Shown in pieces: positions 1 through 64,000 of a stretch of DNA of 64,000 nt (within the stretch, counting starts at the first letter, position 1; the number at the start of each line of letters is the position of its first letter). This stretch comes from an uncultured Lachnospiraceae bacterium. GTDB taxonomy: Bacteria > Bacillota_A > Clostridia > Lachnospirales > Lachnospiraceae. Made by a program: the position numbers and the translations under genes. The stretch lies in NCBI GenBank assembly GCA_947564305.1, contig CANOBT010000009.1:5057-69056 (forward strand), read 5' to 3'. The notes under the pieces are model-generated. The model was given only the letters and a program-made list of their open reading frames with translations. It did no database searches and was not told where the DNA came from.

Positions 1-236
1 TAAAATCCGGCATTCACGGCCGAATTGCCATGCAGACGGTTGATTTATTCCCAGATGTGGCTCAGGCATGGAATGATAGTAAAGAGCTGATTGAAAAGTT
101 TCAGGAATCACTATTTCAGAAAAAAGAAACTGCGAAATCAGATTGGGGGCAGCAGGATTTGACTGATCAGACCGGTAATTCTCCTATTCTGGATGGAATG
201 ACAACTGAAAATCTAAATATTAAGGCAGTAGAGTAA
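1..236 (+). CDS. Phage head protein, C-terminal fragment (5' truncated)
   Basis: The frame is open from base 3 of the window and stops at 234-236, so only the last 77 or so residues are seen; the internal ATG at base 30 is unlikely to be the start. The fragment is acidic and hydrophilic with no recognisable motif. In Firmicutes siphoviruses the gene just before the scaffold and capsid genes usually codes for a minor capsid or portal-associated protein, so that role is inferred from position only. Confidence 0.6.
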   Translation, partial: KSGIHGRIAMQTVDLFPDVAQAWNDSKELIEKFQESLFQKKETAKSDWGQQDLTDQTGNSPILDGMTTENLNIKAVE

Positions 237-254
237 TTTATTGTCTTTATATAT

Positions 255-339
255 CGTCAAGGGAATGACGCTAATCACGCACAAGACAAGGGAATGTCTA
301 TAATCACGCAACAAAAATGACTCATGTGCAGGGAAGCAC
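255..339 (+). ncRNA. Triple AGGGAA-loop hairpin leader of the scaffold/capsid genes
   Basis: Three small hairpins lie in the 134-base gap before the scaffold gene. Hairpin 1 (255-270) has stem CGTCA/TGACG, hairpin 2 (284-299) has AGACA/TGTCT, and hairpin 3 (326-339) has GTGC/GCAC. All three close the same six-base loop AGGGAA. Hairpins 1 and 2 are followed by TAATCACGCA, and hairpin 3 by the related TAAAAAACGCA. Stems that differ in sequence but keep pairing, around an invariant loop, indicate a structured RNA element, probably a protein binding site. The function is unknown. Confidence 0.6.
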
Positions 340-370
340 CTTAAAAAACGCAGAAAGAAGAGGTATCACA

Positions 371-979
371 ATGAGCGAAAGGAAAAACAGATTAATTCCA
401 TTAAACATTCAGTTTTTTGCAGCACCCAGTTCAGATCCAGAATCATCACTGGAACCAGAGCCTAATTCAACCCCGGAGTCGGGCGCAGATCCAACACTGG
501 ATCCAGAACCAAGCCCGGAAGAGCAGATTCAGGCGCTTATGGTTGAGAATGCGAAGCTAAAAAAGGCTCAGGAAAAGGCAGCCAGTGAAGCAGCTGACTA
601 CAAGAAAAAGTACAATGCTACTTTATCTGAAAAGGAAAAAGCAAGTCTTGAAAAGGCAGAGAAGGAAGCAGAGCGGGAAGCGCAGTATCAGAGCCTGTTG
701 AGGGAAAACCAGATTAACAAACTGGCGAAGAATTTCGTTTTGTTGGGGTACTCTGATGAACAGGCCAATACGGCGGCAGCAGCGCAGTACGATGGAGATA
801 CGGAAACATTGTTCAAAATCCAGTCGGATGTACAGCAGGCTCTTGTGAAACAGAAAGAAAATGAATGGTTGAAATCCAGACCGGAACCAAATGCAGGCAA
901 TGGTGAGGGCGATGATGGAGCAGATCCGTTCCTTCAGGGATTCAATTCTGTTCAGGGCAACTTTTACACAAAGAAATAG
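371..979 (+). CDS. Phage scaffolding protein (DUF4355-like)
   Basis: This 202-residue protein should act as the internal scaffold that nucleates procapsid assembly and then leaves the head. The N-terminus carries PLNIQFFA, a motif that recurs at the start of scaffold proteins in Firmicutes phages. It is followed by a Pro/Glu/Ser-rich linker and a charged helical coiled-coil stretch at about residues 50-118. An upstream in-frame ATG at 317 exists, but the ATG at 371 has AGAAGAGGT at good distance and begins the conserved motif, so 371 is chosen. The major capsid gene follows 23 bases later, the usual order. Confidence 0.85.
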   Translation: MSERKNRLIPLNIQFFAAPSSDPESSLEPEPNSTPESGADPTLDPEPSPEEQIQALMVENAKLKKAQEKAASEAADYKKKYNATLSEKEKASLEKAEKEAEREAQYQSLLRENQINKLAKNFVLLGYSDEQANTAAAAQYDGDTETLFKIQSDVQQALVKQKENEWLKSRPEPNAGNGEGDDGADPFLQGFNSVQGNFYTKK

Positions 980-1002
980 GAAAATTATGGAGGTAGATTA
1001 TT

Positions 1003-1857
1003 ATGGCAGTTAATTTTGCTTCAAAGTACGAGGCAGTTGTTGACGAAAGATTCAGGCTGGGATGTCTTACAACTCCGCTTGTTAACAATAATTTGAAATG
1101 GATTGGGGTTAGGACTGTAAAGGTATTTTCCCGGGATTTGGCAACTCTTAATGATTACAAGACTTCTGGTAGCAATAGATATGGTGATCCGGATGAACTT
1201 GGAAACAGTGAACAGGAGATGAGTATCACTCAGGATAAAGCCTTCACATATACGATTGATGCTGCGACTGAGCAGGATACCAATGGTACGATGGAGGCAG
1301 CCGCCACACTTGCTGAGAATATTGATAACCTTGCGATTCCGGCTGTAGATACCTACAGATTGGCTGTAATCGTATCAAAAGCGCCGACAAAAGGCAGTGT
1401 GACTGGTGAATCTCACATCGTTACAAAAGCGGTTACAAGTAAAAATGCTTATGAGGAATTTCTTGTATGTCAGGAGATTCTTGACAATGATAAGGCACCT
1501 CAGGGAGGCAGAATCGCTGTTGTTAGCCCTGGATATCTGAATAAGGTGAAACTGGATGAACATTTTACCAAAGCCGGAGATATGGCTACGACAATGGCAG
1601 TCAGAGGATTTGCGGGCGATATTGATGGGGTTCCAACTATTAAGGTACCGGCGGTTTATCTGCCGGAAGGTGTCGATTTCATCATTACCAATCCTATTGC
1701 AGTGCCTTCACCTATTAAATTACAGGAGTTCAAGATCAACTATGATGCACCTGGTATTTCTGGTGCGTTGGTTGAGGCTAGACTTCGTTACGATGCATTT
1801 GTACTGGATAAGAAAGCGGATGCAATCGCAGTACATAAAAGCGCTGCGGCAGCGTAG
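1003..1857 (+). CDS. Phage major capsid protein
   Basis: This 284-residue protein follows the scaffold gene and has a strong GGAGGT site before its ATG. It begins MAVNFASKYEAVVDERF, an N-terminus typical of major capsid proteins of Clostridia siphoviruses whose scaffold is a separate gene. The mixed alpha/beta composition without membrane segments and the Ala-rich C-terminus fit an HK97-fold shell subunit, but the fold itself cannot be shown from sequence alone. It should form the icosahedral head. The connector genes that follow support the assignment. Confidence 0.88.
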   Translation: MAVNFASKYEAVVDERFRLGCLTTPLVNNNLKWIGVRTVKVFSRDLATLNDYKTSGSNRYGDPDELGNSEQEMSITQDKAFTYTIDAATEQDTNGTMEAAATLAENIDNLAIPAVDTYRLAVIVSKAPTKGSVTGESHIVTKAVTSKNAYEEFLVCQEILDNDKAPQGGRIAVVSPGYLNKVKLDEHFTKAGDMATTMAVRGFAGDIDGVPTIKVPAVYLPEGVDFIITNPIAVPSPIKLQEFKINYDAPGISGALVEARLRYDAFVLDKKADAIAVHKSAAAA

Positions 1858-1869
1858 GAGGGCATTGGC

Positions 1870-2037
1870 ATGAGTAAAGTGAAAAAAGATGGAATTACGA
1901 TGGTGGCAAGGGACAAGAATCAGCTTGCCGCCTTTTTAAATAACGGTTGGAAGAAAGTAGCCGAAGAAAAGTCAGCGGATAAGGAGATTTCTGAGGCAGA
2001 GTTATCAACACGTGGACGCAAGTCGGCGCAGAAATAA
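1870..2037 (+). CDS. Small phage head-region protein
   Basis: A 55-residue, lysine-rich basic protein starts 12 bases after the capsid stop, with AGGAGGG placed for its ATG. It starts MSKVKKDGITMVARDKNQLA and ends with a basic RGRKSAQK tail. I recognise no family. Small basic proteins between capsid and connector genes are common in these phages and may assist head completion or DNA handling; this is inference from position. Confidence 0.75.
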   Translation: MSKVKKDGITMVARDKNQLAAFLNNGWKKVAEEKSADKEISEAELSTRGRKSAQK

Positions 2038-2054
2038 GAATGAGGTGAATGAGG

Positions 2055-2384
2055 ATGGAAGCTTTGATGAATGAAATCTTAGAGGATTTGAAAACAGAGT
2101 TATCGCTGACTAAGGAATCAGACATCAACATTCTGTCCTCAAAGGTCAAGAATGCTGTCCGGGAGATTCGCAGGGATAGGGACTACCCGGCGGCATATAC
2201 GGACGAGATGATTGCTTCGGATTTGGAGATTTATTATTCCAATATTCGGGAACTGGCATTATATGACTTCAATCAATTTGGTGCCGAAGGCCAGACTTCT
2301 CATTCAGAGAACAATATCAGCCGGGCATGGAAGAGCCGTTCGGAATGCAAGGCAGGAATTGTGGCAATCGGCAGAGCTATATAA
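2055..2384 (+). CDS. Head-tail connector (gp6-like adaptor)
   Basis: This 109-residue, mostly helical protein lies directly after the capsid genes. The pattern (an N-terminal helix EILEDLKTELSLTKE, then a conserved-looking REIRRDRDYP, then helices ending in a small-residue tail) resembles gp6/gp15-type adaptor proteins that bind the portal and receive the head-closure protein. The ATG at 2055 is preferred over 2049 because GAGGTG then lies seven bases upstream. Confidence 0.7.
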   Translation: MEALMNEILEDLKTELSLTKESDINILSSKVKNAVREIRRDRDYPAAYTDEMIASDLEIYYSNIRELALYDFNQFGAEGQTSHSENNISRAWKSRSECKAGIVAIGRAI

Positions 2385-2475
2385 TATTAAGAAGATTGTG
2401 CGTGGAGAAATCCGCAGGGTGGCGTTCGCTATTGGTGGAGGGCGGAACGTCTTAATTAGAAAAAGGAGCATTGTT

Positions 2476-2970
2476 ATGACAAGAAAAGAAGAATTTATGA
2501 GAGACTATGAAGCTGTGAAAGATAAAGCATTGGAAGGAATTACACTTCTAATCAGGATGCCGACGGGAGAAATTGAAACCATTTTGAATCCAAAAGTGGC
2601 TGAGAAGGTCGCATACATTGACAAGACCTACAATGATGATTTGGTTCATGCGAACTGTGATAAGATTCAGATTGAAAATTATGGTTTCGACTTTATGGAT
2701 GATGAAATGGACTTCGGTACAGCGCTTATGAATCTGAAAGCCGGACATAAGGTTTCTCGTAAGGGTTGGAACGGTAAAGGTCAGTATATTGAATTGGCAC
2801 AAAACATCAGCTATCAGACCGGAAACGCAGAACATGGCACAATTGTGAATTGCAACCATGACGCTATTGGAAACAAGGCGATTGCATTTGTTGGTACGTC
2901 TGGAGTGCAGATGGGATGGCTTGCTTCACAGGCTGATATGTTGGCGGAAGATTGGGTAGTTGTGGAATAA
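2476..2970 (+). CDS. DUF2829/Tad2-like protein with N-terminal extension
   Basis: This 164-residue protein has two parts. Residues 75-164 carry the DUF2829 pattern: FGTALMNLKAGHKVSRKGWN, GKGQYIELAQN and the closing WLASQADMLAEDW. DUF2829 proteins include Tad2, a phage anti-defence protein that sequesters the cyclic ADP-ribose-type signal of Thoeris immunity. Residues 1-74 form a separate acidic module with LLIRMPTGEIETILNPKV, which I do not recognise. The start has AAAAGGAG upstream. The gene sits among head-connector genes, where it has no structural reason to be, so it is probably cargo. Family membership is clear; the anti-defence role is inferred. Confidence 0.82.
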   Translation: MTRKEEFMRDYEAVKDKALEGITLLIRMPTGEIETILNPKVAEKVAYIDKTYNDDLVHANCDKIQIENYGFDFMDDEMDFGTALMNLKAGHKVSRKGWNGKGQYIELAQNISYQTGNAEHGTIVNCNHDAIGNKAIAFVGTSGVQMGWLASQADMLAEDWVVVE

Positions 2971-2974
2971 ATGC

Positions 2975-3003
2975 TTTTAATAGTGCTCCTTTTGTTGTAT
3001 AAT
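2975..3003 (+). promoter_or_regulatory. Candidate promoter of the membrane-protein cargo gene
   Basis: A perfect TATAAT lies at 2998-3003, 23 bases before the next start codon. The matching -35 region (TTTTAA at 2975-2980, 17-base spacer) is weak. A promoter inside a head operon fits independent expression of a cargo gene. Confidence 0.45.
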
Positions 3004-3026
3004 AGCGGTGGAAGGAGCGTGAAAAC

Positions 3027-3566
3027 ATGGAAAATAATATTGATTTATTGGTAAAGATTTTATCTGCTGGTGTTATAGCATCGTTTGTAACAGGTGTATT
3101 CTCACTTATAATATCAATTAGAAATAATAGTCGACTTCTCAAGATAGAAAAAATGAAACAGAAATATACCATGGATTCTAAACGATATGAATTGCTGAGT
3201 CAATATTTGAATTTGTTGAATGAAAAAGGTGCTTCATTTGAGTATGAAGGAAAGCTGGAGATGACTTTTCAATGTGTCCGAGAGCTTTTCGGATTGAGAT
3301 TAGACAAGTTCAAATTTTTTGAAAAAGAACATGATGAACATAAATATCTATTTGATAATGCAGAAAATGAAGATATAAAGACAAGGATTGTAAAAATAAA
3401 TAATGATGTAAGTGAGTATGTAGATAGATTTCGTGAGGTTGATTCCGCAGCAGCGCAGAGTTTGGTTGACTTTATAGATAAAATGACGTTGGGGATAGAT
3501 GATTTTATTGATTTCTATCTAGAACTAATTAAAAAGAAAATGAATATTATTTTAAGTGGTGAGTAA
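3027..3566 (+). CDS. Membrane-anchored phage cargo protein
   Basis: This 179-residue protein has one hydrophobic segment at about residues 8-29 (ILSAGVIASFVTGVFSLIIS), followed by a long charged helical region with likely coiled-coil character. No family is recognised. A GGAAGGAG site precedes the ATG. The gene is much more AT-rich than its neighbours and has its own -10 element, both signs of a later-acquired moron. An inner-membrane anchor with a cytoplasmic helical body would suit superinfection exclusion or host-signal interference, but no motif proves this. Confidence 0.7.
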   Translation: MENNIDLLVKILSAGVIASFVTGVFSLIISIRNNSRLLKIEKMKQKYTMDSKRYELLSQYLNLLNEKGASFEYEGKLEMTFQCVRELFGLRLDKFKFFEKEHDEHKYLFDNAENEDIKTRIVKINNDVSEYVDRFREVDSAAAQSLVDFIDKMTLGIDDFIDFYLELIKKKMNIILSGE

Positions 3567-3567
3567 T

Positions 3568-3993
3568 ATGCGTTCACTAAGAAAAAATCAACAATCCCTA
3601 TGGTACAGCACTTACGCTGAATCAATACCAGTTTATGAAACAGATGAGAATGGAGAAATCCAATATACTGTGATTAACGGCGAAAAGAAACCGATAATCA
3701 TTGAAAAAAGAGCAGGTTACACAGAACCTGTTCTTTTTTGTGCGAATATTTCGGCGGCAAGGGGCGAAGCTGAAAAAGATATGTTCGGTATTTCAATTGA
3801 CTACACGAAATCTATCAGCACAACGGACATGGAACTGCCGATTGCGGAGGGTTCGCTTATCTGGCAAGACGCGGAACCAAAACACAAAGCTGACGGAGCG
3901 GTTGATGACCTGTCAGCAGATTATAAAGTCGTGGCAATCGCTAAGTCGCTGAATTCAGTAGTTTATGCGGTGAAGTCACTACAGAAAGGATAA
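3568..3993 (+). CDS. Head-closure / head-tail joining protein
   Basis: The protein is 141 residues from the ATG at 3568. It is rich in beta-strand-forming sequence; the segment EPVLFCANISAARGEAEKD and the later TTDMELPIAEGSLIW match head-closure (gp7/gp16-like) proteins of Clostridia siphoviruses as I know them. It should seal the portal after DNA packaging. The start is one base after the preceding stop, in TAATATG. Its position between adaptor and gp10-like genes supports the call; the cargo genes on either side appear to have been inserted around it. Confidence 0.65.
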   Translation: MRSLRKNQQSLWYSTYAESIPVYETDENGEIQYTVINGEKKPIIIEKRAGYTEPVLFCANISAARGEAEKDMFGISIDYTKSISTTDMELPIAEGSLIWQDAEPKHKADGAVDDLSADYKVVAIAKSLNSVVYAVKSLQKG

Positions 3994-3998
3994 AGAAA

Positions 3999-4313
3999 AT
4001 GAAGAAATTATTTGTATCGCAGCCTATGAATGGCAAGACAGATGAAGAGATTTTGGCAGTAAGAGAAAAAGCAATCAAGAGTGCGGAGGAAAAATTGGGA
4101 GAGTCGGTGGAAGTGATTGATTCATTCTTCCAAAATGCTCCGGCGAATGCAAGACCATTGTGGTTTCTTGGGAAGTCTCTTGAATTGCTATCAACAGCTG
4201 ACGTGGCATATTTCGCAAAAGGGTGGGAGAATGCCCGTGGCTGTAAGATTGAGAATACCTGTGCTATTGAGTATGGTATTGATGTGGTAGTTGAAGATTA
4301 TAGGGCAGAATGA
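3999..4313 (+). CDS. DUF4406 / nucleoside deoxyribosyltransferase-like protein
   Basis: This 104-residue protein begins MKKLFVSQPMNGKTDEEI, the signature of phage DUF4406 proteins, which share a Rossmann-like fold with nucleoside 2-deoxyribosyltransferases. Other family features are the FLGKSLELLSTADVAYF core and GWENARGCKIENTCAIEYG near the C-terminus. It probably binds a nucleotide or nucleoside, but the substrate is unknown. The stop overlaps the next gene's ATG. It is the third non-structural gene lodged among the connector genes. Confidence 0.75.
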   Translation: MKKLFVSQPMNGKTDEEILAVREKAIKSAEEKLGESVEVIDSFFQNAPANARPLWFLGKSLELLSTADVAYFAKGWENARGCKIENTCAIEYGIDVVVEDYRAE

Positions 4314-4858
4314 TGTCTAAGAAAATATCAATCGGCTTATCTGCCAGAGAATTCCGGGAAGCCGCCCGGCAGGTTGAGCAATATAAAAAGGAAATGAACC
4401 AGAAAATCAAGGAATTCTGCAAAGTACTATTGCAATATGGAGAAGTAACCGCTATCAAGTATGGTGATCAGTCTCCACTTGGTAAAACACTTACATTTAC
4501 CACAGAGATATCCCCTACAGCATCCGGATGTAAGGCAATGCTTATCGGTGTCGGCCAGACAAAAGAGTCTGCCGGTGACAGAGGAGCTTCTGCCAATACA
4601 TTGCTTCTGGTAGAGTTCGGCGCAGGTATTCATCATAATTCCGGTAGCGGCAATCCAAAACAAGGCGATTTTGGAATGGGTGTAGGGACTTTCCCAGGGC
4701 AGGAACACGCATTTGATCCCAACGGGTGGTACTATAAAGATGAAGATGATCAATGGCATCATTCCTACGGCGTTAAAGCCACAATGCCAATGTATAATGC
4801 TTCAAAGGAAATGCGCCAACGCATTGCGGAGGTGGCGAAGGAGGTATTTGGGAAATGA
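4310..4858 (+). CDS. HK97 gp10-like neck / tail-completion protein
   Basis: This 182-residue protein (or 181 from the second ATG at 4313) overlaps the previous stop by four bases. It has an N-terminal amphipathic helical region and a Gly-rich centre with LLLVEFGAGIHHNSGSGN, typical of HK97-gp10-type neck proteins in which a VEFGTG-like turn is common. It should join the head-closure ring to the tail terminator. The tail terminator gene overlaps its end by four bases, the usual neck gene order. Confidence 0.75.
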   Translation: MMSKKISIGLSAREFREAARQVEQYKKEMNQKIKEFCKVLLQYGEVTAIKYGDQSPLGKTLTFTTEISPTASGCKAMLIGVGQTKESAGDRGASANTLLLVEFGAGIHHNSGSGNPKQGDFGMGVGTFPGQEHAFDPNGWYYKDEDDQWHHSYGVKATMPMYNASKEMRQRIAEVAKEVFGK

Positions 4859-5232
4859 TTGATAAAAGCTCAGAAATCTTCACTCACATACGATATGCAA
4901 TCCAACCGCTATGCACCAGTGCCAGTCAGACATACCAAGACAGTCCATCAAAGTTTCCTCACGTATTCGTGGACAATCAGGACAATCCTGTGACTGGAAC
5001 AGATTTGGAGAACAGCGAATGCGCCGTTACGCCAATGGTTGAGATTACTGCCTATACAAAAGATGGGCTATCATCTGCAAAGAAGATTATAGGTCTGGCA
5101 GATACCGAAATGCGAAACATGGGATTCACCCGCTTCTTCGGTCCACAGCAGGTAACGAATGTCGCAGACACCAGTATCACAAGGGTAATTGCCCGTTACC
5201 GCCGCTTGATTGCCGATGGTGACGAATTATAG
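4855..5232 (+). CDS. Tail terminator protein
   Basis: A 125-residue protein begins inside the stop of the gp10-like gene (ATGA overlap). The sequence FPHVFVDNQDNPVTGTDLEN followed by VTPMVEITAYTKDGLSSAKK is characteristic of tail terminator proteins, which cap the tail tube and fix its length. It lies immediately before the major tail protein gene. No unusual features. Confidence 0.75.
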   Translation: MIDKSSEIFTHIRYAIQPLCTSASQTYQDSPSKFPHVFVDNQDNPVTGTDLENSECAVTPMVEITAYTKDGLSSAKKIIGLADTEMRNMGFTRFFGPQQVTNVADTSITRVIARYRRLIADGDEL

Positions 5233-5346
5233 AAATCAGTACAGGTAATACAGAATCGGGAAATCCCGGTTCTTTTATTATGGAACAAATTAACATTCGA
5301 GTGCCTATGAGCGCCTTTCATCAGATTAAGAAGGAGGGCGTTTATT

Positions 5347-5775
5347 ATGCCAGAAACAACGACAGCTACGGCTAAAGCGTACAATACGATAGGGACAATG
5401 TTGGAAATATCGGCAGATGGTACTTCATGGGACAAGATGTGCAAAATAAAATCATTCCCGGCTTTGGGTGGTGCTCCAGAGCAGATTGAAACCACAGACC
5501 TTGAGGATGAAGTACAGACCTTTGTTCCTGGTGTTCAGTCTATGGACGCGATGGAATTCACAGCAAACTACACTTATGAGAGTTTCAATGCGGTAAAGGC
5601 CAAGGCGAATACCCCGTTATACTACCGGCTGAAACTTGCTAAAAATGCCGGAGTAGCAACCTGGCAGGGGCAGCATGATGTATTTGTGAATGAAGGAGAG
5701 GTAAATGGTCTTATCGAAATGACAATTTCCGTATCACCGTCAACAAAGATTAACATTGCCGCTGCAACAGCCTGA
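5347..5775 (+). CDS. Major tail (tube) protein
   Basis: This 142-residue protein is preceded by a strong AAGGAGGG site. The motif FPALGGAPEQIETTDLEDE and the C-terminal NGLIEMTISVSPSTKI identify the phi13/TP901-type major tail protein that polymerises into the tail tube. A strong terminator follows at once, as is common after this highly expressed gene. The 114 bases before it contain a short CGGGAAATCCCG hairpin with a T-rich tail near 5255-5280, possibly an attenuator. Confidence 0.88.
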   Translation: MPETTTATAKAYNTIGTMLEISADGTSWDKMCKIKSFPALGGAPEQIETTDLEDEVQTFVPGVQSMDAMEFTANYTYESFNAVKAKANTPLYYRLKLAKNAGVATWQGQHDVFVNEGEVNGLIEMTISVSPSTKINIAAATA

Positions 5776-5779
5776 ACTT

Positions 5780-5815
5780 AAGCGGATAGCGTGTCACAGC
5801 GTTATCCGCTTTTCT
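5780..5815 (+). terminator. Terminator after the major tail protein
   Basis: AAGCGGATA (5780-5788) pairs perfectly with TATCCGCTT (5803-5811) and is followed by TTTCTG. It probably limits readthrough from the tail tube gene into the low-copy tail chaperone genes. Confidence 0.85.
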
Positions 5816-5859
5816 GAACAATAAAGTTTAAATTATCAAAATATAAAGGAGAATGTCTT

Positions 5860-6369
5860 ATGAACATCAAAGTAAATGGAAAAGAGTACAATTTGGAATA
5901 CACATTTGAGGCGGCGCACGACAAGAAATGTGTGGACGTATGTTGGAGTCATTTCAGTGGCGCCAGTATGGTAAAAGATGTTGCATTAAATCAGGTCAAT
6001 AAGGGGACGTTAGAGCAAACCATGACGATGGATAAACTTATCGGCGTGATGTCTGATATTCCAGGAACAACGCTGTATTTGCTTTACGCCGGTCTGATGG
6101 AAAATCATTCTGATGAGATTACCAGTGAAGCTGATGCAAAAGCATGGTATAAGCAGTTCTGCAAAGAAAATCCGGATGATGAAAAAGCTATGGATTCCAA
6201 TATGCTTCTGGCCATCAAAGAGCAGATGGAGAAAGACGGTTTTTTCAAACGGATCGGGCTGCAGGAGTTTCTGGATCAGAGCCAGACAGAGCAGAAAGCG
6301 AAGAAGCAGCCGAAGGCGCCGCAGGACCACAAGACGAAAGCAAAGGCAAAAGCTACAGTGAATCCGTAA
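5860..6369 (+). CDS. Tail assembly chaperone, upstream ORF (gpG-like)
   Basis: A 169-residue protein follows the major tail protein and precedes the tape measure, the position of the gpG/gpGT chaperones that coat the tape measure during tail assembly. It has a structured N-terminal part, then a Lys/Ala/Gln-rich disordered end. The stop overlaps the next start as TAATG at 6367-6371. The -1 frame is open from 6183, and a candidate slippery heptamer, T TTT TTC, lies in phase at 6240-6246. A programmed frameshift, translational coupling, or both are possible. Confidence 0.82.
   Translation: MNIKVNGKEYNLEYTFEAAHDKKCVDVCWSHFSGASMVKDVALNQVNKGTLEQTMTMDKLIGVMSDIPGTTLYLLYAGLMENHSDEITSEADAKAWYKQFCKENPDDEKAMDSNMLLAIKEQMEKDGFFKRIGLQEFLDQSQTEQKAKKQPKAPQDHKTKAKAKATVNP
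6240..6246 (+). promoter_or_regulatory. Candidate -1 ribosomal frameshift site (T TTT TTC)
   Basis: The heptamer is in the correct phase of the upstream ORF (GGT TTT TTC) and fits the X XXY YYZ rule. A -1 shift here enters a frame free of stops to 6695, fusing the first chaperone domain to the second ORF. No downstream pseudoknot was established by eye. Confidence 0.5.
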
Positions 6370-6695
6370 TGGATGAAATCCTTCCGGCCGCCTTGCAGAT
6401 GGGAGTCCCGTACAATTTGTTCTGGCATTTGAACCCAAGGAAGTTGGAACCTTTTCGGAAAGCATACAAAGACAAATTGTCACAGGAAGATTATAACGCC
6501 TGGAGGCAGGGCGCTTATATCAAACTGGCTGTCGGAAGCATTTTATTTAGTAAGAAATGCAAATATCCGGAGAATCCGTTTAGTCTGGTGGATGAATCCG
6601 GAGAACAGAAATCATTGTCAGAGGAAGAAAAGTTTATTCTCTGGATAGATGAATATAACCGGAGATTTGAGGAAAACAATCAGCCGAAATCATGA
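6369..6695 (+). CDS. Tail assembly chaperone, downstream ORF (T domain)
   Basis: The 108-residue ORF lies in the -1 frame of the preceding gene, and its ATG shares bases with that gene's stop codon. It carries MGVPYNLFWHLNPRKLEPF and EEKFILWIDEYNRRFEENN, as in the T part of gpGT-like fusions before tape measure genes. It can be made alone by reinitiation at TAATG, or as a fusion through the frameshift. There is no strong independent ribosome binding site. Confidence 0.78.
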   Translation: MDEILPAALQMGVPYNLFWHLNPRKLEPFRKAYKDKLSQEDYNAWRQGAYIKLAVGSILFSKKCKYPENPFSLVDESGEQKSLSEEEKFILWIDEYNRRFEENNQPKS

Positions 6696-6741
6696 TTAGA
6701 ACGCCCATGAGCGTCACAAAGAGAAAGAGTGGTGACGCAAA

Positions 6742-9700
6742 ATGGGAGCTGAAATGGATAGATTGGAAATCGCAGTCGAGGCACAGGCGAGCAAAGCGAA
6801 CCAGCAGTTAGATTTGATGATTAAAAGGCTGAGCAAGGTAGCCTGCACCTTAACGGGAATCGAGGGCAAAGGTTTGTCAGAACTGTCAAGTGGTGTCCGC
6901 GATTTCGGAGCTGCCGTAAAAACCATAGATGCGTCCAGGAATGCAGACATTTCCAAGATGGTAAGACAGTTGGGGCGGCTGACAAAAGTTGATTTCTCGT
7001 CTCTGAGCAACGTAGCCCGTCCAGTTAAGGACTTTTCCTCTGCAGTGCAATCCCTCACGGGTCTATCGGGAATTTCCGTTCCGAAGTTAGATACAAAGAA
7101 TGTAAATTCTGTTGTATCGACATTGGAGAAACTGTCTGGTATCAATGTGGATACTGCCAAACTTACTGGAATTATGGAATCCTTTAAGGCACTGGGCGGT
7201 TTATCTGAAATAACTATTCCAGAGATTGATGCAAAGAACTTCGGCTCCATGGCGTCCGTAATGGCCAGACTCTCCAAAATCGAACCAGGCTCCCTACCAT
7301 TAGTAGCGGATGGCCTGGAAAGAGTATCAAAATCACTGATGCTGTTGGGAAGCGTGGATTTTAAAGATTCCGGCATAAACAATGTTGTCAATGCGCTGAA
7401 CCGGCTTTTTAAGACTGATTTCGGAAAGTTCAAACCAGAGGTATTTGATAATATTACGGGGTCCATCAGTTCACTGGCCGGAATCCCGAATGTATCAAAT
7501 TCGTTGAACCGTTTTATTTCATCATTGTCCAAACTAGCCAATGCAGGAGATAAGGCAAAGACAGTCGCGGCACAGCTTCCGACTCTGGGAAATGCTCTGC
7601 AGAAGACTGTCAATAAGATGGCGAATGCGAAAGATATTTCGGAATCAGTCAATCTGTTTGTGCAGTCTCTTGGTCGTTTGGCAAGTGCGGGCTCTAAAAC
7701 CGGGCAGACGGCAGCACAGTTGGATGCTTTGTCTGATAAGACGTTGGAATTTTTCAATGCAATGAGGAAAGCGCCGCAGATTAGCGAAAACACGGTCCGC
7801 ATGACAGAAGCTTTGGCGAAACTAGCCACTGCCGGAGGAAAGATAGGTGTAGCCACAAAGAGTGTATCAGATTCTTTCACGAAATTATCCCAGATAAGCA
7901 AAAAAGCATCTGCAATCATCACAGGTGCTTTTGGTAAGATTTCTCAAATAGGAAAGAAAGCGGCCGACGTAATAAAAAGCGCTTTCCAGAAGATTACACA
8001 TATTGCTGAAAAATCAGCAAGCACTATACAAAACGCTTTTGGGAAAATAACGCAGGGGATGGTAAAGGCCGCCAGTGGAATAAAAAAGGCTGCGAGCGGG
8101 ATTACCACCGCATTTTCTAAAGTCTCCGGTGCAAGCGGCGGATTGAATACGGCATCATTTAGTCTGGGTACGCTGCTGAAGACTGTTGCAGGCTTTAAGT
8201 CTGTAACAGGGCTGTGGAATTTCGGAAAGAGTGCAATTGATTTCGGTTCTGATATTACCGAAGTGGAAAACGTAGTTGATACTGCATTTGGCAGTATGGC
8301 AAATATGGCGTATGAGTTCGCTTCTACGGCCACAGAGCAGTTTGGATTGTCAGAGCTGGCGGCAAAACAGTATTCCGGAACCATGATGGCTATGCTGAAA
8401 TCTTCCGGCGTAGCGCAGGGTGAAGCAGCTAAGATGTCTACCACCATGGCCGGATTAGCCGGAGATATTGCGTCTTTCTACAATATAGATACGGACGAAG
8501 CTTTCTATAAACTTCGAGCGGCAATTGCAGGCGAAACAGAGCCGATGAAAGCGCTCGGCGTGAACATGAACATTGTGAACCTGGAAGCCTATGCAATGTC
8601 CCAGGGAATCACAAAGGCTTATAAGGATATGACATTGGCGGAGCAGTCGATTCTCCGCTACAACTATCTTCTGGCAAAGACAAGTGATGCACAAGGGGAT
8701 TTCGCTCGGACTGCCGGAACATGGGCGAACCAGATGCGTTTGCTTAAATTAAACATACAGTCTATTTCTGCGGTAATTGGACAGGGGCTGATAGCGGCAA
8801 TACTCCCGGCAGTTCAGTTGCTGAATAAGTTCATGTCAAAACTTATGCAGGCAGCGAAAGTATTCCGGGATTTCATGTATGTTCTGACTGGTAAGAAAAT
8901 AGAAGGGGCATCCAAAGGAGTCGTAAATGATTTGGCCGGAGCAGTAGATTATACGCCCGACCTCTCTGGTATTGGAGATTCAGGCGAGGATGCTGCGGAT
9001 GGACTCGAAGAGGCGGCTGACAGTGCAAAAAAATTAAAAAAGGCATTATCGGTGCTGCCTTTTGATGAATTGAATCAGTTATCTGCTTCAGCAGAGGATT
9101 TAGCCAGTTCAATGCTTGATAAAGCAGGAGTTGATACGGGGTTAGATGATTTAGGCCTTGGCGATATGTCAGATATGTTTGACAGCCTTGGCGAGAAAGA
9201 TATGATAACCCCGATTAATGAATGGGCTAGACGTCTCCGTGAAGCGTTTCTTGCGCATGACTGGGAAGGGCTTGGCCGGACAATCGCTGAAATGCTGAAT
9301 ACCGGCCTGAAAAAAGTCTATGACGTAATCAAAGACATTACTCCTAAAGTCGAAAGTGCGCTGAGGGATTTTGCGAAAGTATTCAATGCTTTTGTACAAT
9401 ATTTCGATTGGGATTTGCTAGGAAGGACAATCGGAGCAGGGGTGAATCTGCTGTCAAGAGCATTCAACGCTCTATTTGGCCCTGGAGGTATTGACCTTGA
9501 GCAACTGGGCCGAAAGCTGTCCGTAGGTTTCAGGGGCATGGTAGACGAAATCGAGTGGAGAACACTCGGAAATGCTCTTGGAAATGGATTTATGATTGCC
9601 TGGCGTATAGCATCCGGCTTTATCGAAGATATGTGGAGAATCAATCCAGATACACTTTTGACCGGATGGGCGGAAACAGGGAATGCACTGGCAGAGGGAA

Positions 9701-12600
9701 TTCATGGGATATTTGAAAGAATCAATTTTGAACAGATTGGAATAACTCTCTCCGGTGGGTTCAATGGAATTGTTGAGATTATACGGAATTTCAACAATAA
9801 AATGGCTGATAACGGTACATGGTCAATGATAGCCATCAACATTTCTAATGGATTAAATGGCATCATAGATAATATCCGTTTAGATGTTGCAGCACAGGAG
9901 ATTAGCAGACTTTTCTTAGACCTGCTATATTCGATGAACAATGCTGCAGAATCCACTCATTGGAGTGATTTGGGATGGAAAATAGGGGAGTTTTTATATA
10001 ACATACCATGGCTTACAATTTTTAACCAGGTATTCGATTTAGCAGCAGCAACATTCGGAGAAGCTATTGGTGGTTTTGTTCAGTTCCTAACGACCCATGC
10101 AGAGCAGCTAGGGCAGGGATTTGCTGATTTTTTCAATACAGTATTTGCCCGTGTAAGATATATTGCAAACAATCTTCCGTGGGATGATATTGCAAATGGA
10201 ATTTCTACTTTTTTAAATACTTCCATAGCTAAGATTCGTCCTATTGAAGCGGCGCATTCTCTCGGAAAATTTGTGACGAGTTTGTTGGGAACAATGCTTG
10301 ATGTAGCACAGAAAACAAATTGGAAGCAATTAGGAAATAAAATAGGACAGTTTCTAGGGAGTATTCCGTGGACAACGATATTCCGACAGATATTCGATAC
10401 TATTACAGCAACGCTTAACGGTCTGTTTACTGGATTGACCAGACAGATTTATGCAAGGATGCCGGAGATTGGAACAGCGCTTGCGAATGGATTTAATTAT
10501 GCATTCCAGAAATTAAAAGACTTTGTAGCCAGTGTTAAGTGGAAGGATATCGGTCACAGTATCGCTACCGGGCTGAACAATATGATTCACGGAATCAACT
10601 GGAAAGAAGCAGGAGAGACATTTGGAGGATTTATAAAAGGAGTCATAGATACAATCTTCACGGTAATAATGGAGATTGACTGGGTAGCATTTGGAAAAGG
10701 AATCGGAAATTTTCTTGATGGCATACCTTGGTTAGAAATATTTGGCAAGGTAGCCGCTAGCATCGCTGTAATTTTGGGGAAGGTCATTGCAGGACTTGGA
10801 CAGAGTGTTTCCGGCTGGGTTATTCTTGCGATTAAAGGCGTGGAATTAATATTTAGTGGGTGCAAACTTGCTAATAGCGCATTAAAAGTCGTAAATGACG
10901 TAGCGAAGAATTTTGGACTTTTGCCAGATGGAGTAACATCAGTTATACCGATTTTAAAAGAGAAAATAGGTCTTATTTCTGGAGAGAGTGGTGTTTTTTC
11001 AAAAATAGCTACAGGAGCTGCATCGGTTGTTTCTAAAGTTGGGAGCGTACTTGGAAGTATTGGGTCTGTGATATTCAGTCCTACAGGACTATTGATTGCA
11101 GGAATAGTAGCCGGAGTTGCCCTTATCATTATGAATTGGGACAAGATAAAAGAAGCAGCATCTAAAGTAAAAGACTGGGTAGTTGAAAAATGGGAGGCTC
11201 TAAAACAAAAAACGAATGAAATATGGGGAAATACGACTGAAAAATTGGGTACGACCTGGGGCGGATTAAATACGACTGCCGGGACAGTATTCAACAAAAT
11301 TGCCGGAAATGTTACATCTGCATGGGCAAGTACGGAGAGCGGTACAAGCACGTCCTGGAGCAATGCAGAGGCAAGCCTGAGTCATAGCTTGACGGCTATG
11401 AATGCATCAGCCAGTACAATGATGGCTTCTATAAAGGCAACTGTCAGCACAGCTATGACAGAGATTTCTTCCATATATATGTCACAATGGCAGTCAATCA
11501 CCGGGGCATCCAATGCGGTGATGCAGCAGACTCAGGCTTCAATAGCTGCAGCAATGCAGTCTATAAAGGCTTTGATTTTCAATTCAATGCAAGAGATTGC
11601 TCAGACATTTACATCTGGATGGTTGTCCATAAATAATATATCATCAATGGCAACTGCTCAGATGAATGCAGATGTTTTAATAAAGATGACAACCATGAGA
11701 ATGACAGTTATCACATCAATGCAAGAGATATCTGCTGCATTTTTAAACTCATGGAAAGTAATAGGCAGTACGTCAGCGGCAGCAACTGCTCAGATGCAGG
11801 TTGATGTTTCTTCAAAGATGAACAGCATATTGAGTATCGTTAACGCATCAATGGCATCCATAAGGAATGCATATTCTTCTGGATGGAATCAGATTGGAAA
11901 TATAATTTCGGATACGTTGTCGAAAATGCAGAATACAGTATCCTCCAAGATGAATGCAATGAAAAGTACTGTTAACAGTTCAATGAATTCCATTGTATCA
12001 GCTTTCAAAAGTCACTTAGGCAGAATGAGAAACGCTGTATCATCGGAAATGACGAACATTTTAAATATATTCAGAAATCTTCCGAACCGGATTGTTTCGT
12101 CAATGAATGGCTTATATTCAGCGGGGCAGAGAGCGGCGTTATCATTTGCGAATGGTTTTAAGAGCGTACATATTCCAACACCGCATATTTTTGTTTCAAG
12201 TTGGACTGAACATAGAGCAGGGGACTCAAGGTATTCCACCCCGAACTTTGGTATTAATTGGTATGCAAAAGGCGGTCTGTTTACCAAGCCGACTATTGCA
12301 GGATTTGGCGAAGCGGGAGACGAAGCTGCACTTCCTTTGGACAACCAGAAAGTCATGAGGAAGATATCTAAGAGCATTTTATCAAATGCGCCGCAGATGA
12401 GCATGGGAAATATGGCGGAAGATATCAAACAGGCTGTTATGGAAGGTATCGCAGAAGTTATGATGAATAACAGCTCACAGAATGGAACACCGCAGTATAT
12501 TCAGAACAGTATTTACCTGGATGGTGATGTTATGGCGAGGGCTGTGACTGAGGCTCAGAAAGACAACGATTATCGGTACAATCCGGCACCACAGTATTAA
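6742..12600 (+). CDS. Tape measure protein
   Basis: At 1952 residues this is the largest gene in the window, and it sets tail length. The N-terminal third is helical with Ala/Ser/Lys-rich coiled coils. Residues of about 885-1340 hold about nine diverged copies of a unit with the pattern W-x-x-h-G-x-x-h-G (WDLLGRTIG, WRTLGNALG, WSDLGWKIG, WKQLGNKIG, WKDIGHSIA). Hydrophobic segments at about 1345-1385 and 1433-1463 could insert in the host membrane during DNA ejection. A Ser/Met/Ala-rich repeat region follows, and the end carries GGLFTKPTIAGFGEAGDEAA, the standard C-terminal tape-measure motif. A weak GTGGTGAC precedes the ATG. Confidence 0.95.
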   Translation: MGAEMDRLEIAVEAQASKANQQLDLMIKRLSKVACTLTGIEGKGLSELSSGVRDFGAAVKTIDASRNADISKMVRQLGRLTKVDFSSLSNVARPVKDFSSAVQSLTGLSGISVPKLDTKNVNSVVSTLEKLSGINVDTAKLTGIMESFKALGGLSEITIPEIDAKNFGSMASVMARLSKIEPGSLPLVADGLERVSKSLMLLGSVDFKDSGINNVVNALNRLFKTDFGKFKPEVFDNITGSISSLAGIPNVSNSLNRFISSLSKLANAGDKAKTVAAQLPTLGNALQKTVNKMANAKDISESVNLFVQSLGRLASAGSKTGQTAAQLDALSDKTLEFFNAMRKAPQISENTVRMTEALAKLATAGGKIGVATKSVSDSFTKLSQISKKASAIITGAFGKISQIGKKAADVIKSAFQKITHIAEKSASTIQNAFGKITQGMVKAASGIKKAASGITTAFSKVSGASGGLNTASFSLGTLLKTVAGFKSVTGLWNFGKSAIDFGSDITEVENVVDTAFGSMANMAYEFASTATEQFGLSELAAKQYSGTMMAMLKSSGVAQGEAAKMSTTMAGLAGDIASFYNIDTDEAFYKLRAAIAGETEPMKALGVNMNIVNLEAYAMSQGITKAYKDMTLAEQSILRYNYLLAKTSDAQGDFARTAGTWANQMRLLKLNIQSISAVIGQGLIAAILPAVQLLNKFMSKLMQAAKVFRDFMYVLTGKKIEGASKGVVNDLAGAVDYTPDLSGIGDSGEDAADGLEEAADSAKKLKKALSVLPFDELNQLSASAEDLASSMLDKAGVDTGLDDLGLGDMSDMFDSLGEKDMITPINEWARRLREAFLAHDWEGLGRTIAEMLNTGLKKVYDVIKDITPKVESALRDFAKVFNAFVQYFDWDLLGRTIGAGVNLLSRAFNALFGPGGIDLEQLGRKLSVGFRGMVDEIEWRTLGNALGNGFMIAWRIASGFIEDMWRINPDTLLTGWAETGNALAEGIHGIFERINFEQIGITLSGGFNGIVEIIRNFNNKMADNGTWSMIAINISNGLNGIIDNIRLDVAAQEISRLFLDLLYSMNNAAESTHWSDLGWKIGEFLYNIPWLTIFNQVFDLAAATFGEAIGGFVQFLTTHAEQLGQGFADFFNTVFARVRYIANNLPWDDIANGISTFLNTSIAKIRPIEAAHSLGKFVTSLLGTMLDVAQKTNWKQLGNKIGQFLGSIPWTTIFRQIFDTITATLNGLFTGLTRQIYARMPEIGTALANGFNYAFQKLKDFVASVKWKDIGHSIATGLNNMIHGINWKEAGETFGGFIKGVIDTIFTVIMEIDWVAFGKGIGNFLDGIPWLEIFGKVAASIAVILGKVIAGLGQSVSGWVILAIKGVELIFSGCKLANSALKVVNDVAKNFGLLPDGVTSVIPILKEKIGLISGESGVFSKIATGAASVVSKVGSVLGSIGSVIFSPTGLLIAGIVAGVALIIMNWDKIKEAASKVKDWVVEKWEALKQKTNEIWGNTTEKLGTTWGGLNTTAGTVFNKIAGNVTSAWASTESGTSTSWSNAEASLSHSLTAMNASASTMMASIKATVSTAMTEISSIYMSQWQSITGASNAVMQQTQASIAAAMQSIKALIFNSMQEIAQTFTSGWLSINNISSMATAQMNADVLIKMTTMRMTVITSMQEISAAFLNSWKVIGSTSAAATAQMQVDVSSKMNSILSIVNASMASIRNAYSSGWNQIGNIISDTLSKMQNTVSSKMNAMKSTVNSSMNSIVSAFKSHLGRMRNAVSSEMTNILNIFRNLPNRIVSSMNGLYSAGQRAALSFANGFKSVHIPTPHIFVSSWTEHRAGDSRYSTPNFGINWYAKGGLFTKPTIAGFGEAGDEAALPLDNQKVMRKISKSILSNAPQMSMGNMAEDIKQAVMEGIAEVMMNNSSQNGTPQYIQNSIYLDGDVMARAVTEAQKDNDYRYNPAPQY

Positions 12601-12618
12601 TTGTGTAAGCTGAGATTA

Positions 12619-12640
12619 AGGAGGAAATCAGATGATGTGA
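12619..12640 (+). promoter_or_regulatory. Orphan ribosome binding site, probable gene-start remnant
   Basis: AAGGAGG at the correct distance precedes ATG ATG TGA, so translation would end after two codons. It looks like the start of the gene that once followed the tape measure, cut off when the accessory block was inserted. Confidence 0.4.
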
Positions 12641-12652
12641 TAAAAAAATCTT

Positions 12653-12681
12653 TTTAGAGAAGATAATATGTGGTATATTAT
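12653..12681 (+). promoter_or_regulatory. Promoter of the type I toxin gene
   Basis: TTTAGA (12653-12658), a 17-base spacer and TATTAT (12676-12681) place transcription start near 12688. That gives the toxin mRNA a leader of about 60 bases. Confidence 0.6.
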
Positions 12682-12749
12682 TTAATAGGAGCAATCGTGT
12701 TACAAGGTGGTAGCCTCCCGAACTTGAATAAGGAAGGGAGGTGGTGCAT

Positions 12750-12842
12750 ATGGAAATGTTTACGTTTCAGGATTTAATGCTGTTCGCTACATTTTTAATT
12801 GCGCTGCTTGCCTACATAGATAGGAGAAACAAGCGAAAATAA
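12750..12842 (+). CDS. Holin-like type I toxin peptide
   Basis: This 30-residue peptide has a short polar start, one membrane helix (LMLFATFLIALLAYI) and a basic DRRNKRK tail. This is the form of the putative holin-like toxins related to TxpA/BsrG-type peptides of Firmicutes prophages. GGGAGGT before the start is an excellent ribosome binding site, but GCCTCCC at 12713-12719 can pair with it (12736-12742), so the intact mRNA should translate poorly. An antisense promoter points back at its 3' end. It probably depolarises the membrane if the antitoxin RNA is lost. Confidence 0.75.
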   Translation: MEMFTFQDLMLFATFLIALLAYIDRRNKRK

Positions 12843-12928
12843 ATAAGCCTACCTTGTAATCTTGACGGATGCAGGTAGGCTTATAACCTATAGCGGAGGT
12901 CAACCACTTTGTGGGCGGTTGCTCCTTT
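12835..12928 (-). ncRNA. Antisense antitoxin RNA (RatA-like)
   Basis: On the - strand, TTGACT (12963-12958), a 17-base spacer and TATATT (12940-12935) form a near-consensus promoter with a start near 12928. The RNA runs towards the toxin gene and should end at a 12-bp hairpin (12884-12873 with 12854-12843) followed by a T-rich run at 12842-12835. The product of about 93 bases is complementary to the 3' end of the toxin mRNA, the arrangement known for txpA/RatA. Confidence 0.7.
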
Positions 12929-12930
12929 AC
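12895..12930 (+). terminator. Probable terminator of the toxin mRNA
   Basis: GGAG at 12895-12898 and CTCC at 12922-12925 enclose further pairing (CAACC with GGTTG), followed by TTTAC. The T-run is short, so termination strength is uncertain. Confidence 0.5.
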
Positions 12931-12934
12931 ATAT

Positions 12935-12963
12935 AATATATCATTTCTCCTAAAGTTAGTCAA
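12935..12963 (-). promoter_or_regulatory. Promoter of the antisense antitoxin RNA
   Basis: TTGACT and TATATT are separated by exactly 17 bases on the - strand, stronger than the toxin promoter. An excess of antitoxin RNA over toxin mRNA is expected. Confidence 0.75.
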
Positions 12964-13000
12964 TTATACGATGAAAAACCTCTTATCCTGATTTTAATAA

Positions 13001-13029
13001 TTGTGATACCTGCAAAGATGTGGTACAAT
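13001..13029 (+). promoter_or_regulatory. Promoter of the zinc-ribbon membrane protein gene
   Basis: TTGTGA (13001-13006), 17 bases, TACAAT (13024-13029). It is divergent from the antitoxin promoter, so this cargo gene is transcribed independently of the tail operon. Confidence 0.65.
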
Positions 13030-13070
13030 TTGTATAGTGGCGCAGATAAAATTTGCGAGGGAGAAAAAGG

Positions 13071-13448
13071 ATGTATTTTATTATTTGGCTTATATGCGTT
13101 GTTTGTTTAGCTAGTTATTTTCAAAAAAGAATGAATAGAAATCAAGAAAAAAAGATTTCAGAGACTACATATTTAGACGAGATTATAGTAGACGGAAAAA
13201 AGAAAACGATACAAAGAGATAAGTGTCCAAATTGTGGAAATAAGAAAATGCAATATAAGGGAGCAAGGCAAACGGCTGTATATGAATATAAGTTTGCTGT
13301 TTGTAATAAATGCGGAACAAGTTTCAGAGTGACGCATAAGCCAACTTCTACATCAAATGGGATATTTGCTTTTTTTCTTTCGTTTGTGATTTGTACGTTT
13401 GTAGTGGTGATAGCATTAATTGTAATAGCAATAATTGGAGTTTTGTAA
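13071..13448 (+). CDS. Zinc-ribbon membrane protein
   Basis: This 126-residue protein has an N-terminal hydrophobic helix (residues 1-17), a cytoplasmic zinc ribbon with CPNCG near residue 54 and CNKCG near residue 81, and a C-terminal membrane helix (about 98-125). The four cysteines fit a single zinc site. The ATG at 13071 follows GAGGGAG and AAAGG; an upstream TTG at 13053 is not preferred. It has its own promoter and terminator within the accessory block. I do not recognise its function; a membrane-bound defence or exclusion role is only a guess from context. Confidence 0.75.
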   Translation: MYFIIWLICVVCLASYFQKRMNRNQEKKISETTYLDEIIVDGKKKTIQRDKCPNCGNKKMQYKGARQTAVYEYKFAVCNKCGTSFRVTHKPTSTSNGIFAFFLSFVICTFVVVIALIVIAIIGVL

Positions 13449-13487
13449 TTTATAATCAAATGAAGGTGAAAATATCATCAGGAAATT

Positions 13488-13514
13488 AAGAGGAATCCGA
13501 AGGGGTTCTTCTTT
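13488..13514 (+). terminator. Terminator after the zinc-ribbon gene
   Basis: AAGAGGAATCC pairs with GGGGTTCTTCTT (one G-T pair) around a GAA loop and runs into TTTTC. Confidence 0.7.
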
Positions 13515-13544
13515 TCATTGAAATACAAAAGATGAAGGATGAAA

Positions 13545-14498
13545 ATGGAAATGTCTAAAAGGAAAAAATACAAAAGAGTAAAAAAAGGAAAATTTTATAT
13601 AGAAATATTTTGTATTAGCATCATGATTTTAATATGCATATCTTTTATTGCAGTTTGTCTTCTGAAAAACCAAGAAAGTACTATGACCAGTACCATGAAG
13701 AAGGCAGAATCTCCTGATTCAAGGTTGAATAGCACAAAAAGTTTGAGGGAAAGTTACTATGAACCTCAGATAAATATAGATATTTCGAACGAATATAAAG
13801 AAGATTTTATAAGGGCATCCTCTTCGTGTGGAATAGATGTGGAAAGTATTTCCAATTTTCAAAAAATTGAAGTTTGGGAATATGGAGAAGTTTATGCTTT
13901 CATATATAATGGGGGAGATTATACAGTACTTTTTTCAAACAGCGGTGAAACAGTAAGTATAAGCGACTCTACTCCTGAAAAAATATACGAGAATAAAGAT
14001 GTTGAATTAATAAGAAATGAATATGAAGAACCGGAATTATCAGAAGAAATACTGGATGAAAAAGGAGAAATCGAAAAAAATAGAAGGAATGTATATCATC
14101 AAGATGACAATATAGAAAGGCTGATTACGGAATATAATCAAGTAGCTGAATTCAAAATTGGAGAAAATAATATAAGGCAAGGAGCATACGATTTTAATGC
14201 TTGTGTTTCATGTAATGGACTTTGGATAATGATTTATGATTCTTCAAAGATGTATATTGATTTTTCGATTGACGCATATGATGATACCCGTATTTATCCT
14301 GTATTTAGAGATTTTTGCAAAACTTTAAATAAAAATCTTACAGATGACGATATTCTGTCAGGGTGGAACGAATTGAGAACCGGAAAATATAAGGCATACC
14401 ATTATTTTTACCTTGGTGGAATCCAATGTAGCTACAATGAGTTTACGCCTGAAATAGGGGCAGCTACTCAGTATACAATAAAAATTGGCAAAAGTTGA
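13545..14498 (+). CDS. Membrane-anchored extracellular protein, unknown function
   Basis: This protein of about 317 residues has a basic N-terminus (KRKKYKRVKKGK), one membrane helix at about residues 22-42 (a signal anchor, with no lipobox) and a long acidic, Asn/Tyr/Glu-rich exterior domain. No known motif was found. The ATG at 13545 has GAAGG at better spacing than the ATG at 13539; the codon at 13551 is also possible. The gene is distinctly AT-rich compared with the tail genes. Its stop overlaps the start of the ribbon-helix-helix gene that follows, so the two may be co-transcribed. Confidence 0.7.
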   Translation: MEMSKRKKYKRVKKGKFYIEIFCISIMILICISFIAVCLLKNQESTMTSTMKKAESPDSRLNSTKSLRESYYEPQINIDISNEYKEDFIRASSSCGIDVESISNFQKIEVWEYGEVYAFIYNGGDYTVLFSNSGETVSISDSTPEKIYENKDVELIRNEYEEPELSEEILDEKGEIEKNRRNVYHQDDNIERLITEYNQVAEFKIGENNIRQGAYDFNACVSCNGLWIMIYDSSKMYIDFSIDAYDDTRIYPVFRDFCKTLNKNLTDDDILSGWNELRTGKYKAYHYFYLGGIQCSYNEFTPEIGAATQYTIKIGKS

Positions 14499-14650
14499 CT
14501 AATAATCCTAAAAATGTACGACTTGATTTAAGGTTAACAAAGTCAGAAGCAGAAGATTTACAATACTGTGCAGATAGGCTCGAAACAAGCCGAACAGAGG
14601 TAATTAACAGAGGGATTAAGAAAATTAAGGAAGAAATAGACAAAAAATAA
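14495..14650 (+). CDS. Ribbon-helix-helix regulator, copy A
   Basis: This 51-residue protein begins at TTG 14495, overlapping the previous stop. It has the strand-helix-helix layout of Arc/CopG DNA-binding proteins: VRLDLRLTKSEAEDL, then YCADRLETSRTEVINRGIKK. It is a paralogue of the protein at 14936. There is no good Shine-Dalgarno, so it probably depends on coupling to the preceding gene. It is followed by two hairpins and a decayed Rha gene, mirroring the arrangement of copy B. Confidence 0.7.
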   Translation: MTNNPKNVRLDLRLTKSEAEDLQYCADRLETSRTEVINRGIKKIKEEIDKK

Positions 14651-14651
14651 A

Positions 14652-14741
14652 ACAGTCTGCACCGTCCAAAGCACTGACTGTATTATTTATCCTCAACACA
14701 CCAAAGTAGTTGATATAGGCATTATATCTCCCTTTGGTGTG
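14652..14741 (+). ncRNA. Two-hairpin element, copy A
   Basis: Hairpin A1 pairs ACAGTC (14652-14657) with GACTGT (14676-14681), plus TGC/GCA inside, and exposes the core CACCGTCCAAAGC (14660-14672). Hairpin A2 pairs CACACCAAAG (14697-14706) with CTTTGGTGTG (14732-14741), with a second helix GATATA/TATATC inside. The same layout, with different stems but nearly the same A1 core, recurs after copy B. Confidence 0.55.
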
Positions 14742-14771
14742 ATTGTCAAACATTGAAAGGAGATTTTTGTT

Positions 14772-14873
14772 ATACAGATTATTGAGCAGGCTCTAACTTC
14801 TCTGGAAGTAGCTGAAATGGTAGAGAAAGAACATAAAATGCTATTGAGAGATTTATCGATTAAAAGCACTTGA
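14772..14873 (+). pseudogene. Truncated Rha antirepressor remnant
   Basis: An AAAGGAGA ribosome binding site is followed by ATA where the intact paralogue has ATG, then 33 codons aligning with the start of the Rha gene at 15213 (LTSLEVAEMVEKEHKMLLRD against LSSVEVAQMVDKEHSKLLRD). The frame ends at TGA 14871-14873, inside the -35 box of the next promoter. It appears to be the leftover of a duplicated regulator truncated when copy B was inserted. Confidence 0.75.
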
Positions 14874-14924
14874 CTTTTCGACTGTCATAAAATATACTAT
14901 ACTTAGTGACAGTCAAAAAGTGAG
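14870..14924 (+). promoter_or_regulatory. Promoter and inverted-repeat operator of RHH copy B
   Basis: TTGACT (14870-14875), 17 bases, TATACT (14893-14898) is a strong sigma-A promoter. It is embedded in an 18-base inverted repeat (arms 14870-14887 and 14907-14924, 15 of 18 positions complementary, with the central GACTGTCA/TGACAGTC perfect). The arms cover the -35 and the start region, the layout expected for autorepression, probably by the ribbon-helix-helix protein encoded next. Confidence 0.75.
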
Positions 14925-14935
14925 GTGAGTATACC

Positions 14936-15097
14936 GTGTCACCAATGGGAAGACCAAAATCTGACAATCCTAAATCTGAAAAGGTTACTGTGAGACTTGA
15001 TAAAGAGCATTCGGAGATATTAAAAGAATATTGCGAAAAAGCAAAAGTAGAGAAAGCAGAAGCCATTAGACGAGGGATAAAAAAATTAAAAGAGTAA
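14936..15097 (+). CDS. Ribbon-helix-helix regulator, copy B
   Basis: This 53-residue protein begins at GTG 14936, seven bases after GAGGTGAG. The N-terminal MGRPKSDNPKSEKVTVRLD and the following ILKEYCEKAKVEKAEAIRRG are typical of phage Arc-like repressors. The strand VTVRLD should contact DNA as a dimer; the inverted repeat over its own promoter is the obvious target. Its stop codon lies in the 5' arm of the conserved hairpin that follows. Confidence 0.8.
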   Translation: MSPMGRPKSDNPKSEKVTVRLDKEHSEILKEYCEKAKVEKAEAIRRGIKKLKE

Positions 15098-15179
15098 CCG
15101 TTCCACCGACCAAAGCGATACGATTACTCTCTGCAGAAGTTTCCTTCCATGGAATATTCTAACATGTAGGGGAACTTCT
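15091..15179 (+). ncRNA. Two-hairpin element, copy B
   Basis: Hairpin B1 pairs AGAGTAA (15091-15097) with TTACTCT (15124-15130) and exposes CACCGACCAAAGC (15104-15116), 12 of 13 bases as in copy A. Hairpin B2 pairs AGAAGTTTCC (15135-15144) with GGGAACTTCT (15170-15179). The Rha ribosome binding site lies 20 bases later, so control of antirepressor expression is likely. Confidence 0.55.
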
Positions 15180-15212
15180 TTCAAGGAATAATTTTGAAAG
15201 GAGACTTTTGTC

Positions 15213-15984
15213 ATGCAGAAAATAGAACAGACTTTGAGTTCTGTAGAAGTGGCTCAAATGGTAGATAAAGAGCATAGCAAGTTGCTTCGTGATATTCGCA
15301 GATATGAGAAACAATTTGCCGAAGCCAATATTGGATTGGGCGTTTTTTTTTAAACAAAGTGAGTACAAGGATATGAATAATCAAATTCGTCCATGTTACC
15401 GTATTACGAAAAAAGGCTGCGAGTTTATCGCTCACAAGCTGACCGGAACAAAGGGAACTATTTTTACCGCCAGATACATAAATCGTTTTCACGAGATGGA
15501 AGATATTCTGGAAGGGCAGCAGGAGCCTGAATTGCCGTGGTTTATCAGAGATTTCAAGAAAGAGGGTAAAATAATGCTCTTTAGAGATTTCAAAACAATT
15601 ACGGGGATTGAGTTACTTGGAAAGTATACCGCATGGAAAAGGCCAGATAGATTGATTGGTGGCTTAGAGTATAATGGTTGGGGTTGGAAATGTGACAACG
15701 AAAAGTTCAAGGCAGAGTATGGATTCGACTATGGTGAAGATGATTGTATGATGTATCTGTATTTCAGGGGAATTGCGAAAGCGATTCGCGCTGTGGAGAA
15801 TGATTTGCAAGATAGAAAGAAATTATCAGCAGATGCAAAGCAAATGGTTCTGGATGGAGTGCGCGGTATAGAAGGAAAACGCGAGTCGATTATCAGCAAG
15901 CCAAAGGAAATAGAAACAGTAAAACGAAAACCGATTCAGATATGTATCACAATAAACGAAGACGGGATAGTACAACATATTTAG
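15213..15984 (+). pseudogene. Rha-family antirepressor, frameshifted at a T9 tract
   Basis: The gene starts at ATG 15213 after AAAGGAGA and encodes an N-terminal Rha domain (SSVEVAQMVDKEHSKLLRDI), but the frame ends at TAA just after a run of nine T at 15343-15351. With eight T the frame would continue as GVFFKQSEYKDMNNQIRPC through TARYINRFHEME and a C-terminal domain to 15984, the normal length for this family. The 3' part remains intact and conserved-looking. The break may be a real mutation, a phase-variable or slippage-dependent switch, or a sequencing error in a homopolymer. Rha proteins act as phage regulators/antirepressors. Confidence 0.8.
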
Positions 15985-15993
15985 TGCAGATGC

Positions 15994-16052
15994 CACTCAG
16001 AAATGGGTGGTATTCTTTTGCTTAAAAATAAAATTCAGAGCACCACTGAGTG
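15994..16052 (+). promoter_or_regulatory. Hairpin before the distal tail gene
   Basis: CACTCA (15994-15999) pairs with TGAGTG (16047-16052) and GTGGT (16007-16011) with ACCAC (16042-16046), around a 30-base AT-rich loop. No T-run follows. The role is unknown. Confidence 0.35.
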
Positions 16053-16078
16053 CCATAAACAGGCAGGTGGTGACATAT

Positions 16079-16435
16079 ATGGCTATGATAAAAGTGGACG
16101 GGGTAGAATTGCCCTGTCCGTCTTCTTTTACATGGGGCTTGCAGGACGTATCTGCAGCAGAATCCGGTCGGACTGACGATGCCCGAATGCACAAGAATCG
16201 GGTAGCAAAGAAACGAAAAATATCCTTGCGGTGGAATGGGAAGAGCCGCCAGGAAACGGCTCAGATTTTACAGGCATTTGACCCGGAATATGTTTTTGTA
16301 CGTTATCCCGACATGCTGTCTGGTGTGGATGAAACACGTGAGTTTTATACAGGCGATAAGACAGCTCCGGTCAAGATATGGTTGGTTGGAAACAAGATAA
16401 TAGAATCCATAAGTTTTGACATCATTGAAAGGTAG
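16079..16435 (+). CDS. Distal tail / tail-tip accessory protein
   Basis: The protein is 118 residues from ATG 16079, after AGGTGGTGAC; an upstream start at 16007 would add an unconvincing extension. It reads MAMIKVDGVELPCPSSFTWG, with a predicted beta-rich body. It lies between tape measure (apart from the inserted block) and hub protein, the position of distal tail (Dit-like) proteins, which form the ring joining tube to baseplate. It is shorter than classical Dit proteins, so a minimal-ring variant is likely. Confidence 0.7.
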   Translation: MAMIKVDGVELPCPSSFTWGLQDVSAAESGRTDDARMHKNRVAKKRKISLRWNGKSRQETAQILQAFDPEYVFVRYPDMLSGVDETREFYTGDKTAPVKIWLVGNKIIESISFDIIER

Positions 16436-16445
16436 GTGATATCCC

Positions 16446-19445
16446 ATGAGAAATGTATCGAACAGTTTTAAGCAGCAGCTTTACAATGACAATCGAAACT
16501 ATCAGGAATACGTGGATATCACCTTGCAAGATGGGACAGAGCTGAATCTGGCAAATGAACACCTGTGGAATGGTGGTCTCAGCATTACAGATGCCGTTTC
16601 TGGTGATGATTCGTTTGATATCGGTGGCGCAATTATCAACAAATGCACGGTAACAATCAACAACATTTACGATGATTTTTCAGAATACGACTTTACAGAT
16701 GCTAAAGTTGTTGCTTATGTCGGCCTGATTCTTCCAGATAAGACCATAGAAAAGATTCGGAAAGGTACTTATGCAGTTGATGATACCAACTATAACGGTT
16801 CAATCATTGTGCTGTCCTGTCTGGATAATATGAGAAAGTTTGATAAGGAGTATTCAGCCAGTAGATTGACATATCCTGCAACCCTCAATTCCATTGTCCG
16901 GGATGCCTGCGACCGATGCGGCGTGACATTGCAGACTTACGACTTTCCGCATGATGATTTTGTGGTTCAGGAGCGGCCGTCAGATAAGGCGGCAACATTC
17001 CGTGAGGTTATTTCCTGGGCAGCACAGATTGCCGGATGCTTCTGCAGGTGCGACGTGTATGGGCGTCTGGAATTGAAATGGTATAATCAGAAAGCTCTTG
17101 AAAAAGCAGACCTTGACGGTGGGATTTTCGACCAGACGAGTGCAAGTGCATACCAATCCGGCGATACTGCGGATGGCGGCAGTTTTAACCCATGGAATGA
17201 AGGGTATGAGTTTGACGGTGGAAGTTTTTCTAATATGAAAGATGTGCACCACATCTATTCTAATTACTCTTCCAATATTTCCATGGATGATGTGGTAATA
17301 ACTGGTGTAAGGGTGCTAGAGAAAACCAAAGAAGATGAGCAGGATGCTATTATCACATACCAAAGCGGGCGCGACGGATATGTTGTCAGTATCGAAAACA
17401 ACGAATTGATAAAAGACGGCACAGGGCAGAAAATTGCCGGATGGCTTGGCGAACAGCTGATTGGCTTCCGCTTCCGGAAGGCTACGATATCTCATGCCAG
17501 TGACCCGACCATAGAAGCCGGTGACGTGGCGTTATGGACTGACCGAAAACAGAATACCTACCGTATCGTGATATCTTCCACGAAGTTCAGTACCGGCGGA
17601 AATCAGACCACGATAAGCAGCGCAGAGAATCCGGCTAGAAACAGTGCTGCCCGGTATTCTGCACAGACTAAAAATTATGTGGATTACCGCCGGTATATTG
17701 AAAAAGAACGCACAGACCGAGAAAAAGCTCTGGAAGAATTAAAAGACCGTGTTGACAATTCATCAGGGCTTTTCACGACTACGATAAAACAGCCGGATGG
17801 CAGCGAAATCTTTTATATGCATAACAAGCCGTTGCTTGAAGAGTCTGACATTGTTTGGAAGATGACGGCGGAGGCATGGGCGGTCTCTACGGATGGCGGA
17901 AAGTCGTACAATGCGGGAATGACAGTGGACGGCGATACCATTGTCCGGATTCTGACAGCAATAGGAGTCAATGCGGACTGGATAAAGACCGGTCAAATCC
18001 GGGTGACAAAAGGGGATAAGACGGTATTCTTTGTGGACATTGATACTGGGGAGGTCCGTATCACGCCGGACTACTTTGAGTTGTCCGGGAAGACTGTAGA
18101 ACAGATAGCGCAGGAAAAGGCTGACAAGGAATTAAATGATTTTGTGAGTTCCGTCTATGACCCGAAAATCGCAAGCCTGCAAAGTCAGATAGACGGTCAG
18201 ATTGAGACCTGGTATTACGACTATCAACCTACACTTAATAACGCACCTGCATCTAGTTGGACAACGGAGGCTGAACGCGCAAAGCACGAGGGGGACTTGT
18301 TCTATTGGAAGTCAAAAGGATATTCCTACCGATTTCTCAAAGAGGGATCAACGTGGATGTGGCAGTTGATTACGGACTCTGACATCACGACAGCCCTTGC
18401 GAAAGCATCTGAAGCTCAGGACACGGCGGATTCGAAGCGGAGGGTTTTTACATCAACGCCTTATCCGCCTTACGATGTAGGAGATTTATGGACGCAAGGT
18501 ACAACGGGAGATATTCTCACTTGTATGACGAGCAGGAGCAGCGGTTCTTATGTTTCTTCTGATTGGCAGAAGAAGAACAAGTATATCGACCAGGCGGCGG
18601 CAAATACAGCGGCGAGCAACGCAGTTGCTAATCAGACTCAGGCAGATATTTTTAATAAACTGACAGACAACGGCAAGAAAAAAGGCATTTATATGCAGGA
18701 TGGTGAACTGTATATGAATGCTACGTATATTAAAACCGGTTATATTTCTGCAAGCAGGATTCAAGGCGGTACACTCATTCTTGGTGGAGAAAATAACGAG
18801 AATGGAGTGTTGAGTATCAGAAATGCATTAAACACGGAAATTGGACGATGGGACAAGGACGGTATCTATGTAAATGGCGGGAGTATTTATTGTAAGACAA
18901 CTACAACTGGAGTATCTATTTATGGCGGAAGAATGCATTTAACTCATGGCGATACGGATGTCGGATATATAGGAGCCAATTCCATGAGCGGCTACTCCTC
19001 ATACAAAGGACTTGTATTTGATTTGGAAGCCACAGGGGCTTATATGACTTGGGCAGCGAAAGCAAGCGCGTCAGAAAGCGTGTATGCTGCAAAATTGCTT
19101 TATGCAAATAAAACATTTGCGAGTTATACTGCCGGAAAATTGTATGCGCAATGTAATATGGATTTTAAAAATTATGAAATCCAAAATGCATATATTAATG
19201 GATTCAACGTGCGAAACTCATTTCGAATTCCCAACAATGTAACTTGCGATATTTATTCGAATGTAGATTTTCATAACTTTGCGATTCAAAATGCAAAAAT
19301 CAGCAATTTAGATGCTATAAACGGTTATGCACCTTTCACAGGGCGAATAAAGGTGCTTTCAAGTACAGGCGGCGCATGGGGAACATTTAGTGTGCAGGAC
19401 GGAATTATAGTATCCGCGGCTGATAATATCATATACACGGGATAG
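16446..19445 (+). CDS. Tail hub / prophage endopeptidase-tail protein
   Basis: At 999 residues this is the baseplate hub (Tal/gp27-like) protein that follows Dit. The first 400 or so residues carry the hub fold, with TVTINNIYDDFSEYDF, DNMRKFDKEYSASRLTYPAT and VVITGVRVLEKT. The middle has a charged helix (YIEKERTDREKALEELKDRV) and DGDTIVRILTAIGVNADWIK with GQIRVTKGDKTVFFVD, recurring motifs of phage minor structural proteins. The C-terminal part is repetitive beta sequence (NGFNVRNSFRIP, DFHNFAIQNAKISN), suggesting a trimeric beta-helix. It contacts the cell surface and may carry cell-wall hydrolase activity; I see no clear catalytic triad. Confidence 0.85.
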   Translation: MRNVSNSFKQQLYNDNRNYQEYVDITLQDGTELNLANEHLWNGGLSITDAVSGDDSFDIGGAIINKCTVTINNIYDDFSEYDFTDAKVVAYVGLILPDKTIEKIRKGTYAVDDTNYNGSIIVLSCLDNMRKFDKEYSASRLTYPATLNSIVRDACDRCGVTLQTYDFPHDDFVVQERPSDKAATFREVISWAAQIAGCFCRCDVYGRLELKWYNQKALEKADLDGGIFDQTSASAYQSGDTADGGSFNPWNEGYEFDGGSFSNMKDVHHIYSNYSSNISMDDVVITGVRVLEKTKEDEQDAIITYQSGRDGYVVSIENNELIKDGTGQKIAGWLGEQLIGFRFRKATISHASDPTIEAGDVALWTDRKQNTYRIVISSTKFSTGGNQTTISSAENPARNSAARYSAQTKNYVDYRRYIEKERTDREKALEELKDRVDNSSGLFTTTIKQPDGSEIFYMHNKPLLEESDIVWKMTAEAWAVSTDGGKSYNAGMTVDGDTIVRILTAIGVNADWIKTGQIRVTKGDKTVFFVDIDTGEVRITPDYFELSGKTVEQIAQEKADKELNDFVSSVYDPKIASLQSQIDGQIETWYYDYQPTLNNAPASSWTTEAERAKHEGDLFYWKSKGYSYRFLKEGSTWMWQLITDSDITTALAKASEAQDTADSKRRVFTSTPYPPYDVGDLWTQGTTGDILTCMTSRSSGSYVSSDWQKKNKYIDQAAANTAASNAVANQTQADIFNKLTDNGKKKGIYMQDGELYMNATYIKTGYISASRIQGGTLILGGENNENGVLSIRNALNTEIGRWDKDGIYVNGGSIYCKTTTTGVSIYGGRMHLTHGDTDVGYIGANSMSGYSSYKGLVFDLEATGAYMTWAAKASASESVYAAKLLYANKTFASYTAGKLYAQCNMDFKNYEIQNAYINGFNVRNSFRIPNNVTCDIYSNVDFHNFAIQNAKISNLDAINGYAPFTGRIKVLSSTGGAWGTFSVQDGIIVSAADNIIYTG

Positions 19446-19461
19446 AAAGGATTTGAGAAAA

Positions 19462-19611
19462 ATGGGAAAAGAAGAAAAATTGATTGTAGAAGAAGCACCG
19501 CCGGACACTTCCACCTATTTCGAAGGAAAATCCGTGGTGGAAAAGGAATCAAAGGATGCACAAGGGATAGAACAGTTCCCTTTCGTAGAAGCAATCAAGG
19601 AGGCAGGCTGA
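19462..19611 (+). CDS. Small acidic phage protein
   Basis: A 49-residue acidic protein begins 16 bases after the hub gene and ends just before the next start. It is Glu/Pro-rich without membrane segments. I do not recognise it. Similar short acidic proteins between hub and fibre genes may be fibre assembly helpers, but this is positional inference. Confidence 0.6.
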   Translation: MGKEEKLIVEEAPPDTSTYFEGKSVVEKESKDAQGIEQFPFVEAIKEAG

Positions 19612-19612
19612 A

Positions 19613-19852
19613 ATGAATGAAAATAATATTATGGAAATGAAAACCCCTGTAGATGCAATGTTGGATATGGCAAAAAAAGAAATAGAAGAGCATGTAGTGA
19701 ATTGTATGGAGACAAACAGCATTCCACCGGGACTAATGGCCTATGTGCTGCGAAGCATCCTTCTGAATGTCATGGATGTGAAAGCAGAAAAGATGTCTGA
19801 GGAATTTATATCTTTACAGTCAACTATTGTAAATCAGGGGAGTGTTGAGTAA
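19613..19852 (+). CDS. Small helical phage tail-region protein
   Basis: This 79-residue helical protein has AAGGAGGC upstream of its ATG. Its last base overlaps the first base of the next gene (TAATG), so translation is coupled. The composition (MLDMAKKEIEEHVVNCMETN) suggests a coiled-coil chaperone-like protein. No family is recognised. Confidence 0.65.
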   Translation: MNENNIMEMKTPVDAMLDMAKKEIEEHVVNCMETNSIPPGLMAYVLRSILLNVMDVKAEKMSEEFISLQSTIVNQGSVE

Positions 19853-21747
19853 TGGCGCTTATAATGCGTAGAGGCAAATATGCTGATTTTGACCCATCAA
19901 AGATGCGGGAGGGGGAGTGGGCGGTTGTTCTGGCTGATGACCCAGGGGCAAAAGATGGAAAATCTATTTACATATGCTTTTCTGCGGGAAATGTAAAACG
20001 GATGGCCACATATGAAGATATGGTGGAAAATATTGAAGATGCTTCTGCAGATATACAGAATATGTTTACCGCGGAAATCCAAGAAAAAATACGGCAGGCT
20101 ACAAAGGTAATCAATGAAGGAAATACTGTCATAACCAATTCGACGGCTGCAATTAAAAATGCCGAAGAAGCTGCAAAAAGGGCGAATGATGCGGCTGTTG
20201 AGATTCAAAGAAAAGCGGATAATGGTGATTTTTCAGCAACAATTTCGGGTGTGAGTGCTGTTACAGGGGAATCCGGTACACAGGCAAAGGTTGAGAATAC
20301 TGGAACGGCCAAGGATGTGAATCTGGTATTTACAATCCCCAAAGGTGATTCTGCAGGCTTCGGGAAGCCGACCGCTACGGTAGATGCTAACATTGGTGTT
20401 CCATCTGTTACTGTAAAAGCAAGTGGTTCTGATAGGGAGAAGGTATTCAGCTTTGAGTTCCACAATTTGAAAGGCGAGCCAGGCGCGGAAGGGATGATAG
20501 ATGAAAATTCCATCGTAACGTTTTCGCAGGCAGAAAAGCGAGAAAATATCCAGAGCGGCGAAACTCTTGTTGTCCTTATGGGGAAGATAGAGAAGATGTT
20601 TGCGGATTTGAAGAATATCGCTTATACAGCAAGCTATAAGGATTTGACTGATGCGCCATATGATTTTATAGGGACAAGCCAGGAATTGCAGGCCAAAATA
20701 GATGCAGGAGAAGATTTAAGTGGGATAACTGCTTATCTGACGGATGGTGGACAAGATTCAGATAATGGACAATGGGGTGGATTGGGTGGGGTTCCGTTAG
20801 GGGATGTGAAAAAATTATCTGTTGAAAAAATAAATGGTGGAATAGAGATATCTTGGAGTGACCCAGATGATATTGTTTTTAACGGAGAAACAACAGCAGA
20901 ATTTTCGGGAACAAAGGTTTTAAGAAAAACCGAAAGCTATTCCGTAAGTGAGACAGATGGAATACTTGTTTTGGATAGCAAGATAAAAGATGCGTATAGT
21001 GAAATGCCATTTCAAGATGTGGGATTAGAAAGAGATACAGAGTATTTTTATACTTTATTTCCATACACAACAAAAAATGTTTATACAATGTCTGATACAA
21101 ATAAGGCAAGTTGTAGGACCGCAATTTATGATCCTGTATTAGCAAATAACTCTTGGGATGTGATTGCGTTAGCGTCTGAAGCCGGAATTGCAAAAGATAA
21201 TTGGAAAGTCGGGGACGAAAAAGACGGTTATATGATTATTGGTTTCGACCATGACGATTTAGCGGATGGTAGCGGAAAAGCCGGGATTACGTTTATGTTG
21301 AATGATTATGATATTAATCCGATATATACAAGATGGTGTTCTGATACTAATGCAAATAAGCGCATGTACAATAAGTCAACTTTATCTACAGAGGTGTCAG
21401 GTGCAATACGTGGAATGGATGAAAGCATAACGAGCCATATAAAAACAATTATGAAAAAGAATGTTGTAAATTTCAACAATACTGGGGTGACATATGAAAT
21501 TTATAATTATAAAATTTTTCTTTTTTCATGTTATGAATTGAACAGAGAAGATAATACTGGATTTCGCGAAGGAACTATTTACGAAGGTTGCGATGATTTT
21601 AAAAATATTTCATCTTATTTTTGGACAAGAACACCAACAAGAGATACTTATAATAATGCGTTCATCATATTTAGTAACGGAGGAGCAATAAGCTCTGGAA
21701 CCAGATTAGATAAAAATGCATGGGCAAGATATGGTTTTTGTATCTAA
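19852..21747 (+). CDS. Tail fibre/baseplate protein with DUF6273-like receptor domain
   Basis: This 631-residue protein is probably the main receptor-binding protein. Residues 1-70 form a baseplate-attachment domain, followed by a helical stalk (about 70-125), a BppU-like strand region, a short collagen-like LKGEPGAEG, and SYKDLTDAP typical of fibres. The C-terminal 200 residues (IIGFDHDDLADGSGKAG, YFWTRTPTRDTYNNAF, then a closing ARYGFCI) match the DUF6273 type, related in look to C-type-lectin folds used for ligand binding. The start shares a base with the previous stop. Confidence 0.8.
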   Translation: MALIMRRGKYADFDPSKMREGEWAVVLADDPGAKDGKSIYICFSAGNVKRMATYEDMVENIEDASADIQNMFTAEIQEKIRQATKVINEGNTVITNSTAAIKNAEEAAKRANDAAVEIQRKADNGDFSATISGVSAVTGESGTQAKVENTGTAKDVNLVFTIPKGDSAGFGKPTATVDANIGVPSVTVKASGSDREKVFSFEFHNLKGEPGAEGMIDENSIVTFSQAEKRENIQSGETLVVLMGKIEKMFADLKNIAYTASYKDLTDAPYDFIGTSQELQAKIDAGEDLSGITAYLTDGGQDSDNGQWGGLGGVPLGDVKKLSVEKINGGIEISWSDPDDIVFNGETTAEFSGTKVLRKTESYSVSETDGILVLDSKIKDAYSEMPFQDVGLERDTEYFYTLFPYTTKNVYTMSDTNKASCRTAIYDPVLANNSWDVIALASEAGIAKDNWKVGDEKDGYMIIGFDHDDLADGSGKAGITFMLNDYDINPIYTRWCSDTNANKRMYNKSTLSTEVSGAIRGMDESITSHIKTIMKKNVVNFNNTGVTYEIYNYKIFLFSCYELNREDNTGFREGTIYEGCDDFKNISSYFWTRTPTRDTYNNAFIIFSNGGAISSGTRLDKNAWARYGFCI

Positions 21748-21771
21748 GAAATATGCAAAGAGGTTGAAAGT

Positions 21772-21993
21772 ATGGCATCAATTGCAAAAGTGATAGGAAA
21801 TAAAATTATCGAATTCGCCAACGACGGAAGAAAAGGCGCAAACAATAGTGATGGAGAATCCGTATGCGACTATGATGCCGCAATCAATAAGCCGTCTATC
21901 AATGGGGTGACACTGCAAGGGGATAAAACGTTTGGTGAATTAGGACTTGAAAAGGAAAATCTGGATATAGATTTTTCACAATATTTTTCATGA
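21772..21993 (+). CDS. Short tail fibre segment 1
   Basis: A 73-residue protein with AAAGAGGTTGAA before the start. It contains AAINKPSINGVTLQGDKTF, a linker common in phage tail fibres, and ends with ENLDIDFSQYFS. The ending resembles that of the next ORF (ENIDFSSYFA), indicating that these ORFs are pieces of a repeated modular fibre rather than unrelated genes. Confidence 0.7.
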   Translation: MASIAKVIGNKIIEFANDGRKGANNSDGESVCDYDAAINKPSINGVTLQGDKTFGELGLEKENLDIDFSQYFS

Positions 21994-22009
21994 AAAGGAG
22001 AAAAGAAGT

Positions 22010-22501
22010 ATGGATATCACAAAATTTGTAACAAGTACATGGGTAAAAACACAATTTGATAATTTTGCAACAAGGATATCGCTTATTTTTGCCAGGAAGA
22101 CAGAACTTCCAACAAAAGTAAGTGACCTGACGAATGATGAGGGATTCGTTACTAACTCAGTTGATAATCTTACCAACTATTACACAAAAGAACAAGTCAA
22201 CGAATTAACGGCCGGCAGCGGAACGACAGCGCTTGTATTTGATACAAAGGCTGCTCTTGAAGCATGGCTTTCAGATACGAACAATCTCACCAATCTCAAG
22301 GTCGGGCAGAATATTTACATAAAGGATACAGAAACTCCTGATTATTGGTGGGATGGAACGGGGCTTCAGGTTCTGGAAACAGAGAAAGTAAATTTGGATG
22401 GTTATGTTACAACTGAACAGCTTAACACAGCTCTTTCAGATTACCTCAAGAAAACAGACACTGAGACGGAGAATATTGATTTCTCGTCATATTTTGCATA
22501 G
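22010..22501 (+). CDS. Short tail fibre segment 2
   Basis: This 163-residue protein is preceded by AAAAGGAGAAAAG. Its start (ITKFVTSTWVKTQFDNFATR) is paralogous to that of the following gene, and its end (ENIDFSSYFA) to that of the previous one. The centre carries TDTETENID- and TLEQLN-type fibre linkers, with KAALEAWLSDTNNLTNLKVG resembling a phage fibre knob that binds small ligands. It probably co-assembles with its neighbours. Confidence 0.7.
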   Translation: MDITKFVTSTWVKTQFDNFATRISLIFARKTELPTKVSDLTNDEGFVTNSVDNLTNYYTKEQVNELTAGSGTTALVFDTKAALEAWLSDTNNLTNLKVGQNIYIKDTETPDYWWDGTGLQVLETEKVNLDGYVTTEQLNTALSDYLKKTDTETENIDFSSYFA

Positions 22502-22510
22502 GGTGATGAT

Positions 22511-23302
22511 ATGAAATTTGTAACAAAGAGTTGGATGGAAACACAGCTTAAAAATTTTTCATCTAGGATTTCCGCGGTATTTGCAAAGAAAAGTGAAATT
22601 CCCAAACAATATACCCTTCCAAAAGCCTCCGACAATATGCTTGGAGGTGTGAAAACAGGATATATTGCAAATAACAAAAATTATCCTGTGTTGATGGATA
22701 GTGACGGGAGGATGTTTGTGGCTGTGCCATGGACTGACACAAACACCGATACTGATACATGGAAAGCAAACACGAAGGACCAAGAGGGGTATGTTACAAA
22801 AGGAAGTGGACAAGCAAACAAAGTCTGGAAAACAGATGCGAATGGAAATCCTGCATGGCGGGATGATGCGAATACGACTTATGGAGCGGCAAGCCAATCT
22901 GCGACGGGATTAATGTCGGCTGCAGATAAAAAGAAATTGGATGGGTTTAAAGGAATCGCAAACAATGACACAACCACAGAGACAGGATTTGCTTGGGATG
23001 CCACCCGCGGCAAAATGATTGTAGATAAGGTTAATGAACTAAACTCCGCTTTGAAAGAGCTGAAATACATATATCGGGCATATCCCACGATAACAATACC
23101 AGATTCCTGCCATTACTCAATAGCACCATCTCCCGGATATGGCCCCATTTTTTTATTTGCAACTATAAAAACTTTTGCAAGCTGTAATGGCGCATTTAGT
23201 ATCGCGGGGATTGGAGAGGACTATCGTGTTATCGGTGCAAAAGGTACAGTAATAAACGGTTTGCAAGTGTGTTATTGGTATCAGGATCAAATTGCAATTT
23301 AA
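22511..23302 (+). CDS. Phase-variable tail fibre protein, expressed form
   Basis: This 263-residue fibre protein begins with KFVTKSWMETQLKNFSSRIS (paralogous to the previous gene). It carries shaft motifs GYVTKGSGQANKVWKTDANG and ATGLMSAADKKKLDGF, and a constant part ending at LNSAL near residue 180. The last 80 or so residues form the variable tip. The DNA coding for the tip lies between 14-bp inverted repeats at 23039-23052 and 23609-23622, with an alternative tip stored on the - strand. Inversion would swap tips in frame. The tip probably binds the host receptor. Confidence 0.85.
   Translation: MKFVTKSWMETQLKNFSSRISAVFAKKSEIPKQYTLPKASDNMLGGVKTGYIANNKNYPVLMDSDGRMFVAVPWTDTNTDTDTWKANTKDQEGYVTKGSGQANKVWKTDANGNPAWRDDANTTYGAASQSATGLMSAADKKKLDGFKGIANNDTTTETGFAWDATRGKMIVDKVNELNSALKELKYIYRAYPTITIPDSCHYSIAPSPGYGPIFLFATIKTFASCNGAFSIAGIGEDYRVIGAKGTVINGLQVCYWYQDQIAI
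23039..23052 (+). repeat. Left inverted repeat of the fibre cassette
   Basis: CTAAACTCCGCTTT lies within the fibre gene, coding L-N-S-A. It is perfectly complementary to the right copy at 23609-23622 and is the likely crossover site. Confidence 0.8.
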
Positions 23303-23622
23303 TACCATTTTACACCCAATATCCCAGATGCCTTATACCATCCGGCAGGCATAGCAGCATTGCTATAATTGTAAAGACAAACATTACCATCATCTTCTAC
23401 CCCCAAGCTGCACGACCATTGTACGTTTCCGTTTTCACTGTTTATTACAAACAAGCCTGATTGACCAATAATGTTTTCTGGATGTGTGCCCACCACTATT
23501 TTTCCATTAGCTGGTACTGCAGGTACGTAGGAGATATAAAAAAAGCACATTCCTTTTGCTATAAGCCAAAAGATAATACTTCCGTTTTTTGTAAATTTTC
23601 CCGTCTCAAAAGCGGAGTTTAG
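23299..23622 (-). CDS. Silent alternative tail-fibre C-terminus
   Basis: Reading the - strand from the right inverted repeat gives L-N-S-A, then FETGKFTKNGSIIFWLIAKG and about 80 further residues to GWYKASGILGVKWY, with no stop. This has the look of a real fibre tip (Gly/Asn/Trp/Tyr-rich) and joins the upstream fibre frame exactly at the repeat. It has no ribosome binding site or natural start of its own; the internal ATG at 23550 is not convincing. It is therefore a stored cassette expressed only after inversion. Confidence 0.8.
   Translation of the reverse strand, partial: LNSAFETGKFTKNGSIIFWLIAKGMCFFYISYVPAVPANGKIVVGTHPENIIGQSGLFVINSENGNVQWSCSLGVEDDGNVCLYNYSNAAMPAGWYKASGILGVKWY
23609..23622 (-). 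repeat. Right inverted repeat of the fibre cassette
   Basis: AAAGCGGAGTTTAG on the + strand is the exact reverse complement of the left copy. Identity does not extend beyond the 14 bases. Confidence 0.8.
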
Positions 23623-23657
23623 AAGCGAAAGAAAACTGAATATGGAACCTGTAAACG

Positions 23658-23682
23658 AGACCTTTGTAGGTCTTATTTTTAT
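23658..23682 (+). terminator. Terminator after the fibre cassette
   Basis: AGACCT-TTGT-AGGTCT followed by TATTTTTATT. It lies outside the inverted repeats, so it would end fibre transcripts in both orientations. Confidence 0.75.
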
Positions 23683-23712
23683 TCAAAAATTCAAGAAAGA
23701 GAGGAAAAAAGA

Positions 23713-24096
23713 ATGGAAAAAGAAAAAATCGTGCTGAAGGATGGCACGGAAATCACGATTGAAAATGGGGCGGTTGAAAACTGTGTCCAGGTAGTGCTCC
23801 CGGATTTGGATGGATTTAAGGAGCTGTATGCGAAGTTCACAGAATCTAATCTGGAAAGCTACAAGATTCTGAATGCGGACGGCCTGACCTGCGCAACACT
23901 GGAAAACAAGTATCTGAAGAATACCGTTGTAGAGCAGGTGAAAGACGGGTTCTTGATATCCTTCAATTTAGCAGATATTAATATGGTCGATAAAAGGCTT
24001 ACGGCTCTGGAATCCGGTCAAGAGCTTCAGGATGGCGCAATCCAAGATTTGGGCGAGACAGTCAGTGGAATAGTGGAAGGGAGTGAGAATTTATGA
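23713..24096 (+). CDS. Phage protein upstream of the lysis genes
   Basis: This 127-residue protein starts after AGAGAGGAAAAAAG. An N-terminal beta region (IVLKDGTEITIENGAVEN) is followed by a C-terminal helix with QELQDGAIQDLGETVSGIVE. It resembles small proteins that precede the holin in Clostridia phages, but I cannot name the family. Its end overlaps the next gene by four bases. Confidence 0.7.
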   Translation: MEKEKIVLKDGTEITIENGAVENCVQVVLPDLDGFKELYAKFTESNLESYKILNADGLTCATLENKYLKNTVVEQVKDGFLISFNLADINMVDKRLTALESGQELQDGAIQDLGETVSGIVEGSENL

Positions 24097-24218
24097 TTAG
24101 GTTTTATGTAGAGAAAATCCTGAAAGGCACAATTAATCCAAATACAGGTAAAGCATGGACCGTGGAAGATGTACCTACACTGTGGCGTGCGAAGGTGGCA
24201 AAAGAATTGGAAAAATAA
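24093..24218 (+). CDS. CD1375-like small phage protein
   Basis: A 41-residue protein starting in an ATGA overlap. It contains VEKILKGTINPNTG and WTVEDVPTLWRAKVAKELEK; the pattern of a hydrophobic start, a glycine turn and DVP-x-x-W-R matches the short CD1375/XkdX-type proteins found just before holins. The function is unknown. Confidence 0.65.
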   Translation: MIRFYVEKILKGTINPNTGKAWTVEDVPTLWRAKVAKELEK

Positions 24219-24243
24219 AAAGATAAGAAAGGAACGGAAAGAT

Positions 24244-24669
24244 ATGAAAGAAGGAATTTGTACAAGTGTTGGAATTGTGGGAAGTTTTGTAGTGTCACTT
24301 TTTGGAGGATGGGATGATGGACTAATGACATTGATTATCCTTATGGCTATTGATTATGTATCTGGTCTATTGGTTGCAGGGATTTTCCATAACAGCAATA
24401 AAACTGACACCGGGACGCTTGAGAGTACAGCTGGATGGAAAGGGCTTTTCAGAAAGGTCATGACACTGCTGTTTGTTTTAATTGCTTACCGGCTGGATTT
24501 AGCTTTAGGAGTTAATTATATCCGGGATGCAGTAATTATTGGGTTTATGGTAAACGAACTTATAAGCATTGTGGAAAATGCCGGGCTGATGGGTTTGCCT
24601 CTCCCCAGTATTATTGCTGATGCTATTGATGTGCTGACGAAAAAATCTGAAAGTAAGGGAAATAAATAA
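24244..24669 (+). CDS. Holin (toxin secretion/phage lysis holin family)
   Basis: This 141-residue protein has an N-terminal hydrophobic segment, the conserved MTLIILMAIDYVSGLLVAGI, and further membrane helices (MTLLFVLIAYRLDLALG and the following stretch), ending in a charged tail. This is the Phage_holin_4 pattern, which includes TcdE-type holins. It should form the membrane lesion that releases the amidase. The ATG at 24244 is preferred because of AGGAACGGAAAG just upstream. It lies 24 bases before the endolysin. Confidence 0.9.
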   Translation: MKEGICTSVGIVGSFVVSLFGGWDDGLMTLIILMAIDYVSGLLVAGIFHNSNKTDTGTLESTAGWKGLFRKVMTLLFVLIAYRLDLALGVNYIRDAVIIGFMVNELISIVENAGLMGLPLPSIIADAIDVLTKKSESKGNK

Positions 24670-24693
24670 TGCAGTAGCAGGAAGGAGAATATC

Positions 24694-25458
24694 ATGCCGA
24701 AATTATTTATAATCGCAGGCCATGGCGCAGGAGATCCGGGAGCCTGCGGCAATGGATACACTGAGGCTGAGCGGGTGAGGGCCCTTGCTCAGAGGATTAA
24801 AATACTGGGCGGGGATAATGTTTTACTTGGGGATGTGTCCAGAGATTACTATGCCGACAATGGCATCAGCACGCTTGACATTCCGGCGGATTATCAGATA
24901 ACAGAGTTACATATGGATGCCGGAAGAGAAACGGCTCAAGGTGGCCATGTGCTCATAAAAGATGGATTTGAACCGGATGAATATGATAATGCGCTTGCAG
25001 ATATGTTGGGGGAAATTCTTCCAGGGAGGAGCAGCCTGATTGTAGCCAGAGGAGATTTAGCAAATATGGATAGAGCTGCAGCGCGGGGGTATGGATATCG
25101 GCTCGTAGAATTTGGTTTTATTACCAATGCTGAGGATGTAAAAATTTTTAATTCCCGTATGGGTGATATCGCTCGTGGCGTGCTGGAGGCGTTTGAAATT
25201 ACACCAGTCGGAAATACAACATCAAAAAACAGCAATACAGAAGGAGACAAAGAAGAAATGAAAGAGATTTGGGCAGTAGAAGGAATCGCAACACAGTACC
25301 TTTTTGACGGATGTCATTTACATGGGTTTACATCACAGAAGGAAAAAGATTTGTTTGTAGAAGCGTATGAACGGGTTACAGGAAAGAAAATTGGAACCCA
25401 TCGTTACTCACAAGCTGATTTCAAACAGCTCAGAGCCTTGCTCAATAGAATTGGATAA
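24694..25458 (+). CDS. Endolysin, N-acetylmuramoyl-L-alanine amidase
   Basis: This 254-residue lysin has an N-terminal Amidase_3-type zinc domain (residues 1-165), with IIAGHGAGDPGACGNGYTEA supplying the first histidine and a metal-binding Glu, ITELHMDAGRE a second histidine, and YRLVEFGFITNAED the catalytic Glu. An Asn/Thr/Ser linker follows, then a C-terminal domain (about 185-254) ending in RYSQADFKQLRALLNRIG, probably cell-wall binding. It cleaves the peptide side chain from peptidoglycan at the end of infection. AAGGAG precedes the ATG. Confidence 0.9.
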   Translation: MPKLFIIAGHGAGDPGACGNGYTEAERVRALAQRIKILGGDNVLLGDVSRDYYADNGISTLDIPADYQITELHMDAGRETAQGGHVLIKDGFEPDEYDNALADMLGEILPGRSSLIVARGDLANMDRAAARGYGYRLVEFGFITNAEDVKIFNSRMGDIARGVLEAFEITPVGNTTSKNSNTEGDKEEMKEIWAVEGIATQYLFDGCHLHGFTSQKEKDLFVEAYERVTGKKIGTHRYSQADFKQLRALLNRIG

Positions 25459-25490
25459 TGGCACAGGTCATTAGATTAGTAGAGTGGAAT

Positions 25491-25525
25491 TTGATAGGCG
25501 GGGTTCAGCTCCGTCTATCAATTTG
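25491..25525 (+). terminator. Hairpin after the lysis genes
   Basis: TTGATAG and CTATCAA with an inner CGG/CCG form a strong stem (25491-25521). Only TTTGAG follows, so it may be a weak or factor-aided terminator of the late operon. Confidence 0.55.
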
Positions 25526-25530
25526 AGTAA

Positions 25531-25560
25531 TTGACAATCAGGAGGGCGGGGGCTTATAAT
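25531..25560 (+). promoter_or_regulatory. Consensus promoter of the CRISPR array
   Basis: TTGACA (25531-25536), 18 bases, TATAAT (25555-25560): both boxes match consensus exactly. The start near 25567 gives a leader of about 125 bases before the first repeat. No coding region lies downstream, so the array is the apparent product. Confidence 0.8.
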
Positions 25561-25690
25561 GTGTAAAAGACAGGATTTTCAGAAAAGCCCAAAAATGAGG
25601 TCGAAAAACCTTGTTTTCAGAATATTCAGATAATTACTTGCAAAAATAGGCCCGGGAAGCCGCATAAACAGAGGGCTCCCAGAGAGTAGC

Positions 25691-25945
25691 GTAGAAATGA
25701 GGAAAGCCCGATGTAGGGCATTGACACTTTTAATCTTAAATATTCTTTCTCCTCATTAACTTCAGTAGAAATGAGGAAAGCCCGATGTAGGGCATTGACA
25801 CTGCGATATGTCTTTGCATCCGTTCCGTCCTCTTTTTGTAGAAATGAAGTAGACCCGATTAAGGGTATTGACACCTTCCCTGGTTGTTTTTTTTCCCTGG
25901 TTGTTGTTGTAGAAATGAAGTAAGCCCGATTGAGAGCATAAAAAG
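25691..25945 (+). CRISPR. Mini CRISPR array, 4 repeats and 3 spacers
   Basis: Repeats of 37 bases lie at 25691-25727, 25765-25801, 25838-25874 and 25909-25945; spacers are 37, 36 and 34 bases and unrelated in sequence. Repeats 1 and 2 are identical. Repeat 3 has several changes. Repeat 4 is degenerate at its 3' end, as expected of the distal repeat, so the array reads left to right, in agreement with the promoter. Each repeat begins GTAGAAATGA, has a GCCC/GGGC hairpin and ends ATTGACAC, resembling the 8-base handle of class 1 (type I/III) arrays. No cas genes lie in the window. Confidence 0.82.
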
Positions 25946-25990
25946 AACAGCATCCATACTCTGAAAAGTTGGATGCTGTTTCTGTATAGT
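25946..25990 (+). terminator. Terminator of the CRISPR array (possibly bidirectional)
   Basis: AACAGCATCCA (25946-25956) pairs perfectly with TGGATGCTGTT (25970-25980), immediately after the last repeat, followed by TCTGTATAGTTTTT. On the - strand it runs into CTTTTTATG. Confidence 0.75.
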
Positions 25991-26120
25991 TTTTACATAT
26001 TTTCTGAAAATAAGTATTTGCAACGTCAGGCGGTGATATTTTTGATAATATCACCTTCAGAAAGGCTTAGCAAACAATTTTTTGAGTTTGCCCCTTTCTT
26101 GCCCCTCTTTTTACAAAATG

Positions 26121-26169
26121 GAATAAAAAAATACCGAAAACCCTTATAAAATAAGAATTCCGGTATTTT
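26121..26169 (-). terminator. Terminator of tRNA-Leu
   Basis: On the - strand AAAATACCG pairs with CGGTATTTT (26169-26161 with 26136-26128) and is followed by a run of T. It sits nine bases beyond the tRNA. Confidence 0.85.
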
Positions 26170-26177
26170 GGTTTAAT

Positions 26178-26260
26178 GCGGAAGATGGGACTTGAACCCA
26201 CACAGCTCGAAAGCTACAAGATCCTTAGTCTTGCTCGTCTGCCAGTTCCGACACTTCCGC
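26178..26260 (-). tRNA. tRNA-Leu (anticodon AAG)
   Basis: The 83-base sequence on the - strand folds as a class II tRNA: acceptor stem GCGGAAG/CTTCCGC, D-arm, anticodon stem CAAGA/TCTTG with loop CTAAGGA (anticodon AAG), a long variable arm (AGCT/AGCT) and a T-arm with TTCAAGT. CCA is not encoded. Its 3' end faces the prophage, making it a plausible integration target, although the attachment core cannot be proven without the left end. Confidence 0.92.
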
Positions 26261-26521
26261 ATTTATGGTTTGTAACAACCACAAGACGTATCATACTATT
26301 TCTGACAAAGATTGTCAACTGATTTTTTTAATTTTTTCTTATAAATACTTGATTTTTTTTATTGCTTTCTACGAAAAAGCAATTTTTAAATTATACGCAC
26401 CTAAAAATGAATCAAAATCCTTTTGAATGCATAATACTTCTGAAAAGGTATTTGCATACATTATACGCGGGTAGCACAAAAGAAGATATCCGATAAAATA
26501 AAACTAATGGAGGAATGAATT

Positions 26522-26929
26522 ATGGTGCGTAATCGAGTAAAAGAACTGCGGAAGGAAAGGAATCTGCGTCAGGAAGAACTGGCATCCAGGGTAAACATAT
26601 CACAACAGACGGTCAGCCGTATTGAGAATGGAGAGAATGCGCTTGCGGCCGATGTTTTAATTGCTCTTTCCAAGTATTTTGGAGTATCGGTAGACTATAT
26701 CCTGTACCTTACCGACTCAAGGCGGGGAGGAGAAAGCCAGATAGAGTTTAACGAGATTTTGGAGAGGAATTATAGTCTTTGCCGCAGGTATGAACAATTG
26801 GAACAAAAAAATCAGGAATTAATTTTTCGCCTTACTGAGGAATTGGAAAGCGGGCAGCGCTTGAAGGAGAAGTTCCTGAAAAAGAAGCCCGGAAATAAAA
26901 CCGTGCAGGAGGAGTCGTCAGAATTATAA
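26522..26929 (+). CDS. XRE-family transcriptional regulator
   Basis: A 135-residue protein with an N-terminal helix-turn-helix (residues 4-58: KELRKERNLRQEELASRVNI, then SQQTVSRIENGE) and a C-terminal charged helix (EQLEQKNQELIFRLTEELES) likely to form a coiled-coil dimer interface. GGAGGA precedes the ATG. A strong terminator follows, so it is monocistronic. It lies on the host side of the tRNA; its target is unknown. The 261 bases upstream, to the tRNA, are AT-rich with short repeats (GCATAATAC, GCATACATTATAC) that may be operator sites; nothing else is seen there. Confidence 0.85.
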   Translation: MVRNRVKELRKERNLRQEELASRVNISQQTVSRIENGENALAADVLIALSKYFGVSVDYILYLTDSRRGGESQIEFNEILERNYSLCRRYEQLEQKNQELIFRLTEELESGQRLKEKFLKKKPGNKTVQEESSEL

Positions 26930-26943
26930 AATGATTATTTTTG

Positions 26944-26982
26944 GAAGGTGTCTGTTAAATTCAGGCATCTTCTGTTTTTTTG
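26944..26982 (+). terminator. Terminator after the XRE gene
   Basis: GAAGGTGTCTG (26944-26954) pairs with CAGGCATCTTC (26962-26972), followed by seven T. Confidence 0.88.
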
Positions 26983-27002
26983 TGATTTATTCTAATTATT
27001 AT

Positions 27003-27031
27003 TTGCGTATATATGATGTTTTTGTTAGAAT
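27003..27031 (+). promoter_or_regulatory. Promoter of the nucleotidyltransferase operon
   Basis: TTGCGT (27003-27008), 17 bases, TAGAAT (27026-27031), 55 bases before the start codon. Confidence 0.6.
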
Positions 27032-27086
27032 AAAATCATAGGAAAGGTGGAAATAAATACTAAAAATCAAGATTGGGGGAAAAGAG

Positions 27087-28010
27087 ATGAAGAAACCAGT
27101 ATTAGTGATCATGGCGGCAGGAATGGGCAGTCGTTATGGCGGCTTGAAGCAGATCGACCCTGTGGACGAACAGGGACATATCATTATGGATTTTTCTATC
27201 TATGATGCAAAGAGAGCAGGATTTGAGAAGGTTGTATTTATTATAAAGAGGGAGAACGAAAAGGACTTCCGTGAAGCCATTGGCAGCAGGGTAGAGGCCT
27301 ATATGGAAACTGCCTATGCGTATCAGGATATCCTGAATATTCCGGAGGGATTTGCAGTGCCGGAAGGTCGCATAAAACCATGGGGGACAGCACATGCAGT
27401 GCTAAGTGCCATTCACGAGGTAGATGGTCCATTTGCGGTGATCAATGCAGATGATTATTATGGAAGAGAGGCATTTCAAAAAATTTATGATTATCTTGCA
27501 ACACATGTGGATGACGAAAAATATCGTTATGTGATGGTTGGTTATCAATTGCAGAATACATTGACAGACAATGGACATGTGGCGCGTGGAATTTGTGAGA
27601 TTAATGAATCCGGGGAATTGATAGAGGTGGTAGAGCGCACAAGGATTGAGAAGAGGGATGGAGGTATTGCATATACGGAGGATGATGGTTCATCATGGAA
27701 CTTTATGCCTGGCGAGAAGTTGGTTTCCCTTAATATGTGGGGATTTACGAGGAGCATTTTGGATGAAATCCAGTCAGGTTTTCCTGCCTTTCTGGAAAGA
27801 GGGATTCGAGAAAATCCGCTCAAATGTGAATACTTTCTTCCAAGTGTAGTCAGCAGGCTGTTAGAGGAAGGCAAGGCATCTGTAAAGGTTCTTTCTACAG
27901 TAGATAAATGGTACGGGGTGACTTATAAGGAGGATAAACCAGTAGTTACCGCTGCTATGCAGAGGCTGAAAGAGGAAGGTGTATATCCGGAAAAATTATG
28001 GGAGGTATGA
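27087..28010 (+). CDS. Sugar-phosphate nucleotidyltransferase
   Basis: This 307-residue enzyme has the nucleotide-binding start VIMAAGMGSRYGGLKQIDPV of NTP transferases, a later metal-binding FAVINADDYYG, and GTAHAVLSAIHEV. It should convert a sugar-1-phosphate and NTP to NDP-sugar and pyrophosphate. The next gene, four bases away, encodes a NahK-like sugar 1-kinase, so the pair probably phosphorylates and activates a salvaged hexosamine or related sugar. The substrate is inferred from the neighbour. Confidence 0.85.
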   Translation: MKKPVLVIMAAGMGSRYGGLKQIDPVDEQGHIIMDFSIYDAKRAGFEKVVFIIKRENEKDFREAIGSRVEAYMETAYAYQDILNIPEGFAVPEGRIKPWGTAHAVLSAIHEVDGPFAVINADDYYGREAFQKIYDYLATHVDDEKYRYVMVGYQLQNTLTDNGHVARGICEINESGELIEVVERTRIEKRDGGIAYTEDDGSSWNFMPGEKLVSLNMWGFTRSILDEIQSGFPAFLERGIRENPLKCEYFLPSVVSRLLEEGKASVKVLSTVDKWYGVTYKEDKPVVTAAMQRLKEEGVYPEKLWEV

Positions 28011-28014
28011 CAAG

Positions 28015-29121
28015 ATGGAAAAGTGGAAAGGAAAAGAGGAAGCGATTGCGAATTTTTGTTTTACTGGAAAACTAGTTTCGCAGTGCACCTATGGAAGCGG
28101 GCACATCAATGACACTTTTCTGCTGATTTTTGAAGAAGCACCGGACAGACAGAACAGGAAAATCTTACAGCGTATGAATAAGAACATTTTCACTAAACCA
28201 GTGGAATTGATGGAAAATGTGATGAATGTTACTACATATCTGAGAGAACGGATTGTGGAGAATGGAGGAGACCCAGACAGGGAAACTCTGAATGTCATTC
28301 CTTCCCTGGATGGAAAGCCTTACTATATGGATTCAAAAGGAGAATACTGGCGGGCATATCAGTTTATTGCAGGGGCATCCTGCTATGATCAGGTAAAGAA
28401 GCCGGAAGATTTTTATCAGAGTGCGGTTTCTTTTGGACATTTCCAAAGATTATTGGCAGATTATCCGGCTGACACTTTGCATGAGACTATTCCGGGATTC
28501 CATGATACGGCGGCCAGATTTGACGCATTGAAACGGGCTGTGGAGAGAGATGTCTGCAAACGGGCAGAGTCTGTAAAAGAAGAAATTGAATTTGCATATG
28601 CACATGAAAAAATCGTGGGCGTACTGGGTGAAATGTTGTCCAATCAAGAGCTGCCGCTTAGAGTGACACATAATGATACAAAGCTGAACAATATCATGAT
28701 TGATGATGTTACCGGAAAGGGTATCTGTGTGATTGATCTGGATACAGTTATGCCAGGACTTGCAGTCAATGATTTTGGGGATTCCATTCGATTCGGCGCA
28801 AGCACTGCGGCAGAGGATGAAACGGATTTAAGTAAGGTACAGTGTGACATGGAATTGTTTGAGATTTACACAAAGGGTTTTATTGAGGGCTGTGGGGGAA
28901 GCCTGACCCCGAAGGAGCTGGAGATGCTTCCTATGGGGGCAGAGGTGATGACCTTTGAATGTGGAATCCGTTTTCTTATGGATTATCTGGAAGGAGATCA
29001 TTATTTCAAGATTCATAGAGAGGGACAGAATCTGGACCGATGCAGGACACAGTTCAAACTGGTGGAAGACATGGAAAAGAAGTGGGATATTATGAGGGAA
29101 ATTGTCAAAAAATATAGTTGA
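28015..29121 (+). CDS. NahK-like sugar 1-kinase (APH fold)
   Basis: This 368-residue protein has the phosphotransferase (APH/choline kinase-like) fold: a glycine-containing start TYGSGHINDTF, the catalytic loop VTHNDTKLNNIMIDD (H-N-D-x4-N) and the metal-binding VIDLDTVMPG. N-acetylhexosamine 1-kinases of the galacto-N-biose pathway have this length and these motifs. ATG 28015 is four bases after the nucleotidyltransferase stop, with GGAGG inside that gene's end. A role in mucin- or glycan-derived hexosamine salvage is likely in a gut bacterium. Confidence 0.78.
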   Translation: MEKWKGKEEAIANFCFTGKLVSQCTYGSGHINDTFLLIFEEAPDRQNRKILQRMNKNIFTKPVELMENVMNVTTYLRERIVENGGDPDRETLNVIPSLDGKPYYMDSKGEYWRAYQFIAGASCYDQVKKPEDFYQSAVSFGHFQRLLADYPADTLHETIPGFHDTAARFDALKRAVERDVCKRAESVKEEIEFAYAHEKIVGVLGEMLSNQELPLRVTHNDTKLNNIMIDDVTGKGICVIDLDTVMPGLAVNDFGDSIRFGASTAAEDETDLSKVQCDMELFEIYTKGFIEGCGGSLTPKELEMLPMGAEVMTFECGIRFLMDYLEGDHYFKIHREGQNLDRCRTQFKLVEDMEKKWDIMREIVKKYS

Positions 29122-29188
29122 AAAATTATGGGATGTCCTACAGAAATTGACAGAATATTTACAGCAAAAAAAGAGGAGGATGAAGAAA

Positions 29189-30727
29189 ATGCTAGAAAAA
29201 GTGGATTTGTCAAAAAAGATGTCAAAGGAGGAATACAAAGAGAAGATGCCGGCTCTGGAAAGCAGGCTGGGGGAACTGCAGAGACAGTGTAAGAGCCTGG
29301 GAATTCCGGTTATGATTGTATTTGAGGGCTTTGGCGCGGCAGGCAAGGGATTGCAGATTGGAAAATTGATTCAGAGTCTGGACCCGCGGGGGTTTGAGGT
29401 ACATGCTGTTAAGCGGGAGTCAGAGGAAGAAAAGATGCATCCGTTTATGTGGAGATTTTGGATCAAGACACCTGCAAAGGGACGAATCGCTATTTTTGAC
29501 GGAAGCTGGTATCGTAAAGTTTTGATTGACCGGTTTGAAAAAAATACGAAGAAGTCAGAACTTCCGGATGCATATCATTCCATATGCTCTTTTGAAAAGC
29601 AGTTGACAGAGGATGGAAATGTGATTGTAAAACTGCTTTTGGACATCAGCAAAAAGGAACAAAAAAAACGCTTTAAGAAATTGTTGAAAAATAAGGAAAC
29701 CGCATGGAGGGTGAGTGAAGGCGATCTGGAGCGGAACGAACATTTTGACGAATACCAGTCTATCATGGAAGAGATGCTGCAAAAGACAGATACAGATTAT
29801 GCACCATGGACGGTAGTGGAGGCCATAGACAAACGTTTTGCGACTGTCAAGATTTATTCTGCGGTGATTAAGGCTATGGCAGAGCAGATTGAAAAAGTAC
29901 AGCATGAGAAAGCAAGAGAACAGGCTGTCAAAGCAATCAGGGAAAAGGATGGAAGTGAGGGGATTTCCTCTGTTGCTAAGGAGGCGGCAGAATATGTAAA
30001 TAATCTGCAGGAATCTGTGCTTGCAAATGCGGATTTGTCTTTAAGCTATACGAAGGAAGAGTATAAGCAAAAGCTGAAAGCACTGCAGAAAAAGATGGAA
30101 ATTTTACATGGAGAATTATATAGGAGAAGGATTCCGGTAGTTCTGGGATTTGAGGGTTGGGATGCAGGCGGAAAAGGCGGAGCCATCAAACGTTTGACAG
30201 AAAAGATGGATTCACGCGGATATGTGGTGAATCCGACAGCTTCACCGAATGATATTGAGAAGGCACACCATTATCTTTGGAGATTTTGGCGTGCAATGCC
30301 AAAGGACGGACACGTTGCTGTTTTTGACAGGACCTGGTATGGGCGTGTCATGGTGGAGAGGATAGAGGGCTTCTGTACAAAGCAGGAATGGCAGAGGGCA
30401 TATAAAGAAATTAATGATATGGAGAAAGATTTGGCAGATTCCGGTGCAATTGTGATGAAGTTCTGGATGCAGATTGACAAGGATGAGCAGGAACGACGGT
30501 TCAAGGCTCGTCAGGAAAACCCGGAAAAGCAGTGGAAGATTACAGATGAGGACTGGCGCAATCGGGAAAAATGGGATCAATATGAAGATGCGGTAAATGA
30601 AATGCTGCTGCGGACCTCTACGGAATATGCTCCATGGGTCGTGGTAGAAGGAAACTGCAAATATTATGCCAGGGTGAAAGTGCTCGAAACCGTTGTGGAT
30701 GCGATTGAAAAGCGGTTGGGAAAATAA
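29189..30727 (+). CDS. Polyphosphate:AMP phosphotransferase (tandem PPK2)
   Basis: At 512 residues the protein holds two PPK2 domains. The first (about 30-255) has a Walker-A-like GFGAAGKG and FDGSWYRKVLIDR; the second (about 285-505) has GWDAGGKGGAIKRL, RPWFWR-like RFWRAMP and FDRTWYGRVMVER. Two-domain PPK2 proteins transfer phosphate from polyphosphate to AMP, giving ADP. The ATG at 29189 is preferred over upstream in-frame starts because GAGGAGG is then nine bases away. It is probably co-transcribed with the preceding kinase. Confidence 0.9.
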   Translation: MLEKVDLSKKMSKEEYKEKMPALESRLGELQRQCKSLGIPVMIVFEGFGAAGKGLQIGKLIQSLDPRGFEVHAVKRESEEEKMHPFMWRFWIKTPAKGRIAIFDGSWYRKVLIDRFEKNTKKSELPDAYHSICSFEKQLTEDGNVIVKLLLDISKKEQKKRFKKLLKNKETAWRVSEGDLERNEHFDEYQSIMEEMLQKTDTDYAPWTVVEAIDKRFATVKIYSAVIKAMAEQIEKVQHEKAREQAVKAIREKDGSEGISSVAKEAAEYVNNLQESVLANADLSLSYTKEEYKQKLKALQKKMEILHGELYRRRIPVVLGFEGWDAGGKGGAIKRLTEKMDSRGYVVNPTASPNDIEKAHHYLWRFWRAMPKDGHVAVFDRTWYGRVMVERIEGFCTKQEWQRAYKEINDMEKDLADSGAIVMKFWMQIDKDEQERRFKARQENPEKQWKITDEDWRNREKWDQYEDAVNEMLLRTSTEYAPWVVVEGNCKYYARVKVLETVVDAIEKRLGK

Positions 30728-30766
30728 AAAAGGAAATTCCTGGCAAGTTTTGAATATAATAATAAT

Positions 30767-30815
30767 AGCAGGTCGTGTTTGTCCATAAGATGCCGTGAAG
30801 ACACGCCCTGCTGTC
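30767..30815 (+). promoter_or_regulatory. Leader hairpin before dgt
   Basis: AGCAGGTCGTGT pairs with ACACGCCCTGCT (one mismatch) around a 24-base loop. No T-run follows. It may protect or regulate the dgt mRNA. Confidence 0.35.
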
Positions 30816-30838
30816 TCATGGGAAGAAGGGACATACTT

Positions 30839-31840
30839 ATGAGGATCAGAGAGCAGTTGGAGGAGAGGGAACTGGAATATTTAAGCCCATATGCCTCGCT
30901 GAGCAGAAATTCAAAAGGACGTGACCGGGCGGAGCCGGAATGTGATATCCGTCCGGTATTTCAGCGGGATAGAGATCGAATTCTGCATTGTAAGGCATTT
31001 CGACGCATGAAACAGAAAACCCAGGTGTTCCTGCAGCCGAAGGGCGATCATTACAGGACCAGGTTAACCCATACATTAGAGGTGTCACAGAATGCCCGCA
31101 CGATTGCAAAAGCACTGCGTCTGAATGAAGATTTAGTGGAGGCTATTGCTCTTGGTCATGACCTTGGTCATCCGCCTTTTGGCCATGCAGGGGAACGAGC
31201 TCTGAATATGGTGTTCGGGTTCGCACACAATAAGCAGAGTGTCCGTGTTGTGGAATGCATTGAGAGACAGGGAGCAGGTCTGAATCTGACATGGGAGGTG
31301 CGGGACGGTATTTTAAATCATAAGACCGCAGGAACTCCCCATACGTTGGAAGGACAGGTGCTGCGCCTGTCAGACAAGATTGCCTATATAAACCATGATA
31401 TCGATGATGCAATCAGGGGCGGTATCCTTACAGAAGAAGAGATTCCGAAAGAGATTCGCAATGCGTTAGGGAATTCCGGAAAATGCAGGCTGGACACGAT
31501 GGTGCATGATGTGATTGTTCATAGCATGGACAGGCCGGAGATTGTGATGTCTAGGGAAGTCAGTGAGGCGATGGCAGATTTGCGCAGCTTTATGTTTTCG
31601 CATGTGTATATGAATCCTAAGGCGAAAGGGGAGGAGGACAAGGCGATTCGATTGGTACACCAATTATATGAATATTATATCAACCATTTGGAACTGCTGC
31701 CGGAACAGTTTCTGCGTGCTATGGAGCTGCCAGGAAATTGCCAGGAGCAGATTGTGTGTGATTATATTGCCGGAATGACAGATAATTATGCTGTAAAGAA
31801 ATATGAAGAATATTTTATGCCTGAAGCCTGGACAAATTGA
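30839..31840 (+). CDS. dgt: dGTP triphosphohydrolase-like HD protein
   Basis: The protein is 333 residues from ATG 30839, which follows GAAGAAGGGA; the frame extends upstream to 30779 but without a good start. The HD-domain metal ligands are in TRLTHTLEVSQ and ALGHDLGHPPFGHAGE, followed by the family motif HNKQSVRVVE. It hydrolyses dNTPs to deoxynucleoside and triphosphate, or is a related phosphohydrolase. Location directly before dnaG and rpoD is the standard Clostridia arrangement. Confidence 0.9.
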   Translation: MRIREQLEERELEYLSPYASLSRNSKGRDRAEPECDIRPVFQRDRDRILHCKAFRRMKQKTQVFLQPKGDHYRTRLTHTLEVSQNARTIAKALRLNEDLVEAIALGHDLGHPPFGHAGERALNMVFGFAHNKQSVRVVECIERQGAGLNLTWEVRDGILNHKTAGTPHTLEGQVLRLSDKIAYINHDIDDAIRGGILTEEEIPKEIRNALGNSGKCRLDTMVHDVIVHSMDRPEIVMSREVSEAMADLRSFMFSHVYMNPKAKGEEDKAIRLVHQLYEYYINHLELLPEQFLRAMELPGNCQEQIVCDYIAGMTDNYAVKKYEEYFMPEAWTN

Positions 31841-31872
31841 GGAAAAAACAATCATTTTCCTCAATTTTCTGA

Positions 31873-31901
31873 AAAGGAAATCAAAAACTTTTGTCGAATA
31901 T
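31873..31901 (+). promoter_or_regulatory. Candidate sigma-H promoter of dnaG-rpoD
   Basis: AAAGGAAAT (31873-31881), 11 bases, GTCGAATAT (31893-31901) matches the Bacillus sigma-H consensus RnAGGAwWW-N11/12-RnnGAATww at every fixed position. In B. subtilis the dnaG-sigA operon also has a sigma-H promoter. Confidence 0.6.
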
Positions 31902-31944
31902 ATAGTATATAGGGGATGTTAACGAACATTTTTTGGAGGCAGGG

Positions 31945-33720
31945 ATGTATTATTCGGAGGATTTAGTCGAAGAAGTAAGAATGAAAAATGACATCGTTGA
32001 TATGGTTTCCGGATATGTAAAGCTGAAGAAGCAGGGGAGTAATTACATGGGGCTTTGTCCGTTCCACAATGAGAAGTCTCCGTCATTTTCTGTGAGCAGG
32101 CAGAAGCAGATGTATTACTGTTTTGGCTGCGGTGTGGGAGGAAATGTATTCACCTTTGTTATGGAATATGAGAACCTTACATTTCCGGAGGCTGTAGAGT
32201 TTTTGGCAGAGCGGGCAGGGGTAGAGCTTCCTAAGATGGAATATTCAAAGGAAGCTAAGGAAAAAGCGAGTCTAAAATCCACTCTTTTGGAAATTAATAA
32301 GGAGGCAGCCCGTTATTTTTATGTACAGTTAAAAGCAGAACAGGGAAAAGTGGGGTATACATATCTCAGAGAGCGCAGGCTTTCTGATGAGACAATTCGG
32401 GCATTTGGGCTCGGATATTCCAACAAATATAGTGATGACTTATATAAATATCTCAAGACAAAAGGATATAGTGAGGACTTGATTCGTCAGGCGGGACTCA
32501 TTAACACGGATGAAAAGCATGGTATCTATGATAAGTTCTGGAACAGAGTCATGTTCCCGATTATGGATGTGAACAGCCGGGTGATCGGATTCGGCGGCCG
32601 GGTGATGGGGGATGGAAAGCCGAAATATCTGAATTCACCGGAAACCTTGATTTTTGATAAGAGTCGGAACCTGTATGGGTTGAATCGTGCAAGGTCTACA
32701 CGGAAATCCTATTTTCTGCTGTGTGAGGGATATATGGATGTGATTTCTCTGCATCAGGCAGGATTTACAAATGCCGTGGCGTCTCTGGGAACTGCACTGA
32801 CATCAGGACATGCTTCTTTGATCAAGCGCTACGTGAAAGAAGTGTACCTGACCTATGACAGTGATGAAGCCGGGACGAAGGCAGCACTTCGGGCTGTTCC
32901 TATCTTAAAGAACGCAGGGATTTCTGCAAAGGTGATTCGGATGGAGCCATACAAGGACCCGGACGAATTTATTAAGAATTTAGGGGCGGACGAATTTGAA
33001 CGGCGCATTGCAGAGGCAAAGAATGGATTTATGTTCAGTCTGGAGATTTTGGAGCGGGATTACCATATGGATTCTCCGGAAGAGAAAACTGCGTTTTTCC
33101 AAGAGGCTGCCAGGAGGCTCACAGAATTTGAAGATGAACTGGAGCGGGATAATTATATAGAAGCAGTGGCGAAAGTATACCATATAAAAGAAGACAGTCT
33201 CAGGAAGCTGGTGACAAAGGCTGCTGTGTATGCGGGCATGGCAAAGCCGGTGGAACGCCCGAAAACAGCGTCAGGGAAACCTTTGAAGAAAGAGGATGGC
33301 AATCTCACGGCTCAGAAGGCGCTTTTGACGTGGATGATTGACGACCAGAGCTTGTTTGGCACAATTAGTCGCCATATTAAGCCGGAGGATTTCACACAGC
33401 CACAGTACCGCACAGTGGCAGAGCTCCTTTATGCGCAGTATGAGACTGGAGAATTGAATCCGGCAAAGATTATGAGTCATTTTACAGAAGAAGAGGAGCA
33501 TAGAGAGGCGGCAGCACTGTTTAACACTAGAATCCAGAAGCTTACAACGCCCAGTGAAAAAGCGCAGGCAATCAAAGATTTGCTCTTTCGAGTGAAGTCC
33601 AACAGTATTGATGTGCGGATGAAAAATCTGGATTTAGCAGATATGGCAGGCCTGCAGCGTCTTATGGAAGAAAAAAGGCACCTTGGGGAATTGGAGAAAC
33701 TGCATATTTCTTTAGAATAA
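31945..33720 (+). CDS. dnaG: DNA primase
   Basis: This 591-residue primase makes RNA primers for replication. The N-terminal CHC2 zinc finger is seen as LCPFHNEKSPSFSV and YYCFGCGVGG (residues of about 36-64). The TOPRIM core follows, with VLCEGYMDV-like LLCEGYMDVI and YLTYDSDEAGTKAALRA, and the C-terminal part binds helicase. The ATG at 31945 follows GGAGGCAGGG; an in-frame TTG at 31933 is rejected. It is the first gene after the sigma-H-type promoter and precedes rpoD by 55 bases. Confidence 0.97.
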   Translation: MYYSEDLVEEVRMKNDIVDMVSGYVKLKKQGSNYMGLCPFHNEKSPSFSVSRQKQMYYCFGCGVGGNVFTFVMEYENLTFPEAVEFLAERAGVELPKMEYSKEAKEKASLKSTLLEINKEAARYFYVQLKAEQGKVGYTYLRERRLSDETIRAFGLGYSNKYSDDLYKYLKTKGYSEDLIRQAGLINTDEKHGIYDKFWNRVMFPIMDVNSRVIGFGGRVMGDGKPKYLNSPETLIFDKSRNLYGLNRARSTRKSYFLLCEGYMDVISLHQAGFTNAVASLGTALTSGHASLIKRYVKEVYLTYDSDEAGTKAALRAVPILKNAGISAKVIRMEPYKDPDEFIKNLGADEFERRIAEAKNGFMFSLEILERDYHMDSPEEKTAFFQEAARRLTEFEDELERDNYIEAVAKVYHIKEDSLRKLVTKAAVYAGMAKPVERPKTASGKPLKKEDGNLTAQKALLTWMIDDQSLFGTISRHIKPEDFTQPQYRTVAELLYAQYETGELNPAKIMSHFTEEEEHREAAALFNTRIQKLTTPSEKAQAIKDLLFRVKSNSIDVRMKNLDLADMAGLQRLMEEKRHLGELEKLHISLE

Positions 33721-33775
33721 GGATAAAATATAACAAGATAGCCTGGCGCTGTGCAGGCAGAGGAAGGAAGGACAC

Positions 33776-34891
33776 ATGGAAGAGAACACACAGAAATTTT
33801 TGGAGCGTTTAAAAGACCTGGTTGCTCTCGGCAAGAAAAAGAAAAGCATTCTGGAAATCCAGGAGATTAACGACTTTTTCCATGACATGGAGCTGAATGC
33901 GGAACAGATGGAGAGGGTATTTGAGTATCTGGAATCCAATAATATTGATGTGCTTAGAATCAGCGGCAGCGATGATGATGTGGACATTGATATGGATGTG
34001 CTTTTGTCGGAGGAAGAGGATGTCGATGTGGAGAACATCGATCTGTCAGTTCCGGATGGCGTGAGCATTGAGGACCCTGTGCGTATGTATTTAAAGGAAA
34101 TAGGTAAGGTTCCCCTCTTAAGTGCCGAGCGTGAGATTGAGCTTGCCCAGCGTATGGAAGACGGAGACGAGGATGCAAAAAAAGAGCTGGCAGAGGCAAA
34201 CTTACGTCTGGTAGTCAGCATTGCCAAGAGATATGTGGGCCGTGGGATGCTGTTCCTGGATTTGATTCAGGAGGGAAACCTGGGTCTTATCAAAGCTGTG
34301 GAAAAATTCGACTATCACAAGGGGTATAAATTCAGTACCTATGCCACTTGGTGGATACGACAGGCCATTACAAGAGCGATTGCCGATCAGGCAAGGACGA
34401 TTCGAATTCCGGTCCATATGGTGGAGACGATTAATAAACTGATCCGTGTGTCGAGACAGCTCCTTCAAGAATTGGGACGTGAACCCACCCCGGAAGAGAT
34501 TGCAAAAGAATTGGACATGCCTGTGGAACGTGTTAGAGAGATTTTAAAAATTTCTCAGGAGCCGGTTTCCCTGGAGACTCCGATTGGTGAGGAAGAGGAC
34601 AGCCACCTTGGAGATTTCATCCAGGATGACAATGTGCCGATTCCGGCGGAAGCAGCAGCGCAGACTTTGTTGAAGGAGCAGCTCAATGAGGTGTTGGATA
34701 CTTTGACGGATAGGGAGCAAAAGGTGCTTAGGCTGCGCTTTGGCATGAATGATGGAAGGGCCAGGACATTGGAAGAGGTAGGCAAAGAATTTGATGTTAC
34801 GAGAGAGCGTATCCGTCAGATTGAGGCAAAGGCACTCCGAAAACTCCGGCATCCGAGCAGAAGCAGAAAGCTTAGGGATTATCTGGATTAA
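33776..34891 (+). CDS. rpoD: RNA polymerase primary sigma factor
   Basis: This 371-residue sigma-A has an N-terminal region 1.1 (acidic, residues 1-85), region 1.2 ([20 protein letters not shown]), region 2 with [20 protein letters not shown] and [10 protein letters not shown] for -10 recognition, region 3, and region 4 with [20 protein letters not shown] for -35 recognition. AAGGAAGGA precedes the ATG. The length and motifs are complete. Confidence 0.98.
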
Positions 34892-34921
34892 TAGATTGAA
34901 TAGACGTTAGAGGATGAATGG

Positions 34922-35656
34922 ATGGAATTATCGCGGAGATTACATGCAGTCGCTTCCCTTGTGACTGTGGGACATCGAGTAGTGGATATAGGTACAGACC
35001 ATGCCTATATCCCCATTTATCTTATGCAGGAGGGACGGGCAGCTTCGGCGATTGCCATGGATGTCAATGAAGGACCGCTGCAAAAAGCGGGGGAGCATGT
35101 GCATGACAGGGGCCTCGAAGATAGAATTGAGTTGAGGTTATCAGACGGTCTTGAGAAATTAAATCCTTTTGAAGCAGATACCGCAGTGCTTGCAGGGATG
35201 GGCGGGCCGCTGATGATTCGTATTTTGAGGGAATATCGGGAAACGACTTTCAGCCTAAAAGAATGTATCCTACAGCCTCAGTCTGAGATTGCAAAGGTCA
35301 GAGCCTTTCTTTTAGAGGAAGGCTTTTGGTTTATCAGAGAAGATATGGTTAAGGACGATGGAAAATACTATTCGATGATGAAGGTGGCGGTTCCATATGG
35401 AAGCAGGGATCAGCTTGAGTCCCAAAATAAAAAGGAAGGTGTCATTTGGGACGAGACGGAACTGCGATATGGGAAACTACTGCTGGAAATGAGACATCCA
35501 ATTCTGAAGGAATATTTAGATAGAGAATCTGTCATTCGTCAGCAAATCTTAAAGGGATTGGAAGGAAAAACAGGGGTGCAGCTTTCAAAACGCAGGGAAG
35601 AACTGAGAGAAGAACTTCAGTGTATCAGGAAAGGGCTGAATTATTATGCAGTGTAG
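34922..35656 (+). CDS. trmK: tRNA (adenine-N1)-methyltransferase, m1A22
   Basis: This 244-residue SAM enzyme has the N-terminal family signature LSRRLHAVASLV, a Rossmann motif VVDIGTDHAYIPIYL, AMDVNEGPLQKA and AGMGGPLMIRIL. TrmK methylates A22 of tRNA. It lies 30 bases after rpoD and overlaps the next gene by 11 bases, the conserved Firmicutes gene order rpoD-trmK-nif3. Confidence 0.93.
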   Translation: MELSRRLHAVASLVTVGHRVVDIGTDHAYIPIYLMQEGRAASAIAMDVNEGPLQKAGEHVHDRGLEDRIELRLSDGLEKLNPFEADTAVLAGMGGPLMIRILREYRETTFSLKECILQPQSEIAKVRAFLLEEGFWFIREDMVKDDGKYYSMMKVAVPYGSRDQLESQNKKEGVIWDETELRYGKLLLEMRHPILKEYLDRESVIRQQILKGLEGKTGVQLSKRREELREELQCIRKGLNYYAV

Positions 35657-36428
35657 GGAGATTATAAAAATCATAGAACAGACATACCCAAAGGAGGCAG
35701 CACTGGATTTTGATAATGTAGGGCTGCAGGCCGGAAGGAGTACAAAGGAAGTAAGAAGAATCTATCTGGCATTGGATGCTACAAATGAGGTTATAAAGGC
35801 AGCCTGTGCTTTTCATGCCGATATGTTGATTACACATCATCCTCTGATTTTTAGCCCTTTGAAGGCGGTTACAGACGAGAATTTTGTGAGTCGTAGGATT
35901 CTGGAATTAATTCAGAGTGATATTTCTTATTATGCTATGCATACCAATTATGATGTGTTGGGAATGGCAAAGTTGGCTGAGATAAAATTAGGGATTCAGG
36001 ATGCGAAAGTTTTGGATGTGACAGCAGAGTTCCACGGAAAAGAAGAGGGCATTGGACGTATTGGCAATCTGGATAAAAGTATGACGCTGAAAGAGTGCTG
36101 TGCGTATGTGCGCCAGTGTCTGAATTTAAGCTCCGTGAAGGTGTTTGGTAATCTGGAAAAAGAAGTGCAGCGGCTGGCCGTCTCGCCAGGGTCAGGGAAG
36201 AGTGCTATAGTTCCGGCGATAATAAAAGGCGCAGACGTGCTCGTAACAGGAGACATCGGACATCATGATGGGCTGGATGCATGGGAGCAGGGTTTGGCAG
36301 TGATCGATGCAGGGCATTATGGGACGGAATATATTTTTGTAGAAGATATGAAAGAATTTTTAGAAAAGCGTCTGGATGGGGTCCAGGTTATGGCAGCCCC
36401 GGCAGCGCATCCATTTTGTAACATATAG
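35646..36428 (+). CDS. Nif3-like dinuclear metal-binding protein
   Basis: This 260-residue NIF3-family protein begins QCREIIKIIEQTYPKEAALD, has the metal-binding MLITHHPLIFSPLK and TGDIGHHDGLDA, and ends near DAGHYGTEYI. The family forms toroidal hexamers with two metals per subunit; the physiological reaction is not settled, although GTP cyclohydrolase activity is reported for some members. Overlap with trmK implies co-translation. Confidence 0.9.
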   Translation: MQCREIIKIIEQTYPKEAALDFDNVGLQAGRSTKEVRRIYLALDATNEVIKAACAFHADMLITHHPLIFSPLKAVTDENFVSRRILELIQSDISYYAMHTNYDVLGMAKLAEIKLGIQDAKVLDVTAEFHGKEEGIGRIGNLDKSMTLKECCAYVRQCLNLSSVKVFGNLEKEVQRLAVSPGSGKSAIVPAIIKGADVLVTGDIGHHDGLDAWEQGLAVIDAGHYGTEYIFVEDMKEFLEKRLDGVQVMAAPAAHPFCNI

Positions 36429-36482
36429 GCATGGGCGTATCCGGAACGATTCCGGAATCATGATGAGAGGTTGGTACAGATT

Positions 36483-38153
36483 ATGGATAAAAAGATGTGT
36501 GTAGTAAAAATAGGGGAAGAGAGCAGATGTTATGAAGAAGGCACAACGTACCGGGAAATCGCAGAAGAATTTCAGCACTTATATGCACACCCGATTGTCC
36601 TGGTATATCTCAACCGCAACCGGCTTCAGGAATTGAATAAAGAGTTAAAAAAAGACTGCGAGCTGGGATTTCTTACAACAGCAGATTACATAGGGAATCA
36701 GACTTATAGAAGAAGTATGTGTCTACTGTTGGTCAAGGCGGTCCATGATGTGGGAGGACACGATAAAGTAGAGCGAGTGAGGATTCATTTCTCGGTGAGT
36801 AAGGGATACTACTGTACAATCGAAGGAGAGGTTGCGTTGGATGAAGCGTTTCTAAAGAAAGTAGAAGAACGGATGCGTGAATTATCTGACCAGCAGATTC
36901 CGATTGAGAAGCGCTCTGTCCACACGAATGAGGCTATTGAGCTCTTCCGCAGGCATAAGATGTACGATAAAGAGCATTTGTTTGAATACCGCAGGGTGTC
37001 CAAAGTCAATATTTACAGTATCAATGGATTCGAGGATTACTATTATGGATATATGGTTCCGGATACAGGGTATTTGAAATATTTTTCACTTCACCTCTAT
37101 GAAGATGGTTTTGTGATTCAGATGCCAACAACAGGGCATCCGGACGTGGTTCCACCCTTTGAGCCATATCAAAAGCTGTTCCATGTATTGCGAGAATCGG
37201 TTGCATGGGGAGATATGCAGGGGATTGATACGGTAGGTGCGCTCAATGATGTGGTGACAAAAGACAATATGCAGGAGGTTGTTTTAGTACAGGAGGCTCA
37301 TCAGGAGCGCAGGATTGGGGAGATTGCCAAGACAATTGCGGACAGGCCGGATTTAAAATTTATTTTAATAGCAGGTCCGTCTTCATCGGGAAAAACAACA
37401 TTTTCTCACAGGCTGTCCATTCAGCTCAGAGCAAATGGGATGATTCCACATCCGATTGCAGTGGATAACTTTTTTGTGGATCGAGAGAGAACGCCGAAAG
37501 ATGCTGATGGAAACTATGATTTTGAATGTCTGGAAGCTATTGATGTGGATTTGTTTAATCAGGATATGCAGGCGCTTTTAAATGGTGAGGAAGTGTACCT
37601 TCCGGTCTTTGACTTTAAGGCCGGCAAGCAGAATCGCTCTGCCAAGCCTAAGAAGCTTGGAAAACAGGACATTTTGGTTATTGAAGGAATCCACTGTCTG
37701 AATCCAAAGCTGACGGAAATGCTGGATGATGCTAATAAATTTAAGATTTATATCAGTGCATTGACGCAGCTCAATGTGGATGAGCACAATCGGATTCCAT
37801 CGACGGATGGCAGGCTTATCCGCCGTATTGTGCGGGATGCAAGAACCCGTGGAAACTCTGCTCAGAGAACGATTTCTATGTGGGAGTCTGTGCGCAGAGG
37901 CGAGGAGGCGAATATCTTCCCATATCAGGAGGAAGCAGATGTGATGTTTAATTCTTCGCTGCTGTATGAATTAGCTGTTTTGAAGCAGTATGTAGAACCA
38001 CAGTTGTTTGGTGTAGAAAAAGACAGTGCGGAGTATGTAGAGGCCAAGAGGCTTTTGAAGTTCTTTGATTATTTTGTGGGAATCGGGAGCGATTGTGTTC
38101 CGCCCAATTCTTTGCTGAGAGAGTTTATAGGCGGCGGATGTTTTCAGGTATAA
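36483..38153 (+). CDS. TGS/SAD-domain uridine kinase-like protein
   Basis: This 556-residue fusion has an N-terminal TGS-like domain (about 1-65), a region like the second additional domain of threonyl-tRNA synthetase (about 70-250), and a P-loop kinase domain with FILIAGPSSSGKTTFSHRLS near residue 297, DNFFVDRERTPKDADGNYDF and ILVIEGIHCLNPKLTEML. This architecture is widespread in Clostridia and annotated as nucleoside or uridine kinase; the substrate is not proven. The ATG at 36483 has GAGAGG at 12 bases, rather distant. Confidence 0.85.
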   Translation: MDKKMCVVKIGEESRCYEEGTTYREIAEEFQHLYAHPIVLVYLNRNRLQELNKELKKDCELGFLTTADYIGNQTYRRSMCLLLVKAVHDVGGHDKVERVRIHFSVSKGYYCTIEGEVALDEAFLKKVEERMRELSDQQIPIEKRSVHTNEAIELFRRHKMYDKEHLFEYRRVSKVNIYSINGFEDYYYGYMVPDTGYLKYFSLHLYEDGFVIQMPTTGHPDVVPPFEPYQKLFHVLRESVAWGDMQGIDTVGALNDVVTKDNMQEVVLVQEAHQERRIGEIAKTIADRPDLKFILIAGPSSSGKTTFSHRLSIQLRANGMIPHPIAVDNFFVDRERTPKDADGNYDFECLEAIDVDLFNQDMQALLNGEEVYLPVFDFKAGKQNRSAKPKKLGKQDILVIEGIHCLNPKLTEMLDDANKFKIYISALTQLNVDEHNRIPSTDGRLIRRIVRDARTRGNSAQRTISMWESVRRGEEANIFPYQEEADVMFNSSLLYELAVLKQYVEPQLFGVEKDSAEYVEAKRLLKFFDYFVGIGSDCVPPNSLLREFIGGGCFQV

Positions 38154-38159
38154 AAAATG

Positions 38160-38207
38160 AAAAATCAGGGTCAAAAAGGATAAACCACCTTTTTGGCCCT
38201 GATTTTT
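38160..38207 (+). terminator. Terminator after the uridine kinase-like gene
   Basis: A 20-bp stem (AAAAATCAGGG-T-CAAAAAGG with its complement, one G-T pair) ends in a run of five T. It separates the macromolecular-synthesis operon from the pot operon. Confidence 0.92.
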
Positions 38208-38229
38208 GCTATAATAATAAAAATAATAG

Positions 38230-38257
38230 TTGACTTTTGACTTAGTATATGTATAAT
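38230..38257 (+). promoter_or_regulatory. Promoter and possible operator of the pot operon
   Basis: TTGACT (38230-38235), 16 bases, TATAAT (38252-38257). Downstream at about 38280-38322 the leader contains AACTCTA and two TATAGAG words in inverted order, a candidate binding site for the XRE-cupin regulator. Confidence 0.6.
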
Positions 38258-38348
38258 TGATTGTGGTAAATAAAAAGTTTAGTAACTCTAAGCGGAAATA
38301 TAGAGATTCTATAGAGTTTCTAAATACAAAAAGAGGAAGTCAGAGAAT

Positions 38349-38897
38349 ATGAGTATTGAAGAACAGATTGGGATGAAGATTCGCAACCTTCGTAATCAGA
38401 ATGGGCTGACCCAGGAAGAGCTTGCAGACCGCACAGAACTGACAAAAGGATTTATCTCTCAGCTTGAAAGAGGGCTGACCGCACCGTCGGTGTCTACGCT
38501 TTTGGATATCGTGGAATGTCTGGGGACGAATCTTTCCGAGTTTTTTCATGAGGAGGACGATCTGCAGGTTGTTTTTCCGAAGGAAGATTATTTTGAAAAG
38601 GAAGATGAGGACGGCAATAGTATTACATGGTTGATTGCGACGGCACAGAGCAGGAGTCTGGAACCCATTCTTGTGCGTCTCCAGCCTGGGCAGTCCATGC
38701 CTGAGGATAAGCCACACGAGGGAGAGGAATTTGGTTATGTACTGGATGGTAAGATTCAGGTGCATTATGGTGATGTGACATATACGGTACGCAAAGGAGA
38801 TTCATTTATCTTTCCGGCGAATCGAAAACATAGGATAAGCTCAGCTTGTAAAAAGGTTTCGTCCATTCTATGGATCAGCAGCCCCCCAAGCTTTTAA
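38349..38897 (+). CDS. XRE-cupin transcriptional regulator
   Basis: This 182-residue regulator has an N-terminal helix-turn-helix (residues 10-65: RNLRNQNGLTQEELADRTEL, then TKGFISQLERG) and a C-terminal cupin (residues 105-180) with PHEGEEFGYVLDGKIQVHYG. Such proteins commonly regulate polyamine or amino-acid transport and sense a small ligand in the cupin. It is the first gene of the potABCD operon, 10 bases before potA, so polyamine-responsive control is likely. Confidence 0.88.
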   Translation: MSIEEQIGMKIRNLRNQNGLTQEELADRTELTKGFISQLERGLTAPSVSTLLDIVECLGTNLSEFFHEEDDLQVVFPKEDYFEKEDEDGNSITWLIATAQSRSLEPILVRLQPGQSMPEDKPHEGEEFGYVLDGKIQVHYGDVTYTVRKGDSFIFPANRKHRISSACKKVSSILWISSPPSF

Positions 38898-38907
38898 GGA
38901 GGACGTT

Positions 38908-39981
38908 ATGAAGGATGTGATATTAGAGCTGGATTCTGTCAGCAAATCATTTGATGGCAAACAAGTGTTAAACCAGTTGAATCTGGAAATCGGACGGAAT
39001 GAATTTATTACCCTTCTCGGCCCGTCCGGATGTGGAAAATCTACGACACTGCGTATTATAGGCGGATTTGAAAAGCCGGATGAAGGACGCGTTTTATTTG
39101 AAGGGAAAGACATTACCGGACTTTCTCCGGACAAGAGGAATGTGAATACGGTTTTTCAGAAATATTCTTTGTTTCCTCATATGAATGTGGCGGAGAATAT
39201 CGCATTTGGCTTGAAACTAAAAAAGAAAAGCAGTCAGTATATAAAAGATAAGATTCGTTATGCGCTGCAGTTGGTCAATATGGATGGATACGAGACACGC
39301 AAGCCGGATTCTTTGAGTGGCGGTCAACAGCAGAGAGTAGCTATTGCCAGGGCTATCGTGAATGAACCTGAGATTTTGCTCTTGGATGAACCACTGGGAG
39401 CACTGGATTTAAAGCTTCGTCATGGGATGCAAAGAGAGTTGATTAAGATTAAACAAGAGGTGGGAATTACCTTTGTCTATGTGACTCATGACCAGGAAGA
39501 GGCGCTTACGATGTCAGACCGTATTGTCGTCATGAATAAAGGGATTATCCAACAGATGGGGACATCGAAAAGTATTTATGATGAGCCGCAGAATGCATTT
39601 GTGGCGGATTTTATCGGGGATAGCAATATTATAGACGGGATTATGGAGGCAGACCGCCTTGTACGAATCCAAGGTGTACGAATTCCGTGTGTGGATACTG
39701 GTTTTGCAAAAAATGAACCGGTGGATGTGGTCATTCGGCCGGAGGATTTGGTAATCGTGAAGGAAGAAGAAGGTTATCTGAGCGGAATGGTAGTTTCTAT
39801 CATTTTTAAAGGGGCTGTCTATGAAATAAAAGTCCGCGTAGGAGACTATGAGTGGATTGTCCAGAGTGTGAATCCGGCTCAGGTGGGAACTACAGTCGGC
39901 ATGACGATTTTGCCGGATAACATCCAGATTATGCACAAACCTCATTCTGAGGATGCAGAGGTGGTGCGGGAGGACGAATGA
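38908..39981 (+). CDS. potA: Spermidine/putrescine ABC transporter ATPase
   Basis: A 357-residue ABC ATPase with Walker A LLGPSGCGKSTTLRIIGGFE, signature LSGGQQQRVAIARA, Walker B ILLLDEPLGALD and the switch histidine in YVTHDQEEAL. A C-terminal TOBE-like regulatory domain (residues 270-350) is present, normal for PotA. It energises polyamine import through PotB and PotC. AAGGAGGACG precedes the ATG. Confidence 0.95.
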   Translation: MKDVILELDSVSKSFDGKQVLNQLNLEIGRNEFITLLGPSGCGKSTTLRIIGGFEKPDEGRVLFEGKDITGLSPDKRNVNTVFQKYSLFPHMNVAENIAFGLKLKKKSSQYIKDKIRYALQLVNMDGYETRKPDSLSGGQQQRVAIARAIVNEPEILLLDEPLGALDLKLRHGMQRELIKIKQEVGITFVYVTHDQEEALTMSDRIVVMNKGIIQQMGTSKSIYDEPQNAFVADFIGDSNIIDGIMEADRLVRIQGVRIPCVDTGFAKNEPVDVVIRPEDLVIVKEEEGYLSGMVVSIIFKGAVYEIKVRVGDYEWIVQSVNPAQVGTTVGMTILPDNIQIMHKPHSEDAEVVREDE

Positions 39982-40880
39982 TGAAAAATACAACAATCCA
40001 TACCTTATCGGACGAAGTCCGTCCGTCCCGCAGGGGCGTGAATTGCGGAATGCCCTTTGGGTATAGCAGGCGGACCCTTCTGGCCTCCCCTTATATCATC
40101 TGGGTCATCGGCTTTACCGTCATTCCTCTGGGACTGATTTTTAAATATGCATTGACCAGCCGGGAAGGTGGATTTTCACTGGAAAATATCAGTGCTATTT
40201 TTGACCCGATTCATTTGAAAGCAATGATATTTTCACTGGAGATTGCCATTGGATGTACGTTGCTCTGTATTCTGCTTTCCTACCCGCTTGTGATGGCTTT
40301 AAGATATCTCAATATGGGGAAGCAGAGCTTTGTCATGTTTATCTGGATTCTTCCGATGTGGATGAATTTTATTCTGCGCATTTTGGCATGGCAGATGATT
40401 TTGTCCAATAATGGAATCCTGAATTTTCTGCTCACGAAATTGGGATTGGAGGCATTGCCATTAGCAAATTCGGGGGCGGCGGTCATGATTGGGGTGGTAT
40501 ATGATTATCTTCCCTATATGGTGCTTCCGATTTTTAATGCAGTGGCGGAGATTGATGAGGATATTATCGAAGCGGCCAAGGATTTGGGTGCGAATGGATT
40601 TACGGTCTTTCGCAGGATTATATTTCCGTTGTCGCTTCCAGGACTTTTGAGCGGCATTGTGATGGTGTTTGTTCCGTCTATGACTTCCTTTGTGATATCA
40701 GATATCTTAGGCGGAGGGAAACTGCAGTTGATAGGAAATGTGATTGAGCAGGAGTTTACCAAGAGCTCCAACTGGAATCTTGGGTCAGGTCTGTCCGTAT
40801 CCTTGATGATTTTTGTCCTGCTTAGTATGGCATTTACAATGAGAAATGATGTGGAAGGGAAAGGGTCTGCGATATGGTAG
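39978..40880 (+). CDS. potB: Polyamine ABC transporter permease
   Basis: This 300-residue inner-membrane permease has six predicted helices and the cytoplasmic EAA loop EAAKDLGANGFTVFRRIIFP that docks on PotA. ATG 39978 overlaps the potA stop by four bases (ATGA), with a second ATG at 39981. The N-terminal 35 residues are polar and may be partly upstream of the natural domain. Confidence 0.93.
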   Translation: MMKNTTIHTLSDEVRPSRRGVNCGMPFGYSRRTLLASPYIIWVIGFTVIPLGLIFKYALTSREGGFSLENISAIFDPIHLKAMIFSLEIAIGCTLLCILLSYPLVMALRYLNMGKQSFVMFIWILPMWMNFILRILAWQMILSNNGILNFLLTKLGLEALPLANSGAAVMIGVVYDYLPYMVLPIFNAVAEIDEDIIEAAKDLGANGFTVFRRIIFPLSLPGLLSGIVMVFVPSMTSFVISDILGGGKLQLIGNVIEQEFTKSSNWNLGSGLSVSLMIFVLLSMAFTMRNDVEGKGSAIW

Positions 40881-41677
40881 AAAAGTTGAAAAATATCCTG
40901 AGCAGGTTTTATATCGGAGTGATCATTTTATTCTTGTATGCTCCGATTCTGGTTCTGGTAATGCTGTCCTTTAATAATTCCAGATCCAGAGTGACCTGGG
41001 GTGGCTTTACTCTGGACTGGTATCGGAAGCTTTTTTCCAACGGGCAGATCATGGAGGCGCTTGTGACCACTCTGGTATTGGCATTTGCCTCCGCATTGTT
41101 TGCAACGATCATCGGTGTGCTGGGAGCTCTGGGAATTCATGCTATGAGACAGAAACATTATCAAATTATGATGATCTTCACGAATATTCCGCTTTTGAAT
41201 GCAGATATTGTGACTGGGATTGCGCTGATGCTCTGGTTTGTACATTTTATCCCATTAGGCTTTGGCAGCGTTTTGCTGGCGCATATGACCTTCAATGTTC
41301 CTTATGTGATTTTGAGTGTTATGCCTAAGATTCAGCAGATGAATCTCAGCCTCTATGAAGCGGCGCGGGATTTGGGGGCAAATGCTGTGTATGCTTTTTT
41401 TAAGGTTCTGCTGCCTCAGCTTGCCAGCGGAATCATGTCAGGTTTTTTTATGGCATTTACCATGTCCATGGATGATTTTGTGATTACGTATTTTACAAAA
41501 GGGGCAGGTGTCAATACCTTGTCCACTATGATTTATGGAGAGATACGAAAGGGAATTAAACCGGAGATGTATGCCCTGTCTACGATTATTTTTGTGGTCG
41601 CATTATTAATTTTGCTGATAGGTAATTACCGGCCTGGAAAAAGAAAGGAAAGCGGGCAGCAGGATATAGATTTTTAA
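40874..41677 (+). CDS. potC: Polyamine ABC transporter permease
   Basis: This 267-residue permease has six helices and the EAA motif YEAARDLGANAVYAFFKVLL. It overlaps potB by seven bases, so the two subunits are co-translated. It forms the second half of the membrane channel. Confidence 0.93.
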   Translation: MVEKLKNILSRFYIGVIILFLYAPILVLVMLSFNNSRSRVTWGGFTLDWYRKLFSNGQIMEALVTTLVLAFASALFATIIGVLGALGIHAMRQKHYQIMMIFTNIPLLNADIVTGIALMLWFVHFIPLGFGSVLLAHMTFNVPYVILSVMPKIQQMNLSLYEAARDLGANAVYAFFKVLLPQLASGIMSGFFMAFTMSMDDFVITYFTKGAGVNTLSTMIYGEIRKGIKPEMYALSTIIFVVALLILLIGNYRPGKRKESGQQDIDF

Positions 41678-41719
41678 GGAACTTTTTGGATGGTTCCTGA
41701 CAATAGGAGGATGTAGAGA

Positions 41720-42781
41720 ATGAAGAAGAAAATAATCAGCATTTTTTTGGCAGGCGTGCTTGTTTGCTCGGCCTTGTCTATGACAGGCTGTGGTCAAAAG
41801 GATGGGGGAAAAGAAAGTCTTACTGTTTTCAGCTATGGAGAGTATATGGACCCGGATGTATTAGATGAGTTTACCGAGGAGACTGGAATTGAAATTAAAT
41901 ATGAAGAGGCACTGACTCCTGAGGAGATGTATGCAAAATACAAATCAGGTGCCATCGAATATGACTTGCTTTGCTCTACGGACTATATGCTGCAAAAATT
42001 TATTAACGAAGGGGAACTGCAGGAAATCAATAGAGATGCATTGGAAAACGGCGGAAATATTGGAGACAGGTATTGGGAGCTGGCCACTGCCTTTGATTCG
42101 GACAATAAATATACGGTTCCGTTTTTTTGGGGAACCCTTGGTATCCTCTATGACACTTCCAGGGTGAAAGAACCGGTAGATAGTTGGGATGTTCTGTTTA
42201 ATGGAGAGTATGCCGGAGAGATTATTATGCAGAACAGTATGCGGGATACGTATATGGCGGCATTAAAATATCTTGGATACTCCCTGAATACCAACGATGA
42301 AAGTGAGATTCGTGAGGCCCAGGAATTGCTGGTGAATCAGAAGCCGGATGTGCAGGCTTACCTTGTGGATGAGGCCAGAGATGAGGTGGTAGCTGGAAAT
42401 GCGGTTATGGCAGTCGTATATTCAGGAGAGGCATATCTGGGTCGCCAATACAATGAAAATCTGGCGTATGTAGTTCCAAAAGAAGGCTCTAACGTATGGT
42501 TGGATGCATGGGGAGTTACAAAATATTGTGATAATATGGAGGCCGCACAACAGTTTTTAGATTTTCTCTGCCGGGAGGATATGGCACGAAAAAATTTTGA
42601 GTATATTTATTACTCGACTCCGAATGAGGCTGTAATTGAAGGTTTGTCGGAAGAGGAACAGGCGGATGAAACGTTGGTTCCGCCGGAGAGTTCTACAGAA
42701 AACTGTGAAGTATGTCTGCAGGCAGAGCCAGAGATTAATGATTTGATGAATGAGCTCTGGAAGGAGTTAAAAGCAGATTAA
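41720..42781 (+). CDS. potD: Polyamine-binding lipoprotein
   Basis: This 353-residue substrate-binding lipoprotein has a signal peptide with a lipobox (SMTGC, Cys at about residue 24) and the PotD fold: LTVFSYGEYMDPDVLDEFTE, EYDLLCSTDYMLQK and WDVLFNGEYAGEI. It is anchored outside the membrane and delivers spermidine or putrescine to PotBC. AGGAGGATG precedes the ATG. Confidence 0.94.
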   Translation: MKKKIISIFLAGVLVCSALSMTGCGQKDGGKESLTVFSYGEYMDPDVLDEFTEETGIEIKYEEALTPEEMYAKYKSGAIEYDLLCSTDYMLQKFINEGELQEINRDALENGGNIGDRYWELATAFDSDNKYTVPFFWGTLGILYDTSRVKEPVDSWDVLFNGEYAGEIIMQNSMRDTYMAALKYLGYSLNTNDESEIREAQELLVNQKPDVQAYLVDEARDEVVAGNAVMAVVYSGEAYLGRQYNENLAYVVPKEGSNVWLDAWGVTKYCDNMEAAQQFLDFLCREDMARKNFEYIYYSTPNEAVIEGLSEEEQADETLVPPESSTENCEVCLQAEPEINDLMNELWKELKAD

Positions 42782-42823
42782 AACAGGAATGTGATTCTGT
42801 CAGGAAGCCTGGCATAAAAAATG

Positions 42824-42872
42824 AGCAGTCTTGAAATAGCAGATAGTCAGCTATTTCGGGACTGCTTTTTAT
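42824..42872. terminator. Bidirectional terminator between potD and aroC
   Basis: AGCAGTC-TT-GAAATAGC pairs with GCTATTTC-GG-GACTGCT, with T-runs on both strands (TTTTTATA on +, CATTTTTTATG on -). It serves both converging genes. Confidence 0.9.
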
Positions 42873-42885
42873 ATAGAAGTTCTTA

Positions 42886-44010
42886 TTATTGTAATTGATT
42901 TTGCGGCAGCTTAGCTGCATATATGGTTTTCAGATAGTCCATCCGGCTGCTCATATTCTGCAGCAACAGGTCTGCAATGGTGATGGCTGCCATAGATTCT
43001 ACAACTACCACAGCCCGCGGAACGATTACAGGGTCATGCCGACCATGAATACAAAGCTTAGTATCTTCGCCGCTTTCTGTCACAGTCTGTTGGGGCTGAG
43101 CGATGGAAGGGGTAGGTTTTATGGAAGCTCTCAATACCAGAGTGTCTCCGTCGCTCATTCCGCCTAAAATTCCGCCGGCATGATTGGTCATCTTATGAAC
43201 CGCATTACCATCCATAAAAAAAGCATCATTATTTTGACTTCCGTTCAGATGTGCGGCGTTGATTCCGTCTCCGAATTCCACAGCTTTTACGGCGCCAATA
43301 GAAAGAATTGCTTTTGCCAGACAGGCGTCAAGTTTTTCAAAAACAGGCTCACCGATTCCGACGGGAAGCCCATGAATCATACACTCAATGATTCCCCCGC
43401 AGGAATCTGATTTTTTCATCATAGAATCCAGATAAGATGCAGCTTCGTCGGCGCGTTCCTTGTTGGGCATATATAATTTATTCTGAGTAATCTCGTCAAA
43501 CTGATATTCTGCTTCTGATACCTCCACCGGTCCGATTGCTTTGGCAAAAGTAGTCAGATGGATTCCTAATTCTTTTAAAATGAGGGTTGCTACTGCACCG
43601 CCGGCTGCTCGTCCGATGGTTTCACGGCCTGATGAGCGCCCTCCGCCTCGATAATCTCGGAAGCCATATTTTTGTGTATAAGTATAGTCCGCATGGCCAG
43701 GGCGATAAACAGAAGCTATATTTCCATAATCCCGCGAGCGTTGATCCTGATTTCTTACAAGCAGGGAAATCGGGGTTCCGGTTGTACGTCCCTCGAAGGT
43801 TCCGGAAAGGATCTCTACCTGGTCGCTTTCCTGACGTTTGGTGGTGTATCGGCTCTGGCCGGGCTTTCTGCGGTCTAAAAATGTTTGAATGTCTGATACC
43901 TCTAAGGGTAAACCTGCCGGACAGCCGTCGATGACCACTCCGATGGCTGCTCCGTGGGATTCGCCCCAGGTTGTGATACGAAATAGATTTCCAAATGTAG
44001 AACCGCTCAT
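42886..44010 (-). CDS. aroC: Chorismate synthase
   Basis: This 374-residue enzyme converts EPSP to chorismate, the last shared step of aromatic synthesis, using reduced FMN. Family motifs are GNLFRITTWGESHGAAIGVV, RPGHADYTYTQKYGFRDYRG, GRSSGRETIGRAAGGAVA and PRAVVVVESMAAITIADLL. It is the only protein gene clearly encoded on the - strand in the host part. AAGGAGGATATTTTAAC precedes the ATG. It stands alone rather than in an aro operon. Confidence 0.97.
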   Translation of the reverse strand: MSGSTFGNLFRITTWGESHGAAIGVVIDGCPAGLPLEVSDIQTFLDRRKPGQSRYTTKRQESDQVEILSGTFEGRTTGTPISLLVRNQDQRSRDYGNIASVYRPGHADYTYTQKYGFRDYRGGGRSSGRETIGRAAGGAVATLILKELGIHLTTFAKAIGPVEVSEAEYQFDEITQNKLYMPNKERADEAASYLDSMMKKSDSCGGIIECMIHGLPVGIGEPVFEKLDACLAKAILSIGAVKAVEFGDGINAAHLNGSQNNDAFFMDGNAVHKMTNHAGGILGGMSDGDTLVLRASIKPTPSIAQPQQTVTESGEDTKLCIHGRHDPVIVPRAVVVVESMAAITIADLLLQNMSSRMDYLKTIYAAKLPQNQLQ

Positions 44011-44255
44011 GTTAAAATATCCTCCTTAGAATCAAAATTTTTCTGGCACATCATATTTTCTCGACGGAGACATTATACTAAAATGATTTTAAAGTGTAAA
44101 GCCTTTCGGAGGGGGAATTGATGGATTGTAACCAAAGTGTAACCGTATTCTTAATATTTTATTTTTATGCTGTACATTCTGCAGATTTCGTTATATAATT
44201 GATTCTGGATGTGTAGGCGACTAGATATTGATATTTAATGAGGGAGAATCACTAA

Positions 44256-46376
44256 ATGAGCAAACAGAGCAAGAATCATGAAGATGATTTTTACGAGGGA
44301 GAACAGATTAGTCTCGATGATTATTATCTGGACGATGAGGACTACTATCTGGATGATGATATAGAGGATGAAGAGGAACATAGAGAGGAAGTCAAGCCTG
44401 CTATAAAGGCGGATAAAGAACCTCCTAAATTGGATGCTGATGAGAAGAGTATAGAAGAGAGGCAAAAAGAATCGAGTGCTAAAAGCACAGATGTCAATAA
44501 AGAACAAAAGCAGTTCGATGCGGAAATGGAAAGCATAGAAAAAGGACTGAAAGAATTCAATGCCAGACAGAAGAAAGTAGAAGGAAAAACTCAGGATCTG
44601 ACGATAAAGCGCAAAGAAAATAAGGTTAAGAAGAGCCAGGACACAATAGGAGAATCTAAGAAGGAAGATCAAGCATCTGATGGTGAAGATAGGAATATAA
44701 AGGTTCAGGATCAAGAAGATATGAAAAAAGAGAGTGCAAACAAATCAGGTAAGAAGAAGGCTGATTCGGGCAGGAGCGATTCTGCCCCTGGAAAGTCCAA
44801 AAAGCCAAAAACTAGTTCGGGAAAAAATGATGTGCAAAAGAGTGGGACCGGAAAATCTGGAGCATCAAGGAATGGTTCGGGAAAGAGTGGGGTGCAAAAA
44901 AGCAATCCGGGAAAATCAGGCCCGCGCAAAACAAACTCAAGGAGTGGCGCAAAGCCATCCGGAAAAAAGAAGAATACGGGTTTAAAGGTGGCTGCGATTA
45001 CATTTGGTGTGATTTTGGTAGCTTTCGCAGCAGTATACATTGGGATTTCTACATATTTTACGAGCCATTTCTTCATGAATACGGAGATAAACGGACAGGA
45101 CTTCTCCAGAAAAACAGTAGAAGATGTTCAGAAATATCTGCAGGAGCAGGTGCAGGATTATACCTTGACGATTTTGGAAAAGGATAACCAGACAGATACC
45201 ATCACCGGGGAAGAGATTTCACTTAAGTATGAAGAAAATAAGGATATTGAAAAAGTATTGAAAGGTCAAAATGCATTTATGTGGCCACAGTGTTTTTTTG
45301 TAAAGAATACTTCTAAAGCTACGATAGAAGTATCTTATGACAGAGATGCATTGGAGAAGCGGATTGAAGGATTGCAGGCATTGAAGGTCGAGCAGGTCCC
45401 GCCGACTTCTGCGTATCCGAAATTCAATGGAACGGAGTTTGTTGTGGAGCCGGAAGTGACAGGAACACAGGTGGATGTAGATATGCTGCGTGAAAAAATT
45501 CATCAGTATATTTCTGAATTTCAGCCGGAACTGGATATGCAGACAGAAAAATGTTATGCGATGCCAAAATACACATCAGAATCAGGGGATGTGAAAGCTG
45601 CATGCAATGAGATGAATCAATATCTGCAGGCTAGTATCACATATTCTATGGAACAGCCGGTTGTTGTGGACAGGACGTTGATTTCCAACTGGGTGAGTGC
45701 TGATAAAGATATGAAGGTGACGTTCAATGAATCCGCTGTACGTGAATGGCTGCGGGAGTTTGGAAAGCAGTACGATACGGTCGGAAAGGCAAGAACGATT
45801 ACGACTCCTACCGGTAAAACGGTGGAAGTATCCGGAGGGACTTACGGATGGTCTGTGGATGAAGAAGCAGAGTATACCACATTGGTGAACAGCATTAAAA
45901 ATGGAGAAGTGGTGACAAAAGAACCGGCTTACTGTATCGGTCAGACAGCGGTTACTCATAGTCTGCCGGATTGGGGCAATACTTATGCCGAGGTGGATCT
46001 GTCCGCTCAGCACATGTGGTACATCGTAGATGGAGGGATTGCGTTGGAGACCGATGTGGTGACAGGGTATCCGTCACCGCAAAAGGAGACTCCGGCCGGT
46101 GTGTACAGTATTCTGGAAAAGGAGCCGAATTCCACATTGGTAGGCGAGATTGATCCGGCAACAGGGCAGCCGGAGTACCGGACTCTGGTTCGTTACTGGA
46201 TGCGTGTGACCTGGAGCGGGATTGGATTCCATGATGCCGACTGGCAGGGGGCTTTCGGTGGTTCCTTGTATACGACCTCGGCAGGCTCTCATGGCTGTAT
46301 CAATATGCCGGTTCCTATGGCAGCCTCCTTATTTGACATGATGCCGGTGGGAACTCCGGTTATTATCCATTATTGA
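44256..46376 (+). CDS. Membrane-anchored L,D-transpeptidase (YkuD)
   Basis: This 706-residue protein has a very acidic then Lys/Ser/Gly-rich cytoplasmic N-terminus (1-245), one membrane helix at about 249-271 (VAAITFGVILVAFAAVYIGI), a peptidoglycan-binding region (about 280-570) and a C-terminal YkuD domain (580-706) with the catalytic HGCINMPVP motif and a preceding YWMRVTWSGIGFHDA. It should make 3-3 peptide crosslinks or attach proteins to the wall. The long low-complexity cytoplasmic part is unusual and may be a regulatory target. Overlapping signals lead to tgt. Confidence 0.93.
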   Translation: MSKQSKNHEDDFYEGEQISLDDYYLDDEDYYLDDDIEDEEEHREEVKPAIKADKEPPKLDADEKSIEERQKESSAKSTDVNKEQKQFDAEMESIEKGLKEFNARQKKVEGKTQDLTIKRKENKVKKSQDTIGESKKEDQASDGEDRNIKVQDQEDMKKESANKSGKKKADSGRSDSAPGKSKKPKTSSGKNDVQKSGTGKSGASRNGSGKSGVQKSNPGKSGPRKTNSRSGAKPSGKKKNTGLKVAAITFGVILVAFAAVYIGISTYFTSHFFMNTEINGQDFSRKTVEDVQKYLQEQVQDYTLTILEKDNQTDTITGEEISLKYEENKDIEKVLKGQNAFMWPQCFFVKNTSKATIEVSYDRDALEKRIEGLQALKVEQVPPTSAYPKFNGTEFVVEPEVTGTQVDVDMLREKIHQYISEFQPELDMQTEKCYAMPKYTSESGDVKAACNEMNQYLQASITYSMEQPVVVDRTLISNWVSADKDMKVTFNESAVREWLREFGKQYDTVGKARTITTPTGKTVEVSGGTYGWSVDEEAEYTTLVNSIKNGEVVTKEPAYCIGQTAVTHSLPDWGNTYAEVDLSAQHMWYIVDGGIALETDVVTGYPSPQKETPAGVYSILEKEPNSTLVGEIDPATGQPEYRTLVRYWMRVTWSGIGFHDADWQGAFGGSLYTTSAGSHGCINMPVPMAASLFDMMPVGTPVIIHY

Positions 46377-46399
46377 TGTTTGAAATAGAAAGAGGGAAT

Positions 46400-47527
46400 A
46401 TGTACGAATTATTAAAAACAGATGGGATGGCGAAAAGAGGGCGTTTCCATACAGTTCATGGGACGATTGAAACGCCCGTATTTATGAATGTGGGAACTGC
46501 CGCAGCGATTAAGGGGGCGGTTTCTACAGATGATCTGCGTCAGATTAAGACCCAGGTGGAGCTTTCCAATACTTATCATCTTCATGTCCGGCCGGGAGAC
46601 CAGATTGTGAAGAGGATGGGGGGACTGCATCGCTTTATGAATTGGGATAAGCCGATTTTGACAGATTCCGGCGGGTTTCAGGTGTTTTCTTTGGCAGGCT
46701 TACGGAAGATTAAGGAGGAAGGAGTACACTTCCATTCCCATATTGACGGGCGTAAGATTTTTATGGGACCTGAGGAAAGTATGCAGATTCAATCGAACCT
46801 GGCTTCTACGATAGCTATGGCATTTGATGAATGTCCTTCCAGTGTGGCAGATAGAGATTACATGGAACGTTCTGTGTCAAGGACATACCGATGGCTGAAG
46901 CGCTGCAAGACAGAGCTTGACAGGCTAAATTCATTGCCGGATACATTGAACCAGAAGCAGATGCTTTTTGGCATCAATCAGGGAGGCATTTACGAGGATA
47001 TCCGTATGGAGCATGCAAAGCAGATTACAGAGCTTGATCTGGACGGATATGCCGTTGGCGGGCTGGCTGTGGGGGAAAGTCATGAGGAGATGTACCGAAT
47101 TCTGGAGGCTGTAGTTCCGCTTCTGCCGAAGGACAAGCCCACTTACCTGATGGGGGTAGGGACTCCGGCGAATATCCTGGAAGCTGTGGACAGAGGTGTG
47201 GATTTCTTTGACTGTGTTTATCCTTCACGAAATGGGCGGCACGGACACGTATATACGAATCATGGCAAATTGAATCTGTTCAATGCAGCATATGAGACAG
47301 ATGCGCGCCCAATCGAGGAAGGATGCCAATGTCCTGCATGTAAGAGCTACAGTCGTGCCTATATCCGGCATCTGCTCAAAGCAAAGGAGATGTTAGGGAT
47401 GCGCCTCTGTGTCCTGCACAATCTGTATTTCTACAATACAATGATGGAAGAGATTCGAGATGCAATTGAGGCAGGAGATTACGGGAACTATAAAAAAAGG
47501 AAACTGGCTGGTTTTGACAATCTATAA
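46400..47527 (+). CDS. tgt: Queuine tRNA-ribosyltransferase
   Basis: This 375-residue TIM-barrel enzyme exchanges guanine 34 for preQ1 in tRNAs with GUN anticodons. Motifs are ILTDSGGFQVFSL, DECPSS, the nucleophile region FFDCVYPSRNGRHGHVYT and zinc ligands in CQCPACKSYSRAYIRHL with a later His. The ATG at 46400 has AAGAGGGA at good distance; an upstream ATG at 46376 overlaps the previous stop and is a possible alternative. Confidence 0.95.
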   Translation: MYELLKTDGMAKRGRFHTVHGTIETPVFMNVGTAAAIKGAVSTDDLRQIKTQVELSNTYHLHVRPGDQIVKRMGGLHRFMNWDKPILTDSGGFQVFSLAGLRKIKEEGVHFHSHIDGRKIFMGPEESMQIQSNLASTIAMAFDECPSSVADRDYMERSVSRTYRWLKRCKTELDRLNSLPDTLNQKQMLFGINQGGIYEDIRMEHAKQITELDLDGYAVGGLAVGESHEEMYRILEAVVPLLPKDKPTYLMGVGTPANILEAVDRGVDFFDCVYPSRNGRHGHVYTNHGKLNLFNAAYETDARPIEEGCQCPACKSYSRAYIRHLLKAKEMLGMRLCVLHNLYFYNTMMEEIRDAIEAGDYGNYKKRKLAGFDNL

Positions 47528-47621
47528 CAGAAAATGTTGAAAATGGTCTTGAAGAATCCGGTTTTTTTGTGTATGATTAATATATTGTGCAAAATCACAT
47601 TATTTATTAGGAGGAAATAAG

Positions 47622-47927
47622 ATGAATGGAGTATTGGCTGCAAATCAGGCGGCAGGCATGGGCAGCATATTTATTATGTATGCGGTGGTAATCGGTGTGT
47701 TCTGGTTCTTTTTGATGCGTCCTCAGAAGAAGGAGCAGAAGAGAGTCCAGGCAATGCTTTCCACAATGGAAATTGGGGATACAGTTTTGACGACGAGCGG
47801 ATTTTACGGTGTGATTATTGATATTTCAGATGAGGCGGTAATCGTAGAATTTGGAAGCAATAAGAACTGCCGGATTCCGATGCAGAAAGCAGCAATCGCA
47901 CAGCTTGAAAAACCAGGTGCTGAATAA
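47622..47927 (+). CDS. yajC: Preprotein translocase subunit YajC
   Basis: This 101-residue protein has an N-terminal membrane helix (about residues 12-30), then FFLMRPQKKEQKRVQAMLST and GDTVLTTSGFYGVIIDI, all typical of YajC, an accessory subunit of SecDF/SecYEG. TAGGAGGAAATAAG precedes the ATG. It follows tgt, a very common pairing in bacteria. A promoter-like TTGAAG-17-TATGAT lies about 47 bases upstream. Confidence 0.94.
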   Translation: MNGVLAANQAAGMGSIFIMYAVVIGVFWFFLMRPQKKEQKRVQAMLSTMEIGDTVLTTSGFYGVIIDISDEAVIVEFGSNKNCRIPMQKAAIAQLEKPGAE

Positions 47928-47936
47928 AGCAGAACA

Positions 47937-47976
47937 GGAAAGGACCGGATGATATATGCATCCGGTTTCTTTTTAA
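47937..47976 (+). terminator. Terminator after yajC
   Basis: ACCGGATG and CATCCGGT enclose a short AT loop, followed by TTCTTTTT. Confidence 0.85.
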
Positions 47977-48035
47977 AAGTAGATTTTTGATATATAGTGG
48001 ATGATAGAAAATAATGTCATTTGTAAATGTAAGGG

Positions 48036-48064
48036 TTGAAACGGCTGAAAAAATGCGGTATGAT
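48036..48064 (+). promoter_or_regulatory. Promoter of leuB
   Basis: TTGAAA (48036-48041), 17 bases, TATGAT (48059-48064). No leader peptide, T-box or attenuator was seen in the 80 bases after it. Confidence 0.65.
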
Positions 48065-48147
48065 AACAGATGGCATTTTTTTGTATACCATATTATGCAG
48101 AAAAGACGCCGGCGGTGCGTTTTCTGTATGGGAAGGAAGAGACGGTT

Positions 48148-49233
48148 ATGAAGTTAAATATTGGTGTGATCAAAGGTGATGGAATTGGGCCGGAGATTGT
48201 GTCTGAGGCAATGAAAGTCCTGGATAAGACAGGACAGGTTTATGGACACGAGATGAATTATACGCAGCTTTTGATGGGAGGAGCATCCATTGATGTTCAT
48301 GGAATCCCATTGACGGACGAGACGATTGAACTGGCAAAAGCAAGTGATGCCGTATTGATGGGCTCTATTGGAGGAGATGCGAAAACGTCCCCTTGGTATC
48401 AGCTGGAACCGTCAAAAAGACCGGAAGCAGGTCTTTTGAAAATCAGGAAAGAGTTGAATTTGTTTGCAAACTTAAGGCCTGCGGTTTTGTATGAAGAACT
48501 GAAAGGGGCCTGTCCGTTAAAGGAGGAGATTACTCAGGGCGGATTTGACATGATGATCATGCGGGAACTGACTGGGGGCTTATACTTTGGCGAGCGTTCC
48601 ACAGAGGAAGTGGGCGGACTCATGACAGCCCGCGATACGCTTACATATAATGAAGAGGAAATCCGAAGGATTGCAAAACGAGGATTTGATATCGCAAGGA
48701 AGCGCCATAATAAAGTGACCAGTGTGGATAAGGCGAATGTACTGGATTCTTCCAGACTTTGGAGAAAGGTTGTAGAAGAGGTGGCGGCAGAGTATCCGGA
48801 GGTGGAGCTGGAGCATATGTTGGTCGACAATTGTGCGATGCAGCTTGTCAGGGACCCGAAGCAGTTTGATGTGATTTTGACTGAGAATATGTTTGGCGAT
48901 ATTTTATCAGACGAGGCAAGTATGGTGACAGGTTCGATTGGAATGCTGGCTTCTGCAAGTCTAAACGAAAGCAGGTTTGGATTATATGAGCCAAGCGGCG
49001 GTTCTGCACCGGATATTGCAGGAAAAGGAATTGCAAATCCGATTGCAACGATTTTATCAGCCGCCATGATGCTTAGATTCTCGTTTGATTTGGACAAAGA
49101 GGCAGATGCTATAGAAAATGCGGTTTCCGAGGTTTTAAGAGACGGTTACCGCACGATAGATATTATGTCTGAGGGAAAGAAACAGATTGGGACCCGTGAG
49201 ATGGGAGATAAAATCTGTGCTTATATTGAATAG
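48148..49233 (+). CDS. leuB: 3-isopropylmalate dehydrogenase
   Basis: This 361-residue NAD enzyme of leucine synthesis oxidises and decarboxylates 3-isopropylmalate. Motifs are [49 protein letters not shown] and [20 protein letters not shown], which distinguish it from isocitrate dehydrogenase. The ATG at 48148 follows GGAAGGAAGAG; the frame continues upstream without a good start. It leads a branched-chain amino acid cluster with ilvD and ilvB. Confidence 0.95.
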
Positions 49234-49330
49234 AGAAAGCGTAACGTATTGTATGAAAAAAGATGCGTACAAGCAGTGAGTCAATCTGCACAGCAGATGA
49301 GTTACAACCAACAGAAAGGAAGGATAGGAA

Positions 49331-51004
49331 ATGAGAAGTGATACTGTGACAAAAGGCGTGCAGCAGGCGCCACACCGTTCCCTGTTTCATGCACTTGGAT
49401 ATACGAAGGAAGAATTGGAGAGACCTCTCGTAGGGGTAGTCAGCTCCTACAATGAGATTGTGCCAGGACATATGAACCTGGATAAGATTACAGAAGCGGT
49501 AAAAATGGGCGTATCCATGGCAGGAGGAACACCGATTATGGTGCCGGCTATTGCGGTCTGTGACGGGATTGCCATGGGACATATAGGAATGAAATATTCT
49601 CTGGTAACCAGAGATTTAATTGCAGATTCTACAGAAGCACTGGCAATGGCTCATCAGTTTGATGCCCTTGTGATGATTCCAAACTGCGATAAAAACGTGC
49701 CAGGACTTTTAATGGCAGCGGCTAGAATCAATGTTCCTACCATCTTTGTCAGCGGCGGTCCTATGCTGGCTGGACATGTGAAGGGGCAGAAGAGAAGTCT
49801 GTCCAGTATGTTTGAGGCGGTTGGCTCTTATGCGGCAGGTACTATGACAGAGGAAGAAGTTACCGAATTTGAAAATAATGTATGTCCAACCTGCGGTTCC
49901 TGTTCTGGTATGTATACAGCCAACAGCATGAACTGCCTGACAGAAGTGCTTGGTATGGGGCTTCCTGGAAACGGGACAATTCCGGCAGTGTATTCTGAGC
50001 GTATTCTGTTGGCAAAGCATGCCGGGATGCAGGTCATGGAACTGGTGAAAAAGAATATTCGTCCAAGAGATATTATGACAGAAAAAGCGGTTCTGAATGC
50101 ACTGACTGTGGATATGGCGTTGGGCTGCTCTACAAACAGTATGCTCCATCTTCCGGCAATTGCACATGAGATTGGAATGGATTTTGAGATTGACTTTGCA
50201 AACGGAATCAGTGAAAAGACACCGAACTTGTGTCACTTGGCACCGGCTGGCCCCACATATATGGAGGATTTGAATGAGGCAGGCGGAGTGAGCGCAGTGA
50301 TGCACGAATTGAATAAAAAGAACCTCTTAAATACAGACTGTATGACTGTGACCGGGAAAACGCTGGGAGAAAATATTTCCGGATGTATCAACAGGAATCC
50401 GGAGGTCATTCGGCCGGTAGACAATCCATATAGTGCAACCGGCGGACTGGCTGTGCTGAAAGGAAATCTGGCTCCGGACGGAAGTGTGGTGAAGCGCTCC
50501 GCAGTGGTAGAAGAGATGTTGGTACATGAAGGTCCGGCCAGAGTATTTGAATGTGAGGAAGATGCAATTACCGCAATCAAAGGTGGTGAGATTCATCCGG
50601 GTGATGTGGTAGTGATTCGCTATGAAGGTCCTAAGGGCGGTCCAGGAATGAGAGAGATGCTGAATCCAACTTCTGCGATTGCCGGTATGGGTCTGGGATC
50701 TTCTGTGGCATTGATTACAGATGGTCGTTTCAGCGGTGCTTCCAGAGGAGCTTCGATTGGACATGTCTCTCCAGAAGCGGCAGTTGGCGGACCGATTGCC
50801 CTTGTAGAAGAAGGAGATATCATTAAGATTAATATTCCAGAGATGAAACTGGAATTAGATGTTTCTGATGAAGAGCTGGCAGAAAGAAAGAGTAAATGGC
50901 AGCCTAAGGAGCCAAATGTGAAGACAGGATATTTGGCAAGATATGCTTCAATGGTAACGTCGGGGAACCGGGGCGCTATCTTGGAAATACCGAAATCATG
51001 TTAG
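49331..51004 (+). CDS. ilvD: Dihydroxyacid dehydratase
   Basis: This 557-residue iron-sulfur enzyme carries out the common dehydration in valine, leucine and isoleucine synthesis. Motifs are [20 protein letters not shown], a cysteine in [34 protein letters not shown] and the C-terminal [31 protein letters not shown] precedes the ATG. ilvB follows after 31 bases. Confidence 0.96.
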
Positions 51005-51035
51005 GAGCACATAGAATGATGAGGAGGTGCCTGCA

Positions 51036-52715
51036 ATGCAGTTGACAGGGGCAGACATTGTAATAGAGTGTTTGAAAGAGCAAGGTGTGGATACTGTTTT
51101 TGGATATCCGGGCGGAGCAATTTTGAATGTATATGACGCGTTATATAAGCATAGTGATGAAATAAAGCATATTCTCACATCCCACGAACAAGGGGCGGCT
51201 CATGCTGCGGACGGATATGCCCGTGCGACCGGTAAGGTTGGTGTTTGTTTTGCGACCAGCGGGCCTGGGGCAACGAATCTGGTAACAGGGATTGCAACGG
51301 CATATATGGATTCTATTCCGGTGGTCGCAATCACCTGTAATGTAGGGGTATCTCTTCTCGGAAAAGATAGTTTCCAGGAGATTGATATTACGGGAATTAC
51401 TATGCCGATTACGAAACACAACTATATAGTGAAAGATGTGAACCAGTTGGCAGATACGATTCGGGATGCATTTCGGATTGCAAGATCAGACAGGCCGGGT
51501 CCTGTTTTGATTGATATACCCAAAGATGTAACTGCCAATCAGGCAGAGTATACAAAGGCAGAGATTGAGCCATATTTCCCTGATTCCAGCCAGATTCAGG
51601 AGGAAGAGATTGAAACGGCAGTTTCGATGATTGAGGAATCAGAGCGTCCGTATATTTTTGTGGGCGGCGGTGCAGTGCTTTCAGGAGCCAGTGAAGAATT
51701 GATGGAATTTGTCAATAAGGTGGATGCACCTGTAACGGATTCTTTGATGGGGAAAGGTGCATTTCCGGGAACCGATAAGCGTTATACCGGAATGTTGGGG
51801 ATGCACGGCACAAAAACTTCTAATTTTGGGGTTAGTGAATGCGATTTGCTGATTGTATTTGGCGCCCGTTTTAGCGACCGTGTCACAGGTAATACTCAGT
51901 CCTTTGCAAAAAATGCAAAAATCCTGCAGTTTGACGTGGACCCGGCGGAGATGAATAAAAATGTGATTATTACTGCCGGGGTAACCGGAGATATCAGGGA
52001 AGCGCTGAAAAAAGTGAATCAGAAGCTTTCCAGGCAGTCTCATCCGGAATGGATGGAGAAAATCCAGGAGTATCAGACAAAATATCCGATGAAATATCAT
52101 CCTGAAGGTCTGACAGGTCCCTTTGTTATTGAAGAGATTTATCGTCAGACAAAAGGGGATGCCTTGATTGTCACAGAGGTGGGGCAGCATCAGATGTGGG
52201 CAGCACAGTATTATAGATATTCTAAGCCAAGAACCTTGCTTACGTCCGGAGGATTAGGAACCATGGGCTATGGGTTGGGTGCCTCCCTGGGAGCAAAAAT
52301 GGGCTGTCCGGAGAAAACAGTTGTGAACATCGCAGGGGATGGATGTTTCCGCATGAATATGAATGAGATTGCGACCGCGGTACGTCATCAGATTCCGATT
52401 ATCGAAGTAGTGATCAACAATCATGTACTCGGTATGGTACGTCAGTGGCAGAATCTATTTTATGGACAACGCTATTCCGCGACAGTATTGGCTGATGGTG
52501 TTGATTTTGCAAAATTGGCGGAGGCAATGGGGGCAGTCGGCATTTGTGTAACTACTCAGGAAGAGTTCCGGAAAGCATTTGCAAAGGCGATGGAGATGAA
52601 TCAGCCGGTACTGATTGACTGCCAGATTGATTCTGATGACAAAGTGTGGCCAATGGTCGCACCCGGAGCTGCAATCAGTGAGGCCTTTGATGAAGAGGAT
52701 TTGGACAAAAAATAG
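51036..52715 (+). CDS. ilvB: Acetolactate synthase, large subunit
   Basis: This 559-residue ThDP enzyme condenses pyruvate with pyruvate or 2-oxobutyrate. Motifs are VDTVFGYPGGAILNVYDALY, SHEQGAAHAADGYARATGKV (catalytic Glu), FQEIDITGIT, and the ThDP motif GDGCFRMNMNEIATAV ending VVINNH. The ATG at 51036 follows GAGGAGG. No small subunit (ilvN) lies next to it, so feedback control depends on a gene elsewhere. Confidence 0.95.
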   Translation: MQLTGADIVIECLKEQGVDTVFGYPGGAILNVYDALYKHSDEIKHILTSHEQGAAHAADGYARATGKVGVCFATSGPGATNLVTGIATAYMDSIPVVAITCNVGVSLLGKDSFQEIDITGITMPITKHNYIVKDVNQLADTIRDAFRIARSDRPGPVLIDIPKDVTANQAEYTKAEIEPYFPDSSQIQEEEIETAVSMIEESERPYIFVGGGAVLSGASEELMEFVNKVDAPVTDSLMGKGAFPGTDKRYTGMLGMHGTKTSNFGVSECDLLIVFGARFSDRVTGNTQSFAKNAKILQFDVDPAEMNKNVIITAGVTGDIREALKKVNQKLSRQSHPEWMEKIQEYQTKYPMKYHPEGLTGPFVIEEIYRQTKGDALIVTEVGQHQMWAAQYYRYSKPRTLLTSGGLGTMGYGLGASLGAKMGCPEKTVVNIAGDGCFRMNMNEIATAVRHQIPIIEVVINNHVLGMVRQWQNLFYGQRYSATVLADGVDFAKLAEAMGAVGICVTTQEEFRKAFAKAMEMNQPVLIDCQIDSDDKVWPMVAPGAAISEAFDEEDLDKK

Positions 52716-52800
52716 TTATGGTTTACGGTTTGTGGACCATATAAAAATAGGTGACAGTTGTTTACAAGAATTGGTTAGAGATTGACAGGAGGAATGAAAG

Positions 52801-53883
52801 ATGGGTAGAGTTTATAATTTTTCAGCAGGACCGGCAGTGCTTCCGGAGGAAGTATTGAAATCAGCGGCAGAGGAGATGTTGGACTACAAGGGAACCGGAA
52901 TGTCTGTTATGGAGATGAGCCACCGTTCCAAAGCCTATGAGCAGATTATCACAGAGGCAGAGACAGATTTACGAGACCTGCTTGGGATTCCGGACAATTA
53001 TAAGGTGCTGTTCCTGCAGGGTGGTGCTTCCCAGCAATTTGCCATGATTCCGATGAATCTGATGAAGAATAAAGTAGCAGATTATATCATTACAGGGCAG
53101 TGGGCAAAAAAAGCAGCACAGGAGGCAGAAAAATACGGAAAAGTGAATCGCATCGCATCTTCGGAGGACCAGACATATTCTTATATTCCAGATTGTTCGG
53201 ATTTGCCGATCTCAGAGGACGCAGATTATGTATATATCTGTGAGAATAATACGATTTACGGCACAAAATATAAAGAACTGCCAAATACCAAAGGAAAAAC
53301 CTTAGTGGCGGACGTTTCCTCCTGTTTCTTATCCGAACCGATGGATGTGACAAAATATGGGATTGTGTACGGAGGTGTCCAGAAAAATATCGGACCGGCA
53401 GGAACTGTGATTGTGATTATCCGGGAGGATTTGATTACAGAGGATGTACTTACAGGTACGCCAACCATGCTTACATATAAAATCCATGCAGATGCAAAAT
53501 CTTTATACAATACACCGCCGGCCTATGGTATTTATATTTGCGGAAAGGTGTTTAAGTGGCTGAAAGATATGGGCGGATTGGAAGTGATGAAAGCATGCAA
53601 TGAAAAAAAGGCAAAGCTTTTGTATGATTTCCTGGATCAGAGCAAACTATTCAAAGGCACAGTCAATCCAAAAGATCGTTCCTTGATGAATGTACCTTTT
53701 GTGACAGGAGATGCGGATTTGGATGCAAAATTTGTGAAAGAGTCAAAAGCGGCAGGACTTGAAAACCTGAAAGGGCACAGGACAGTAGGCGGTATGCGTG
53801 CAAGCATTTATAACGCAATGCCATACGAGGGTGTAGAAGCGCTGGTAGCATTTATGAAGAAGTTTGAAGAGGAGAATCTGTAA
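52801..53883 (+). CDS. serC: Phosphoserine aminotransferase
   Basis: This 360-residue PLP enzyme makes phosphoserine from 3-phosphohydroxypyruvate. Motifs are YNFSAGPAVLPEEVLKSAAE, LFLQGGASQQFAMIPMNL, VADVSSCFLSEPMD, and the PLP lysine in YGGVQKNIGPAG. AGGAGGAATG precedes the start. The next gene, serA, begins two bases after its stop: a serine operon. Confidence 0.96.
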   Translation: MGRVYNFSAGPAVLPEEVLKSAAEEMLDYKGTGMSVMEMSHRSKAYEQIITEAETDLRDLLGIPDNYKVLFLQGGASQQFAMIPMNLMKNKVADYIITGQWAKKAAQEAEKYGKVNRIASSEDQTYSYIPDCSDLPISEDADYVYICENNTIYGTKYKELPNTKGKTLVADVSSCFLSEPMDVTKYGIVYGGVQKNIGPAGTVIVIIREDLITEDVLTGTPTMLTYKIHADAKSLYNTPPAYGIYICGKVFKWLKDMGGLEVMKACNEKKAKLLYDFLDQSKLFKGTVNPKDRSLMNVPFVTGDADLDAKFVKESKAAGLENLKGHRTVGGMRASIYNAMPYEGVEALVAFMKKFEEENL

Positions 53884-53884
53884 G

Positions 53885-55048
53885 ATGTTTAAATATCAAT
53901 GCCTGAATCCAATTGCACAGGTTGGAATTGAAAAATTTGACGAGAACTATATTAAAACAGAAAAACCGGAAGAGACAGATGCGATTCTTGTCCGTAGTGC
54001 TGCCATGCATGACATGCAGTTTGGGAGCAATTTAAAAGCGATAGCCCGTGCAGGAGCCGGAGTGAACAATATTCCTTTAGAAAAGTGTGCGGAACAAGGA
54101 ATTGTAGTATTCAATACACCAGGGGCTAATGCTAACGGAGTAAAAGAATTGGTTCTTGCGGGAATGCTTCTTGCAGCGAGAGATGTCATTGGCGGTATCA
54201 ACTGGGTACAGGAGCATGAAGAAGACGGTGATCTGGCAAAGGAAGCGGAGAAAGCAAAAAAAGCATTTGCCGGAAGCGAGATTGATGGTAAAAAGCTAGG
54301 GGTCATCGGTCTGGGTGCAATCGGTGTGCGTGTTGCCAATGCTGCAATTCATTTGGGGATGGATGTCTATGGATACGATCCATACGTGTCTGTAGATGCT
54401 GCATGGCAGTTGTCCAGGAATATTCATCATGCAAAAACAGTAGATGAACTTTATAAAGAGTGTGACTATATTACTATTCATGTACCGGCAATGGAGAGCA
54501 CCAAGGGAATGATCAATCGGGAAGCTATCAGCCTCATGAAAAAGGATGTTACAATTTTGAATTTTGCCAGAGATGTGTTGGTGGACGGAGAAGCAATCGT
54601 AGATGCATTGCTGTCCGGCTCAGTAAAAAGGTATGTGACGGACTTTCCAACTCCGGAGATTGCAGGCGTAAAAGGTGCAATTGTGATTCCGCATCTTGGG
54701 GCATCGACAGAGGAGTCTGAGGATAATTGTGCAAAGATGGCTGTCAAGGAGCTGAGAGATTATCTTGAGAATGGAAATATTACACATTCTGTAAATTTCC
54801 CGGACTGTAATATGGGAGTAAAGGAAGAGGTGAGCAGGATTACGATCCTGCATCATAATATCCCGAATATGCTGGGGCAGTTTACAGGACTTCTTGCGAA
54901 AGAAAATATGAATATTACCTTGATGACGAATAAGAGTAAGAAAAAATATGCGTATACGATGATAGATGTGGATGCGGAAGTTTCCAAGGATGTGGAAGCA
55001 AGACTTGAGGAAATTGAAGGAGTGTTGAAAATCCGGGTAATCAGTTGA
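53885..55048 (+). CDS. serA: D-3-phosphoglycerate dehydrogenase
   Basis: This 387-residue NAD enzyme performs the first step of serine synthesis. The Rossmann motif VIGLGAIGVRVANAAIHLGM, the catalytic-site stretch LNFARDVLVDGEAIVDALLS and VIPHLGASTEES are present, and a C-terminal ACT domain (about 315-387, ITILHHNIPNMLGQFTGLLA) suggests serine feedback. The ATG at 53885 is two bases after serC; its ribosome site (GAAGAGGAG) lies within serC. Confidence 0.95.
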   Translation: MFKYQCLNPIAQVGIEKFDENYIKTEKPEETDAILVRSAAMHDMQFGSNLKAIARAGAGVNNIPLEKCAEQGIVVFNTPGANANGVKELVLAGMLLAARDVIGGINWVQEHEEDGDLAKEAEKAKKAFAGSEIDGKKLGVIGLGAIGVRVANAAIHLGMDVYGYDPYVSVDAAWQLSRNIHHAKTVDELYKECDYITIHVPAMESTKGMINREAISLMKKDVTILNFARDVLVDGEAIVDALLSGSVKRYVTDFPTPEIAGVKGAIVIPHLGASTEESEDNCAKMAVKELRDYLENGNITHSVNFPDCNMGVKEEVSRITILHHNIPNMLGQFTGLLAKENMNITLMTNKSKKKYAYTMIDVDAEVSKDVEARLEEIEGVLKIRVIS

Positions 55049-55070
55049 TTTGCCTTTGCAGGAGGAAAGA

Positions 55071-55742
55071 ATGGGAGGACATCAAGAAAATTCTCTGAGC
55101 GGCCGTGTGTTTCAGAGTATTCGGGATGGGATACTGAACGGAAAATATAAGGAACACGATGAATTGAGAGAGGTTACGATCGGCAAGGAGCTTGGAGTGA
55201 GTCGGACACCTGTGCGTGAGGCGCTTCGGCAGTTGGAACTAGAAGGGTTGGTAACCATTATTCCAAACAAAGGAGCCTATGTAACTGGTATTTCAGAGAA
55301 AGACGTGAATGACATTTATGAGATACGTTTCATGTTGGAGGGGCTCTGCGTAAGATGGGCAACAGAGCATATTACGTCAGAGGAACTAGATCAATTGGAA
55401 GAAATTATCTTGCTCTCAGAATTTCACATGAAGCGGGGCGGTACCAGTTTTGAACAGATCATGGAATTGGACGGCAGATTTCATATGGTTTTGTATGAGG
55501 CGTGCAAAAGCAGAATGTTAAGCCATGTACTGACAGATTTTCACAAGTATGTATTGGCTGCAAGAAAATCTTCTATGGTTTCAGAAGAGCGTGTAAGAAA
55601 ATCAATTCGAGAACATAAACAGATTTTACGTGCGATTCGGGATAAGGATGCTGATATGGCAGAGCAGCTTGCAAATGAGCATATCCGGAATGTGATACAA
55701 AATCGAAAGATGCAGGAGATAGAGGAGCAGGCTATAGTTTAA
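55071..55742 (+). CDS. GntR/FadR-type transcriptional regulator
   Basis: This 223-residue regulator has an N-terminal winged helix (residues 10-75: REVTIGKELGVSRTPVREAL, then LEGLVTIIPNKGAYV) and a C-terminal FCD ligand domain (85-215) with metal-binding residues in ELDGRFHMVLYEAC and IREHKQILRAI. FCD regulators sense carboxylates, and the next gene, icd, begins 13 bases downstream. Control of icd in response to a TCA-type acid is a reasonable inference. GCAGGAGGAAAG precedes the ATG. Confidence 0.88.
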   Translation: MGGHQENSLSGRVFQSIRDGILNGKYKEHDELREVTIGKELGVSRTPVREALRQLELEGLVTIIPNKGAYVTGISEKDVNDIYEIRFMLEGLCVRWATEHITSEELDQLEEIILLSEFHMKRGGTSFEQIMELDGRFHMVLYEACKSRMLSHVLTDFHKYVLAARKSSMVSEERVRKSIREHKQILRAIRDKDADMAEQLANEHIRNVIQNRKMQEIEEQAIV

Positions 55743-55755
55743 GGAGGACTGACAA

Positions 55756-56958
55756 ATGGGAAAAATCAAAATGACGACACCAATTGTGGAAATGGACGGG
55801 GATGAGATGACCCGCATCCTCTGGAAGATGATCAAAGAACATCTTCTGGAGCCATTTATTGAATTAAATACAGAATACTACGATCTGGGGCTGGAACACC
55901 GCAATGAGACAAACGACCAGGTTACAGTGGATTCTGCAAATGCGACAAAGAAATACAAGGTTGCCGTGAAATGTGCAACCATTACACCAAATGCAGCGCG
56001 GATGGACGAGTATGATTTGAAAGAAATGTGGAAGAGCCCGAATGGTACAATTCGTGCGATTTTGGACGGTACAGTGTTCCGCGCGCCTATCGTGGTAAAG
56101 GGAATTGAACCATGTGTGAAGAACTGGAAGAAACCGATTACTATCGCGAGACATGCCTATGGAGATGTATACAAGAATACAGAAATGAAGATTTCAGGGG
56201 CAGGAAAGGTAGAACTTGTCTATACGGCAGAGGATGGAACAGAATCTAGAGAATTGGTGCATGAATTTGCAGGGCCAGGAGTGGCACAGGGAATGCATAA
56301 CATCAGCCAGTCCATTGAAAGTTTCGCAAGAAGCTGTTTCAACTATGCGTTGGATATAAAGCAGGACCTTTGGTTCGCTACAAAAGACACGATTTCAAAG
56401 AAATATGACCATACTTTTAAAGATATTTTCCAGGAAATTTTCGATGCGGAATACGCGGAAAAATTTGAGAAAGCAGGAATCGTCTATTTCTATACTTTGA
56501 TTGACGACGCAGTGGCACGTGTGATGAAATCGGAAGGCGGTTATATCTGGGCATGTAAGAACTATGATGGAGATGTAATGAGCGATATGGTCTCCTCCGC
56601 ATTTGGTTCCCTTGCCATGATGACCTCCGTACTGGTATCACCAGATGGCTATTACGAATACGAGGCTGCCCACGGCACTGTGCAGCGCCATTACTACAAG
56701 CATTTAAAAGGGGAAGAGACTTCCACCAACTCTGTAGCAACTATTTTCGCCTGGACAGGCGCCCTGCGCAAACGCGGAGAACTGGACGGCAACCAGGAAT
56801 TAGTGGAGTTTGCAGATAAGTTGGAAAAAGCAACCGTAGACACAATCGAGTCCGGAGAAATGACAAAAGACCTGGCCCTGATCACTACGATGGAAAACCC
56901 AACCGTATTGAATAGCGAAGACTTCATAAAGGCCATCGCAAAAAGAATCCAAATGTAA
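55756..56958 (+). CDS. icd: NADP-dependent isocitrate dehydrogenase
   Basis: This 400-residue enzyme of the eukaryote-like type II class converts isocitrate to 2-oxoglutarate. Motifs are [40 protein letters not shown], a metal site near [20 protein letters not shown] and [20 protein letters not shown]. It supplies 2-oxoglutarate and NADPH for amino acid synthesis. AAGGAGGAC precedes the start; it is probably co-transcribed with the GntR gene. Confidence 0.95.
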
Positions 56959-56987
56959 AATCATATAACAACTGGGTTTAGTTACAT

Positions 56988-57050
56988 AAAAATCAGCAAA
57001 ACTGTCCCCGCGGATCACGCTTTCAGGGATTTTTGCTGATTTTTTATTTT
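56988..57050 (+). terminator. Terminator after icd
   Basis: AAAAATCAGCAAAA pairs with TTTTTGCTGATTTTT across a 29-base loop and is followed by further T. Confidence 0.88.
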
Positions 57051-57071
57051 CAGATTGCAAGGAATGCAGTT

Positions 57072-57200
57072 CAGAGAAAGAAAATTGTCCAAAGGAACCT
57101 CTCAAACAACGCCAGCGCTTAGCGAGGTCCTTTCGAGCTTAGCACTGCTGCGTTGTCTGCGAAGCGAAAGCGGGGTGACGTGGACAATTTTCTTTCTCTG
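57072..57200. repeat. Palindromic intergenic element (MITE/REP-like)
   Basis: A perfect 19-bp inverted repeat, CAGAGAAAGAAAATTGTCC (57072-57090), and its complement (57182-57200) frame 91 bases. Inside, ACAACGC (57106-57112) pairs with GCGTTGT (57150-57156), and the GC-rich core repeats GCTTAGC-like words. No ORF lies within. It is probably a non-autonomous mobile repeat or a structured RNA; flanking target duplications are not obvious. Confidence 0.7.
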
Positions 57201-57253
57201 AGCGGACCCTGCAACCATAAATAACAAAATCTGTCAAAAACCATTTTTCCTCA

Positions 57254-57282
57254 TTGAAATTTCCCAACAAGTGGTTTATACT
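57254..57282 (+). promoter_or_regulatory. Promoter of the decarboxylase cluster
   Basis: TTGAAA (57254-57259), 17 bases, TATACT (57277-57282), about 60 bases before the first start codon. Confidence 0.7.
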
Positions 57283-57343
57283 AAAATAGGCATAAATTCT
57301 GGTTTAATTTTATAAACTAATTTTCTATATGGAGGGCTAAAGT

Positions 57344-58780
57344 ATGAGCTACAATGCAACTGGGAACCCAGCAAGCAGAAGAATTGCCGCACTGCTTGAT
57401 GAGGGAAGCTTTGTTGAAATCGGTGGCGCTGTCACAGCGAGAAGTACAGATTTCAACCTGCAGGCAAAAGAGACTCCATCTGACGGTGTCATCACCGGGT
57501 ATGGAGTAATTGATGGTAATCTGGTGTATGTATACAGCCAGGATGCGACCGTGTTAAAGGGAGCAGTCGGTGAGATGCATGCAAAGAAGATTGCAAATAT
57601 TTATGATATGGCAATGAAAATGGGGGCACCGGTGATCGGGCTGGCTGACTGTGCCGGTCTTCGGCTTCAGGAGGCGACTGATGCACTGGAGGCGTTTGGA
57701 AGTCTGTATTTTAAGCAGTCTATGGCGTCTGGTGTGATCCCACAGATTACCGCAATCTTTGGCATGTGTGGCGGCGGCCTCGCAGTGGTGCCAGGATTAA
57801 CTGATTTCACATTTATGGAGAGCAAGGAAGGCAAATTGTTCGTCAATTCTCCGAATGCCCTGGCGGGAAATGAGATTTCAAAATGTGATACTTCCAGTGC
57901 TGAGTATCAGAGCCAGACATCAGGTCTTGTAGATGGTATTGGTACGGAAGAAGAAATTCTTGGCCAGATTCGTTCTTTAATCAGTATGATTCCAGCTAAT
58001 AATGAAGATGATAATTCCTATGAGGACTGCACGGATGATTTGAACCGTGTCTGCACAGACCTTGCGAATGCATCAGAGGATACCGGGATTGCCCTTGCGA
58101 CTATTTCTGACAACCAGATTTTCTTTGAAGTGAAGAAAGAGTATGCAAAAAGTATGGTGACGGGATTTATCCGCCTGAATGGCATTACGATTGGTGCGGT
58201 TGCCAATCGTTCCAAAATTTATGATGCGGATGGAAATGCAGAGAGCTTCGATACAGTACTGACTGTGGATGGCTGTAAGAAGGCTGCGGATTTCTTGAAT
58301 TTCTGTGATGCATTTTCGATTCCGGTCCTGACATTGACGAATGTGACAGGTTATGAAGCTACCAAAGAATCCGAAAAAGACATGGCAAAGAGCGTTGCAA
58401 AACTGACCTATGCATTTGCTAATGCAACGGTGCCAAAGGTGAATGTGATTGTTGGTAAGGCGTTCGGAAGTGCTTATGTAGCTATGAACAGCAAATCCAT
58501 CGGAGCTGATATGGTCTATGCATGGCCGGATTCAGAGATTGGTATGATGGATGCGGGCCTTGCGGCAAAAATCATGTATGCGGATGCAGATGCAGAAGTA
58601 CAGAAGGAAAAGGCAGCAGCGTACAAGGAGCTGCAGTCCAGTCCGATGTCTGCAGCAAGACGGGGATATGTGGATGCAATCATTGAACCTGCAGACACCA
58701 GAAAATATGTGATCGGAGCATTTGAAATGCTGTTCACAAAAAGAGAGGATCGTCCGGACAAAAAGCACGGTACGGTTTAG
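57344..58780 (+). CDS. mmdA: Carboxyltransferase subunit (MmdA-like)
   Basis: This 478-residue acyl-CoA carboxylase/decarboxylase carboxyltransferase has two crotonase-like halves. The first carries TPSDGVITGYGVIDGNLVYV, GLADCAGLRLQEATDALEAF and IFGMCGGGLAVVPGLTDF; the second NVIVGKAFGSAYVAMNSKSI and the SEIGMMDAGLAAKIMYAD stretch. It transfers carboxyl between an acyl-CoA and biotin. The neighbours are gamma-like, biotin carrier and beta sodium-pump subunits, so it is probably the alpha subunit of a methylmalonyl-CoA-type decarboxylase. TGGAGGGC precedes the ATG. Confidence 0.87.
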   Translation: MSYNATGNPASRRIAALLDEGSFVEIGGAVTARSTDFNLQAKETPSDGVITGYGVIDGNLVYVYSQDATVLKGAVGEMHAKKIANIYDMAMKMGAPVIGLADCAGLRLQEATDALEAFGSLYFKQSMASGVIPQITAIFGMCGGGLAVVPGLTDFTFMESKEGKLFVNSPNALAGNEISKCDTSSAEYQSQTSGLVDGIGTEEEILGQIRSLISMIPANNEDDNSYEDCTDDLNRVCTDLANASEDTGIALATISDNQIFFEVKKEYAKSMVTGFIRLNGITIGAVANRSKIYDADGNAESFDTVLTVDGCKKAADFLNFCDAFSIPVLTLTNVTGYEATKESEKDMAKSVAKLTYAFANATVPKVNVIVGKAFGSAYVAMNSKSIGADMVYAWPDSEIGMMDAGLAAKIMYADADAEVQKEKAAAYKELQSSPMSAARRGYVDAIIEPADTRKYVIGAFEMLFTKREDRPDKKHGTV

Positions 58781-58794
58781 TGAGGTGAGGCGAA

Positions 58795-59571
58795 GTGAAG
58801 AAAAAATTAAGTATAGCGGGGCTTGTCCTTATCCTAATCTTCAGCCTGGCAGGATGCGGGAGCAAGTCAACCGGAAATGAGTATAATCAGGACGAACTGG
58901 AGCAGTATGCGAATGCGATCATCCTGAATTTCAGCAGTATGTCGGAAGCGGATTTTGAAGAATATCAGTCCATGTCTGATTATGCCCTGGATTATACGTT
59001 GATGATGACGCGACTTCCGGTTTCGTCAGAGGATCTGCGCACCATGATGGATTCCTGGAGATCCGGACTGGAGGACTGCGGGGAGTTTCAGGAGATTGGG
59101 GAATTTACCATGGAGGTTACCAACACTGGTGCGGTGCTGACAGCTCCGATAACGGCAGAGAGACCTGCGGATCTCCAATTCTCCTTTGACGAGAATGGAC
59201 AGATGGAAAGCCTGACGGTGAATGCACATTATTCCACAGGTGAGATTTTGACAAAAGCAGGACTGAATACACTTCTGGGAATGGGAACTGTATTTGTAGT
59301 ATTGATTTTCATTTCCTTTATTATTTCGTTGTTCAAGAAGATTCCGGAGTTGGAAGAAAAGTTTAAGAAGAAGGAAAATGTGCCAGCAGCTCCTGCACCG
59401 GTTGCGGCGGCTGTACCTGAGCCGGTACTGGAAGTTCAGACTGATGACAGTGAACTGATTGCGGTCATTGCGGCAGCGATTGCAGCAGCGGAGGGAACGA
59501 CTACGGACGGCTTTATTGTTCGTTCTATAAAGAGAAGAAAATCCAACAAGTGGGGTTCATCTACGAGATGA
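58795..59571 (+). CDS. OadG-like subunit with lipoprotein N-terminus
   Basis: This 258-residue protein begins at GTG 58795 after GAGGTGAGGCG. It has a signal peptide with lipobox SLAGC (Cys near residue 21), an external domain, one membrane helix at about residues 163-185 (LGMGTVFVVLIFISFIISLF) and a Pro/Ala linker before a short charged end. The C-terminal part matches the gamma subunit of sodium-pumping decarboxylases. A lipoprotein domain fused before OadG is a Clostridia variant. Confidence 0.78.
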   Translation: MKKKLSIAGLVLILIFSLAGCGSKSTGNEYNQDELEQYANAIILNFSSMSEADFEEYQSMSDYALDYTLMMTRLPVSSEDLRTMMDSWRSGLEDCGEFQEIGEFTMEVTNTGAVLTAPITAERPADLQFSFDENGQMESLTVNAHYSTGEILTKAGLNTLLGMGTVFVVLIFISFIISLFKKIPELEEKFKKKENVPAAPAPVAAAVPEPVLEVQTDDSELIAVIAAAIAAAEGTTTDGFIVRSIKRRKSNKWGSSTR

Positions 59572-59612
59572 TGTATCCATCGGTAAAGTGAAATCAGGAG
59601 GAGATTAATAAG

Positions 59613-59987
59613 ATGAAAAATTATACAATCACAGTGAATGGAAATGTCTATGATGTAACGGTAGAAGAGAATGGCGCAGGCGCAGCTCCTGCAGCAAGAC
59701 CAACGGCAGCTCCGGTTGCGGCGGCAGCGCCAAAGGCGGCTCCTGCAGCTCCAAAGGCAGCGGCAGGCGCAGGCAGCATTCAGGTAAAAGCAGGTGCGGC
59801 AGGAAAGGTATTTAAGATTGAAGCGAACGTAGGACAAAGTGTACAGGCGGGTGATCCGGTTGTTATCATTGAGGCCATGAAGATGGAAATCCCAGTCGTT
59901 GCCCCGGAGGCAGGAACAGTTGCTAGTATTGATGTAGCAGTCGGCGATGCCGTAGAAGCAGGAGCAGTATTGGCTACATTAAACTAG
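59613..59987 (+). CDS. Biotin carboxyl carrier protein
   Basis: This 124-residue carrier has an N-terminal strand (NYTITVNGNVYDVTVEE), an Ala/Pro-rich flexible linker (about 23-50) and a biotinyl domain with VIIEAMKMEIPVVAPEAG, where the central Lys takes biotin. It moves the carboxyl group between the carboxyltransferase and beta subunits. AGGAGGAG precedes the start. Confidence 0.93.
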   Translation: MKNYTITVNGNVYDVTVEENGAGAAPAARPTAAPVAAAAPKAAPAAPKAAAGAGSIQVKAGAAGKVFKIEANVGQSVQAGDPVVIIEAMKMEIPVVAPEAGTVASIDVAVGDAVEAGAVLATLN

Positions 59988-60009
59988 TTTAAATACGGAG
60001 GTTTAACAA

Positions 60010-61161
60010 ATGGAATATATTTCAAATACGTTAGGACACCTCGTTGAGCAGACGGCGTTCATGAACCTCACCTGGGGAAATCTGATTATGATCGCGGTTG
60101 CCTGCGTGTTCCTATATTTAGCAATCAGGCATGAATTTGAGCCGCTGCTCCTTGTTCCGATTGCCTTCGGCATGCTGCTTGTGAATATCTACCCGGATAT
60201 CATGCTTCATGCGGAGGATTCGTCAAACGGAGTGGGTGGACTTCTCTATTATTTTTATGTTTTGGATGAATGGGCGATTCTGCCGTCCCTCATTTTTATG
60301 GGTGTCGGTGCAATGACAGACTTCGGACCGCTGATCGCAAATCCGAAGAGTTTTCTTCTTGGAGCGGCTGCACAGTTCGGTATTTTTGCGGCTTATCTTG
60401 GCGCTATGGCAATGGGATTCTCCGATAAGGCGGCAGCGGCAATCTCCATTATCGGTGGAGCTGATGGACCGACCTCTATTTTCCTGGCAGGAAAGCTGCA
60501 GCAGACAGCAATCATGGGGCCAATCGCAGTGGCGGCATATTCCTATATGTCACTGGTACCGATTATCCAGCCTCCAATCATGAAGCTCTTGACCACAGAG
60601 GAAGAGCGTAAGATTAAGATGGAGCAGCTTCGACCAGTCAGCAAACTGGAGAGAATTTTGTTCCCTATTGTCGTTACAATTGTAGTGTGTGTGATTCTTC
60701 CGACAACAGCACCATTGGTTGGTATGCTGATGTTAGGTAATCTGTTCAGAGAGTGCGGCGTGGTAAGACAGTTGACAGAGACTGCTTCCAATGCGTTGAT
60801 GTATATTGTTGTAATCCTGTTAGGAACTTCTGTAGGTGCAACCACGAGTGCAGAAGCCTTCCTGAATCTCAGCACGATTAAGATTGTTGTGCTTGGGCTT
60901 GTTGCATTTGCATTCGGAACGGCGGCAGGGGTGTTGTTTGGCAAGCTGATGTGCAAGGTGACCGGAGGCAAGGTGAATCCGTTGATTGGTTCTGCCGGTG
61001 TATCTGCGGTTCCGATGGCAGCCAGAGTTTCCCAGAAGGTTGGTGCGGAGGCAGATCCTACAAACTTCCTGTTGATGCATGCGATGGGACCGAATGTTGC
61101 CGGAGTTATCGGTACTGCGGTAGCAGCGGGAACATTTATGGCAATTTTTGGTGTGAAGTAA
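60010..61161 (+). CDS. oadB: Sodium-pumping decarboxylase beta subunit
   Basis: This 383-residue membrane protein with about nine to eleven helices decarboxylates carboxybiotin and exports sodium. Family motifs are GVGAMTDFGPLIANPKSFLL, the sodium site ISIIGGADGPTSIFLAGKL and a C-terminal LIGSAGVSAVPMAARVSQKV followed by LMHAMGPNVAGVIG. GGAGGTTTAAC precedes the ATG. It is shared by whichever carboxyltransferase subunit is in use. Confidence 0.94.
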   Translation: MEYISNTLGHLVEQTAFMNLTWGNLIMIAVACVFLYLAIRHEFEPLLLVPIAFGMLLVNIYPDIMLHAEDSSNGVGGLLYYFYVLDEWAILPSLIFMGVGAMTDFGPLIANPKSFLLGAAAQFGIFAAYLGAMAMGFSDKAAAAISIIGGADGPTSIFLAGKLQQTAIMGPIAVAAYSYMSLVPIIQPPIMKLLTTEEERKIKMEQLRPVSKLERILFPIVVTIVVCVILPTTAPLVGMLMLGNLFRECGVVRQLTETASNALMYIVVILLGTSVGATTSAEAFLNLSTIKIVVLGLVAFAFGTAAGVLFGKLMCKVTGGKVNPLIGSAGVSAVPMAARVSQKVGAEADPTNFLLMHAMGPNVAGVIGTAVAAGTFMAIFGVK

Positions 61162-61186
61162 AGAACTGTGAATGGAGGACAAATTA

Positions 61187-62602
61187 ATGGCAGAAATAGA
61201 AAAAAAACCAGTAAAAATAACAGAAACTATTCTGCGAGATGCGCATCAGTCTCTGATTGCTACAAGAATGACGACAGAGCAGATGCTGCCAATCGTAGAA
61301 AAGATGGATAAGGTTGGATATCATGCAGTAGAATGCTGGGGCGGCGCTACATTTGACGCTTCCTTACGTTTCCTGAAGGAAGACCCATGGGAAAGACTTC
61401 GGAAATTCCGTGATGGTTTTAAGAATACAAAACTGCAGATGCTGTTCCGCGGACAGAACATCCTTGGATATCGCCCTTATGCCGATGATGTGGTAGAGTA
61501 CTTTGTACAAAAATCCGCATCAAACGGAATTGATATTATCCGTATCTTTGACTGTATGAATGATATGAGGAACCTGCAGACAGCCGTAACAGCAGCCAAC
61601 AAGGAAAAGGCTCATGCACAGGTGGCAATGTCTTATACTTTGGGTGATGCGTATACTCTGGAATATTGGATGGATTTGGCAAAGCGAATTGAGGATATGG
61701 GTGCAAACTCTATCTGTGTAAAGGATATGGCAGGTCTTCTCTGCCCATATCAGGCAACAGAACTTGTGACTGCACTGAAGGAAGCGGTAGATATTCCGAT
61801 TGAGATGCATACACACTATACTTCAGGTGTGGGCGCTATGACTTATATGAAATCTATTGAAGCAGGAGCAGATATCATTGATACTGCGATGTCACCATTT
61901 GCATTGGGAACTTCTCAGCCAGCTACAGAGGTTATGGTGGAGACATTTAAGGGAACGCCATATGATACAGGTTTGGATCAGAACCTGTTGGCAGAGATTG
62001 CAGATTACTTCCGTCCGATTCGTGATGAAGCACTGGCAAGCGGACTGCTGAATCCGAAGAATATGGGCGTTAATATCAAGACGCTTTTGTATCAGGTACC
62101 AGGCGGTATGCTGTCCAACTTGACAAGCCAGTTGAAGGAACAGGGTGCAGAAGACAAATTCTATGATGTTTTGGAAGAAGTGCCGCGTGTAAGAGCAGAC
62201 CTTGGTGAGCCGCCGTTGGTTACTCCGTCATCTCAGATTGTAGGAACTCAGGCCGTATTCAATGTTCTAATGGGTGAGCGCTATAAGATGGCGACAAAAG
62301 AGACGAAGGATGTTCTGACCGGAAAATATGGTGCAACTGTAAAACCATTTAATCCGGAAGTGCAAAAGAAAGTAGTTGGGGAAGATGCGGAAATTATTAC
62401 CTGTCGTCCGGCTGATTTGATTCCGGATGAATTGGATACGCTTCGTAAAGAGTGTGCACAGTGGATTCAGCAGGATGAGGATGTGTTAAGCTATGCACTG
62501 TTCCCGCAGGTAGCGGTAGACTTCTTCAAGTACAGGGAAGCTCAGCAGACAAAGGTAGATGCAAAAGTGGCAGATACAGAAAACGGGGCTTATCCGGTAT
62601 AA
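61187..62602 (+). CDS. oadA: Oxaloacetate decarboxylase alpha / pyruvate carboxylase CT subunit
   Basis: This 471-residue TIM-barrel carboxyltransferase has ITETILRDAHQSLIATRMTT, ECWGGATFDASLRFLKEDPW, IRIFDCMNDMRN, the catalytic Lys in NSICVKDMAGLLCPYQA and the metal His pair in IEMHTHYTSGVGA. It lacks the C-terminal biotin domain found in full OadA, fitting use of the separate carrier encoded upstream. It interconverts oxaloacetate and pyruvate via carboxybiotin. GGAGGACAAATTA precedes the ATG at 61187. Confidence 0.92.
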   Translation: MAEIEKKPVKITETILRDAHQSLIATRMTTEQMLPIVEKMDKVGYHAVECWGGATFDASLRFLKEDPWERLRKFRDGFKNTKLQMLFRGQNILGYRPYADDVVEYFVQKSASNGIDIIRIFDCMNDMRNLQTAVTAANKEKAHAQVAMSYTLGDAYTLEYWMDLAKRIEDMGANSICVKDMAGLLCPYQATELVTALKEAVDIPIEMHTHYTSGVGAMTYMKSIEAGADIIDTAMSPFALGTSQPATEVMVETFKGTPYDTGLDQNLLAEIADYFRPIRDEALASGLLNPKNMGVNIKTLLYQVPGGMLSNLTSQLKEQGAEDKFYDVLEEVPRVRADLGEPPLVTPSSQIVGTQAVFNVLMGERYKMATKETKDVLTGKYGATVKPFNPEVQKKVVGEDAEIITCRPADLIPDELDTLRKECAQWIQQDEDVLSYALFPQVAVDFFKYREAQQTKVDAKVADTENGAYPV

Positions 62603-62668
62603 TTGTATACAGGCATTTTCGTGTGATAAAAAAGTGACTGTTTACAGGTGTTGTTAGAATCATGATAT

Positions 62669-62719
62669 AAAAGAGCCGGGGCCGGTTTCCTCTAAACGAA
62701 AAGCGGCTTCGGCTTTTTT
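62669..62719 (+). terminator. Terminator after the decarboxylase cluster
   Basis: A long stem with several G-T pairs (AAAAGAGCCG with CGGCTTTTTT, and GGGCCG with CGGCTT inside) ends in six T. Confidence 0.88.
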
Positions 62720-62766
62720 AACTGTTTCATTAGGAGACACACAATAGAAATAAAGGAGCAAAAAGC

Positions 62767-64000
62767 ATGACAGTTCGGGAAAGAATAGGGAAGCTTCAAG
62801 AATTGATGAAGAAGCAGGATATACAGATATATATTGTTCCAACGGCAGACTATCATCAAAGCGAATATGTAGGGGAGCATTTTAAGGCAAGAAAATTTCT
62901 GACAGGTTTTACGGGTTCTGCCGGAACAGCAGTAGTCCTGCCGGACAGAGCCTATGTATGGACGGATGGAAGATATTTTATCCAGGCCGCACAGGAACTG
63001 GAAGGAAGCGGAATTATCCAACAGAAATCCGGAGAACCAGGGGTGCCGACAATTGAAGAATTTTTAAAGAAGGAATTGCTGAATGGTGGTATCATTGGAT
63101 TTGACGGCCGCACGGTAGGTGTTGCGAAAGGACAGGAGTATGAGAAGATTGCGTCGGAAAAAGAAGGAAAAGTCCGATATGATATGGATTTGATAAATGA
63201 GATATGGGGCAATCGTCCGTCTCTTTCCGAGAAGCCGGCGTTCTTATTAGATATTCAATATGCCGGAGAGACTGTGGAAAAAAAACTGGGCCGGGTACGG
63301 GAGGCCATGAAAGAACAGGGTGCTGATATTTTGGTCGTTACCAGTCTGGATGATATTGATTGGCTTTTGAATATCCGGGGAAATGACGTGGAGTATTTTC
63401 CGCTGCTTCTTTCTTATGCTGTCATAAAGAAAGATAAAGTGGAGCTTTATGCGGATAAGCAGAAGTTTTCGGAAGAAATTCTTGCGCATTTCGCAGAAAA
63501 TGATGTGACAGTCTATCCTTATGATGCGATTTATGAACGAATGAAGAGTTTTACAAAAGAACAGACTGTGATGTTGGACCCAGAGCAGATGAATTATGCC
63601 CTATATAGTAATATTTCTGCGGATGTACCGAAAGTTCAGGCAGAGAACCCGATTGTGCTGATGAAGTCAGTGAAGAATCCTATAGAGGCAGAAAATATAA
63701 AAAAGGCTCATATTAAAGATGGGATTGCCCACACAAAGTTTATGTACTGGCTGAAAACCAATATTGGGAAAGAAAAAATTACAGAGCTGAGTGCATCGGC
63801 AAAACTGGAGGAGTTCCGCGGGATGCAGGAACATTTTATGGGACCTAGTTTTGGTCCAATCTGTGCATATAAAGAGCATGCAGCGAGCGCACACTACTCT
63901 TCCACACCGGAGACGGATGTGGAATTGAAGACAGAAGGACTTTTCCTGACAGATACCGGGGGACATTATTATGAGGGTTCCACCGACATTACAAGGACCG
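62767..64000 (+). CDS. Xaa-Pro aminopeptidase (M24B), 3' truncated by window end
   Basis: The first 411 codons are present. AAAGGAG precedes the ATG. The N-terminal creatinase-like domains (about 1-310) include VPTADYHQSEYVGEHFKARK and YVWTDGRYFIQAA; the metallopeptidase domain begins near residue 315 with KSVKNPIEAENIKKAHIKDG, and the first metal ligands appear in FLTDTGGHYYEGSTDITRT at the window edge. It removes N-terminal residues before proline. The family usually has about 590 residues in this three-domain form, so roughly a third is missing. Confidence 0.92.
   Translation, partial: MTVRERIGKLQELMKKQDIQIYIVPTADYHQSEYVGEHFKARKFLTGFTGSAGTAVVLPDRAYVWTDGRYFIQAAQELEGSGIIQQKSGEPGVPTIEEFLKKELLNGGIIGFDGRTVGVAKGQEYEKIASEKEGKVRYDMDLINEIWGNRPSLSEKPAFLLDIQYAGETVEKKLGRVREAMKEQGADILVVTSLDDIDWLLNIRGNDVEYFPLLLSYAVIKKDKVELYADKQKFSEEILAHFAENDVTVYPYDAIYERMKSFTKEQTVMLDPEQMNYALYSNISADVPKVQAENPIVLMKSVKNPIEAENIKKAHIKDGIAHTKFMYWLKTNIGKEKITELSASAKLEEFRGMQEHFMGPSFGPICAYKEHAASAHYSSTPETDVELKTEGLFLTDTGGHYYEGSTDITRT

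Follow-up and report, generated by a model that had tools for sequence, protein, structure and literature searches.

A probable two-tip inversion cassette at the distal end of a prophage tail-fibre gene from an uncultured Lachnospiraceae bacterium

A prophage tail-fibre gene ends in a short segment that is bounded by an inverted repeat and carries a second open frame on the opposite strand; is this segment a switch between two fibre tips, and what kind of enzyme would turn it? The gene lies in a 64,000-nucleotide stretch of one contig from an uncultured Lachnospiraceae bacterium, hereafter the window. We consider it likely that the segment acts as a switch with two states, turned by site-specific inversion, in the distal part of the tail fibre. 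Strand exchange between the two inverted 14-bp sites by a recombinase would flip the 584-bp segment; the flip would join one fibre base, via an L-N-S hinge, to either tip A or tip B, and the tail-to-tail layout would allow either tip to terminate inside the segment. Tips A and B would presumably bind different receptors, and by inverting its fibre tips a single lysogen could produce phage of two receptor specificities.

The cassette and its prophage setting

The left 25.5 kb of the window are the late part of a prophage, with genes for a capsid-like protein (weak match), a head-tail connector, a tail tube, a 999-aa tail protein, fibres, a holin and an amidase, and with a 1952-aa protein that we take as the tape measure. 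The window starts at the head genes; the terminase, integrase and early genes of the prophage lie outside it, and the prophage ends near a tRNA-Leu (26176-26261), with bacterial genes beyond. Relatives of the prophage come mostly from Lachnospiraceae and other gut bacteria.

Several further features of this region were recorded. Among the head genes, the C-terminus of an ORF at 2212-2970 matches the Tad2-like family (Thoeris anti-defence, PF11195, E 1.7e-21), and a Rha-type phage regulator (PF09669) is encoded within the run of tail genes at 15289-15984. A fibre-like protein of 631 aa (19852-21747) has a DUF6273 C-terminus slightly below the Pfam cut-off, and two short genes just before the fibre (21772-22501) share a similar end motif, NLDIDFSQYFS and NIDFSSYFA. 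Between the amidase gene and the tRNA-Leu at the prophage end are four CRISPR-like repeats of 37-38 nt (25691-25946), two of them identical and the following two at 79% and 74%, with spacers of roughly 33-36 nt; no Cas families were found by Pfam among the 56 window frames scanned.

The left arm of the bounding repeat is CTAAACTCCGCTTT (23039-23052), and the right arm (23609-23622) is its exact reverse complement; the whole window holds no other exact copy of the 14-bp site (Table 1). The preliminary description of the locus had claimed a perfect 14-bp inverted repeat around 584 bp, a fibre frame crossing the left repeat, and a minus-strand frame of about 105 codons running from the right repeat to a stop that overlaps the fibre stop. 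All of this is borne out, by the ORF at 22511-23302 and by the overlap of the tip B stop (23299-23301) with the fibre stop (23300-23302), the exact length of the minus-strand frame being 107 codons.

Table 1. Features of the fibre cassette and of the genes downstream of it (window coordinates)
Feature	Position	Strand	Basis
Tail-fibre gene, present expressed state (constant base and tip A)	22511..23302	+	ORF, 263 aa
Constant base and shaft, 5' of the site	22511..23038	+	Frame continuous across left site
Left crossover site, CTAAACTCCGCTTT	23039..23052	+	Perfect inverted repeat; L-N-S-A-L including next base
Tip A, expressed C-terminus	23053..23302	+	Frame open until stop at 23302
Palindromic stretch around ATCAAATTGCAATTTAAT at the stop-stop junction	23284..23305	.	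Top prophage match to site matrix of relatives
Tip B, silent C-terminus including its site	23299..23622	-	107 open codons, tail-to-tail with tip A
Right crossover site	23609..23622	-	Exact inverted copy; L-N-S-A-F including next base
Holin and amidase genes downstream of the cassette	24169..25458	+	Pfam Phage_holin_4_1, Amidase_3

The fibre shaft is common to many proteins (670 at E<=0.001, of which 120 were listed), and the PHROG matches of the fibre are of unknown function. Loci related to the fibre (n=73) align inside its residues 28-195, and the tip begins at residue 177. Tip A matched, at E<=1e-3 among the 120 listed proteins of 670, the window's own protein only. For tip B, homologues were found neither in phages (tblastn), nor in the protein collection (candidates limited to proteins of about 59-187 aa), nor in viral_contigs, nor in 299 genomes (a search run without a positive control), and there were no DNA relatives of the fibre region among annotated phages. 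Structure models were of low confidence (mean pLDDT 54 and 55), too weak for use.

The stop-stop junction was considered as a third site and set aside: a good palindrome occurs there in the window and in L126 and was not found in the other 11 of the 13 cassettes checked, and the score of the ATCAAATTGCAATTTAAT palindrome is not significant prophage-wide, being reached by 37 of 60 shuffles.

Related cassettes and alternative tips on one base

The 73 loci recruited by the fibre (42 viral, 31 from genomes) include 11 with a compact cassette, an inverted-repeat segment with two tail-to-tail tips at the fibre end (L007, L010, L012, L013, L017, L046, L060, L062, L063, L064, L070); L126, which was recruited later and stands outside the 73, also has one. 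These loci are not all independent, L060 and L062 coming from one MAG and L063 and L064 from one genome, and L012 and L013 have a common base and different tips. In the cassette scan, made over the window and 135 loci, every one of the 19 rows scoring at least 14 lies on a fibre cassette, and rows scoring 11-12 include other things. We left uncounted L023/L061, L014 and L060 4289-4876 (scores 11-12, away from the matched fibre), the inner L013/L124 repeat (score 11) and the duplicate contig copies L120, L121, L124 and L125, and counted L063, which scores only 11, on the ground that its tips match those of L007 at 82-97% identity. A looser test of 24 further fibre-relative loci gave only one weak candidate (L004; 10 bp, stops 49 bp apart), a test limited by loci that end too soon after the fibre to show a cassette (L002, L006, L016, in part L044, L048, L056). 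The cassette is thus a minority trait of the fibre family, since most relatives, including some of the closest, showed none. The fibre cassette of a Treponema MAG (L060, 10210-10666) has an N base inside its left site, as is possible in a mixed assembly.

Related cassettes have left both states in public proteins, as seen in a set of 117 proteins related to a Sporofaciens fibre. For L070, the same base (58/58) is joined in P0179 to the tip that is silent in the DNA copy (100% over 106 aa) and in P0153 to the expressed tip (99% over 114 aa). For L010, the silent tip occurs in P0125 on a 57/58 base (99% over 109 aa) and the expressed tip in P0130 on a 58/58 base (100% over 118 aa), and for L007 the silent tip occurs in P0137 on a 58/58 base (100% over 98 aa), the expressed tip being matched at 93% on a 55/58 base (P0121). 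The join of base and tip in the protein matches of these three loci is at the site. Silent tips were also matched for L063 (93%, on a 54/58 base) and L064 (87%, on a 58/58 base). The tips of the 65 proteins with a base match of at least 46/58 fall into 20 groups when clustered at 30% identity and into 43 when clustered at 90%, and the tip of one relative (P0132) is an H-type lectin domain by Pfam.

Relatives of the window cassette probably invert, because public proteins show the same base continuing, from the site on, into the tip that the DNA copy keeps silent; a base with either of two tips, switching at the site, is what inversion predicts. These proteins carry no genomic context, and whole-module exchange between phages may alternatively explain them. 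The window cassette would presumably invert as its relatives probably do. It was seen in the present orientation only: its left junction was absent from viral_contigs, and the only close protein match to the window fibre, among 120 listed of 670, was its own protein in that state (an entry with 2 contigs).

Recombinases, crossover sites and rival explanations

The preliminary description saw no invertase gene in the window, and we likewise found neither PF00589 nor PF00239 by Pfam in 56 translated frames (7, 10, 10, 10, 10 and 9 in six scans with differing E-value limits, some short frames being left out), nor any relative of the recombinase alignment A1 introduced below. This absence says little, because the window begins at the head genes, without the early half of the phage. 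Relatives' records gave PF00239 in 0 of 8 (several are fragments), no PF00589 in L007, L010 and L017 (fragments of 9-31 kb) and a single PF00589 gene, at the record edge, in L012. Eight of 12 head-gene relatives of the phage were searched for the recombinase family, with one weak partial match. Sporofaciens prophage 2 has a cassette and, by the frames read and the PF00589/PF00239 lists, an integrase only. Recombinases upstream of the terminase in the L013 phage and in Sporofaciens prophage 1 (L082, L137) were considered as the switch enzyme and given little weight because they are distant, long-branched rows of the recombinase tree.

Tyrosine recombinases do lie beside tips in several relatives (L070, L128, L142, L143, L144, L152, L156); that of L070, of 330 aa, starts about 65 bp beyond the cassette. 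A viral scan with A1, an alignment of four rows, yielded 26 loci, in 5 of which (L142, L143, L144, L152, L156) an A1 relative lies beside a fibre cassette; A1 relatives also stand beside a tip array in L128/L147 and adjoin hsdS in L145 and L146. L128 (11048-13223) has three tips, all in direct orientation and preceded by copies of (C/T)TAAAGGGCAAT, followed by a tyrosine recombinase and then by the second arm of a 58-bp inverted repeat; this is an array rather than a two-state switch. The four recombinases tested have PF00589 and SAM-like N-domains, the A1 profile matches XerC-like, XerA and XerD structures, and R186, H276, R279, H302 and Y311, which we take to be the catalytic residues, are invariant in the four A1 rows. 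A match to A1 at E<=1e-40 is present in 64 of 299 Sporofaciens-family genomes.

A1-family recombinases adjoin fibre tips and hsdS genes, with sites of the form TAAAY-N4-RTTTA. At least two such motifs occur at 14 of 30 A1-match loci versus 0 of 30 around other PF00589 genes, and at 11 of those 14 at least two copies share a core; the corresponding counts are 17/30 versus 4/30 for at least one motif, and 8/30 (some with weak scores) versus 1/30 for a tail-to-tail cassette. Two TAAAY-N4-RTTTA motifs with different cores were also seen near an unlinked recombinase (L161, 3076 and 3314). Read in the codon phase of the tips, the motif gives (I/L/V)-N-x-x-L by construction, and fibre tips and hsdS genes use that phase (11 fibre and 10 hsdS loci). 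Genes of hsdS type flank an A1-related recombinase at L145, L146, L206, L209, L210, L215, L216, L218, L221 and L225, where the sites read as INDNL/INNNL-type hinges; the five loci tested (L145, L146, L210, L215, L225) have hsdS by PF01420, and the other client labels were assigned by C-terminal motif or by reading the translation. The recombinase tree was built from 48 of 60 rows, after removal of duplicates, near-duplicates, fragments and rows shorter than 280 aa. All 14 rows labelled hsdS-linked share a branch of 19 rows (100/99), and 12 of 18 labelled fibre-linked group in another (89/92, not starred), long branches leaving the rest unsure; among the fibre loci of the tree a Pfam fibre match confirmed L201 alone, and L205 gave no such match.

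The window tips keep the same hinge register, LNSAL on the left and LNSAF on the right, where the last residue is F. The window site, TAAAC-TCCG-CTTT, departs from the palindromic TAAAY-N4-RTTTA, its right half-site and core being different. On a matrix built from 14 relative loci the two window sites rank 316 and 333 of 52,960 positions, and the window site is the poorest of the 13 cassettes scored. Site cores vary between phages and agree within one cassette. The switch enzyme of the window cassette is most likely a tyrosine recombinase; we infer a XerC/D-like protein, either from a gene in the part of the phage beyond the window or acting in trans from the host or another prophage.

It is hardly credible that the arrangement is a coincidence of a chance 14-bp inverted repeat with an antisense open frame. 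The repeat alone is unremarkable at the scale of the window, which holds 3 seed pairs of perfect 14-mer inverted repeats 100-1500 bp apart (at 2 places), because 40 shuffled windows give a mean of 0.55 and a maximum of 5 by the same count. Against this, shuffling the DNA downstream of the fibre 5000 times never gave the full layout (repeat, matching frame, at least 80 open codons and stops within 20 bp) with a repeat of 11, 12 or 14 bp and gave it once with 10 bp, and the recurrence of the layout at the ends of related fibre genes already contradicts chance. Of the six frames in its half of the segment, the silent one alone is free of stops, and its codon-usage score is the highest (0.15; the other five range from -0.42 to -0.11); the corresponding scores, each in its own frame, are 0.29 for the constant part of the fibre and 0.00 for tip A.

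Two further explanations were weighed. An invertible ancestor whose sites drifted or whose recombinase was lost would leave a cassette that no longer flips, as might be read from the worst site match of the 13 cassettes, from the lack of a recombinase in view and from a tip B found nowhere else in phages, the protein collection, viral_contigs or the 299 genomes; we think this unlikely, in that the two 14-bp copies do not differ, tip B is open throughout and has phage-like codon usage, and cores differ between phages and agree within a cassette. It is quite unlikely that the switch is real and driven by a Gin/Hin-type serine invertase from outside the window. The TAAAC-N4-CTTT of the window presumably resembles a Gin-type site, and in a Sporofaciens genome a serine recombinase (a 218-aa open frame) lies about 17 kb from one of two cassettes, but none is listed within 100 kb of the second, PF00239 was absent from the relatives' records mentioned above, several of them fragments, and homologous tips adjoin tyrosine recombinases. 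We retain the two-state switch, with a tyrosine recombinase as its most likely enzyme, and infer that the window copy still flips.

Wider meaning and comparison with known systems

By this comparison a single recombinase family, with a single hinge-coded site, goes with both the fibre switches of phages and the inverted sites linked to hsdS, and cross-control between phage and host switches therefore becomes testable. As a speculation to which we give little credence at present, one XerC/D-like invertase family might diversify both phage fibre tips and type I restriction specificity subunits through the (I/L/V)-N-x-x-L hinge-coded site; compact cassettes without a recombinase in view might then flip in trans, by the fibre invertase of a resident prophage or the hsdS invertase of the host, linking tip switching to host methylation switching. 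No link between hsdS-linked recombinases and fibre tips was found in the open-access literature, seen mostly as titles and abstract openings, and among the matches listed there for tail-fibre inversion in Lachnospiraceae or Firmicutes, none reports the window cassette by title or abstract opening.

In the Gin, Cin and Min fibre switches of Mu, P1 and p15B the serine invertase gene is adjacent, and the crossover sites are longer than in the window, at about 26 bp for Gin/Cin. The window resembles them in its alternative fibre 3' ends within a segment bounded by inverted repeats, and differs from Gin/Cin in the 14-bp identity between its copies and in having no adjacent PF00239 gene in the window; a repeat shorter than the Mu/P1 invertase sites had been noted in the preliminary description, correctly. 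The same description likened the locus to the host-range switches of Mu and P1. The likeness stands for an invertible two-tip cassette (three homologous cassettes have both tips, or the silent tip, on the same base) and is not supported for kinship with serine-invertase systems, given PF00239 in 0 of 8 records, several of them fragments, and tyrosine recombinases beside homologous tips. The evidence does not support placing the cassette in the Gin/Cin serine family, and host-range switching would be the presumed outcome of the window cassette.

The portion of PMC6109161 consulted, which also mentions the Gin/Cin/Min switches of Mu, P1 and p15B, reports the Rin shufflon as the first phage-encoded tyrosine-family invertase, and Eggerthella lenta prophages also carry Rin (PMC8778435, in excerpt). 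In the parts of both sources available, Rin of Bifidobacterium and E. lenta is like the window in its constant fibre/RBP base, alternative C-terminal tips, short asymmetric repeats and, as predicted here, a tyrosine recombinase, and it has an H-type lectin tip, as does the window's relative P0132; it differs in its multi-tip array, adjoining recombinase and repeats TTCCCTAACCC / ttccgtat (PMC6109161, PMC8778435). Of the Rin features tested on the window, a base with alternative tips at a short repeat is present, at least three tips are absent (there are two), and an adjoining tyrosine recombinase is absent within the window.

Bifidobacterium prophages also have, according to the same portion of PMC6109161, a simpler second invertible locus of about 500 bp without a flanking recombinase. 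That locus, in the tRNA-Met-integrated prophages 689b-1/Bb423phi2, is like the window in its short repeat, dissimilar segments and lack of an adjoining recombinase, and differs in its 8-bp repeat CAGGGTTA, its actinobacterial phages and the observation there of both orientations (PMC6109161, in part). The PsrA hsdS inverton of Streptococcus pneumoniae likewise has a DNA invertase that flips coding segments of a specificity protein; its client, unlike the window fibre, is a methyltransferase specificity subunit (PMC12324116, in part). PMC5903667 mentions, in the section consulted, that prophages of Proteobacteria have tail-fibre inversions and that C. difficile has RecV switches.

In our reading the cassette works like Rin and Gin/Cin; we file it in neither family because its right half-site and core differ and its matrix score is poor. 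Fibre-tip inversion is a known kind of switch, and what the window contributes is a minimal form with two tips, carried by a prophage.
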